In this document: positions 1 through 38,242 of the stretch, piece after piece
How positions within the stretch are numbered: the first letter of the stretch is position 1
Layout of the letters: each line of letters opens with the position of its first letter
Origin: Ignavibacteriae bacterium HGW-Ignavibacteriae-2
GTDB taxonomy: Bacteria; Bacteroidota; Ignavibacteria; Ignavibacteriales; Melioribacteraceae
NCBI GenBank assembly: GCA_002839805.1
Contig: PGYT01000022.1
Coordinates: forward strand, 1-38,242
Direction of reading: 5' to 3'
DNA length: 38,242 bases
Program-made: the position numbers and the translations under genes
Notes under the pieces: model-generated
Databases searched by the model: none
Seen by the model: only the letters and a program-made list of their open reading frames with translations
What the model was told of the DNA's origin: nothing

Positions 1-71
1 CCTAAGTTCATTAATATCAAATAAATTGAATTCTTGTCAGATTTTAATCTGCCGTAAACAGAAATCACATT

Positions 72-1118
72 TTATATTGGATGAAAACCCGGGAATTCCA
101 ATCCAGTAGTTTCTGGCAAACCGTGCATTATGTTAAAGGCCTGTAAAGCTTGTCCGGCGGCCCCTTTCATCATGTTGTCTATCGACCCGATTATTACTAC
201 CCTGTTTGTCTCTTCATCGATCGCAAAACCAATATCGCAGTAATTCGAACCAATTAAGAGTTTGGGTTCGGGATACCTGTATATTCCTTCCTTCTCTTTA
301 ACTATTCTTATAAATGGTTCGTCGCTATAATACTTTCTGTAAAGTTTCCAAATATCTTTGTCTTCAAGTTTCTGATTTGTAAATAAATGAATCGTTGCGA
401 GCACCCCCCGTACCATGTCAACAGAAGTTGCTGAAAAATTCACACTAATCAATTTACCAAAACTAAGTTCCTGTATTATTTCCGCACTGTGCCGGTGTTG
501 AACAGGCATATAAGACCTCAACGATCCAGCACGCTCCGGATGATGCGAAGAAGCCGAAAACTTATTACCCCCTTCACTAGTTCCAACTTTAACCTCTATA
601 ACCGTTCTGTCTTTCTCAGCCAGCCCCTCTTTGAAGAAGGGGTATAAGGAAAGGATGGATACAGTAGCATTACAGCCCGCGCTTGAAACATAATTAGAAG
701 TTTTCATCCTTTCCCTGTGAAGTTCAGGTATACCGTAAACAAATTCATTTAATAAATTTGGTTTTTCATGGTCATGCCCGTACCATTTTTTATATGTATC
801 TAAATTTTTCAGCCTAAAATCAGCCGACAAATCAATAATTTTATCCGCCAATTCCTTATAAACTTCTATATTTTTTTGTGACTGACCATGTGGCATGCAC
901 AAGAACAACACATCACATTTTTCCAGTTCAGATATAGAACTAAATTTTAGTTGAGTAACTTTACGCAGATTTGGATGTGATTTATACAAATATTTACCTA
1001 CCATACTTTCCGAAGTTATCTGTCTCAAATCTATATTAGGGTGAAACAGCAATAGACGAATCAATTCTCCACCTGTATATCCGGAACCGCCAACTATCGA
1101 AACTTTTAATTTATTCAA
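72..1118 (-). CDS. lysY: LysW-aminoadipate 6-phosphate reductase (LysY, ArgC family)
   Basis: Reduces the phosphorylated, LysW-bound aminoadipate to its semialdehyde with NADPH in the cytoplasmic carrier-protein lysine pathway. The N-terminal Rossmann motif VGGSGYTGGE is at residues 9-18. The catalytic Cys149 lies in SSAGCNAT; ordinary ArgC usually has GCYPT here, and GCxAT is what I expect for LysY. HHPERAG carries the downstream active-site His. At 348 residues it has normal family length. I chose the TTG at 1116-1118: it sits 4 bases after a strong GGAGGG that lies in the last codons of lysX. An in-frame GTG at 1131-1133 has no such site and would add five residues. It follows lysX with one base between the genes. 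The next pathway gene (a LysZ-type kinase or LysJ) is not present in the 71 bases left. A role in arginine synthesis with the same carrier is possible and cannot be excluded from this gene alone. Confidence 0.88.
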   Translation of the reverse strand: MNKLKVSIVGGSGYTGGELIRLLLFHPNIDLRQITSESMVGKYLYKSHPNLRKVTQLKFSSISELEKCDVLFLCMPHGQSQKNIEVYKELADKIIDLSADFRLKNLDTYKKWYGHDHEKPNLLNEFVYGIPELHRERMKTSNYVSSAGCNATVSILSLYPFFKEGLAEKDRTVIEVKVGTSEGGNKFSASSHHPERAGSLRSYMPVQHRHSAEIIQELSFGKLISVNFSATSVDMVRGVLATIHLFTNQKLEDKDIWKLYRKYYSDEPFIRIVKEKEGIYRYPEPKLLIGSNYCDIGFAIDEETNRVVIIGSIDNMMKGAAGQALQAFNIMHGLPETTGLEFPGFHPI

Positions 1119-1119
1119 G

Positions 1120-1965
1120 TTACCCTCCTGCACCTATTTTTAGTACATAGTCCACAATATGTCCAGGAATATTTACGCCCGTAGTTGATATACTGTTTTT
1201 AAATTCCATTGTATAGTTTACTTCGTTAACCATCAATTGCCCGTCATTTTCAAAAAGATCGATTGCCAAAACGCCTCCTCCAACAGCTGATGCAGCAGCT
1301 AATGATAAATCCGCTATTTCGGGGGTTACCTTACAATTAACCGCTTTTGCACCGCGCGCAGTGTTGGTAATCCAATGTTCGGATTCTCTATAAATGGCAC
1401 CAATACAATCTTCGCCAACTACAAAGCTCCGGATATCTCTGCCTTTTTTTTCAATATATTTTTGAATATAGAAAATGGAATGATGATATGTCCCCAAAAC
1501 AGTCTTATGTTCAAGTATCGATTCCGCAGAATCCCGATCATTTATTTTTGAAAGCAGTCTTCCCCATGAACCAACGGCCGGTTTTAATACAACGGGATAT
1601 CCCATTGCTTCAATAGCCTGCAGAGCAGATTCTTCGGTAAAAGCAATTCTAAGTTCCGGCTGCGCAACATTGTATTTATCAAGTTGAACTGAAGTTAAAA
1701 GTTTATCGCCGCATATAGTAGCCACAGAAGAGTTATTAACACATTTTACTCCGGCGTTTTCAAAAAGTTTTATTGCGTGTAATGCCCGGCTATGGTTTAT
1801 CGATCTTTCAATAACAACATCGTAGTCATATTTGTCTTTGCCTAAAACAAATTGAATCTCCCTGTCATCAATCATTACCAAATCAACATTTGGCCTTTTG
1901 CCGAATTCTTCCAACAGATATTTTTCGTCTTTTCGTATAAGAGAATGTAATATTCCTACTTTCAT
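1120..1965 (-). CDS. lysX: LysW-aminoadipate ligase LysX (RimK-like ATP-grasp)
   Basis: ATP-grasp ligase that forms an isopeptide bond between the amino group of alpha-aminoadipate and the terminal side-chain carboxylate of LysW, which protects the amino group. At 281 residues it is standard for LysX/ArgX. Visible features are the lid lysines K88 (GDKLLTS) and K128 ([12 protein letters not shown]), the NTARGAKAV segment near 201-209, and the metal ligands D236 (LAIDLFE) and E248/N250 ([13 protein letters not shown]). The C-terminal [11 protein letters not shown] is typical of this family. The ATG at 1965 is preceded by AAGGGA. It lies 39 bases downstream of the homocitrate synthase gene and its last codons contain the ribosome site for lysY. 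Whether the substrate is aminoadipate or glutamate cannot be read directly; the neighbouring homocitrate synthase argues for aminoadipate. The carrier in this operon ends in Gln (see lysW), which this reaction would not accept without prior deamidation. Confidence 0.9.
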
Positions 1966-2004
1966 AGTATTGTCCCTTGTATTTAAAAATCTTTGGACGT
2001 AGCT

Positions 2005-3174
2005 CTACTTTGAGCCGCGTTTATAATGTTTAGAGGTTTCAACAATGTGGGGTAATTCGGAAATGTCAACTATCCTACCGCGTTGGCCGATAATTTTAAT
2101 GTGGTTAAGAATTTCAATTTCCAATTCTTTTTCAATGTTATCCATGCCTATCTGCTGTAAAGCAAATCGAAGTGAAGCAAGTCCAGACATATGATCTAGC
2201 GCAAAATGTCGCTCTCTGCCGAATAAATGGGGGCTAAGACTTTCGTAATGCATTGGGTTAACAGAAGCGGCATGTGTATGAACACCTGCACAATGGGTAA
2301 ATGCGTTTTTTCCAGATACGGGATAATTAACGGGAATTGGTATTTGAGAATAATTACTTACAAGTTGATAAATTTCCGGCAACTTATCAAGGTGCCAGTG
2401 ATTTTGATCATAATCAACTGATAAAACCGCAAGCAACTGCGCAAGATCAACTATTCCCGCTCTTTCTCCCAAACCTAAAACTGAAGCGTCAATTATGTTT
2501 ACTCCCGCTCTGTATGCATCTAAGGCATTAGCCAAAGCTAGACCACGGTCGTTATGGCAATGTACAGCAATCTGAGGCTCTAAATTTTGGGACGCAAAAT
2601 CATCACGCAACTTTGATATATAATCATACATGCTTCTCGAAGTACCAGGTACCATATAACCCGTTGTATCAGCGACACTAATAATATCTGCGCCCGCCTT
2701 CACTGCGGCTGAAGCAGCGGTTATAACATTTTCGTAATTTGATCGGACAGTATCTTCAGGAGTATACCGAACCAACAAATCAGGATTCTTGTTTTTAGCG
2801 AATTCGATAGATGAAGTAATTTGGGAAATAGCTGAGCTTAAATCAGTTTTAAATACTGAACTTAATCGTTCATCCGATACACAGTAAAAAATACCAAGAA
2901 ATCCTACTCCACATTCTAAAGCCAATTCAATATCTTTTTTTATTGAGCGGGCATGAGCTCCGATAATAGAATTATATCCTTGTCCTGCTAACATTTTTAC
3001 AGTAGAATAAATTTCTTCCGAAACCGCCGGGTGTCCGGTTTCAATTATATCAATTCCAATTTCATTAAGCTTTTCTGCTATGGCCAACTTAATATGACTA
3101 TCGAAGTAAACGCCGGGAGTTTGCTCTCCCTCGCGCAAAGTCGAGTCAAGTATTTTAATATTTACTGTCCCCAA
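2005..3174 (-). CDS. hcs: Homocitrate synthase (DRE-TIM metallolyase)
   Basis: Condenses acetyl-CoA with 2-oxoglutarate to homocitrate, the first step of the aminoadipate route. The TIM-barrel active site is visible: LDSTLREGEQTPG (catalytic R14/E15), the homocitrate-synthase-like RYTPEDTVRS near 136-145, and the metal-binding HCHND at 205-209. FTHCAGVHTHA lies further on. At 389 residues it lacks the C-terminal LeuA regulatory domain, so it is not ordinary 2-isopropylmalate synthase. The start is TTG at 3172-3174, supported by AGGAAG about 8 bases upstream inside lysW; no ATG lies before the conserved ILDSTLREGEQ. The first 13 bases overlap the end of lysW in another frame, implying translational coupling. 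NifV is the main alternative, but there are no nitrogenase genes here and the lysW/lysX/lysY context decides for lysine. Confidence 0.85.
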   Translation of the reverse strand: MGTVNIKILDSTLREGEQTPGVYFDSHIKLAIAEKLNEIGIDIIETGHPAVSEEIYSTVKMLAGQGYNSIIGAHARSIKKDIELALECGVGFLGIFYCVSDERLSSVFKTDLSSAISQITSSIEFAKNKNPDLLVRYTPEDTVRSNYENVITAASAAVKAGADIISVADTTGYMVPGTSRSMYDYISKLRDDFASQNLEPQIAVHCHNDRGLALANALDAYRAGVNIIDASVLGLGERAGIVDLAQLLAVLSVDYDQNHWHLDKLPEIYQLVSNYSQIPIPVNYPVSGKNAFTHCAGVHTHAASVNPMHYESLSPHLFGRERHFALDHMSGLASLRFALQQIGMDNIEKELEIEILNHIKIIGQRGRIVDISELPHIVETSKHYKRGSK

Positions 3175-3332
3175 TCTTCTTCTTCCTGAGGAGCTTCCCT
3201 TAATTTAACGGGATTTGTTTTTATCACTTCTAATTCTGCACCACAATCCTGGCATTCTATTAATTCCCCTGATACAACTTTGTCGTCAAGTTCTAATAAT
3301 GCATCACAAACAGGGCAATCAGCTTTTTTCAT
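3162..3332 (-). CDS. lysW: Amino-group carrier protein LysW, with a C-terminal Gln
   Basis: A 56-residue acidic protein that carries biosynthetic intermediates on its C-terminal residue. Two zinc-knuckle pairs are visible, CPVC (C6/C9) and CQDC (C27/C30), followed by GAELEVI and a very acidic tail ending EEEDWGQ. The EDWG signature is diagnostic of LysW. Known LysW proteins end in EDWGE, and the gamma-carboxylate of that last Glu takes the substrate; here the last codon before TAA is CAG (Gln). The start ATG at 3330-3332 has an excellent GGAGG 5 bases upstream, and a 276-base leader precedes it. The stop overlaps the TTG start of the homocitrate synthase gene by 13 bases. Identification of the family is firm; the terminal Gln is either real, implying a processing step, or a base error (CAG for GAG). 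Confidence 0.92.
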   Translation of the reverse strand: MKKADCPVCDALLELDDKVVSGELIECQDCGAELEVIKTNPVKLREAPQEEEDWGQ

Positions 3333-3447
3333 TTTTCCTCCAAAATGAATAATTTTTTAAATTATTTCGAAACTAAAAAAATTAATCAATCAATGCAATA
3401 TTTTTAATTATCTGAAATAAAAAGAAAAAAGGCAAGAAATATATTAT

Positions 3448-3495
3448 GCGGAGACCCCAAAACACCTAAAATAATTAGGTATAAGCAAGTCCCGC
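3448..3495 (-). promoter_or_regulatory. Candidate structured RNA element in the lysW leader
   Basis: Two nested helices are visible. The outer stem pairs GCGG (3448-3451) with CCGC (3492-3495) and GAC (3453-3455) with GTC (3489-3491), with one bulged base. The inner stem pairs ACCTAA (3464-3469) with TTAGGT (3475-3480) over a 5-base loop. Two 8-base unpaired strands separate the helices. It ends about 115 bases upstream of the lysW start. No T-run follows it on the minus strand, so it does not look like a terminator of the preceding gene. I do not recognise it as a known riboswitch class. Confidence 0.3.
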
Positions 3496-3587
3496 AATAA
3501 AATATAGCAGAGATAGTTGGAGAAAAACTTAATTAATAATATCAATTCTTTTCTCTGATAAGAATGAATTACGGTGTAATATGATGC

Positions 3588-3604
3588 TTTATTAGGCTAA
3601 TAAA
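3588..3604. promoter_or_regulatory. 17-base palindrome between the efflux operon and lysW
   Basis: TTTATTAG-G-CTAATAAA is a perfect inverted repeat of 8-base arms around one central base. It begins 5 bases past the stop codon of the crotonase-like gene and lies about 256 bases upstream of lysW. Without a loop it is a better candidate for a dimeric protein site than for a terminator. The AT-richness of the region makes chance possible. Confidence 0.25.
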
Positions 3605-3608
3605 TATT

Positions 3609-4385
3609 TTAGCTTAACAAATAATTAGATTCTATATCAAAATAATTATTGAGTTCCTTATTATAATTATGCAGTAATGTTTTTGTGATTTTAATGTATT
3701 GTGGACTTAGCCGGCAAAGTTTTTTACTTTCAGCAATAGCCTCTTCCATAAAATTTTCTTTAGATAATATTTTATTTACAAGACCCAGTTCCTCGGCTTC
3801 GCGAACTGAAATTGTTCCACCCTTTAAAAGCATTTCTGTTGCTCTGCTTATACCAATAAAGCGGGGCAGAAAAAATGGCAGTGCCCCACTTGGATGAATT
3901 GCATACTTAAGATGAGATAAACTAAAAACCACATTTTCATTAGCGAGCCGCAAATCGGAAGCTAGTGATAAACCGAAAAAAGGGGTAGCCACTTGACCGT
4001 TAAGGGCGGATATAAATACCTTTTTAAAATTCATTATTTTTTTTATAAAGTTCATCAGCATATTAATTTCGATTGAACGAATTTGTGAGTTTTCAAATTT
4101 TGTTATTGGTTCAGGAGAATCGGGGCTTAATTTTTGGCCTGATATTTCGGATAAAAAGTTCGCGTAAGCAACATCCCCAAAACAGTCTTTGTCGTTTACA
4201 GCCATTATGCCAGTAATATCTTTTGATGCCTCAACCAAATCCATCCAATCCATTATAGAGTCATCCTTTTCCACATTAACAATAGTTTCGAAAGCACTAC
4301 ACGATAACTTTAGAACGGCAATATTGTCATCTACCCAGCAGGAAATCCCTTTTGTTTCAAATTCAATTGACGCTTTTTTTTTCAT
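3609..4385 (-). CDS. Divergent crotonase-fold (enoyl-CoA hydratase/isomerase family) protein
   Basis: A 258-residue crotonase-superfamily protein. The recognisable core runs from FISALNGQVATPFFG (125-138) through LPRFIGISRATEMLL (173-187) to ISVREAEELGLVNKIL (192-207). Aligned by eye to classical enoyl-CoA hydratase, the oxyanion-hole glycines are replaced (GGG to TPF). The two catalytic glutamates become G138 and H158. Hydratase activity is therefore unlikely; it may do other CoA chemistry or be catalytically dead. The start is the ATG at 4383-4385, 5 bases after GGAGG; an in-frame ATG at 4395-4397 overlaps that ribosome site and is rejected. It lies 32 bases after the RND pump gene in the same direction, so it is probably co-transcribed with the exporter. 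Its link to export is unknown. Confidence 0.7.
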   Translation of the reverse strand: MKKKASIEFETKGISCWVDDNIAVLKLSCSAFETIVNVEKDDSIMDWMDLVEASKDITGIMAVNDKDCFGDVAYANFLSEISGQKLSPDSPEPITKFENSQIRSIEINMLMNFIKKIMNFKKVFISALNGQVATPFFGLSLASDLRLANENVVFSLSHLKYAIHPSGALPFFLPRFIGISRATEMLLKGGTISVREAEELGLVNKILSKENFMEEAIAESKKLCRLSPQYIKITKTLLHNYNKELNNYFDIESNYLLS

Positions 4386-4417
4386 AAAAACCTCCATAAG
4401 TTATCTATTAATTCTAT

Positions 4418-7400
4418 CTATGCTTTTTTTCTGGAACTGATTAAATAATAAAACGCAGGAATCACATAAAGTGCAAGTATTGTTGAAACCAATAACCCAC
4501 CGATACTTACAACACCTAAAGGTATTCGCATTTCTTTACCCGCATCTCCTATACCAATAGCCATTGGCAGCATACCGAGTACTAAAGCCAGAGTAGACAT
4601 AAGAATAGGTTTAAGTTTTGTAGGACAAGCTTTTATAAGAGCTTCTTTCGCGTCGAGACCTTCTTCACGGACCAGCTGATTAGTATAATCCAGCATAAGT
4701 ATCGCATTATTTACAACTATACCGATAAGCATAATTATTCCCATCAAAGAAGTTATGCCGAATGCTGTATTCGTATAATAAAGTGAAGCAAAAACACCAA
4801 TCATGGCAAGTGGTAATGTAAGTAAAATTAGTATTGGCTGCAAAAAACTCTCCAATATAGCCGCAAGCAGCATATAAGTTAATATAACTGCCAGAAAGAA
4901 AGCAAATGCCATGTCTGCGACCATTTCATTCATCATTTTTGTATTACCACCCCATGTAACCTGATATCCCGCAGGCAAATCGAGCTCGCTCAATTTTTCC
5001 TCAATAGCACTAGTTACATTCCCTAGTGGAACACCGCTGGCCGGTGAGCCTGTAAAAAGTATTGAGGTATATTTATCGCGATGTAATATTTTAGTGAATC
5101 CTTTCGTAAATTTAATATCAGTCAATTGAGATAATCTGTACACTACACCTTTTTGAGATATTATCGGTATTTCACCCACTTCCGTAGGCGTGTTTACAGC
5201 TTCATCATCCACAGTAATAGTGATATCGTATTCATTCCCAAATTCTCTATACTTACTGGATTCCATTCCTTCAATTGTTGATCGGAGAGTAAGAGCAATT
5301 TCCTGGGCTGTTAATCCGGCATCGGCAAGTTTTTCTCGTTTAGGAGTTATTGTAATTTCGGGTTTACCCGCGCGAGAACTATTATCAAAGTTTATTAATC
5401 CAGGGGTATCTTTAACTTTTGCTATTATTTCTTCTTTTAATTCTTCTAGTTTATTTAAATCCTGACCCATCAAGAAAAATTGAACAGGTGCTCCACCCTG
5501 ACCGCTCTGGGAACCATAATCCACAGCAATTTTTGCATTAGGAATATCTGACAATTCCACCACAAATTTTGATATCATTTCACTCAATTTAATTTCGCGG
5601 GCATCTTGATTAACCAATTGAACCTGGGTATAAAATTTATTTGGACCTATATCCAAGTCGCTAATTTTTCCTAAATTCGTTACTATGTGCTCAACTTCAT
5701 CATGTTTTTTTATACGGTTCTCAATTTCGCTAAGTACGTTTGCGCTTTCAGTTAGATTAAAGCCCTCTGGTAATTCTACTTCAATTTTAATTTTACCATC
5801 GTCAAACTGCGGCATAAATTCGAAACCCAGTTTTGGTCCGTAATACAGCGTTGCGCCAATAAAAATTACAAATGCAGACACCACCACAATTACGCTTCTT
5901 GTTTTATTAACTAATATTTTTGCCAATATTTTACCATAACTCCTATCCCACGAATCGAATATTGCGTTCAGTTTCTTCCCGATTTTTCCTTCCTTTTCAG
6001 AACGAGGAAGCATTCGGGATGCCAACATAGGTGTTAAAGTAAAAGAGAACAGGAGTGAAAATATTGTTGCAAACGAAGCCGAAAGCGCCAGCTCCCTTAA
6101 AAACTGACCCACTATGGATGACATATTTGCAATCGGCAAAAACACAACTAAATTTGTAAGTGTTGATGCGAGCACCGCTACTGTTACTTCCGATGTTCCT
6201 ATATAAGCGGCGTCTTTATTGTTTTTGCCCATTTTTTTATGGCGGAAAATATTTTCCAACACAACAACCGAGTTTGCTACAAGTACACCTACGGATACAG
6301 AGATACCCATTAAAGTCATCATGTTAAGAGTTAAACCGGCGGCCTGTAAAAGCATAAATGTAGAGATGATTGACGCGGGCATTGATAATGCCACAATAAA
6401 AGTAGAACGAATATGAGTTAAAAATATGAACAATACAAGTGAAGTGAAAAGAACACCTAGAATAATATTGCTCATTGTATCGTCTACTGTACTTCTTGTA
6501 AATACAGAATTATCGTTTAAAATTTCCAGTTTTACGTCCGCACCTAAAGTCTGCTGAATATCCGGCAATGATTCTCTAATAGCTTCAGCAACACGAACTT
6601 CATTTCCTTCAATACTTTTTACTATTCCAAGCTTAATTACGTTGTCATCTTTATAGTTTTCATCAACGTTAAAATAAACAGCCCTCTGCCTTATGTCTTT
6701 ACCCGTATCTTCAACTTTAGCAAGCTGACTGAGCCGTTTTAAACCGAACGGAGTTGGTATTTGTAAATTTTTAATGCTCTCAATATTATTATATTCCCCC
6801 TGAAATCTTACCGTATATTCCTGATCATCTATCTGGAAATAACCGCCTGGAATATTCATATTATGAGAAGCAATTATTTGCATCAATTGCGGAAGAGAAA
6901 TATAATTTTCGAATATAGTTTTATTATCCAGCACTATTCTAATTTCTCTTTCCTGACCGCCTATAATATTTACTTTTGCAACTCCCTCAATTTGCGAAAA
7001 TCGGTCGCGCAATTTTTTATCGGCAATTTCGTATAATTCACGAGGGTCCACATCCCCTGTTAAAACCAAATCCATTATAGGAAAAGCTCGAATATCAACT
7101 TTTTCTACAATTGGTTTTTTCGCATCTGTAGGCAAATCATTTAAAATTGCATCGACTTTATCTTTTACTTCCTGATTCGCTACATCTACACTTTTGCCCA
7201 ATTTAAATTCGAGAATTACAATTGAGAAACCATCTAAAGAGTATGATTCTACTTTTTCTATCTGACTAATTGTTGAAACCGCGTCTTCTATACGTTTACT
7301 AATTAAGGTCTCAATTTCTTTTGGCCCCGCACCGGGATATATGGTTTGAACCGTTACATAAGGAATTTCCACATCGGGCATTCTATTAAGATTAAGATTA

Positions 7401-7489
7401 ATGAAAGCCAGCATACCGAATATAATGAAGATCAAAATCCCCATAGTAGTAGCAACAGGGCGCTCTATTGAAATTTTGGCTAAAAACAT
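4418..7489 (-). CDS. RND efflux pump inner-membrane subunit (AcrB/HAE1 family)
   Basis: A 1023-residue resistance-nodulation-division pump, the trimeric inner-membrane engine of a tripartite exporter. The N-terminus ISIERPVATTMGILI is typical, followed by the first porter domain, transmembrane segments around 340-560, a second porter domain and a final membrane block ending near 1015. In TM4 the usual GLLVDDAIVVVENV reads GVLVANSVVVLENI, so the AcrB relay residues D407/D408 correspond to A405/N406. In TM10, GIVVNNAILMLDY puts N927 at the position of AcrB K940. The canonical proton-relay charges are therefore absent. The start ATG has GAGGG upstream and lies 9 bases after the adaptor gene. The substrate cannot be told from sequence; drugs, lipids or metabolites are all possible. 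Confidence 0.93.
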   Translation of the reverse strand: MFLAKISIERPVATTMGILIFIIFGMLAFINLNLNRMPDVEIPYVTVQTIYPGAGPKEIETLISKRIEDAVSTISQIEKVESYSLDGFSIVILEFKLGKSVDVANQEVKDKVDAILNDLPTDAKKPIVEKVDIRAFPIMDLVLTGDVDPRELYEIADKKLRDRFSQIEGVAKVNIIGGQEREIRIVLDNKTIFENYISLPQLMQIIASHNMNIPGGYFQIDDQEYTVRFQGEYNNIESIKNLQIPTPFGLKRLSQLAKVEDTGKDIRQRAVYFNVDENYKDDNVIKLGIVKSIEGNEVRVAEAIRESLPDIQQTLGADVKLEILNDNSVFTRSTVDDTMSNIILGVLFTSLVLFIFLTHIRSTFIVALSMPASIISTFMLLQAAGLTLNMMTLMGISVSVGVLVANSVVVLENIFRHKKMGKNNKDAAYIGTSEVTVAVLASTLTNLVVFLPIANMSSIVGQFLRELALSASFATIFSLLFSFTLTPMLASRMLPRSEKEGKIGKKLNAIFDSWDRSYGKILAKILVNKTRSVIVVVSAFVIFIGATLYYGPKLGFEFMPQFDDGKIKIEVELPEGFNLTESANVLSEIENRIKKHDEVEHIVTNLGKISDLDIGPNKFYTQVQLVNQDAREIKLSEMISKFVVELSDIPNAKIAVDYGSQSGQGGAPVQFFLMGQDLNKLEELKEEIIAKVKDTPGLINFDNSSRAGKPEITITPKREKLADAGLTAQEIALTLRSTIEGMESSKYREFGNEYDITITVDDEAVNTPTEVGEIPIISQKGVVYRLSQLTDIKFTKGFTKILHRDKYTSILFTGSPASGVPLGNVTSAIEEKLSELDLPAGYQVTWGGNTKMMNEMVADMAFAFFLAVILTYMLLAAILESFLQPILILLTLPLAMIGVFASLYYTNTAFGITSLMGIIMLIGIVVNNAILMLDYTNQLVREEGLDAKEALIKACPTKLKPILMSTLALVLGMLPMAIGIGDAGKEMRIPLGVVSIGGLLVSTILALYVIPAFYYLISSRKKA

Positions 7490-7498
7490 ATTACCCTC

Positions 7499-8545
7499 TT
7501 ATTGAATCACATTTAATTTTGTACCATTATTTAAGCGAGAGGCGCCTTTTACAATCAAATAATCGGCGGCTATTAATCCATCTGTAACTTCAACATAAAT
7601 GTCGCTCTCTTTACCGGTTTTAATATATCTTTGGGAAGCATTTCCATTCTGATTTACAAAAACATACTTCCCGCCTTTGTCTTCTTTTATTAAATTTCTT
7701 GGAACAACAATCGCTTTTGAATTGGAGTAAACATTTATTTTAACATCTACGGTTACACCTGTTTTAAGGGTATAATTAGAATTATCGAACTCCGCTTCGG
7801 CGTAAAATGATTGAGTCCTTGGATCAGCATTAATGGATATTTCAACAACTTTTCCAAATACTTCTTTATCGTTATTCATCAGACTAGCTTTCATTCCTTT
7901 TTTAATTTCGTTTATTTCATCCTCGGTTGCATGAACCCGAACACGTACTTTATTAAGCTGAGCAATTGAGAAAAGCGGATCTTTACTCGCAACATTATTC
8001 TTTTCATTTACCATAAAACCGGTTATAACTCCGTCGTAAGGGGCTTCTATAAATAACATTTGTTTTTGTGTTTCGTAATTTCTTTTGTCTACAAGATACT
8101 GAGTTTGTATTCCGTCGAAACTAGCTTGTGAAGTTTCGCCAGCGGCTAATAAAGCTTTAACACGTTCGTAATTTTTGGATGAATTTTCGTAAGCAGATTT
8201 TGCCTGCTGGTACATAGAACCCGGAGCATCTTGAGGAAATTCAATAACTACATCTCCCTTTTTAACACGATCGCCAACTTTATAATTTATTTTTTCAATT
8301 CTGCCACCAATAGCCGCACCCTCTATTGACTCTCTGATACCTCGCATAGTACCGAAAAATTTTAGATCTTTAGAATAATTTTGTTCAGTTATTTTTTGTA
8401 AAGATACGGGAATTCCTTCCTCAGTTTGTATTTGAGTCATACTTTTAGATTCAACTTTTTCTTCATCGCTACAATTAGTAAATAAAATTGAACCGATTAT
8501 GACTAAGCTAAACAGAATCACAATTTTAAATTTTGAATTAAACAT
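7499..8545 (-). CDS. RND periplasmic adaptor lipoprotein (membrane fusion protein)
   Basis: A 348-residue AcrA/HlyD-type adaptor bridging the RND pump and the outer-membrane channel. A hydrophobic signal ends in a lipobox-like FTNC at about residues 22-25, so it is probably lipid-anchored. The split lipoyl/barrel-sandwich halves are visible as IEGAAIGGRIEKINYKVGD near 75-93 and FIEAPYDGVITG near 165. An alpha-helical hairpin lies between them (YQQAKSAYENSSKNYERVKA), followed by a beta-barrel and a membrane-proximal domain with AIVVPRNLI. GAGGAA precedes the ATG. It sits 21 bases after the outer-membrane factor gene and 9 bases before the pump gene, as expected for one transcript. Confidence 0.92.
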   Translation of the reverse strand: MFNSKFKIVILFSLVIIGSILFTNCSDEEKVESKSMTQIQTEEGIPVSLQKITEQNYSKDLKFFGTMRGIRESIEGAAIGGRIEKINYKVGDRVKKGDVVIEFPQDAPGSMYQQAKSAYENSSKNYERVKALLAAGETSQASFDGIQTQYLVDKRNYETQKQMLFIEAPYDGVITGFMVNEKNNVASKDPLFSIAQLNKVRVRVHATEDEINEIKKGMKASLMNNDKEVFGKVVEISINADPRTQSFYAEAEFDNSNYTLKTGVTVDVKINVYSNSKAIVVPRNLIKEDKGGKYVFVNQNGNASQRYIKTGKESDIYVEVTDGLIAADYLIVKGASRLNNGTKLNVIQ

Positions 8546-8566
8546 GATTTATTCCTCTATATTTTT

Positions 8567-9985
8567 TTATTCTTGTTCTATTTCATTTGTATATGTTTTA
8601 TCGTATCGTCCAAGCAGCTGATCCAATTCTGCATTGGCTATAATATAATCGTGAACTGATTTAATTAAATTTGTCCTTGCGCTCATTAATTCAACATCTG
8701 CATTTTTTATTTCAAGCTGAGTGCCCGATCCTTCTTTATATCTGGTTGAAGCGATTGCATAAGCTTTTTGCGCTAATTCAACGTTACGGTTTAACGCTTT
8801 AATTTGAGATCGAACCTTTTGTAATTCCAAAATTTTATTGTTTACCTGCGATATTACAAAATCCTTTAAGACGTTAATTTGTTCCTGTGTTTGTTTTGTT
8901 GCAATCTGCGCCTGTTCAATTCGGTTTGAGGCACGTCCGCCCATAAAAAGATTAATTGAAAATGTCACACCTACCATGGCACTGCTGTAAGTCTGAAAAT
9001 TCCATTTGTCGGATGAACCGGAGTAAGAGTAATTTCCAAATGCCGCGAGTGTTGGCCAATAATTTGATCTTTCCAAAGCTATAAATTCCTCATCAACACG
9101 CTTTTTAATTTGTAACGATTTTAGATCGTTATTGTTTTCAATGGCGTCTGCATATACCTTTTCTTCTTCAGGAAAAGTTTCTTCTGTAAACTCTATTTTA
9201 CCACTAACGTCAATATCTTCGGACTGATCTATATTTAATAAAATTTTTAATCCATTTTTTGCGGACTGAAGCATATTTTCCAATTCCACAACTTTTGGTT
9301 TAATATTTTCCACTTGCACTTCAACTTGTAGCGCATCAAAATCGGATGTGAACCCTTGCTGGTTAAGAGCTTTAATGTTAGCGAGGTTCTCCTCTGCATT
9401 AGCTAAGCTCGCTTTGGTTATATTCAAAATTTCTCTTGATAAAAGAACGCCATAAAAAGCCTTTTTTACATCTCTTACAGAATTTGCAATAACCGCTTCG
9501 TATTGAACTTTTGATAAATCCAAATATATTTGCGAAGCGCCAATGCCCCTAAAGACAGCGGAATTAAACAGTATCTGCGTTACCTGCGCTTTAGTTTCAA
9601 AGCTGTTTGTTTGTGCAAACGACTGTAACTTTGTCTTTATTGGAAGAAACTTGTTATTATCCTCTGGCAATACTTTCTCTTCAAAAAGAATTCCATAAGT
9701 AGCGTTTGTCAATAGCGCTTCAAAATCCGGGAAAGGAGTTTTAGGCTTTTCCAGCATATGGGCCAAATTCCCCGAAACGTCCAATGAGGGCAAAGCGTAT
9801 CCAAACGCTTCGTCAACGGCCGCATTGGCTTTTTCAACATTCATTTTAGCAACAAGAACGTCTCTGTTGTTTTTTAAAACTGTATTTATGGCTTCTTCAA
9901 GAGTAAAAATTTTCTGCTGCCCATAAAGAACACCGACAGAAAATTCGAATAAAAAAAACATAAAAATCCATTTCGATATTCGCAT
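8567..9985 (-). CDS. TolC-like outer-membrane efflux protein
   Basis: A 472-residue outer-membrane factor of the OEP family, the exit duct for the RND pump. It has a cleavable signal peptide (through about residue 22, VLYGQ) and begins the mature part with IFTLEEAINTVLKNN, the usual start of OEP proteins. Two internally similar halves rich in long helices follow; repeat boundaries show at VKKAFYGVLLSREIL and INNKILELQKVRSQI-like helices. GYALPSLDVSGNL and NYWPTLAAFGNYSYSG mark the two beta-strand regions that form the barrel. It has ordinary length. The ATG lacks a clear ribosome site. It lies 32 bases after the TetR gene, and the order regulator, channel, adaptor, pump matches an inducible exporter. 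Confidence 0.92.
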   Translation of the reverse strand: MRISKWIFMFFLFEFSVGVLYGQQKIFTLEEAINTVLKNNRDVLVAKMNVEKANAAVDEAFGYALPSLDVSGNLAHMLEKPKTPFPDFEALLTNATYGILFEEKVLPEDNNKFLPIKTKLQSFAQTNSFETKAQVTQILFNSAVFRGIGASQIYLDLSKVQYEAVIANSVRDVKKAFYGVLLSREILNITKASLANAEENLANIKALNQQGFTSDFDALQVEVQVENIKPKVVELENMLQSAKNGLKILLNIDQSEDIDVSGKIEFTEETFPEEEKVYADAIENNNDLKSLQIKKRVDEEFIALERSNYWPTLAAFGNYSYSGSSDKWNFQTYSSAMVGVTFSINLFMGGRASNRIEQAQIATKQTQEQINVLKDFVISQVNNKILELQKVRSQIKALNRNVELAQKAYAIASTRYKEGSGTQLEIKNADVELMSARTNLIKSVHDYIIANAELDQLLGRYDKTYTNEIEQE

Positions 9986-10017
9986 ACTGAACTCATATTT
10001 ATTTTAATAATTTTTAA

Positions 10018-10638
10018 TTATTTCTTAGTGGTTTCTAATTTTAATCCGTCGATTACCAAATTGGATATTAGAGTAATTCTTTTCTCCAATTTGTCCAGAT
10101 CGACATCTTCAAATGATTTTATTGCATAATAATGATACTCTTTATACTCCAGTGAACTAAGTACCTGGAATAGATTTTCGGCAACCTCATTGCAGTTGTG
10201 CTTCTTCAATATCCCCTGCTTTACACCATCTTTCAGTATATCTTCAATAATTTTAACTATTGACTCGGCAATTTCATTAAACGATCCGTGAATAATCTCC
10301 CCGATTTCAAGAAAGGTTTCCAATGAAATTGCATATAAACTGGAGCGTTCCCTGCTATAATAAACAAGGCGTTTAAAAATTTCAGTCATTTTTTTGGAAA
10401 TAGTTGTTTCTTTTGCAGATATACTTTTTAATGCGGTTGTAATAACTTCCGCCTCTCCGCGTATTATTTCATCAAACAGGGCTTCTTTGCTGGGGAAGTA
10501 GTAATATAGTGAATTTTTCTTTATGCCCATTTGAGAAGCAATATCTTCCAATGTTGTTTTATGAAAGCCGTATCGTGCAATTGCTTTTATGGCTGCATTT
10601 ATAACCTGCTGTTTTTTATCGTCGTAACATTTTGTCAT
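10018..10638 (-). CDS. TetR/AcrR-family transcriptional regulator
   Basis: A 206-residue TetR-family protein and the first gene of the exporter operon, so probably its local repressor. The N-terminal helix-turn-helix is clear: INAAIKAIARYGFHKTTLEDIA, then GIKKNSLYYYFPSKEALFDEII at about residues 38-59. The C-terminal ligand domain is helical and variable, as in the family. The start ATG at 10636-10638 fits the usual 10-15 residues before the DNA-binding domain. Overlapping inverted repeats 8 to 42 bases upstream of the start (10646-10680) could be its operator, suggesting autoregulation. The inducer is unknown. Confidence 0.9.
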   Translation of the reverse strand: MTKCYDDKKQQVINAAIKAIARYGFHKTTLEDIASQMGIKKNSLYYYFPSKEALFDEIIRGEAEVITTALKSISAKETTISKKMTEIFKRLVYYSRERSSLYAISLETFLEIGEIIHGSFNEIAESIVKIIEDILKDGVKQGILKKHNCNEVAENLFQVLSSLEYKEYHYYAIKSFEDVDLDKLEKRITLISNLVIDGLKLETTKK

Positions 10639-10645
10639 AACTTAG

Positions 10646-10680
10646 AGTTCTCGAACTTTTTGTGTTTCGGTTCGAAAGTT
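10646..10680. promoter_or_regulatory. Putative operator of the TetR-controlled efflux operon
   Basis: Just upstream of the TetR gene there are overlapping dyads: AGTTC-TC-GAACT (10646-10657), TTTCG-GTT-CGAAA (10665-10677), and a wider AACTTT/AAAGTT pair (10654-10659 and 10675-10680). TetR repressors usually bind dyads between their own start and promoter, so position fits. No experiment or consensus backs the exact site. Confidence 0.35.
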
Positions 10681-10977
10681 AAAAGAATTTATAGTTATCT
10701 ACAATATCTTGTTCTAATTTTTGTGTAATTCGACGTTTTAATTTTTTAAAGGTGCTGTTTTTTTCAAATAAAATTTGACTGATATATATTAATTTTATGT
10801 TAAGTGAAGCTATTAATTATGAAAACTTAATAGAGAACTGTTTTTTCCCTGCCGGGTTTCTTAAACTTTTCTCACAAATTGCAGAGAAAAAAGAGAAAAA
10901 TAACTTTCGTTGAATTTATTTGGCGGGTTTTTCAAAAAATATATTTCAAGCAAACTATTAAAAATTATAACAGATAT
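10681..10977. other. Intergenic region upstream of the efflux operon
   Basis: About 300 bases between the probable operator and the end of the next minus-strand gene. It must hold the efflux-operon promoter, but I cannot place it. An AT-rich inverted repeat TTTTCTC/GAGAAAA (10867-10873 and 10884-10890) has no following T-run on the minus strand and is not a convincing terminator. No coding frame of interest was seen. Confidence 0.4.
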
Positions 10978-11568
10978 TTATTGTTTTGGGTTTTGTTTAA
11001 TATTGAAGCGGTCTAAACTGATTTCATTTTCAGATACATACTCCTTTATACTTTTGCAAGAATAAAGAATTGTAAGGGTTATTTCTTCCTTAAATTTCTC
11101 GGAATACAAAACAATAAATCCGTTTTTAAATACCCAATAAAATGCGGGTCCTAAATAAAGACCATAATCATTTTCTTTTATCCATGGATTGTTCAAATTA
11201 TAATCGGGACCTGTTATAAAATTTACGGATCCGTACTGATTCTTTAAAAAATCCAGCAATAAATCCATATCTGGTTTTATATTAATATGAGGATAAAAAA
11301 TATACGCACCCTCAGACAGTTTATTATCTCTAAAAGTATAATCAATACGGGTTTTTAAATTCGCTACCTTGTCTTTGTAAAAAATCGCCTCAACCCCCAT
11401 TCCGATAAACATCTGTAAATATTCAGCCGTTTCAATTTGTTTAACTTCAGAAAGAGAGACACCCCATGTTACGGATCTAAATCCGGTAAGCACATGTGTC
11501 GTATCAGATTGATTAATCGACGCCAGTAAATATGGCGACATAAAAAGATAAACTAATATCCGCTTCAT
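10978..11568 (-). CDS. Secreted or periplasmic protein of unknown function
   Basis: A 196-residue protein with a short signal peptide (MKRILVYLFMSPYLLAS). I do not recognise its family. The mature part begins with a FRSVTWGVSLSEVKQIE segment, which resembles the recurring F-x-x-V-x-W-G-x-S-x-x-E-V-K pattern in small periplasmic or lipoprotein domains. The rest is a mixed alpha/beta protein rich in aromatic residues (YGLYLGPAFYWVFKNGFIVLY) with a charged, Asn-rich C-terminus. AGGAA lies about 6 bases before the ATG, supporting the start. It is transcribed alone, with 238 bases separating it from the divergent transporter gene. Its single Cys does not suggest a metal or disulfide role. Confidence 0.7.
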   Translation of the reverse strand: MKRILVYLFMSPYLLASINQSDTTHVLTGFRSVTWGVSLSEVKQIETAEYLQMFIGMGVEAIFYKDKVANLKTRIDYTFRDNKLSEGAYIFYPHINIKPDMDLLLDFLKNQYGSVNFITGPDYNLNNPWIKENDYGLYLGPAFYWVFKNGFIVLYSEKFKEEITLTILYSCKSIKEYVSENEISLDRFNIKQNPKQ

Positions 11569-11806
11569 TGCCGTTCCTTTTTCTTATAGAGAGCAATACC
11601 CATAAGAGAGCAGAAAAGAAGATTAATTGTTTAATTGTAATGATTATTGTTAAAATTATCCAGCCATAATAAAATAGCACTCACAACAAATAGGACTTGG
11701 TGGCTGATTTAGAATTAGCTAATATTGTTTTATTCTAATTTAAAAGATGTAAGAAGCTCATAATAAAGATGCATCAGATAACCAAAATTCCTATTTATAT
11801 TTAAGA

Positions 11807-12712
11807 ATGCAAAAAGAAAACTATTATTTCAATTCTAATACCGGGCATATTCTAATACTTCTGTTTCTTTCATTCGTCTGGGGAAGTTCATTTATTCTTA
11901 TTAAGAAAGGACTTATAGCTTTTAGCTCATCACAAGTTGGCACACTGCGGGTAGGATTTACATTTATAATTCTATTGCCGTTCGCAATCAAAAGGATTAA
12001 AAGCGTATTCAGGGCAAAATGGAAAATAATTCTAATATACGGTACAATAGCTAATCTTGTTCCGGCAATTTTATTTGCAGTCGCGGAAACGGGATTAAGC
12101 AGTTCGCTTGCAGGTGTGCTAAACTCACTAACACCTATTTTTACTCTTTTAGTCGGGATAATGTTTTTTGCCATACCAATCCATAAAACGCAGACCATAG
12201 GATTAGCGGTTGGATTTGCTGGTTCGGTTTTAATTAGTATGGTAGGTGCCTCGGGGGGGTTGGGAGAGTTTAATTTTTATGTAATATTTGTTTTACTGGC
12301 AACTCTCTGTTATGGTTTTGCAGGGAATATGGTTAGGCGTTATTTTATGGAGATTGATTCCATCACTCTAACATCTCTGGCTTTCTTTTCAATAGGCCCT
12401 TTTGCAATATTGTATTTGTTAAGCTCGGATTTTCTTTTCAGAATGGGTTCACTAGACACCGCCTGGAGTTCTTTGTTTTATATATTTGTTCTAGCAGCTA
12501 TAGGTACAGCGCTGGCAATGGTAATATTCAATAAACTTATACAGGCCACTTCAGCGGTATTCGCATCTACAGTTACTTACATAATTCCAATTGCGGCTGT
12601 TATCTGGGGATTAATTGACGGCGAAACTTTATTTCCGTTACATTTTGTTGGAATGTTATTAATTGTTGCGGGAGTATTTGTGGTTAACAAATATAAAAAA
12701 AAATCAACATAG
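11807..12712 (+). CDS. EamA-type drug/metabolite transporter (DMT superfamily)
   Basis: A 301-residue inner-membrane protein with about ten hydrophobic segments in two homologous EamA halves. The first half starts FLSFVWGSSFILIKKGL and contains SSSLAGVLNSLTPIFTLLVG. The second half has FAGNMVRRYF, then SAVFASTVTYIIPIAAVIWG and LIVAGVFVVNKYKKK at the end. Proteins of this family export amino acids, nucleosides or other metabolites, but the substrate cannot be predicted. No clear ribosome site precedes the ATG. It is transcribed divergently from the secreted protein gene and convergently with the amidase, so it forms its own unit. Confidence 0.88.
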   Translation: MQKENYYFNSNTGHILILLFLSFVWGSSFILIKKGLIAFSSSQVGTLRVGFTFIILLPFAIKRIKSVFRAKWKIILIYGTIANLVPAILFAVAETGLSSSLAGVLNSLTPIFTLLVGIMFFAIPIHKTQTIGLAVGFAGSVLISMVGASGGLGEFNFYVIFVLLATLCYGFAGNMVRRYFMEIDSITLTSLAFFSIGPFAILYLLSSDFLFRMGSLDTAWSSLFYIFVLAAIGTALAMVIFNKLIQATSAVFASTVTYIIPIAAVIWGLIDGETLFPLHFVGMLLIVAGVFVVNKYKKKST

Positions 12713-12791
12713 ACTATTAATGGCTTCAATTAAAAAACTAAATTAACATAAATCAGTAATCCGACAATCGATATTATTGCTGGAGCCAAAA

Positions 12792-12947
12792 TTATTTAAT
12801 TAATGAAAGAACCAGAAATTTAATTTTCAGAATAAATAAGTTGGCTATAATCAAATTACTTTTGCATGTAATTTCCGCACTTCTTAGCCCATCTTTAGCA
12901 ATTATTGTGTAGTCGCTGCCTCCGTTTGGGAATACCGAAACTAACAT
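12792..12947 (-). pseudogene. Possible remnant of an exported-protein gene
   Basis: A 51-codon minus-strand frame in the 325-base gap between the transporter and the amidase (12713-13037). The first part, MLVSVFPNGGSDYTIIAKDG, resembles a beta-sandwich strand pair of a larger exported protein. The rest is low-complexity hydrophobic sequence. There is no ribosome site, and a stop codon lies just upstream in frame. It could be a decayed fragment or chance. Nearby, ATACCC/GGGTAT (12951-12956, 12971-12976) forms a short dyad. Nothing else was recognised in this gap. Confidence 0.18.
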
Positions 12948-13037
12948 ATAATACCCCAATTTTACTTATAGGGTATAATCGAAAACTATTTAGAATTATT
13001 TAATTCAAATTATCCGCAAGGGAAAATATTTTTTTGT

Positions 13038-14696
13038 TTATAATTTTGGATGTTTTAAGTGAAAATCTGTTGAATCCTGAAATTTTTTAGCAAAAGCTAT
13101 AAGTCTGCCTTCGTCGAACAAACGGCCTATAAATGTAATACTTGTTGGAGTACCATTAGCGCTATATCCGTTTGGCAGTACAACACATGGATGACCAGTT
13201 AAGTTGTTGGCTAACAAATTATCTCCCTCCCAGGAAGGCGCTACATACAAATCTATTTTATCCATTATTTTTTGCATTTCCTGCACAAGCATGTAACGTA
13301 TTCTATTTGCGTTTATATATTCCACCGCTGGAATAAAGCGGGAGGCGCGAAAAACGTTCGGCCATGCATTTCTTATCTGACGCACTAGTTTATCGTCCTC
13401 ATTGCTTCTTGTGAGCAAATCGAATGCCGCTGCAGCTTCGGAGGAAAGAATCCATGAAATATTTGAAATCGGTAAATCCGGCAAGTCTATAGGAATCAGT
13501 TCGGCTCCCAAACCTATTAGTTTTACAAGAGTTAACGAATCGGTTTTATGAAAATCATAATTTTTAGCAAATTCATTTTTTAGGTATCCTATTTTTAGAT
13601 TTGTATAATTTATTTCCGGATAATAATTAAAAGGATAATCGTAAATTGTTTGGTCCTTTCCGTCCGGGCCTATTAGTTCACTAAATACAATTGCCAGATC
13701 TTCTGCATTACGGCATATCGGCCCGATTTTATCCATAGACCAACTTAAAGCCATAGCGCCGGTGCGACTTACACGCCCGTAAGTAGGACGAAGTCCTGAT
13801 ACACCGCATACGGTTGAAGGGGAGACAATTGACCCCCAGGTTTCAGTACCTATTGCGAAGGGAATCAATCCTGCAGAAACTGAGGATGCAGAACCCGCCG
13901 AAGATCCGCTGGAACCTTGCTCATAATTCCATGGGTTACGCGTTTTACCGCCGAACCAAACATCACCCCAGGCAAGAGCCCCCATTGTTAATTTGGCAAC
14001 CAAAACAGCCCCCGCTTGATCGAGTTTTTTAATTACTGTAGCATCTTCTTCAAACTGTTGATCCTTATACGGATTTGCTCCCCATGTTGTTTTATAACCT
14101 TTTACTGCAAAAAGGTCTTTTACTCCGTAAGGAATTCCGTGAAGCATTCCTTTGTAGTTGCCCGAATTAATTTCCGAATCTGCGAGTGCGGCTTTCAACA
14201 TTGCCCGTTCTTCAGTAAAAGTTATTACACATTCTAGTTTTTTGTCATATTTTTTTAATCGATCAATAAAAAACCGCGTTAACTCAACAGATGTTATTTG
14301 TTTTGATGCGATTAAGTGTGCCAATTGGCCTATTGAGTAAAACGCTAATTCTTCCTTATTTATAGGTAATACGGTATTTGTGTAATCGCTAAATTCGACA
14401 TGACTGATACCCTTCTCAATTTTAGATCCAACAGGAATAGGATTAAAATTTATTGACGGTGGAATATTGTTGGGCATTTCCAAATTACGCATTATGGAAA
14501 AATCCCCAAGTTGCTCAATTAAATCAAAAAGCATAGAATCCCTCTCGGAATCTGTAAACTCCAATCCAATAATTTTTTCAGCGTTTTTAATATTTTCTTT
14601 TTTTAATTCATTATTTCTTTGACCATAATTATCGATTTGAAGAATAAGGATTAATAGCAGAGCCACTAAACGTGTAAAAACAAATACATGTTTCAT
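13038..14696 (-). CDS. Exported amidase (amidase signature family)
   Basis: A 552-residue amidase-signature hydrolase carrying an N-terminal signal sequence (residues 1-26, ending NYGQ), so it acts outside the cytoplasm. The Ser-cisSer-Lys catalytic set is present: K193 in GVKDLF, the GSSGSSAGSAS loop at 261-271, and nucleophile S289 in GTETWGSIVSP. The usual Asp/Gly before that Gly is Trp here, which may shape the pocket. About 110 residues precede the amidase domain and are not recognised. The start ATG at 14694-14696 has GGAGA 6 bases upstream and directly begins the signal peptide; a longer frame beginning at 14771 is rejected. The substrate is unknown; GatA is excluded by the signal peptide and length. 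It lies downstream of the CE2-like esterase gene, 156 bases away. Confidence 0.85.
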   Translation of the reverse strand: MKHVFVFTRLVALLLILILQIDNYGQRNNELKKENIKNAEKIIGLEFTDSERDSMLFDLIEQLGDFSIMRNLEMPNNIPPSINFNPIPVGSKIEKGISHVEFSDYTNTVLPINKEELAFYSIGQLAHLIASKQITSVELTRFFIDRLKKYDKKLECVITFTEERAMLKAALADSEINSGNYKGMLHGIPYGVKDLFAVKGYKTTWGANPYKDQQFEEDATVIKKLDQAGAVLVAKLTMGALAWGDVWFGGKTRNPWNYEQGSSGSSAGSASSVSAGLIPFAIGTETWGSIVSPSTVCGVSGLRPTYGRVSRTGAMALSWSMDKIGPICRNAEDLAIVFSELIGPDGKDQTIYDYPFNYYPEINYTNLKIGYLKNEFAKNYDFHKTDSLTLVKLIGLGAELIPIDLPDLPISNISWILSSEAAAAFDLLTRSNEDDKLVRQIRNAWPNVFRASRFIPAVEYINANRIRYMLVQEMQKIMDKIDLYVAPSWEGDNLLANNLTGHPCVVLPNGYSANGTPTSITFIGRLFDEGRLIAFAKKFQDSTDFHLKHPKL

Positions 14697-14852
14697 TTTA
14701 ATTCTCCAAAGTTTATAAAAATTTGAGTCTACTATTAAAAATGCGGTGATTTGGAAAAGTACTGTTTTCAATTCCCACTGAAAAAAAATATTTAATGTTT
14801 ATTGTGGTTTTGAAATGATAATATAATAGAAATTAGTAAAAAATTATGTTTT

Positions 14853-15941
14853 TCACCATTTTTTAACTTTTCGAATAATTGGTTCGAGGTAATTTGCGAT
14901 TTTTTGGTGGCCTAATTTATTTGGGTGCCATTGACAGCCAAAATCATCGGGTCGTATTAATTTTGCTTTAATCTGCACAAAATGAAGTTTATTGTCCTTT
15001 TTGGTATGTTTCAAATTATTAATTACACTATTTATAAAAATATAATGTGGATCATTTTTTGCGGGACCGCATAAAGCGAATATGTGAGCATTAGGATAAT
15101 TTTGACGAATATTTAGAATAAATTTTCTATATGCGTTCTTGAAAACCTTTCCAAGTGGAAATGGTTTACCCGCAAAATCATTTCTTCCCAATCTTACCAA
15201 TACTAAATCCGGCTGCCATTCGGAAAAATCCCATAATAAGGAATCGTTTAGACATGTTTTATTAAATAAAGCGGGCATAGGTTTTTTTGAAAAAAGCAGC
15301 GTGTCACCAAAGTTATGCAAAACTCCTATTCCAGATGCAGCAATTACGGAATATTCAGCTCGAAATTTCCGAGCCAATACCGGTCCATAGGCATAATAAT
15401 TATTCTCCGTTTCCTTGCTAAAAACACAGTCGGGAGAGCTCCCCTCGTTTCCAAAACCAGCCACGTAAGAGTCCCCGATAAACTCAATCTTCCTTTTGTA
15501 CGATAAATTAACCCTTACAAGATCACTTCCCGGATCCAAAATAAAACCCGAAAATTGGGCTATGCCAAAATAACCCTCGGTTCTTTTGGTTACTTTTATT
15601 ACATGTCTGCTATCTTTAAGATTTTTAGCAACAGTATAAACAGAATCTGTATAATTGGTTGTTAACACATGAGAAAATCTTCCGTCAATAAAAATATTAT
15701 AAGTGTTGTTTCCGTCTTTAAGTCGCAGTGCAATTGAACTCCCCTCGAAAACCGTTTTGAAATAAACCCCGGGCCAATCGAATCGAATATTTTTGGGATC
15801 GGTCCGATCTATTCTTCCTCCATACTGAATTCTAGGATCATCAGCGTCAATTATTCCATCGGATCGAAATAATGAGCATGAGTTTAAAAAGACTAAGGAA
15901 ACGAATAAAAAAAGAATAATATTTGATAAACGAAATTTCAT
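14853..15941 (-). CDS. SGNH-family esterase lipoprotein (CE2-like)
   Basis: A 362-residue lipoprotein; the lipobox LNSC places the acylated Cys at residue 22. The architecture matches carbohydrate esterase family 2. An N-terminal jelly-roll (about 40-145, including FDWPGVYFKTVFEGSSIALR) precedes an SGNH hydrolase domain. That domain has the nucleophile S158 in FIGDSYVAG, the block III Asn in VRLGRNDF and the terminal His in WHPNKLGHQ. The residue usually occupied by Asp before HP is Trp; some CE2 enzymes work with a Ser-His dyad, so this need not abolish activity. Likely role: removing acetyl groups from polysaccharide at the cell surface. No SD-like sequence precedes the ATG; an inverted-repeat leader element ends 21 bases upstream. 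Confidence 0.82.
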   Translation of the reverse strand: MKFRLSNIILFLFVSLVFLNSCSLFRSDGIIDADDPRIQYGGRIDRTDPKNIRFDWPGVYFKTVFEGSSIALRLKDGNNTYNIFIDGRFSHVLTTNYTDSVYTVAKNLKDSRHVIKVTKRTEGYFGIAQFSGFILDPGSDLVRVNLSYKRKIEFIGDSYVAGFGNEGSSPDCVFSKETENNYYAYGPVLARKFRAEYSVIAASGIGVLHNFGDTLLFSKKPMPALFNKTCLNDSLLWDFSEWQPDLVLVRLGRNDFAGKPFPLGKVFKNAYRKFILNIRQNYPNAHIFALCGPAKNDPHYIFINSVINNLKHTKKDNKLHFVQIKAKLIRPDDFGCQWHPNKLGHQKIANYLEPIIRKVKKW

Positions 15942-15962
15942 AATAGAGTAAGCCGAACTTAA

Positions 15963-16036
15963 TCCTGCCTAAATATTGAACCAATAATATTTAATTTTTC
16001 ATGCACAATGGTTCAAACCAAACTTCAAAGGCAGGA
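15963..16036 (-). repeat. Nested inverted repeats in the esterase leader
   Basis: Outer arms TCCTGCCT (15963-15970) and AGGCAGGA (16029-16036) enclose inner arms TTGAACCA (15976-15983) and TGGTTCAA (16009-16016). Both pairs are perfect 8-base matches. Spacers are 5 and 12 bases and the apical loop is 25 bases. It could be a structured 5' leader of the esterase mRNA, or terminal inverted repeats of a miniature element of about 74 bases. No flanking target duplication was seen. Confidence 0.45.
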
Positions 16037-16360
16037 ATAATTATTTTTTAATACTAAAAATAAATATTTACAGTTTTATTTAATCAATTGGTCAGTTTAA
16101 CGGAAAAGAATCATACCGAAAAGATTTCTGACACAAACTAAAATATTTTTCCGCTTAATTTAGTCAATATCAGCTAACTTTCTAAAAATTGTTTCAATAA
16201 CTCGCTTTCTATTACCTTTTCACCCAAGTGTATTACAGGAATAATGTGCCAAACATTTTGCGTCCGCTACTTTTTTATAGAATATGAGTTCAAAAATTCC
16301 ATGTATTTTCCGATAATAAAATGATAAAAACATCCATATTTTTTACACTGGAGCTGGTTA
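16037..16360. other. Intergenic region upstream of the chemoreceptor
   Basis: About 324 AT-rich bases between the inverted-repeat element and the chemoreceptor start. It presumably holds promoters for both divergent genes. I see no promoter I would defend: TATAGA at 16276-16281 has a TTGCGT-like hexamer only 12 bases upstream, too close for a sigma-70 site. No coding frame was recognised. Confidence 0.4.
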
Positions 16361-18382
16361 ATGAATCTTAATTTTTTTTCAAAATCAATTTCGAAACAAA
16401 TATCTTTGATTATTTCTATCGCATTAATTTTAATTCTCGGATTATCTCTGGGAACAATTTGTATTATCAGCGAGAAAAATAGTATATCTGAAAAGGAAAC
16501 CAGCCTCCATGAATTTAATACTGTTACTTTAGAATCCATTATTTTTGCTATGTCAGAAGGCGCTACAGACATTCAGCCATTAATTGAAAGAGCCCGCAAA
16601 ATTCCTAATATTAAGGAATTTCGCGTAATTCCAACAGCTTTAATAAATGGAAAGGCAGCATCAACAATGGATGCGATTGAAATAACTTCTGTTAAAAACA
16701 AACAATCTTCATTCTTCATGGAAACTTTTAATTCCGAGGAAGTATTCCGTTCAGTTGTCCCAATAATTTCAGATAAAGGGTGTATTAAATGTCACGATGG
16801 AAATATCGGTGATGCTATGGCAGTTGTAAGTATAAGATATTCTATGGGTTCTACATATGCTAACCTATCAAATCAACGACTTCTTAGTACGATTATTATT
16901 TTATTAAGCATCGTAGTTTTTATGACAATAATAATATTTGCGTTCAAAAAAATATTATTACAAGATCTTTTTAAAGCTATTAACGTAATTAAGAAATTAG
17001 CGCTAGGGGATATGAGCAGCGAATTGGAATATAGAAGGGAAGATGAAATTGGCGATTTAATGCATGCTGTTAATATTCTAAAAGAAAATTTTTCCGAACA
17101 GGCGCATACTGTCGCTCAATTGTCGGAAGGCGATTTTGATGTTGAGGTCAAAACATTATCGGATCAGGATAAATTAGGTAAATCAATTATAGAAATTCAG
17201 AACAGTCTGAAGTTATTGAGTGGAGATATTAGATTATTATCCGTTGCGGCATATAATGGAGAACTTTCCACTCGTGTTGATGAAACCAAACATAATGGAA
17301 CATATAATAAAATAGTAAAAGGATTTAACAGTGCCTTCGACCATTTGACAGCTCCAATAAATGAAGGGGCTCAGATTTTAGGTAAAATGTCGCAAGGTGA
17401 TCTATCTGTAAGAATGACTGGTAATTATAATGGTGATCATGAAATTATCAAGAAAAGTATAAATCATCTGGCCGATTCGTTCGAAACAATTATAAAACAA
17501 GTTAAAGATTCAGTTGAGCTGACGAAGAGCTCAGCACTTCAAATATCTTCGAGCTCAGAAGAGATGGCAGCTGGAGCTCAACAGCAATCTTCACAAACTG
17601 AGGAAGTTGCCAGCGCAATTGAACAGATGAGTAAAACGGCTTTGGAAACTGCATCAAATTCATCAATAGCTTCCAACGCTGCCAGGGATGCCGGAGAATA
17701 TGCTCAAACCGGAGTTAATAAAATCATTGAAGCAAAAAAAGGCATGCAGGAAATAGTTAGTTCGACTAATATAACCGGTAATGTAATTGCATCCCTCGCG
17801 CTGCAAACAGAACAGATTGGGGCTATAGCACAGGTGATAGACGACATCGCCGATCAGACCAATTTGCTGGCCTTAAATGCTGCGATTGAGGCTGCAAGAG
17901 CAGGCGAACAAGGAAGGGGTTTCGCGGTTGTTGCCGATGAGGTTAGAAAATTGGCAGAACGAACTACAAAAGCGACAAAAGAAATAGCTCAAACAATTAA
18001 ATCTGTTCAATCGGAAGCCAATAAAGCAGATAATTCCATGAAAGACGCACGAGATGTTATTGAAAGGGGAATTATTTTTAACAACGAACTCGAGACAGCA
18101 TTAACTAATATCTTGCAAAGTAGTAAATCCGCAATTGAACAAATCAATCAAGTTGCCTCAGCAATTGAGGAACAATCTACAACGAGCGAACAAATAAGTC
18201 AGAATGTAACCTCAATTAATATGGTTACAAACGAAAACGCTCACGGTATTAGTCAAATTGTTTTAGCGGCAGAAGACTTAAATTCGTTAACCTCCAATTT
18301 ATATGAGATTGTAAACAAGTTTAAAATTGTGGAGGATAAAACAGTCAAGGATAACAAATATTTCAATGTCGGAAAAAACTAA
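16361..18382 (+). CDS. Methyl-accepting chemotaxis protein with a haem c (CxxCH) periplasmic sensor
   Basis: A 673-residue membrane chemoreceptor. TM1 is near 13-36 and TM2 near 174-196, enclosing a periplasmic domain that contains CIKCH (141-145), the covalent haem c attachment motif. Its position just before the last strand and TM2 resembles Tll0287-like (DUF3365) sensors. A canonical HAMP (about 197-245) is followed by three HAMP-like repeats, recognisable by [21 protein letters not shown] and [10 protein letters not shown]. The methyl-accepting signalling domain fills 370-660, with the hairpin tip [20 protein letters not shown] (498-517). GGAG lies 7 bases before the ATG. Likely role: sensing redox state, oxygen or NO through haem and signalling to CheA. 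There are no che genes nearby and no terminal methyltransferase-tether pentapeptide. Confidence 0.9.
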
Positions 18383-18550
18383 AGACAATTACACAATTAA
18401 CAATTTGTTAAATTGATCTCATCTCGCTGCAATGTAACAATTGGTAAAGATGGTTGAACTTAATCTAATCAACAAGTACTCAGAAAAATAAAAATTTTCT
18501 CAATTCATAAAATCTATAGTTTTAAAGAGTAAGAAGTAATTTGCTGTCTT

Positions 18551-18569
18551 AATGGAAGAGCGTTCCATT
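18551..18569. terminator. Hairpin between convergent chemoreceptor and M28 peptidase genes
   Basis: AATGGAA (18551-18557) and TTCCATT (18563-18569) pair perfectly over a GAGCG loop, 22 bases beyond the stop of the minus-strand peptidase. No T-run follows on either strand, so termination is suggested mainly by position between convergent genes. Confidence 0.3.
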
Positions 18570-18590
18570 GAAGGCCTCTGTTTAAGAAAA

Positions 18591-20120
18591 TTACTTTATT
18601 TTATTGGACATATTTGCAATTTCAAGCGCGATATTAGCCGAAAGATGAGCGGTTTTACAGATTTTACCGAAGTTAATTTTTTCAACATCATCGCTGGGTT
18701 TGTGTAAATCGTTATTCATATTATCGAAGAAAAACACAACAGGAATATTTTTTTTGGAAAAGGAATACTGGTCACTCTGCATAAACAAACGGGTATCGCT
18801 CAGGGAATAATCCAAAATATATTGAACAGTTTCGTCATTTACTTTGGCTATAATATCGTGGAATTTTTTACTGACTCTGTCAGAACCGATACAATGAATA
18901 CTATCGAGTCCATTACGGCCAGTCATATCAATATTTATATTAACCAAGACGCTATCAATAATTTTAGAGTTATCAACAAAAAACTCGGATCCCAATAAAC
19001 CTTTTTCTTCCCCAGTGTAAAACAGAAAAACAATTGGTCTTTGATTTGCTTTTACATCTGAAAGAATTCGTGCGCATTCCAATACAGATACTGTTCCTGA
19101 ACCGTTATCATCCGCTCCATTGTATATCTGTCCATCTATAATGCCAACATGGTCATAATGCGCCCCAATAGTAACATACTGTTCTTGAAGCGAGGGATTT
19201 ATTCCGGGCAATATTGCCACTACATTTCTACCAGGTTTTTGGTTTTCTTTAGCTCTCAAAATTATAGAGGCTTGCTTTTTTAATTCGAAAGCTGCTGGAA
19301 TTTCATTTTCTTTTATCAACTTTTCTATTTGTTCAAATGATTTTTTTTCATCGGCAAAAATCTTGTTAAGTCCTTCAATGGATATCAGACCCGAAGGAAT
19401 TTTTATATTTCCATCGCTTATATCCGAAACAGAAATTGATTCATTCATACTAAAATTTTTCATCATGCCCCAATAACTTCTCATTTCTTCCGATGGAATC
19501 ATTAAAATTCCAATAGCACCTTTATTTTGGGCAGTAATAATTTTAGAGAGTGTGTGACTGTAAGCACTGGGTCTTGTTCCGTTAAAAAAATCCTCTTTTT
19601 CGCTAAATGGTTCTCCGGAAAGAACAATAACAATTTTTCCATTAACATCTACATCCTGATAATCATCATATTCATATTCCCTTGCCGCAATCCCATAACT
19701 CGCGAAAACCAGTTCCGCAGTTCTTCCTGTAGTAGTACTATCGAAGTTGCGGTTTGCTTGTGTTAAAAAATCTTCCCCTATATTCAGATGAAAAGCGGAA
19801 CTGTCTTCATTAAAAATAACTATTTTTGAATCCTGCCTTAAAATTCGGGAGACAAAATTTATATTCTGGAAAAATGTGCCCGAATCACCAAATGGTTTAA
19901 GTCCATATTTTTCCAATTCGGTTACTATAAAACGTGATGCGACTTTCTCGGCATCCGAAGCGGTTTCGCGCCCTTCCAGTTGATCCGAAGCTAAAAACTC
20001 TAAATTTGCTTTAACGTAGGAAATATCATATTGATCTGATGAATAGTCATAATTAAATACATTAGTGCTTGAGCAAGCAAACAAAAAGACCGTCGCAAAT
20101 ACTGAGAAAATATACTTCAT
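18591..20120 (-). CDS. M28-family zinc peptidase lipoprotein
   Basis: A 509-residue exported metallopeptidase. The lipobox LFAC puts the acylated Cys at residue 16. Two-zinc ligands of the M28 family are all visible: His in GAHYDHVG, bridging Asp in GADDNGSG, the catalytic Glu pair in YTGEEKG, Asp in NIDMTGR and His in NDLHKPSDD. A PA-like insert lies roughly between 125 and 260 (GKIVIVLSGEP, KGAIGILMIP). Such enzymes remove N-terminal residues from peptides or glutamine from proteins; specificity is not predictable. I start at the ATG at 20118-20120, 8 bases after GGGGTG and directly before the signal sequence; an ATG five codons earlier (20133-20135) is possible. It appears to be a single-gene unit. 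Confidence 0.88.
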   Translation of the reverse strand: MKYIFSVFATVFLFACSSTNVFNYDYSSDQYDISYVKANLEFLASDQLEGRETASDAEKVASRFIVTELEKYGLKPFGDSGTFFQNINFVSRILRQDSKIVIFNEDSSAFHLNIGEDFLTQANRNFDSTTTGRTAELVFASYGIAAREYEYDDYQDVDVNGKIVIVLSGEPFSEKEDFFNGTRPSAYSHTLSKIITAQNKGAIGILMIPSEEMRSYWGMMKNFSMNESISVSDISDGNIKIPSGLISIEGLNKIFADEKKSFEQIEKLIKENEIPAAFELKKQASIILRAKENQKPGRNVVAILPGINPSLQEQYVTIGAHYDHVGIIDGQIYNGADDNGSGTVSVLECARILSDVKANQRPIVFLFYTGEEKGLLGSEFFVDNSKIIDSVLVNINIDMTGRNGLDSIHCIGSDRVSKKFHDIIAKVNDETVQYILDYSLSDTRLFMQSDQYSFSKKNIPVVFFFDNMNNDLHKPSDDVEKINFGKICKTAHLSANIALEIANMSNKIK

Positions 20121-20281
20121 TTTAAAACACCCCATAAGTTGAGAACAACAAATTTTTAGAAGACATAAGTTTTAAGTTTAGGGAATTCAATATTTTGTCT
20201 TATTGATTAATAAAAGAGAAAACATAATAAAAAATTCCACTAAGCTCGGAACTTTATTATCATTTTTAGGCGGCAAATTCA

Positions 20282-21493
20282 TTATTTGCCATTAATTACA
20301 GACATATCAACATTCTTAAAGAAGGAAAGTAGTTTTTTAAGCACATCATCAACCACCGAATCCGGGCAAGAAGCACCGCTGGTTAAAGCGATATTTATTT
20401 TTTCTTTAACTGGTAAAAAATTTTCGGTTTGTAATTCTGTTTTGGAATGAATGTCAAAATGGCTTATAAGTTTATCAGAAATTATTTTATTAGCATCAGA
20501 GATAAAGTAGGTCTTGAACTTAGGTTCAAGTAGTTCAACAAGATGAGATGTATTGGAACTGTTATAACCCCCAACAACAATCGCAAGATCGGCATTTTTA
20601 TTTAGCAGTCCATATGTAGCATTTTGATTATCGTATGTCGCGTAACATAACGTATCTCTGGTGTCGGCAAAATGATTGTTAATTTTACTTTCACCGAATT
20701 TGTTTTTCATAGTGTTTTTTAGATAATCGGCGATTTCCTGGGTTTCTGTTGCCAGCATAGTCGTTTGATTAACGACGCCAATTTTGTTAAGGTTTTTATC
20801 AACGTCAAATCCTTCGGAATATTTACCTGCAAATAAATCATAAAACTTTTCTTTCGGCAGTTCTCCGCCAATAATTTTTGCGAGAAGTTTTGTTTCTTCT
20901 AAATCCCGAACAATTAAAGAGGCACCGTTCTGTTTGCTATGGCTGTATGTAGCACGGGTTTCTTCGTGATAAAGTTTACCGTGAATTATTATGGTGTGGT
21001 CGTCTTTGCCCAATGAAGCAGCCCTGTTCCAAACTTTTTCCACAAACGGGCAAGTAGTGTTGTAACGATAGGCGTCAATACCAATTTCTTTTAATTTATT
21101 TTGAAGCTCAATAGTTATTCCGAACGCGGGAATAATTACAATATCATCTTTAGTAAGTTCACTCCATTTGATTAGCATATTTTCGCGTGTATCCATTAAA
21201 AATCGCACACCTCTATTCAGCAAATCCTGATTAACTCCGGGATTATGTATCATCTCACTCAGAAGGAATATTCTTTTCCCCGGGTTTTCCTCTATTGTTT
21301 TGTATGCAATTTCTATCGCATTTTCCACTCCGTAACAAAAACCGAAATGACGGGCTATATAGAACTGCAGGTCTCCAAAATCCAATATGGTCGGTTCAAA
21401 ATTTTGTTTGCGTGGATCTTCAAGTTTGCGCGAATTTTTAATGCCGGCAATTATGGAGCTTTTATATTTGTCTGGTATTTCAAATTTTTTCAT
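20282..21493 (-). CDS. ispH: 4-hydroxy-3-methylbut-2-enyl diphosphate reductase (IspH/LytB)
   Basis: Last enzyme of the MEP isoprenoid pathway, giving IPP and DMAPP by reductive dehydroxylation on a [4Fe-4S] cluster. The three cluster cysteines are visible: C53 in FGFCYGV, C148 in NTTCPFV and C283 in DTLCYAT. Substrate-binding signatures are HNPGVNQDLL, HEETRATYSH, VVNQTTMLATET and SGASCPDSVVDD. At 403 residues it is the long type found in cyanobacteria, plants and some Bacteroidota, not the ~315-residue E. coli type. The ATG at 21491-21493 starts about 40 residues before the first conserved segment. A hairpin with a T-run (21516-21570) separates it from the upstream M16 gene, so it probably has its own promoter or depends on readthrough. 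Confidence 0.95.
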   Translation of the reverse strand: MKKFEIPDKYKSSIIAGIKNSRKLEDPRKQNFEPTILDFGDLQFYIARHFGFCYGVENAIEIAYKTIEENPGKRIFLLSEMIHNPGVNQDLLNRGVRFLMDTRENMLIKWSELTKDDIVIIPAFGITIELQNKLKEIGIDAYRYNTTCPFVEKVWNRAASLGKDDHTIIIHGKLYHEETRATYSHSKQNGASLIVRDLEETKLLAKIIGGELPKEKFYDLFAGKYSEGFDVDKNLNKIGVVNQTTMLATETQEIADYLKNTMKNKFGESKINNHFADTRDTLCYATYDNQNATYGLLNKNADLAIVVGGYNSSNTSHLVELLEPKFKTYFISDANKIISDKLISHFDIHSKTELQTENFLPVKEKINIALTSGASCPDSVVDDVLKKLLSFFKNVDMSVINGK

Positions 21494-21515
21494 AATTAAA
21501 ATTATACATAAAAAA

Positions 21516-21570
21516 ACACAGAGACCCGAAGATGTATAAAAATAATACTCCGTTCTCCGTTTCTCTGTGT
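21516..21570 (-). terminator. Stem-loop with T-run between the M16 peptidase and ispH
   Basis: Nine-base arms ACACAGAGA (21516-21524) and TCTCTGTGT (21562-21570) pair perfectly. On the minus strand the last arm runs straight into seven Ts, so it can terminate the M16 transcript 27 bases past its stop. The loop contains tandem CTCCGTT units (21549-21562), giving the look of the CTCCGT/CTCTGTGT interspersed repeats seen in some environmental bacterial genomes. Confidence 0.6.
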
Positions 21571-21597
21571 ACGTTAATATTTCCTGTTCATATAAAT

Positions 21598-24354
21598 CTA
21601 TTTTTTAGGCATTAGGTTTTCTTCAGTAACAGTACCAGCTACCACGGTTATCACCTTTTCCGGATCAACAAATTTTTTAATCGAATTGTTCACTTCTTCT
21701 AAGGATAATGCTTTAACCATTTGCGGGAATTTATCAAGATATGAAGCATCCAACCCTTTTTCGGCAAATCGCAAAATCTGTCTGGCTACACCGTTAGTTG
21801 TTTCCAAACTAACTTTATAGGATCCTATAATTCTGGATTTTGTGCTCTCAAGTTCTTCGTTTGTTAAACCATCCTTCACCCATCTTTTTAATTCGCGCAT
21901 TGTTGATTGATATCCCTGAGCGAGCAAGTTGGGAGAAAAAGTGCCGGAAATAGCCCATAATCCATCACAGAAAAGATCATCAGAGTGATTAGAATAAATA
22001 CCATAAGTCAAACCTTCATCGTCTCTTACAATTGATAACAGTCTGGCTGTAAAACTTCCGCCGCCCAAAGCCTCGTTTGCGACGGAGAAGGCAATATACT
22101 CCGGATCGGTGCTTTTTAATTTTGTTATCTGGGCTATTTCCAAGGTTGCACTTGTTTTATCTTCCATCGGAATAATTTCTGTTTTTCCCGTCGATTGATA
22201 GTCAGCTAAATTATATTCCGGATAATCTATTCCACCTTTCCAACCCGAAAAGGATTTTTGTATTCCGGCAACAATTTCTTTTTCATCGATATCACCAACT
22301 AATACAAAAATCATGGATTTAGGCCCGTAATATTTTTTATGAAACTCTTTGACCTCCATTAATGAAGCTTTTTTAACGTCTTCAATTAATTTTGATACAC
22401 TGACGCCACGATTCGGATGATCTTTGGGAAAAAGCATTTCTTTGGTTTTCTCATCTGCTCGCACGTCAGTATTTTCAAGCAGTTGTTTCCAGGACCCAAT
22501 TTTTTGAACTTTTAGTTTTTCGAACTCTTCCTGATTAAAGGCGGGCGAACGTAATTGTTCCGCTAATAGACCGATAACCGTATTAACGTCTTTCTTAAGG
22601 CATTTTCCGTTAAATTCCAGTTTATGAGTGCTTACAGAAAAAGCAATTGAAGCACCCATATTTTCCAACTTTTCGGCCAGTACAAATTTATTATTTATAA
22701 TTGTTCCTTTATCCAAAATGTTTCCTGTTAAATCCGCTATTGTGGAGTTGCCCGCCGGACTAAAGTGATCGCCAGCGGCAAAACTTCCCCTAAAAGTCAC
22801 TACGTCCTTAACACTTGTTTTAGCGGTTAAAACTCTAATACCCTCAACTTTCTTGTCTTTTATATTCTCGGCAATGGAGGTTGGTTTAGCATTAACCTTT
22901 GCATGAACAGGTGAGGAATTTGATTGAATTGAATTATCCTCAGGATTCCTGTAAAAATTCATTGTTTGTGATTCGGCCCTTTTACCTGTGGATGTCATTT
23001 CGGCATCACCTCCCGCAGTTTTAGGAACAAAATAACCGGTGGTTCTGCTTTGTTCGACGAAATATTTTTTTACAACACGCTGAATATCCGAAGGAGTAAC
23101 TTTTTTAATATTGTCTAAATAAGTAACAAAACTAGTCCAATCTCCCAACGCAATCGCTTCATTTAATTGACTAGCGATTGAAAAGGATCCGTCTCGTTCG
23201 TAAGCAGTTTCCGCAGTAATTTGATTAATTGCACGATTAACTTCATCCTCGCTCACACCCTCTGTCTTAACTTTTTCTAATTCGTTTAAAATAATATTTT
23301 CTACTTCCTCGTGTGAAATTTCAGGAGCAAGGAAAGCATAATTAACAAAAAGGCTTGGATCTCTGAAAGGGAAAGCAAAGTTAAATATATTTACCGCTTT
23401 TCCCTGGTCTATTAATGATTTGTAAAGTATGCTTGTTTTTCCTTCGGTTAATAATTTATCAAGCACGGCAAGAGGGAAAAAATCAGCATGCGAACCCTCG
23501 GGCACTTTATGCGCAATGCCTACAACTCCTAATTGTCCGGCTCTTTTTACTTGAACTCGTCTCGCACCCTGCTGTTCGGATTCGGTAGTGTAAATTTGAG
23601 GAATTGGTTGCGGAGACGCAGGAATTTGTCCGAAATACTTTTTAAGTAATTCAAGTGTTTCTACAGTTTTAAAATCACCAATTACAGTTACAGTTGCGTT
23701 GTTTGGCCAGTAAAACGTATTGTAAAAAGCTCTCAAATCTTCAATAGGCACATTTTCAATATCCGACTTCCAGCCGATAGTAGGATGATGATAAGGGTGC
23801 GCCACAAACGCGGAAGCCCAAATGGCCGTATTCAATGCGCTGAATGGACTGTTTTCACCACGTTCGTATTCATTACGAACAACAGTCATCTCCGATTCTT
23901 TGTCTTCCTTTTTTAATAATAAGTTTCTCATTCTATCTGATTCAATATCAATTGTAAGTTCAAGATAATCGTTTGGTATTGTTTCGTAATAATTTGTTCG
24001 ATCGAGCCACGTAGTGGCATTAAGCCGAGCACCTATATCTCCTAATTTTGCATCTATATGCCCGCCATTCGCTTTATTAAATTTTTCCGTGCCCTTAAAC
24101 ATCAAATGTTCGAGTAAATGTGTTGAGCCAGTATTCCCTGTAACTTCATTTCTGGAACCTACACGATATGTCACAAGACATGTTAAAACGGGCGCAGAAT
24201 GATCCTCCATCAATAAAACTGATAGACCGTTAGATTCCAACTTGTATTCAGTAATCCCGCCCAGTTCTTTAATTTTGGTAAACCCCTGGGGGATATTATT
24301 TGCTGACAAAATTGAAGTAAAAATAGCTGATAAAACCAATAACCTTTTAAACAT
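21598..24354 (-). CDS. M16-family (pitrilysin/insulinase) zinc peptidase, two-repeat type
   Basis: A 918-residue exported metallopeptidase with signal peptide MFKRLLVLSAIFTSILS. The inverted zinc motif HLLEH is at 79-83 and the distal Glu in VVRNEYERGEN. The first peptidase/inactive pair covers about 25-470. A linker rich in Ser and Asn follows near 470-510. The second half (about 520-910) has the M16 fold signatures (LGGGSFTARLLSIVRDDEGLTYG) but no HxxEH, as expected for the non-catalytic partner in single-chain M16 proteases. It likely degrades peptides in the periplasm. AGGAGG sits 5 bases before the ATG, an unusually strong site for this window. A stem-loop terminator follows it. Confidence 0.9.
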   Translation of the reverse strand: MFKRLLVLSAIFTSILSANNIPQGFTKIKELGGITEYKLESNGLSVLLMEDHSAPVLTCLVTYRVGSRNEVTGNTGSTHLLEHLMFKGTEKFNKANGGHIDAKLGDIGARLNATTWLDRTNYYETIPNDYLELTIDIESDRMRNLLLKKEDKESEMTVVRNEYERGENSPFSALNTAIWASAFVAHPYHHPTIGWKSDIENVPIEDLRAFYNTFYWPNNATVTVIGDFKTVETLELLKKYFGQIPASPQPIPQIYTTESEQQGARRVQVKRAGQLGVVGIAHKVPEGSHADFFPLAVLDKLLTEGKTSILYKSLIDQGKAVNIFNFAFPFRDPSLFVNYAFLAPEISHEEVENIILNELEKVKTEGVSEDEVNRAINQITAETAYERDGSFSIASQLNEAIALGDWTSFVTYLDNIKKVTPSDIQRVVKKYFVEQSRTTGYFVPKTAGGDAEMTSTGKRAESQTMNFYRNPEDNSIQSNSSPVHAKVNAKPTSIAENIKDKKVEGIRVLTAKTSVKDVVTFRGSFAAGDHFSPAGNSTIADLTGNILDKGTIINNKFVLAEKLENMGASIAFSVSTHKLEFNGKCLKKDVNTVIGLLAEQLRSPAFNQEEFEKLKVQKIGSWKQLLENTDVRADEKTKEMLFPKDHPNRGVSVSKLIEDVKKASLMEVKEFHKKYYGPKSMIFVLVGDIDEKEIVAGIQKSFSGWKGGIDYPEYNLADYQSTGKTEIIPMEDKTSATLEIAQITKLKSTDPEYIAFSVANEALGGGSFTARLLSIVRDDEGLTYGIYSNHSDDLFCDGLWAISGTFSPNLLAQGYQSTMRELKRWVKDGLTNEELESTKSRIIGSYKVSLETTNGVARQILRFAEKGLDASYLDKFPQMVKALSLEEVNNSIKKFVDPEKVITVVAGTVTEENLMPKK

Positions 24355-24666
24355 TGATCCTCCTATAAATCAGATGACTTTATTTATAATAAACAGTTCG
24401 TTTTTAGATGAATTTGTAAATATAAAGTTCCCCTTAAGATTAACCAAAAAGTAATTTTGAAAAATTTGAGAGCATTTTTAATTCTTTATGTTACATACAG
24501 TATTTCAGGAAAATAAATTCCATTGGGGCTCGAATGTGCGGTTTACTTATGATTCATCGAATGATTATAAAAAGGGTGATAAGCTTTTTAAGGTAAGTAT
24601 TTTTATTCGAACTTCTCACTCATATCTTTTTTCATTAAAATATATTTTATCGTTACTAAAGAAATT
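24355..24666. other. Intergenic region between M16 peptidase and PLP-enzyme genes
   Basis: 312 bases upstream of the M16 gene and downstream of the PLP-dependent enzyme. It must contain the M16 promoter, not located. A 61-codon plus-strand frame starting at 24488 has no ribosome site and no recognisable family, and runs into the end of the neighbouring gene. I treat it as chance. Confidence 0.4.
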
Positions 24667-25602
24667 TTATTGATAAACCATTTTTATTTTTCTGCTTTTA
24701 ATCATTCCTTCGTTCCCCTGCAGACCTCCCGTGTGCAGAGAAATTATTGTCGTATTTGAGTCGAAGTATCCCTTTTTTATTAAATCAAACAGACCGTACA
24801 TCATTTTGGCGGTATAGATATAATCAAGTTGAATGTTGTATGTTCTGTAAAATTCTTTTGTGAATTCAATCAAATCGGGTTTTAATTTGGCATATCCGCC
24901 AAAGTGATAATCCGTATTAATTGACCAGTTGTCAAAATACTCCCCGGTAGATTTCAACAATAAATTTGAAACATATTCATTCAAAAATTCCCCCTTCAGC
25001 GCCGAAAATCCTATAATACTTTTATTGTTATTCATTCCGGCTATCAATCCTGCGGTTGTTGCGCCAGTTCCACATGGAGCGCAGAGGAAATCAAAATCGA
25101 CACCTATTTTGTGTACAATTTCGGCACACCCTTTAACAGCCAATTCGTTAGACCCCCCCTCGGGTATTACATATACATTACCAAACTCATTTTTTATATC
25201 TTCATAGCAGAGACCATTATGAATTTCTTTAAATTTTTGGCGGTCCTTGTAAACTAAACGCATCCCTTTTTCGGAGGCAAAGCTTAACGTAGAATTTAAA
25301 GGCAGGTGTTCTTCCCCTCTAATTATACCAATAGTATTAATCCCTAATATATTTCCTGCAGCTGCGGTTGCGTAAATATGGTTAGAATACGCGCCTCCGA
25401 AAGTTAGAATTGTTTTAACTCCCATACTTTGCGCATAAAGAAGATTATATTTCAGTTTATACCATTTGTTGCCCGAAATTTGCGGATGTATGAGATCGAT
25501 CCTTTTAATGAATAATTTTACTTTTGGAAAATATTTGGGTAATTCAATTTCCTGTAAAACCGCCTTCGATTCGTCAACGAGGTCATCAATCTTATTAATC
25601 AT
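24667..25602 (-). CDS. PLP-dependent ACC deaminase / D-cysteine desulfhydrase-family protein
   Basis: A 311-residue fold-type II PLP enzyme. The Schiff-base lysine is K46 in SGNKWYKLKYN, FGGAYSNH (68-75) follows, and the phosphate loop is CGTGATTAG near 177-185. These match the 1-aminocyclopropane-1-carboxylate deaminase/D-cysteine desulfhydrase group. The group includes ACC deaminases, which open a cyclopropane ring, and D-cysteine desulfhydrases, which release sulfide; I cannot tell which from the residues seen. The C-terminal ISLHTGGLQG is conserved in the group. It lies 25 bases downstream of the aldo/keto reductase gene and is probably co-transcribed; no metabolic link between them is evident. 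Confidence 0.82.
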   Translation of the reverse strand: MINKIDDLVDESKAVLQEIELPKYFPKVKLFIKRIDLIHPQISGNKWYKLKYNLLYAQSMGVKTILTFGGAYSNHIYATAAAGNILGINTIGIIRGEEHLPLNSTLSFASEKGMRLVYKDRQKFKEIHNGLCYEDIKNEFGNVYVIPEGGSNELAVKGCAEIVHKIGVDFDFLCAPCGTGATTAGLIAGMNNNKSIIGFSALKGEFLNEYVSNLLLKSTGEYFDNWSINTDYHFGGYAKLKPDLIEFTKEFYRTYNIQLDYIYTAKMMYGLFDLIKKGYFDSNTTIISLHTGGLQGNEGMIKSRKIKMVYQ

Positions 25603-25627
25603 AACTATAATTCAATATTGGAAAAAA

Positions 25628-26596
25628 TCACCAGGCATATGCTTCTGGGGCCTGATTACCCGGTCCCGGCCAAATCTCATCAAGTTTTTTTAAAGTCACC
25701 TCATCAAGTTTTATCTCAAGTGTTTTAACATTTTGTTCAAGTTGTTCTATTGTACGCGGGCCAACTATAGGCGAACTTACAACGGTATTATTAAGTACCC
25801 AGGCTAGCGCAACATCAGCGGGCTTTTGTCCGATTTCTTTGCACAGATTTTCGTATTGCTCTATTTGAGGCTTAAGCTTTTCAACCGATTTTTGCAATGG
25901 CTCACGCGTCCTTCTACCTTCTTCTGTTTTCTCCAATACACCGCAGAGTATTCCTCCACCCAAAGGACTCCATGGAATCAGACCAACCCCAAAAGCTCTG
26001 CAAGCGGGGATAACTTCCAATTCAATATGCCGGTTCCTCAAACTATAAATCGATTGTTCCGAAACCAGCCCTAAAAAATTTTTGTGTTTTGCAATCGTAT
26101 TAGCTTCGGCAATATTCCAGGCCGCAAAGTTGCTGCTGCCGATGTAGGTCACTTTTCCCTGGGATATCAATTGTTCCATCGCCTGCCAAATTTCTTCCCA
26201 CGGCGTAGCTCTATCTATGTGGTGCATCTGATAAATATCTATATGATCGACTTTCATCCGTTTAAGACTGTCTTCACATGCACGTTTTATATGATAGGCC
26301 GAAAGACCTTTTTCATTAATTCCCTCTCCCATTTTGCCGTAAACTTTTGTTGCAAGAACAATTTTATCCCGCATCCCGTTTGCTGCGAACCAATTCCCTA
26401 AAAGTTCTTCAGTATAGCCAGGACCTTTTTCCCAGCCGTAAACATTTGCCGTATCGAAAAAATTTATGCCCAATTCAATCGCTCTGTTCATTATTTTATA
26501 ACTGTCTTTATCGCTTGTATAGGGACCGAAATTCATTGTGCCCAAACATAATTTGCTCACTTGTAAACCGCTGCGACCCAAACTTGTGTATAACAT
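25628..26596 (-). CDS. Aldo/keto reductase
   Basis: A 322-residue NADPH-dependent oxidoreductase of the aldo/keto reductase superfamily, closest in look to the YajO/PdxI-like and general-stress groups. The catalytic tetrad is visible: D48 and Y53 in FFDTANVYG, K84 in ATKVYG, and H125 or H126 in YQMHHID. The cofactor-binding end has VVSSPIVGPRTIEQLEQN. The start begins MLYTSLGRSGLQVSKLCLGT, as usual for the family, with GGAG 8 bases upstream. It is the first gene of a two-gene unit with the PLP enzyme. The substrate is unknown; such enzymes reduce a wide range of aldehydes. Confidence 0.92.
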   Translation of the reverse strand: MLYTSLGRSGLQVSKLCLGTMNFGPYTSDKDSYKIMNRAIELGINFFDTANVYGWEKGPGYTEELLGNWFAANGMRDKIVLATKVYGKMGEGINEKGLSAYHIKRACEDSLKRMKVDHIDIYQMHHIDRATPWEEIWQAMEQLISQGKVTYIGSSNFAAWNIAEANTIAKHKNFLGLVSEQSIYSLRNRHIELEVIPACRAFGVGLIPWSPLGGGILCGVLEKTEEGRRTREPLQKSVEKLKPQIEQYENLCKEIGQKPADVALAWVLNNTVVSSPIVGPRTIEQLEQNVKTLEIKLDEVTLKKLDEIWPGPGNQAPEAYAW

Positions 26597-26747
26597 TATT
26601 AAATCTCCGTTTTATTATAAATGTTAATGCATATTTATATAATAATTTTCATAAGCTTAATACTTTCGTATAATATATATATTTTCGAATTACTTCATTT
26701 TTTTAATTAAGTCAATATATATTTTATAATAAAGGAATATATCGGAC

Positions 26748-26776
26748 GGATCAAAATCGTTTTAATCATTTTGTCC
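26748..26776 (+). promoter_or_regulatory. Small hairpin in the leader of the CarboxypepD_reg gene
   Basis: GGA-T-CAAAAT (26748-26757) can pair with ATTTTGTCC (26768-26776) around a 10-base loop, with one bulged T. It ends 16 bases before the ATG. A TATAAT-like hexamer lies at 26725-26730, with no good -35 partner. The purpose is unknown and chance is possible. Confidence 0.2.
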
Positions 26777-26792
26777 TATCCTTTAAAACACC

Positions 26793-27983
26793 ATGAAAAT
26801 TGTTGCACAAATATTATTTGGGATTTTTTTTATAAATCTATTTTTATGTTTTACGGTTTCAGCTCAAAAAAATATCTCTAACGGTGTTATTAGCGGAAAA
26901 GTGTACGACGGCGCAACCGGCGATCCGATTCCTAATGTTAATATTTTTATATCCGGAACAACTATAGGGACTTCAAGTGATTTGAGCGGAATTTTCAAAT
27001 TATCAGATATACCTTTCGAAACCGTCAGCTTGGTAGTTTCATGCATTGGATATAAACCGGAATATAGAACTCAACATTTTACAAAAGAAAAAACAAAAGA
27101 AATAATTTTCAAAATGACGCCAGTGACTTATGATCTGCCTTCGGTAAGTGTAGTGGGAAGAGAAGATAAAAAGTGGCAGGAAAATTTTAAACTTTTCCAA
27201 AAAGAATTTTTAGGAGAAAACTATAACTCCCAATATTCCAGAATAATAAATCCGTATGATTTGGAGTTATATAAAACTTACGATGGAACATTAATAGCAA
27301 AATCGAAAAAACCGTTAATAATAGAAAACAGCGCTTTAGGATATAAAATAATATACACACTGCAGGAATTCAGCAGTAAATACCCAATCACCAAATTTAA
27401 CGGTGTAACTTTTTTCGAAAACTTATTTTCTGAAAATGAATCAGTACGAGATGAATGGAACCGACAAAGAGTAAGAACATATTTAAGCTCGCTGCAATAC
27501 TTTATAAAATCTTTATCATCTGTATACAAGGAGTTAAATAAAAACGCTTTATATTTAAGTTCCGCTGATGACGAAGATGAAAGTATGACAATCAATCAAA
27601 AATATTTGGCAAAGTACGGATTTGAAGTAAGAGGCACCGAATACCCCCCTTATATAATCAATAACAGATCGCGTTCTTATCCTTTAAACACAAACTCAAT
27701 TCTTAAAGAAGGTATTAGTGAAAATGAACTTGTAGTGGATTTCAATAACTATTTGCTGGTTCAGTGGATTCCCGATAAAATTGATTTATCAGAATCTTTT
27801 AAACTTAGTGAACAGAAAAGTTTTATACTTTTAGAAACAGGCAGGGCTTTTATGGATGCAATTTCCGGCAGTGTGGATGAGGCTTCAATAAAAACTTTCG
27901 GAGACTTTTCAAAAAAAAGAATTGCCGATTTAATGCCCCTTGATTATGTTTTACCAGATTCTGTTACTGCAAAATTCAAATAA
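26793..27983 (+). CDS. Exported protein with CarboxypepD_reg-like N-terminal domain
   Basis: A 396-residue exported protein. A signal peptide (through about residue 24, TVSAQ) is followed by a carboxypeptidase-regulatory-like beta-sandwich (about 30-112: GVISGKVYDGATGDPIPNVN, then GTSSDLSGIFKL and SCIGYKPE). This domain is widespread in Bacteroidota outer-membrane proteins, often at the N-terminus of TonB-dependent receptors, but no barrel or plug follows here. The C-terminal 270 residues are not recognised; they are mixed charged and aromatic, without repeats or obvious metal sites. No SD site precedes the ATG. It probably sits in the periplasm or at the outer membrane. The following phosphatase gene is 86 bases away and may be separately expressed. 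Confidence 0.75.
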   Translation: MKIVAQILFGIFFINLFLCFTVSAQKNISNGVISGKVYDGATGDPIPNVNIFISGTTIGTSSDLSGIFKLSDIPFETVSLVVSCIGYKPEYRTQHFTKEKTKEIIFKMTPVTYDLPSVSVVGREDKKWQENFKLFQKEFLGENYNSQYSRIINPYDLELYKTYDGTLIAKSKKPLIIENSALGYKIIYTLQEFSSKYPITKFNGVTFFENLFSENESVRDEWNRQRVRTYLSSLQYFIKSLSSVYKELNKNALYLSSADDEDESMTINQKYLAKYGFEVRGTEYPPYIINNRSRSYPLNTNSILKEGISENELVVDFNNYLLVQWIPDKIDLSESFKLSEQKSFILLETGRAFMDAISGSVDEASIKTFGDFSKKRIADLMPLDYVLPDSVTAKFK

Positions 27984-28069
27984 GCTGGTCTTATGAACGA
28001 TCTTCATTTTTTGTGATATTTGCCGAGCTTCTCTATATTTCTAAATTCATTTTATCTTATTTGGTGTTT

Positions 28070-28555
28070 ATGCTTAAAATACTTTTTGTTTGTATGGGCA
28101 ACATTTGCCGATCGCCCAGTGGAGAAGCCGTAATGAACGGTGTAATTGATAAAGCTGGCTTAAGCGATTTAATCAAATGTGATTCGGCTGGAACAATCGC
28201 TTATCACGAAGGTGAAAAAGCTGATTCGCGTATGAAACGTCACGCTCTGCGCCGGGGATTCAATTTGACAAGTACCGCACGCAAAATACGTTTTAACGAT
28301 TTTGAACGATTCGACTATATCATTACAATGGACAAGGCAAATTACGATGATGTACTAGCAATGGATACAACCAATGAGTATTCAAATAAAGTTAGTATGA
28401 TGACCGACTACTGCACTAAATACGATGCTGACGAAGTGCCTGATCCTTATTACGGCGGACCAGAGGGATTTGAAAATGTTCTCGACTTGTTGGAAGATGC
28501 TTGCGCAGGTTTACTTGAAAAAATAAAAAAGGACAACGCTACAATATTTTTGTGA
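28070..28555 (+). CDS. Low-molecular-weight protein tyrosine phosphatase family
   Basis: A 161-residue LMW-PTP. The P-loop C8-MGNICR-S15 (C-x5-R-S) begins at residue 8, and the general-acid D125 is in VPDPYYGG. Both fix the family and argue against an arsenate reductase role. The length is standard. The ATG at 28070-28072 begins directly before the first strand LKILFVC; an upstream GTG in frame at 28013 would add 19 unconserved residues. Human LMW-PTP-A has been shown to dephosphorylate protein-bound ribulosamine 5-phosphate. Since the next gene (48 bases on) is a ketosamine-kinase family protein, that role is the best guess here; regulation of a tyrosine kinase is the alternative, and none is in the window. 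Confidence 0.9.
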   Translation: MLKILFVCMGNICRSPSGEAVMNGVIDKAGLSDLIKCDSAGTIAYHEGEKADSRMKRHALRRGFNLTSTARKIRFNDFERFDYIITMDKANYDDVLAMDTTNEYSNKVSMMTDYCTKYDADEVPDPYYGGPEGFENVLDLLEDACAGLLEKIKKDNATIFL

Positions 28556-28603
28556 TTTTTCTTTCAGAAATGCTTCAGCGGCTAAATAATTCATTGGTCT
28601 TTT

Positions 28604-29449
28604 ATGAAAATATTAGAAGAGATATTGAATGAGAAAATTATTTCTTCAAGCTCTTTAAGCGGGGGCTGTATTGCAGATTCACGTAAAATTGTAACCGAAT
28701 CCGGCAGCAAGTATTTTTTAAAATCTTACTCCGGATCATCCTCCGAAATATTGACCAACGAAGCAAACGGTTTGAAGGAATTAGAAAAAGCCGGAGCTAT
28801 AAAAGTACCCCGTGTTATTTACCAGGATCAATCTGTTCTTTTACTCGAATATATAAACATCGGGAATAAGAAAAAAAATTTCTGGGAACTGTTTGGGCAA
28901 AACTTTGCAAAATTGCATAAACAACAATCCACTCAGTACGGTTTTTATGAAAATAATTTTATTGGTTCCAATCCTCAGATAAATTTACCGATGAAAAATA
29001 ATTGGTTAGATTTTTACTGGGAGAACAGAATTCTATATCAATTTAAATTAGCTGAACAGAATGGATATGTAAACCACGATTTCAGGATTATTTTCGAAAA
29101 ATTTGAAAAAATTATTCCGAGTATAATTTCCGGAAGCGAAGAATTGCCATCTGTGCTTCACGGTGATTTATGGAGTGGAAATTATATGGTAGCTGAAAAC
29201 GGAGAGCCAGTGCTTATAGATCCGGCCGTATATTATGGTCATCGCGAGGCAGATTTGGCAATGACAAAACTTTTCGGCGGTTTCGATTCTGATTTCTATT
29301 CCGCTTATAATGAGGCTTACCCGTTTCCCGAAAACTGGGAAAATAGAATTGATTTATATAAACTCTACCACGTACTTAATCATCTGAATTTATTCGGCAC
29401 CGGATATTATTCACATGCCGTCTCCATTATCAAAAACTATATCCGTTAA
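28604..29449 (+). CDS. Fructosamine/ketosamine 3-kinase family protein
   Basis: A 281-residue protein of the fructosamine kinase family (APH-like fold). The catalytic loop HGDLWSGN spans 186-193, and the metal-binding IDPAVYYGHREADLAM follows at 205-220. YFLKSYSG near 37-44 holds the ATP-binding lysine. These kinases phosphorylate the 3-hydroxyl of sugar adducts on protein amines so that the adduct falls off, repairing glycation; bacterial members prefer ribulosamines and erythrulosamines. Pairing with the LMW-PTP gene just upstream supports a deglycation module in the cytoplasm. The length is close to E. coli YniA. An imperfect hairpin follows the stop codon (29461-29485). Confidence 0.9.
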   Translation: MKILEEILNEKIISSSSLSGGCIADSRKIVTESGSKYFLKSYSGSSSEILTNEANGLKELEKAGAIKVPRVIYQDQSVLLLEYINIGNKKKNFWELFGQNFAKLHKQQSTQYGFYENNFIGSNPQINLPMKNNWLDFYWENRILYQFKLAEQNGYVNHDFRIIFEKFEKIIPSIISGSEELPSVLHGDLWSGNYMVAENGEPVLIDPAVYYGHREADLAMTKLFGGFDSDFYSAYNEAYPFPENWENRIDLYKLYHVLNHLNLFGTGYYSHAVSIIKNYIR

Positions 29450-29460
29450 ATATTTTAATC

Positions 29461-29485
29461 GTTTGTAGTACTATCTATTACAAAC
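29461..29485 (+). terminator. Weak hairpin after the ketosamine kinase gene
   Basis: GTTTGTA (29461-29467) pairs with TACAAAC (29479-29485) over an 11-base loop, 11 bases past the stop codon. There is no following T-run. Listed for its position only. Confidence 0.25.
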
Positions 29486-29882
29486 CGGCAAATTAATTGA
29501 TTACAAAACATTCCCAATTTACGTTATAGACCTAATGCCTTATAAGAAATTATATTGAGATATAATTTTTAGATATGTATTGCAGTATTAGAAAATATAT
29601 AAATACTTGATGTAACTCATAAATTTACCCCCTAATAGCTTCATAACGAGTTGAGGTGTTCCCCCGCCTCAACTCGTGCCCTTTATTATATATCACTCCG
29701 ATTTCACTAAACTGATTAATTAAATATGGCGATTCGTCTCAAGGCTATTTGTTCGAATTCAAAATTATTTCTGTATCATCTTAATCAATAAGTAGCTATT
29801 CATACTTTTTATTTTTATTTAACTATGAAAGTGCAGAGTTGATTTCATTTTGTTATTTTCTATTTATAAATTTTCCATAAAT
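29486..29882. other. Intergenic region upstream of glycogen synthase
   Basis: About 400 bases with no recognisable coding frame. The one clear object is the strong hairpin at 29646-29677 (listed separately). The glgA promoter should lie in the last 200 bases, but I see no convincing motif. Confidence 0.45.
29646..29677 (+). terminator. Strong 11-base-pair stem-loop
   Basis: ACGAGTTGAGG (29646-29656) and CCTCAACTCGT (29667-29677) are perfectly complementary around a C-rich 10-base loop. It is by far the most stable hairpin of this gap. The downstream sequence is only moderately T-rich (GCCCTTTATT), so it may be a terminator for the kinase transcript nearly 200 bases away, the end of a small RNA, or a dispersed repeat. 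Confidence 0.45.
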
Positions 29883-31364
29883 ATGAAGATGCACATGAAT
29901 ATAGTTTTTGTATCGAGCGAAGTTTTTCCTTTTTCTAAAACCGGTGGATTGGCAGATGTTGCCGGAACACTGCCTGTAGAAATTGGTAATCTGGGTAATA
30001 ATGTTAAAGTTTTTACACCTAAATACGGTAGTATTAACGAAACCAAACATGGACTCATTTATCAGGAACACATAAGCGAAATTCCGATAACTGTTTCTGG
30101 TGAGATTAAAAAAGTGCATGTGCATAAAGCCTTTCTGCCTAATACTCAAATAGAAGTTTACTTCATAGATTTTCAACCGTTCTTTTTCAGAGACAGTTAT
30201 TACACAAATGATATTGACGAAGCGGATAGATTTATATTGTTCTCGAAAGCTGTTTTAGAAATTTTACAAAGGATTAAATGGAAACCTGACCTAATACATT
30301 GTAATGACTGGCAAACCGGTTTAATTCCGCTTTATCTGAAAGACAACTACAGCTGGGATAAATTATTCCACAATACCGCCTCCCTTTTTACAATACATAA
30401 TGTCGGGTACCAGGGACAGTTTGGTGCGGAAACATTGATGAAAGCTGAAATTCGTTTTGAATATTTTAACAACTTTGGCGAGGTTAAACAGAACGATCAT
30501 GTAAATTTTTTAAAGACTGGAATTTCTTTCGCAGATATAATTAACACTGTCAGCAATACATATGCACAGGAACTGCTCACTCCGGAATTCAGTTACGGGA
30601 TGGATCATATTCTCAATTACAGGGGTCATGATTTTTACGGCATCTTAAACGGCGTAGATTATAATATATGGAATCCATCAACAGACAAGCATATTCCTTT
30701 CAATTATTCGCCTGAGGATCTTTCCGGGAAAAAACAAAATAAAAAAGTTTTATGTGAACAATTTAATTTACCATATGACGAAAACATTCCTATAATAGGT
30801 ATTGTATCTCGATTGGCGATACAAAAAGGATTTGACCTTATTGCCAGATCGCTCGAGTATCTTAGTCATTTGCCTTTCCAATGGATTGTATTGGGCGCTG
30901 GTGAAGATTATTTTGAGGAAATGTTTCAAACATTTGCTAATTACCGTCCTGAAAAAGCGGCGTGCCACATCGGATACAACAACGACCTCGCACATTTAAT
31001 TGAAGCCGGATCCGACATGTTTCTAATGCCATCTCATTACGAACCATGCGGACTTAACCAAATTTATTCATTAAAATACGGCACCGTTCCCATTGTTAGA
31101 AAAACTGGAGGGCTGTCCGATACTGTAAAAGATTGGGACGAATACAAAGCCAGGGGTGAAGAAACAGGTAATGGATTTTCCTTTGATAAATATGATGGAT
31201 TTGCTTTAACAAATTCAGTTGAACGAGCATTAAATTGTTACAAAAACAAACCCGTCTGGCAAAAAATAATGCTTAACGGCATGAAAGAAAATTTCTCGTG
31301 GCATCGTTCCGCTGAGCAATATGCCCTATTGTATAAAAAAGCAATTTCTAAAGTTCGAGGCTAA
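29883..31364 (+). CDS. glgA: Glycogen synthase (ADP-glucose, GT5)
   Basis: A 493-residue GT5 glycosyltransferase extending alpha-1,4-glucan from ADP-glucose. The N-terminal KTGGLADVAG (K19-T-G-G-L) is the ADP-glucose loop. The N-lobe includes HCNDWQTGLIPLYL and FTIHNVGYQGQF, and the C-lobe includes EPCGLNQIYSLKYGTVPIVR and KTGGLSDTV. These distinguish it from GT4 enzymes. Length is normal. The start is uncertain among closely spaced ATGs at 29883, 29889 and 29895; none has a clear ribosome site, and an upstream in-frame codon at 29850 adds unconserved residues. Two genes follow in the same direction (gaps of 8 and 30 bases), and no other glycogen gene is present in the window. Confidence 0.92.
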   Translation: MKMHMNIVFVSSEVFPFSKTGGLADVAGTLPVEIGNLGNNVKVFTPKYGSINETKHGLIYQEHISEIPITVSGEIKKVHVHKAFLPNTQIEVYFIDFQPFFFRDSYYTNDIDEADRFILFSKAVLEILQRIKWKPDLIHCNDWQTGLIPLYLKDNYSWDKLFHNTASLFTIHNVGYQGQFGAETLMKAEIRFEYFNNFGEVKQNDHVNFLKTGISFADIINTVSNTYAQELLTPEFSYGMDHILNYRGHDFYGILNGVDYNIWNPSTDKHIPFNYSPEDLSGKKQNKKVLCEQFNLPYDENIPIIGIVSRLAIQKGFDLIARSLEYLSHLPFQWIVLGAGEDYFEEMFQTFANYRPEKAACHIGYNNDLAHLIEAGSDMFLMPSHYEPCGLNQIYSLKYGTVPIVRKTGGLSDTVKDWDEYKARGEETGNGFSFDKYDGFALTNSVERALNCYKNKPVWQKIMLNGMKENFSWHRSAEQYALLYKKAISKVRG

Positions 31365-31372
31365 ATCCTTTT

Positions 31373-32527
31373 ATGAAACTTATTAACCAGATTATTTTTT
31401 TCTCGATTGTTCTAATTGTTTACGGATTAATTAATTTCTACATTGGCAAAAGAGCAATTTTAGTTGTACCCTATGAATATAAAACACACTTTTATTTCAT
31501 CTTTCTGTTTATTGTAATTTCATACATTGCTGGCAGAATACTGGAGCATTATTTCTCTTCTTTCCTATCAACTGCTTTAATCTGGATAGGATCTTTTTGG
31601 ATGGCATTTATGTTCTATTTTCTCCTATCAATAATTCTTATCGATTTTTTCCGCTTACTTAATTTTGTTTTTAATTTTCACCCTGACTTTATCAAATCAA
31701 ATATGGATGCTGTAAGTAAAATTACAGCTTTAATAATTTTAACAATTGTTTCAATATTAGTAATAGCCGGGCATGTTAACACATATTTTCCCAGAGTTAA
31801 AACATACAATCTATCTGTAGATAAAAAAGCGAACACTATTGAATCTCTCAATATTGTTCTTGTCACCGATATTCATCTTGGTATTATTGTAGGACCCGCT
31901 TATATGAAGAAAATTGCCGGTATAATTAACGACTTGAAACCGGATATTGTTTTATTGGCCGGCGACGTAATAGATGAAGATATAAACCCGGTAATAAAAA
32001 ACAACCATGGTGAATCTCTAAAAAATATTGAGGCAAGGTATGGTGTTTTTGGAATTACAGGCAATCACGAATATATTGGCGGGGTTGAACCGGCGGTAAA
32101 ATATCTTGTAGAACACAACGTCCTTATGCTGCGAGACACGTCCATTTTAATCGACAATAATTTCTATTTAGCGGGTAGAGAAGACAGAGCGATAGGTCAG
32201 TTTGCCGGTAAAAGAAGGAAGCCGTTAAATGAAATACTCACAAATGTTAACAAAAGTCTTCCTATAATATTAATGGATCACCAGCCATTTGGTTTATATG
32301 ATGCGGTTGAGAATAAAATTGATCTACAAGTGTCTGGTCATACTCATAACGGACAATTATGGCCTTTAAATTATATTGTCGATAAAGTATACGAATTGGG
32401 TTGGGGTTATAAGAAAACTGGTGAAACTCATTTTTATGTTTCCTGCGGAGCCGGCGGATGGGGTCCGCCTATTAGAACCGGCAGCAGACCTGAAATTGTA
32501 AATATCACATTAAAATTCAAACAATAA
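31373..32527 (+). CDS. Membrane-anchored metallophosphoesterase (YkuE/YaeI-like)
   Basis: A 384-residue protein with four hydrophobic segments (about 5-23, 39-57, 65-92, 115-135) followed by a calcineurin-like phosphoesterase domain. Metal ligands are visible: D166 and H168 in VTDIHLG, D198 in LAGDVID, N231/H232 in GNHEY, and the C-terminal GHTHNGQLWP. The order of motifs resembles B. subtilis YkuE and related phosphodiesterases. Some relatives hydrolyse lipid-linked diphosphates, but the substrate here is not predictable. The active domain could lie on either side of the membrane. It starts 8 bases after glgA and is probably translated from the same message. Confidence 0.85.
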   Translation: MKLINQIIFFSIVLIVYGLINFYIGKRAILVVPYEYKTHFYFIFLFIVISYIAGRILEHYFSSFLSTALIWIGSFWMAFMFYFLLSIILIDFFRLLNFVFNFHPDFIKSNMDAVSKITALIILTIVSILVIAGHVNTYFPRVKTYNLSVDKKANTIESLNIVLVTDIHLGIIVGPAYMKKIAGIINDLKPDIVLLAGDVIDEDINPVIKNNHGESLKNIEARYGVFGITGNHEYIGGVEPAVKYLVEHNVLMLRDTSILIDNNFYLAGREDRAIGQFAGKRRKPLNEILTNVNKSLPIILMDHQPFGLYDAVENKIDLQVSGHTHNGQLWPLNYIVDKVYELGWGYKKTGETHFYVSCGAGGWGPPIRTGSRPEIVNITLKFKQ

Positions 32528-32557
32528 CAATTTATTTTATTATTGTGGGAGAATGTT

Positions 32558-33508
32558 ATGCGTCCAACATGTCTAGTAGTAGGCGCCACAGGAGGTATTG
32601 GTAGATCAGTAGTAAAATATTTGCTTGAAGAAGATTGTAATGTAAAAGTCCTTGTGCGAGATAAAGAAAAAGCGGGCAAGTATTTTTCGCAATTTGCTGA
32701 AGTTGAAATTATTTTCGGGGACGCGGCTAATAAAACCGATGTAGCCCGCGCTGCCGAAGAAACCACGCACCTTTTTTACTGTCTTAATATTCCATACCCC
32801 GATTGGAATAAAAAGGCGCGCGAATTACTTAAAATTTCTGTTGATGCGGCCAAAACAAATGAAGCTAAATTTGTGTTCCCAGGAAATGTTTATGTTTATG
32901 GACATGCCGAATCAAATCCCGTAAATGAAAACCACCCCCATAAAGCACACACAAGTAAAGGAAAAATAAGAATTGAAATGGAAGAACTGATTAAATCTTC
33001 AGGAGTAAATTGGACAATTATTCGTTTTCCGGATTTTTACGGACCTTATGTGGTTAATGGGTTTTCAGAGATGTTATACTTAAACTCACTTTCAGGTAAG
33101 CCGTTAAAATGGATTGGAGAAACTAATCTGCCCATTGAATATATCTATATAGAAGATGCCGGTAATGCTATGGTTGTGGCCGGTTTATCTTCAAAATCCG
33201 ATAAACAGGAATACAATGTGCCGGCTAATGAGAAGGTAAGTAATAAAGAGTACTTGACAAAAATTTCAAAATTGGGCGGTAAAAATTCAGGACAACAAAT
33301 TTTTAATTCACCATTACTTTTTAAACTGCTCGGAATTTTTAATAAACAGATCAAAGAAGTTGATGAAATGATGTACCTGAAACGTGAGGAACTTTTTCTG
33401 GACGGCACAAAATTTTTGAATACATTCGGTTTTTTACCTTCCACTACTATTGACGATGGAATTAATAAAACATTCGATTGGGTTAAAAGTTTTTATAGAA
33501 TAAATTAA
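32558..33508 (+). CDS. NAD(P)-dependent epimerase/dehydratase-like protein (extended SDR)
   Basis: A 316-residue Rossmann protein with VGATGGIGRSVVKYLLE at the N-terminus, the nucleotide-binding loop of extended SDR and NmrA-like proteins. The usual Y-x-x-x-K pair is not clear; VYVYGHAESNPVNE and KGKIRIEMEELI cover that region, so catalysis is plausible but unproven. The substrate domain has RFPDFYGPYVVNGF and IEYIYIEDAGNAM, as in sugar-nucleotide epimerase relatives. The ATG at 32558-32560 has GGGAG 7 bases upstream; an in-frame TTG five codons earlier overlaps the ribosome site and is rejected. It is the last of three same-strand genes after glgA. Confidence 0.82.
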   Translation: MRPTCLVVGATGGIGRSVVKYLLEEDCNVKVLVRDKEKAGKYFSQFAEVEIIFGDAANKTDVARAAEETTHLFYCLNIPYPDWNKKARELLKISVDAAKTNEAKFVFPGNVYVYGHAESNPVNENHPHKAHTSKGKIRIEMEELIKSSGVNWTIIRFPDFYGPYVVNGFSEMLYLNSLSGKPLKWIGETNLPIEYIYIEDAGNAMVVAGLSSKSDKQEYNVPANEKVSNKEYLTKISKLGGKNSGQQIFNSPLLFKLLGIFNKQIKEVDEMMYLKREELFLDGTKFLNTFGFLPSTTIDDGINKTFDWVKSFYRIN

Positions 33509-33922
33509 CTTTATATAAATTTTCCATATACTCGCTTAAATAAAAACAATAAGTTGTTTAGCTAGATTTGTACTACTTTGCAATATATTGACAAAATATT
33601 TTTCATGTACTATGTTATAATCTTCTTTGAGAATGTAATGCGGGATTTTAAGAATTAGCGGACTTCACTGGAAGAATTCTAATTTATTTATCCTTTTTTC
33701 ATTATTAATAATAATGCTGTTCATCATTGAAAGAACTGTCTAGAAGAAGAACTGATATTCTCAATTATAAAATTTCATCTTCCCGCTCAAATTCGGTTTA
33801 ACATTTTATGACAAACAACTGCAATTACACACGTAAATAGATCTATTTTTAATTTATCACTTCCGACAAAGCAATGCTATGCGTTAATAATTTGAGTAAA
33901 TCAAACTGGGTATTTATATAAA
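33509..33922. other. Gene-poor region between the epimerase-like gene and the DinB remnant
   Basis: 414 AT-rich bases with no coding frame I recognise. It contains one promoter-like pair with a structured stretch and T-run after it (33588-33699, listed separately). The remainder, up to the start of the DinB-like fragment, shows no repeat or palindrome of note. Confidence 0.4.
33588..33699 (+). ncRNA. Candidate small RNA with promoter-like and terminator-like ends
   Basis: A perfect -35 hexamer TTGACA (33588-33593) is followed after 17 bases by TATGTT (33611-33616), a fair -10. About 35 bases downstream is a two-tier stem: AATTAG (33653-33658) with CTAATT (33679-33684), then CTTC (33663-33666) with GAAG (33671-33674) over a tetraloop. 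Six Ts follow at 33693-33698. The promoter consensus of this phylum differs from sigma-70 of E. coli, so this is speculative. Confidence 0.2.
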
Positions 33923-34226
33923 ATGTTACTAAATGTTAAAGAATTATCAGAACATTCGGCTTGGGCGGATTCTAAAGTTTGGACAGAAGTGATGAAATTA
34001 AATGGACACAGTGAAATCAAATATATCTTTGACTTATTGTTTCATCTCCATTCAGTACAGCACGCATATTTATGCATTTGGACAGGACAATCGTTAGATC
34101 AAATTGCTAGAAGAAGAAAATAAAACGAAGTTACGGCTGACAGTCGAAATTCTCGAAGATTTTCAAAATGATATTCCTGAATTTACAAGAGAGCTGAATT
34201 GGCGGCTGGGAATATTTTATCAATAA
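33923..34226 (+). pseudogene. Frameshifted and truncated DinB-family gene
   Basis: The first 66 codons (33923-34123) look like the N-terminus of a DinB/YfiT-family four-helix protein: LSEHSAWADSKVWTEV, then LLFHLHSVQHAYLCIWTGQ. After WTGQSL the frame runs into AGAAGAAGAAAATAA. A different frame (34104-34226) continues with plausible helical protein (VEILEDFQNDIPEFTRELNW), implying a +1 or -2 shift around 34095-34110 in an A-rich run. The combined ~100 codons are only about two-thirds of a normal 150-170 residue DinB protein. The C-terminal His region is missing from the following 200 bases. A sequencing error could explain the frameshift but not the missing end. Confidence 0.6.
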
Positions 34227-34429
34227 TAGAATCAAAGATTTTTTTTAGAATGATTAAAATGCGGATTACAAATAATTTGCTAGCGCTGAACTCACTCGCT
34301 TGAAGCAGGTAAATTATAATGCACTAATTTTTTAATAGTAGTTATGTACAAGTGTCGTTATTTCATATTTGGCAGTGAACTTTGTTATTTTTAGATAGGT
34401 ATGAATACGAATAAGTTAATTTAATTAAT

Positions 34430-34726
34430 TTATTCAGTTTCAGGAACGAACACTTTTTTTGAAAATTTTCGGATATGTCCCACAATTTTTTTCTGTCTGC
34501 TGAAAAACCAATTGAATTTACCGAAAATGGCCGCATAAATAAGCGTTAAAGCTTGATATAATGGGAATATAAACAGAAGATAGCCGACAATATATTTAAA
34601 TGTCCACGGTTGAGCGCCGAAAGCATTCATTATTACACCGGAAAGTATTGCCGTAGAAGAACCGGTTAGAGCAAACACTAAAATTATCGAAATAAAATCT
34701 ATAGTTTTTTTAATTTTTTCAGTCAT
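34430..34726 (-). CDS. Small membrane protein, DUF6787-like
   Basis: A 98-residue protein with two hydrophobic segments (about 12-34 and 42-66) and a basic C-terminal tail (FSRQKKIVGHIRKFSKKV). FALTGSSTAIL, a conserved Pro/Tyr in the second helix (FPLYQALTLI) and GKFNWFF recall the short two-helix family annotated as DUF6787 in Bacteroidota, function unknown; this assignment rests on memory of the pattern. I chose the ATG at 34724-34726, giving the usual family length. A longer frame from 34804 adds 26 residues including a further hydrophobic stretch and remains possible. Neither start has a good ribosome site. It is divergent from the glutaredoxin gene. Confidence 0.6.
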   Translation of the reverse strand: MTEKIKKTIDFISIILVFALTGSSTAILSGVIMNAFGAQPWTFKYIVGYLLFIFPLYQALTLIYAAIFGKFNWFFSRQKKIVGHIRKFSKKVFVPETE

Positions 34727-34923
34727 AATTGCACTTAATGTCCTTAATATAGAGATCAAAGATACAAAAAAAATTAAAACTTTCCTTTTGTGCATTAAAT
34801 CCATTTTGTTTTACATCGTATAATAACTTTACGAATAGAATTAAAGTAACGCCTTAATTAACACTCCGAAACCTTTTTGTAAATATTTCATCAAATACTG
34901 ATAAAAATTTTGGAGAATTATTT

Positions 34924-35172
34924 ATGAATGCGGCACAACCGAAGGTGATAGTTTTTTCTACACCCACATGTACTTTCTGCACTCAGGCGAAACGATATTT
35001 TAAGGAGAAAAACATCAGATTTACAGATGTGGATGTATCCAGAGATGAAAAAGCGGCGATGGATATGAGAAGAAGAACCGGGCAGGCAGGAGTTCCTGTA
35101 ATATTAATTAATAACCGCCCAATTGTGGGTTTCGATAAAATAAAAATTAATAACTTATTAAATATTAGGTAG
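34924..35172 (+). CDS. Glutaredoxin-like protein
   Basis: An 82-residue thioredoxin-fold protein of the glutaredoxin/NrdH/YruB type. The redox motif CTFC lies at residues 16-19 after the first strand (VIVFSTPT). The cis-proline is in AGVPVILINN, and the C-terminal GFDKIKINNLL is the usual G-F-D block. It probably reduces disulfides or mixed disulfides in the cytoplasm with glutathione, thioredoxin reductase or another small thiol as donor. GGAG lies 8 bases before the ATG. It is followed after 10 bases by groES, so the two are likely co-transcribed, which fits a stress-response unit. Confidence 0.9.
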   Translation: MNAAQPKVIVFSTPTCTFCTQAKRYFKEKNIRFTDVDVSRDEKAAMDMRRRTGQAGVPVILINNRPIVGFDKIKINNLLNIR

Positions 35173-35182
35173 GAGTAAAAAA

Positions 35183-35455
35183 ATGAAAATTAAACCAATG
35201 GACGACAGGCTTCTTGTTCAGGTGGATGAAGAAGAAATGAAAACAACATCAGGAATAATTATCCCAGATTCCGCAAAAGAAAAACCCAGAATGGGAACTG
35301 TAGTAGCCGTGGGAACCGACGAGGATTTACAGGAAAAAATAAAACAAGGCAACAAAGTTTTGTTCGCTAAGTACGGCGGCGAAGATATTAGCTTTGATGG
35401 ACAAGAGTATAAAATTATTCAAAGATCCGATATTTTAGCGGTAATAGAAAATTAG
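35183..35455 (+). CDS. groES: Co-chaperonin GroES (Hsp10)
   Basis: A 90-residue co-chaperonin that caps GroEL. It starts with IKPMDDRLLVQ. The mobile loop contains KTTSGIIIPDSAKEKP (20-35), GTVVAVG follows, and it ends with the conserved YKIIQRSDILAVI. It is only a few residues shorter than E. coli GroES. TAGGAG precedes the ATG by 7 bases. No groEL follows: the gene ends at a terminator and the next gene is on the opposite strand. In most bacteria groES and groEL form an operon, so this is either a split arrangement or a second, stand-alone groES. No CIRCE-type operator is seen in the 119 bases before the glutaredoxin gene. Confidence 0.95.
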   Translation: MKIKPMDDRLLVQVDEEEMKTTSGIIIPDSAKEKPRMGTVVAVGTDEDLQEKIKQGNKVLFAKYGGEDISFDGQEYKIIQRSDILAVIEN

Positions 35456-35466
35456 TTAGCACACAA

Positions 35467-35519
35467 AAAACGTGCTGTAATTAATTAAGTAAAACAATTT
35501 TTTACAGCGCGTTTTATTT
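35467..35519. terminator. Bidirectional rho-independent terminator
   Basis: AAAACGTGCTGTAA (35467-35480) pairs with TTACAGCGCGTTTT (35502-35515), 14 base pairs with one G-U. The plus strand continues TTTTATTT and the minus strand continues with six Ts, so it can end both groES and the convergent YfiR-like transcript. Confidence 0.8.
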
Positions 35520-35536
35520 AATCGCACTGAAAGTTA

Positions 35537-36133
35537 TTAAAATGTATCATTCTCTATAACGTTAGCGATTTTTAGAAGATGAGAACTAAAATTTGCGCCT
35601 TCAGCTTTGGCGGCTTGAAGATTTATTGAAATTTTTATTTTTTCGTTAACAATATCAAAACTTACGCTCACCCCTTGCGAAATAAATTCCGGAACACTTG
35701 TAAATGAAATTATTTTATTACTTCGGCATATTTTAGAGATAGATGAAATATCGTAGCCCCTTAGCGGTAGAATAAATACTGCATAGAGATTATTGTTAAG
35801 CAATACATCATCTAAGGATTCGATATTCGATAAATCGATACCGACAAAAACTATATCGGAATTTTTCAATTTTAACTGATTTTCTTTCGATTCCTTAAAA
35901 ACCTCGTTTTTTGTTTTCACTGAATTTCGCAAAGAGCCGTCGTAAATAATTCCGATTCTTACCTTTTTGCCACCTTGGGTTTTATCAAAATTTTTATCCA
36001 AAGATAAAATTTTGGGCAATAATTTTACTTGTAAATCAATTGGAACGCTGACATGCTGAGCAAAAGATGTTGATGCAAGCGCCAACAAACTGAACAAAAA
36101 CAGAAGGATAATATTTTTATTAGCCCGAATCAT
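35537..36133 (-). CDS. YfiR/DUF4154-family periplasmic protein
   Basis: A 198-residue protein with a signal peptide (through about residue 26, STSFAQ). The C-terminal part has the DUF4154 signature: VSVSFDIVNEKIKISINL followed by AAKAEGANFSSHLLKIANV. YfiR is a periplasmic inhibitor of a diguanylate cyclase in Pseudomonas. In other bacteria the domain occurs alone or fused to sensor kinases, often near TonB-dependent receptors. The two cysteines of YfiR are not evident; a single Cys lies in SKICRSNK. It begins 3 bases after the receptor gene ends, so both are expected on one transcript. It could relay receptor occupancy or handle the imported ligand; the partner enzyme is not in the window. 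Confidence 0.75.
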   Translation of the reverse strand: MIRANKNIILLFLFSLLALASTSFAQHVSVPIDLQVKLLPKILSLDKNFDKTQGGKKVRIGIIYDGSLRNSVKTKNEVFKESKENQLKLKNSDIVFVGIDLSNIESLDDVLLNNNLYAVFILPLRGYDISSISKICRSNKIISFTSVPEFISQGVSVSFDIVNEKIKISINLQAAKAEGANFSSHLLKIANVIENDTF

Positions 36134-36136
36134 AAC

Positions 36137-38131
36137 TTAGTTAAATCCATAAGTAAGATTGAATAAAAATGTACGTCCAGGCTGCTGAAATGATATCTGC
36201 TCGTTTTGTAAGCCCGCTGGATAATAAATTGAATTGTCGAACAAATTTTTAATTAATAGCGAAAACTTTATTCCATAAAAATCAAATTCTGAACTTATAA
36301 AAAGAGTCGAATAGAAAAACGAATTAGTTCTTGTGTTCTTAACTGTCAGTCGTTCGGTTTCGTATTGGAATTCGAGTGCAGTGCTAAATAAATTTTCAAA
36401 TTTGTAATAGCAGCCTGACTTAAAAATATTCTCCGGTGAATTTGTCAATTGTTTATTGTTGCCATCCTGAGCATATTGGTATGAATAACTTGCATAACCC
36501 CTAAAATTTTCAGACACTCTCGCCTGTCCGCCTAATTCAATTCCAGTTGCTTTTGCTTTGCCAATATTTCTGAATTGATAATTAAACTCGCTGGGATTAT
36601 AATATTGATCAATAAGATCAGTCATGTCGTAATGATAAAACGAGAATACATTTTTAAATATTTTTGAAATATCATACTCCCATATAAAATCTATGGTTGT
36701 AATTTTTTCGGCTTGCAAATAATTATTTTTTTTGAACAAAAGCGGTATTTCGTAGTTGCGTTCATAGATATTTGGAGTTCTATAAGCTGTACCATAAATT
36801 AACTTCAAAATATGGTTATTATGCGGAGCATAATTTATGCTGAACCTTGGATTAAATGAGAACTCACCGTTAAAATAATCGTCTCTTCGTAATCCGGCGT
36901 AAAACGACAAATTTTCTGAGTACTGATATTCGTCCTGAATATAAATTGAAAGAGTTTTATCGGGTTCTTCAATATCGAGTTCGTAGACATTTGGCATAAA
37001 TAAACGAAATTTTTTCATAAGATCATGTCTGTATTCAATGCCCATAGTTATTCTGTTGTTGTTCAGCACGTCCCAAATAAACTGGGCTTCACCCCCAGCA
37101 GTTTCGAAATCATTTTGATTTGTGCCAACGTCATCAATAAAAAGAACATAAATATGATAAGTACCATCCTGATAATATGTATCGTAAAATGCTCTAAGAG
37201 TTAAGTGTTTGTCAAAAGACAGGCTTTGTGTATACTTTGCTTCAATAAATTTTTTCCGCTCTTCCGTTTCGGAAAAGGTATTAAACTTAGAGTAAAATGA
37301 ACCCGTAGGATTTCCTTTTTTTCTATAAGTAGACAAAATAGATAGTTGCAGATTCTTATATTTCAGCAGTCCATTAAATCCATAATAATTCTCAAAATCC
37401 AAATTTTCGGCTACACCATAATTAGTGGAAGGTTTGTCAAATTCCGGAAAATATAAGTTTTCGCCTTTGGAATCATAAAAACTGGAATTAATACTTAACG
37501 ATAAATCGCCAGAAATATTCCCGCCGTAATTGATTGAAAAAGTTTTTGAATCGAAACTACCGTAGCTTAATTTTACCTCAGGTTTTAAAAAATTATTTGT
37601 TTTTTTAGTGATAAGATTAATAACCGCGAACATTGCATTCTGTCCGTAAAGTGCTGAACCAGGTCCTCTTATAATTTCTATTTTTTCAAAATTTGACATA
37701 TTTAAAGCCAAATCGTTACCGATCGGCGCACCATCGTAAATATTTAACCGATGACCGTCTATCATTAACAGAACCCGATTATTATAATCCGTAGGTCTGT
37801 TAAATCCCCTTATGCCAAGACTTTCATATTGCCTGTCGTAGCTTGCATAAAAACCACGGACCGTTCTTAAAACGTCTGTCAGGGAATTATAACCGTATAA
37901 TTTAATATCTTCGGCGGTAATTATAGTCGCAGATGTAGGAGCTTCCTCAACAGACTGAGCGTAAGTGGAAGCGGTGCTAACAAATTGTTCCCCCACTATT
38001 TTTAGAGTTAGCAGAGAATCGAGAGCAGATTTAACACTGTCTGGATTTTCCTGAGCTGATAATGCTTGAGAAAGCATAACCCATAAGAAAAAAGTTGCGA
38101 AACATCTTTTAAGTAAAATATTTATTCTCAT
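36137..38131 (-). CDS. TonB-dependent outer-membrane receptor
   Basis: A 664-residue outer-membrane receptor. A signal peptide ends at about residue 26 (SQALSAQ). The plug domain spans about 60-180 with EEAPTSATIITAEDI, YNSLTDVLRTVRGFYASYDR, LGIRGFNRP, VLLMIDGHRLN and the IEIIRGPGSALYGQNAMFAV block. A beta-barrel of alternating aromatic strands fills the rest, ending RTFLFNLTYGFN. There is no CarboxypepD_reg domain and no obvious TonB box. The plug resembles colicin I/vitamin B12-type receptors more than SusC. The ligand is unknown; siderophore, cobalamin or another small chelate is possible. The start ATG lies 111 bases from the window edge, so promoter elements may be cut off. Confidence 0.92.
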   Translation of the reverse strand: MRINILLKRCFATFFLWVMLSQALSAQENPDSVKSALDSLLTLKIVGEQFVSTASTYAQSVEEAPTSATIITAEDIKLYGYNSLTDVLRTVRGFYASYDRQYESLGIRGFNRPTDYNNRVLLMIDGHRLNIYDGAPIGNDLALNMSNFEKIEIIRGPGSALYGQNAMFAVINLITKKTNNFLKPEVKLSYGSFDSKTFSINYGGNISGDLSLSINSSFYDSKGENLYFPEFDKPSTNYGVAENLDFENYYGFNGLLKYKNLQLSILSTYRKKGNPTGSFYSKFNTFSETEERKKFIEAKYTQSLSFDKHLTLRAFYDTYYQDGTYHIYVLFIDDVGTNQNDFETAGGEAQFIWDVLNNNRITMGIEYRHDLMKKFRLFMPNVYELDIEEPDKTLSIYIQDEYQYSENLSFYAGLRRDDYFNGEFSFNPRFSINYAPHNNHILKLIYGTAYRTPNIYERNYEIPLLFKKNNYLQAEKITTIDFIWEYDISKIFKNVFSFYHYDMTDLIDQYYNPSEFNYQFRNIGKAKATGIELGGQARVSENFRGYASYSYQYAQDGNNKQLTNSPENIFKSGCYYKFENLFSTALEFQYETERLTVKNTRTNSFFYSTLFISSEFDFYGIKFSLLIKNLFDNSIYYPAGLQNEQISFQQPGRTFLFNLTYGFN

Positions 38132-38242
38132 AGTCTCTGTTAATAGTAAATCATAAATAGTAGGTAAGATATACTTTAAATATCATATTTTAATTATAAT
38201 TTGCCTTGCGTTACAATATCTCCAAATTAGATTAGTGTTTAT

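What the first reader, a model, noticed from the sequence alone, without database searches (positions are those of the whole stretch)
3162..3332. LysW carrier protein ends in Gln instead of the substrate-bearing Glu
Seen: the lysW reading frame ends GAT-TGG-GGA-CAG-TAA (D-W-G-Q). Known: LysX-type ligases attach the substrate amino group to the gamma-carboxylate of the last Glu of LysW (EDWGE). A terminal Gln has no free carboxylate. Inference: if real, the protein needs deamidation before charging, as Pup does in actinobacteria where a Gln-ended form is deamidated by Dop, or the ligase uses a transamidation-like reaction. The Zn knuckles, the EDWG motif and the intact lysX and lysY genes argue that the system works. 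A single G/C base error (GAG to CAG) is the simplest alternative. The base also lies in the overlap with the homocitrate synthase start, where it would change Arg to Thr.
Basis: partly seen in the sequence, partly recalled or inferred. Interest (0 to 1): 0.75.

Follow-up and report, generated by a model that had tools for sequence, protein, structure and literature searches.

The report
Capped lysine-carrier protein and likely uncapping enzyme
The small protein that carries lysine while it is being made really ends in glutamine instead of the usual glutamate in this bacterium and in many relatives, probably because the last enzyme of the pathway has been replaced by a glutaminase-like enzyme that could both remove the amide cap and release the finished lysine.

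Summary
In detail: lysW (window 3162-3332, minus strand) ends EDWGQ (CAG). It is not a base error. Both other genomes of the genus end in Gln, as do 11 of 41 matching genomes of the family, 5 of 15 in Calditrichota and 3 of 11 in the KSB1 group. A tree needs at least 9 Glu/Gln changes. The genome holds one LysW.

The likely reason lies outside the window. The operon carries, between lysY and lysZ, a 211-aa class II glutaminase-fold gene ("GAT"). Its best structural match is EgtC, a gamma-glutamyl amidohydrolase. GAT and LysK, the usual lysine-releasing enzyme, exclude each other: 25 and 20 of 48 genomes, overlap 0. All 20 LysK genomes have Glu-ended LysW. GAT keeps the catalytic Cys, Arg and Asn-Gly, but the Asp that holds free glutamine's amino group is Gly in 34 of 34, as expected for a protein's C-terminal residue.

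Best explanation: GAT replaces LysK and also deamidates LysW-Gln, as Dop does for Pup. Anatomy and distribution are shown; both activities are inferred. Against: this genome and most Gln-ended ones also have LysA, so another lysine route may exist.

The parts
3162..3332 (-). lysW: amino-group carrier protein, 56 aa, ending EDWGQ
   Evidence: TIGR01206 67.6 bits over cut-off 53.2, PF21344 67.8 bits
3165..3167 (-). terminal codon CAG (Gln) where Glu is expected
   Evidence: relatives
2005..3174 (-). homocitrate synthase (hcs), probable TTG start overlapping lysW by 13 bases
   Evidence: best NCBIfam match TIGR02146 LysS 349.7 bits, below its cut-off of 413.55; PF00682 and PF22617
1120..1965 (-). 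lysX: ATP-grasp ligase that loads aminoadipate onto LysW; has GSWGR
   Evidence: TIGR02144 345.9 bits over cut-off 275.6; closest solved structure 3vpd
72..1118 (-). lysY / argC-type reductase; TTG start at 1118 inferred, the mechanical ORF runs 72-1133; the contig ends 71 bases further on
   Evidence: (TIGR01850 argC 396.5 bits over 233.6)

Best explanation
In this lineage LysK, the metallopeptidase that normally frees lysine from LysW, has been replaced by an EgtC-like Ntn amidohydrolase (here GAT; own genome C126:1523-2155, outside the window) that hydrolyses the amide on the gamma-carbonyl of the C-terminal residue of LysW. Removing lysine from LysW-gamma-Glu-Lys and removing ammonia from LysW-Gln are the same chemistry, so GAT also turns the encoded LysW-Gln into LysW-Glu, which LysX then charges. 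Because the unloading enzyme also uncaps the carrier, the last codon can drift between Glu and Gln. Shown: the real Gln, its recurrence, the operon, the GAT/LysK exclusion, the fold, the kept catalytic residues and the Asp-to-Gly change. Inferred: both enzyme activities, and the order deamidate, charge, convert, release.
For: Gln recurs: 11 of 41 family genomes with the motif, 5 of 15 Calditrichota, 3 of 11 KSB1; at least 9 changes on the LysX+LysY tree of 57 GAT-type rows, the genus clade all Gln. All 11 Gln-ended family genomes have GAT; of the 41 with the motif 40 have it, the exception being G076, 80% complete, Glu-ended. Of 43 family stretches examined 33 show the whole order lysW-hcs-lysX-lysY-GAT-lysZ-lysJ, 9 are cut by contig or stretch ends and agree with it, 1 is a remnant. 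LysK (TIGR01902) is over its cut-off in 0 of 79 family genomes; three 99%-complete ones with LysW and GAT (G008, G022, G073) have no match at E <= 1e-5. In 48 other genomes GAT (E < 1e-70) is in 25, LysK over cut-off in 20, both in 0, neither in 3. All 20 LysK genomes have Glu-ended LysW. AlphaFold model pLDDT 90.2, pTM 0.87; best match EgtC, Z 21.6, rmsd 2.2, 192 aligned, next entry 18.8. GlmS C1, R73, N98, G99 kept in 34 of 34; D123, present in GlmS, YafJ and 4 class II paralogs, is G in 34 of 34. LysX shows no Gln-specific change. The Gln-ended pair G081/G084 shows dN/dS 0.03-0.08 in lysW, lysX, lysY, GAT, lysZ, lysJ. Uniform-rate test on tree length: 9 changes all in the GAT part, p about 0.006 or 1e-4 with 38 more Chloroflexota rows.
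Against: No activity was measured. Most GAT systems have Glu-ended LysW, so deamidation is at most a side job. The plain genome count, Gln in 3 of 25 GAT against 0 of 20 LysK genomes, is not significant (p 0.24); counting only the 4 changes forced by well-supported branches gives p 0.10 or 0.019. GAT and LysK rows part by 1-2 changes on the LysX tree, so any other trait of the GAT clade could be the cause. One Gln-ended genome (G095) has neither gene; its contig ends 393 bases after lysW. LysA is over cut-off in 11 of 16 Gln-ended genomes tested, G000 included, and in 0 of 3 Glu-ended ones: Gln may go with relaxed need for the pathway. M20 relatives under the LysK cut-off exist in 70 of 79 family genomes.
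Confidence: 0.62

Rival explanations
1. GAT replaces LysK, but LysW-Gln is deamidated by another amidase or spontaneously; the Gln is tolerated for that reason.
For: Most GAT genomes are Glu-ended, so GAT cannot exist mainly to deamidate.
Against: Gln ends were not found in LysK systems: 0 of 20 LysK genomes, 0 of 40 Chloroflexota loci read; the 3 Gln-coded rows among those listed for 400 Chloroflexota genomes are not LysW (list cut short). A general amidase should act there too.
Confidence: 0.15
2. No deamidation: LysX attaches the substrate to the alpha-carboxylate of the terminal Gln, as RimK does on S6 (recalled), and a peptide bond is cut at the end.
For: A terminal Gln has a free alpha-carboxylate; LysX belongs to the RimK family.
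Against: Glu and Gln forms swap within genera g13, g37 and g48 without a matching change in LysX; GSWGR kept in 57 of 57. GAT keeps the Arg that holds an alpha-carboxylate (34 of 34), which argues for a free one.
Confidence: 0.07
3. Relaxed selection: in Gln-ended lineages lysine comes from the diaminopimelate route and LysW-Gln is inactive or barely used.
For: LysA over cut-off in 11 of 16 Gln-ended genomes tested, including the window's own, and 0 of 3 Glu-ended ones.
Against: Five Gln-ended genomes have no LysA over cut-off, one of them 98% complete without any match (G050). The Gln-ended pair G081/G084, both with LysA, is under strong purifying selection (dN/dS 0.03-0.08 in six genes; own-genus pairs mostly saturated). 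A really decayed operon looks different: G020 keeps only lysW (ending EDWDE) and lysJ.
Confidence: 0.1
4. Sequencing or assembly error (GAG read as CAG).
For: One base would do it; reads could not be inspected.
Against: CAG or CAA in many independent records, including the genus.
Confidence: 0.01

Closest known systems
LysW-dependent aminoadipate pathway of Thermus thermophilus and archaea
   Same: LysW, LysX, LysY, LysZ, LysJ and homocitrate synthase, EDWG tail, GSWGR in LysX
   Different: LysK is replaced by a class II glutaminase-fold protein, and the encoded carrier can end in Gln
Pup / Dop (pupylation)
   Same: [quoted passage not shown] Dop both removes Pup and deamidates Pup-Gln (passages of PMC8599861)
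   Different: unrelated proteins: Dop is a glutamine-synthetase relative, GAT an Ntn hydrolase; cargo is a free amino acid; GAT's two activities are predicted, not shown
EgtC, ergothioneine biosynthesis amidohydrolase
   Same: Ntn class II glutaminase fold without synthase domain (Z 21.6); EgtC removes a glutamyl residue from a gamma-glutamyl amide (passages of PMC9103826)
   Different: 31.6-52.3 bits against the EgtC cut-off of 218.65; sits in the lysine operon; the amino-clamp Asp of class II enzymes is Gly
LysK / ArgE-type M20 deacylases
   Same: would perform the same pathway step
   Different: unrelated fold and chemistry (recalled); absent where GAT is present

Membership tests
LysW carrier protein | matches the curated LysW model over its cut-off | tested here: met
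   TIGR01206 67.6 bits, cut-off 53.2; NF041070 is below its own cut-off (66.5 against 75)
LysW carrier protein | two CxxC zinc knuckles and EDWG tail | tested here: met
   C6, C9, C27, C30 and EDWG in the translation
LysW carrier protein | C-terminal Glu whose gamma-carboxylate bears the substrate | tested here: not met
   encoded residue is Gln; whether the mature protein has Glu cannot be seen from DNA, so it is filed as a LysW variant or precursor
LysX ligase | curated model over cut-off and GSWGR motif | tested here: met
   TIGR02144 345.9 bits, cut-off 275.6; GSWGR
EgtC (TIGR03442) | curated equivalog score | tested here: not met
   31.6-52.3 bits for four GATs, cut-off 218.65
Class II (Ntn) glutamine amidohydrolase fold | fold and N-terminal Cys nucleophile with oxyanion Asn-Gly | tested here: met
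   PF13230 32.1 bits, cut-off 23
Class II (Ntn) glutamine amidohydrolase fold | Asp that binds the amino group of free glutamine (GlmS Asp123; role recalled) | tested here: not met
   Gly in 34 of 34 GATs; Asp in GlmS, YafJ and 4 paralogs
LysK | TIGR01902 over cut-off in the genome | tested here: not met
   0 of 79 family genomes; over cut-off in 4 of 14 control genomes
Pup/Dop system | Pup and a Dop/PafA glutamine-synthetase-like enzyme | not tested
   no search for Dop or PafA was made; only the working principle is compared

The most novel reading that the evidence does not exclude
GAT holds LysW as a gamma-acyl thioester and can pass it not only to water but straight to aminoadipate, so that an encoded LysW-Gln is charged by transamidation without ATP, with LysX serving only recycled Glu-ended carrier; the genome-encoded Gln would then be a pre-activated, single-use starting charge.
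Probability: 0.06. Interest if true: 0.88.

Novelty: new variant of a known kind. Interest (0 to 1): 0.7.

Why it matters
It names a candidate for a missing pathway step: the Caldithrix abyssi genome paper reports LysWXZYJ and Hcs in one locus and says that the lysine pathway needs further study and may involve non-orthologous displacement (PMC5317091, passages). If both activities hold, two unrelated carrier systems, Pup/Dop and LysW/GAT, reached the same logic: one amide hydrolase that uncaps the carrier and also unloads it. It explains how a supposedly essential catalytic residue can flip repeatedly in evolution, it predicts a class II glutaminase-fold enzyme that acts on a protein's C terminus, and it warns that annotation by terminal Glu would wrongly discard working LysW genes.

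Tried and rejected
Base error: rejected, since relatives share the Gln. Second LysW: none. A Gln-specific LysX change: none near-diagnostic; the largest contrast over LysX+LysY was 7 of 11 against 5 of 44. An earlier contrast over all LysX rows was dropped because the Glu group mixed GAT and LysK systems. Lysine pathway elsewhere in the phylum: 19 of 395 genomes, all within the order. Sequence search of PDB with GAT found only spurious matches, designed filaments and a LysM domain; the EgtC match is by structure. Chance Gln-coded pattern matches in Chloroflexota (G222, G501, G503) were read and are not LysW. YN00 rates failed for every pair and NG86 dS is undefined for most own-genus pairs.

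Rows dropped: L015 (31% identity, long unrelated frame) is not a LysW; without it one search gives 18 Gln of 94 loci, with several genomes in twice (overlap), about 14 distinct Gln sequences. In the 48-genome set G102 and G113 look identical in place and contig to family genomes G085 and G080. For trees I left out L168, L183, L199 (no lysW with its lysX on the stretch, or remnant); one of 57 rows lacked lysY. Of the matches listed, which the tool cut short, 40 loci were fetched and 38 gave LysX; those 40 genomes were not tested for LysK one by one.

Literature: nine searches of the open PMC library; no listed paper was seen to describe a Gln-ended LysW or a glutaminase-fold gene in a lysW operon; subscription journals are mostly not held. 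Papers seen only as passages: PMC10433800, PMC5317091, PMC8599861, PMC9103826.

Full report
1. The observation. The lysW frame at window 3162-3332 (-) codes for 56 aa ending EDWGQ. It passes the LysW model TIGR01206 (67.6 bits, cut-off 53.2) but not NF041070 (66.5, cut-off 75). The window lies at the end of contig C140 of a 4.16-Mb genome, 99.92% complete. Downstream follow homocitrate synthase, LysX and LysY, where the contig ends. The closest named relatives are Melioribacteraceae MAGs.

2. Is it an error? No. In 39 relatives 15 have a match to LysW, one of them (L015) spurious. Both other genomes of the genus end in CAG, one with TAA and one with TAG as stop. In the family, 41 of 79 genomes have the pattern for EDWG[E/Q]-stop, 11 of them with Gln, spelled CAG or CAA; Gln and Glu are mixed inside genera g13, g37 and g48. 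Outside: 3 of 11 in the KSB1 group, 5 of 15 in Calditrichota. On a LysX+LysY tree of 57 rows with GAT (44 Glu, 13 Gln) the label needs at least 9 changes; well-supported branches force 4; shuffled labels give 11.8 on average. The window's genus is one Gln clade with full support. It is a quick tree with some long branches.

3. What else is in the operon. In same-genus G001 (L126) an extra gene of 211 aa, starting MCRLL, stands between lysY and lysZ. It matches PF13230 (class II glutaminase) and weakly EgtC (52.3 bits, cut-off 218.65). I call it GAT. It is in 47 of 79 family genomes and in 40 of the 41 with the LysW pattern; the exception is G076, 80% complete. Of 43 stretches annotated with G001 proteins, 33 show lysW-hcs-lysX-lysY-GAT-lysZ-lysJ whole, 9 are partial and agree, and one (G020) is a remnant. 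In the window's genome GAT, lysZ, lysJ, argC and argJ lie on C126, with an alcohol-dehydrogenase-like frame upstream of GAT (name by eye), so the operon is split or interrupted there. ArgJ downstream suggests that arginine has its own route.

4. LysK is missing. TIGR01902 is over its cut-off in 0 of 79 family genomes (best 101 bits, cut-off 163.1) and in 4 of 14 control genomes; no match at E <= 1e-5 lies within 30 kb of an operon; G008, G022 and G073 (99% complete, LysW and GAT present) have none at all. In 48 genomes reached from other LysW loci, GAT (E < 1e-70) is in 25, LysK over cut-off in 20, both in none, neither in G095, G114 and G140. G120, a LysK genome, has only a weak GAT relative with the ordinary Asp. 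Two of the 48 look like family genomes already counted. Gln-ended LysW: 3 of the 25, 0 of the 20, 1 of the 3; G095 is that one, and its contig stops 393 bases after lysW. These genome counts alone are not significant (p 0.24).

5. Rate of change. All Gln ends but G095's sit with GAT as far as tested (G974's stretch was too short to tell). Against tree length, 9 changes all within the GAT part have p 0.006 with 19 LysK rows and 1e-4 with 38 Chloroflexota rows added, whose 40 fetched LysW all end in Glu. With the 4 forced changes only, p is 0.10 and 0.019. GAT and LysK rows part by 2 and 1 changes on those trees, so this cannot separate GAT from other traits of that clade. In 400 Chloroflexota genomes 145 have the pattern; the list is cut short, and its 3 Gln-coded rows are not LysW.

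6. What GAT is. A model from nine GATs of named loci has pLDDT 90.2 and pTM 0.87. The best matches are EgtC structures: Foldseek E 2.5e-11, VIA Z 21.6, rmsd 2.2 over 192 residues, 20-21% identity; next 3mdn (18.8) and GlmS (18.5). EgtC removes glutamate from a gamma-glutamyl amide (PMC9103826, passages). In an alignment of 34 GATs with E. coli GlmS, YafJ and four class II paralogs, Cys1, Arg73, Asn98 and Gly99 of GlmS are kept in all, while Asp123 is Gly in all 34 and Asp in the other six. That Arg73 holds the carboxylate and Asp123 the amino group of free glutamine is recalled; one search found no paper for it. A C-terminal Glu or Gln has a free alpha-carboxylate and no free amino group, which fits.

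7. How it most likely works. LysX attaches the amino group of aminoadipate to the gamma-carboxylate of LysW's last Glu; its GSWGR recognises EDWGE (PMC10433800, passages). GSWGR is kept in 57 of 57 rows and no LysX column tracks Gln, so LysX probably still receives Glu. GAT is the one operon gene without a pathway role, LysK the one pathway role without a gene. I infer that GAT frees lysine from LysW and also frees ammonia from LysW-Gln. Dop does both jobs in pupylation, Pup being encoded with Gln in some species (PMC8599861, passages). The likeness is of working principle only; Dop was not searched for.

8. Against it. LysA is over its cut-off in 11 of 16 Gln-ended genomes tested, the window's included, and in 0 of 3 Glu-ended ones, so Gln might mark a relaxed pathway. 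Two facts speak against decay: G050 (98% complete, Gln-ended) has no LysA match, and the Gln-ended pair G081/G084 has dN/dS 0.03-0.08 in all six genes measured; own-genus pairs were mostly saturated. The Glu control for LysA is small.

9. Verdict. A real, recurrent natural variant of LysW, best explained by a non-orthologous replacement of LysK with an EgtC-like amidohydrolase. I put about 0.97 on the Gln being real, 0.85 on GAT replacing LysK, and 0.62 on the whole explanation including deamidation by GAT.

Noticed in passing
L300 (G020:C65:112000-120000), lysW 6438-6584, lysJ 5036-6190: Remnant lysine operon: only lysW, now ending EDWDE, and lysJ remain; hcs, lysX, lysY, GAT and lysZ are gone from between them. 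It shows what real decay looks like.
   Followed up: partly
L163 (G000:C126:1-2155): In the window's genome an alcohol-dehydrogenase-like frame lies directly upstream of GAT instead of lysY; C140:1-400 shares no 15-mer with C126, so the operon is split or interrupted.
   Followed up: partly
L066 3757-6500 and L074 3783-6562 (KSB1); L090 and L091 (Anaerolineae, Thermoflexales): Two LysX-like genes beside one lysW, perhaps one for lysine and one for arginine; in the KSB1 cases GAT might then release both products.
   Followed up: no
G112 and G118 (loci L061, L068, titled Woesearchaeota MAGs): GAT at E < 1e-98 and no LysK match in two archaeal MAGs: lateral transfer or mis-binning.
   Followed up: no
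L293 (G971:C1, contig of 4978541 bases): Single-contig Calditrichota genome, by size perhaps C. abyssi (inference), has the whole operon with GAT and a Glu-ended LysW.
   Followed up: partly
G194, G260, G276, G348, G380, G416 (Chloroflexota): Two or three EDWGE-stop patterns about 200 bases apart: tandem lysW copies or chance neighbours (not read in detail).
   Followed up: no
window 2005-3174: Homocitrate synthase probably starts with TTG inside lysW; same-genus G001 has the same arrangement.
   Followed up: partly
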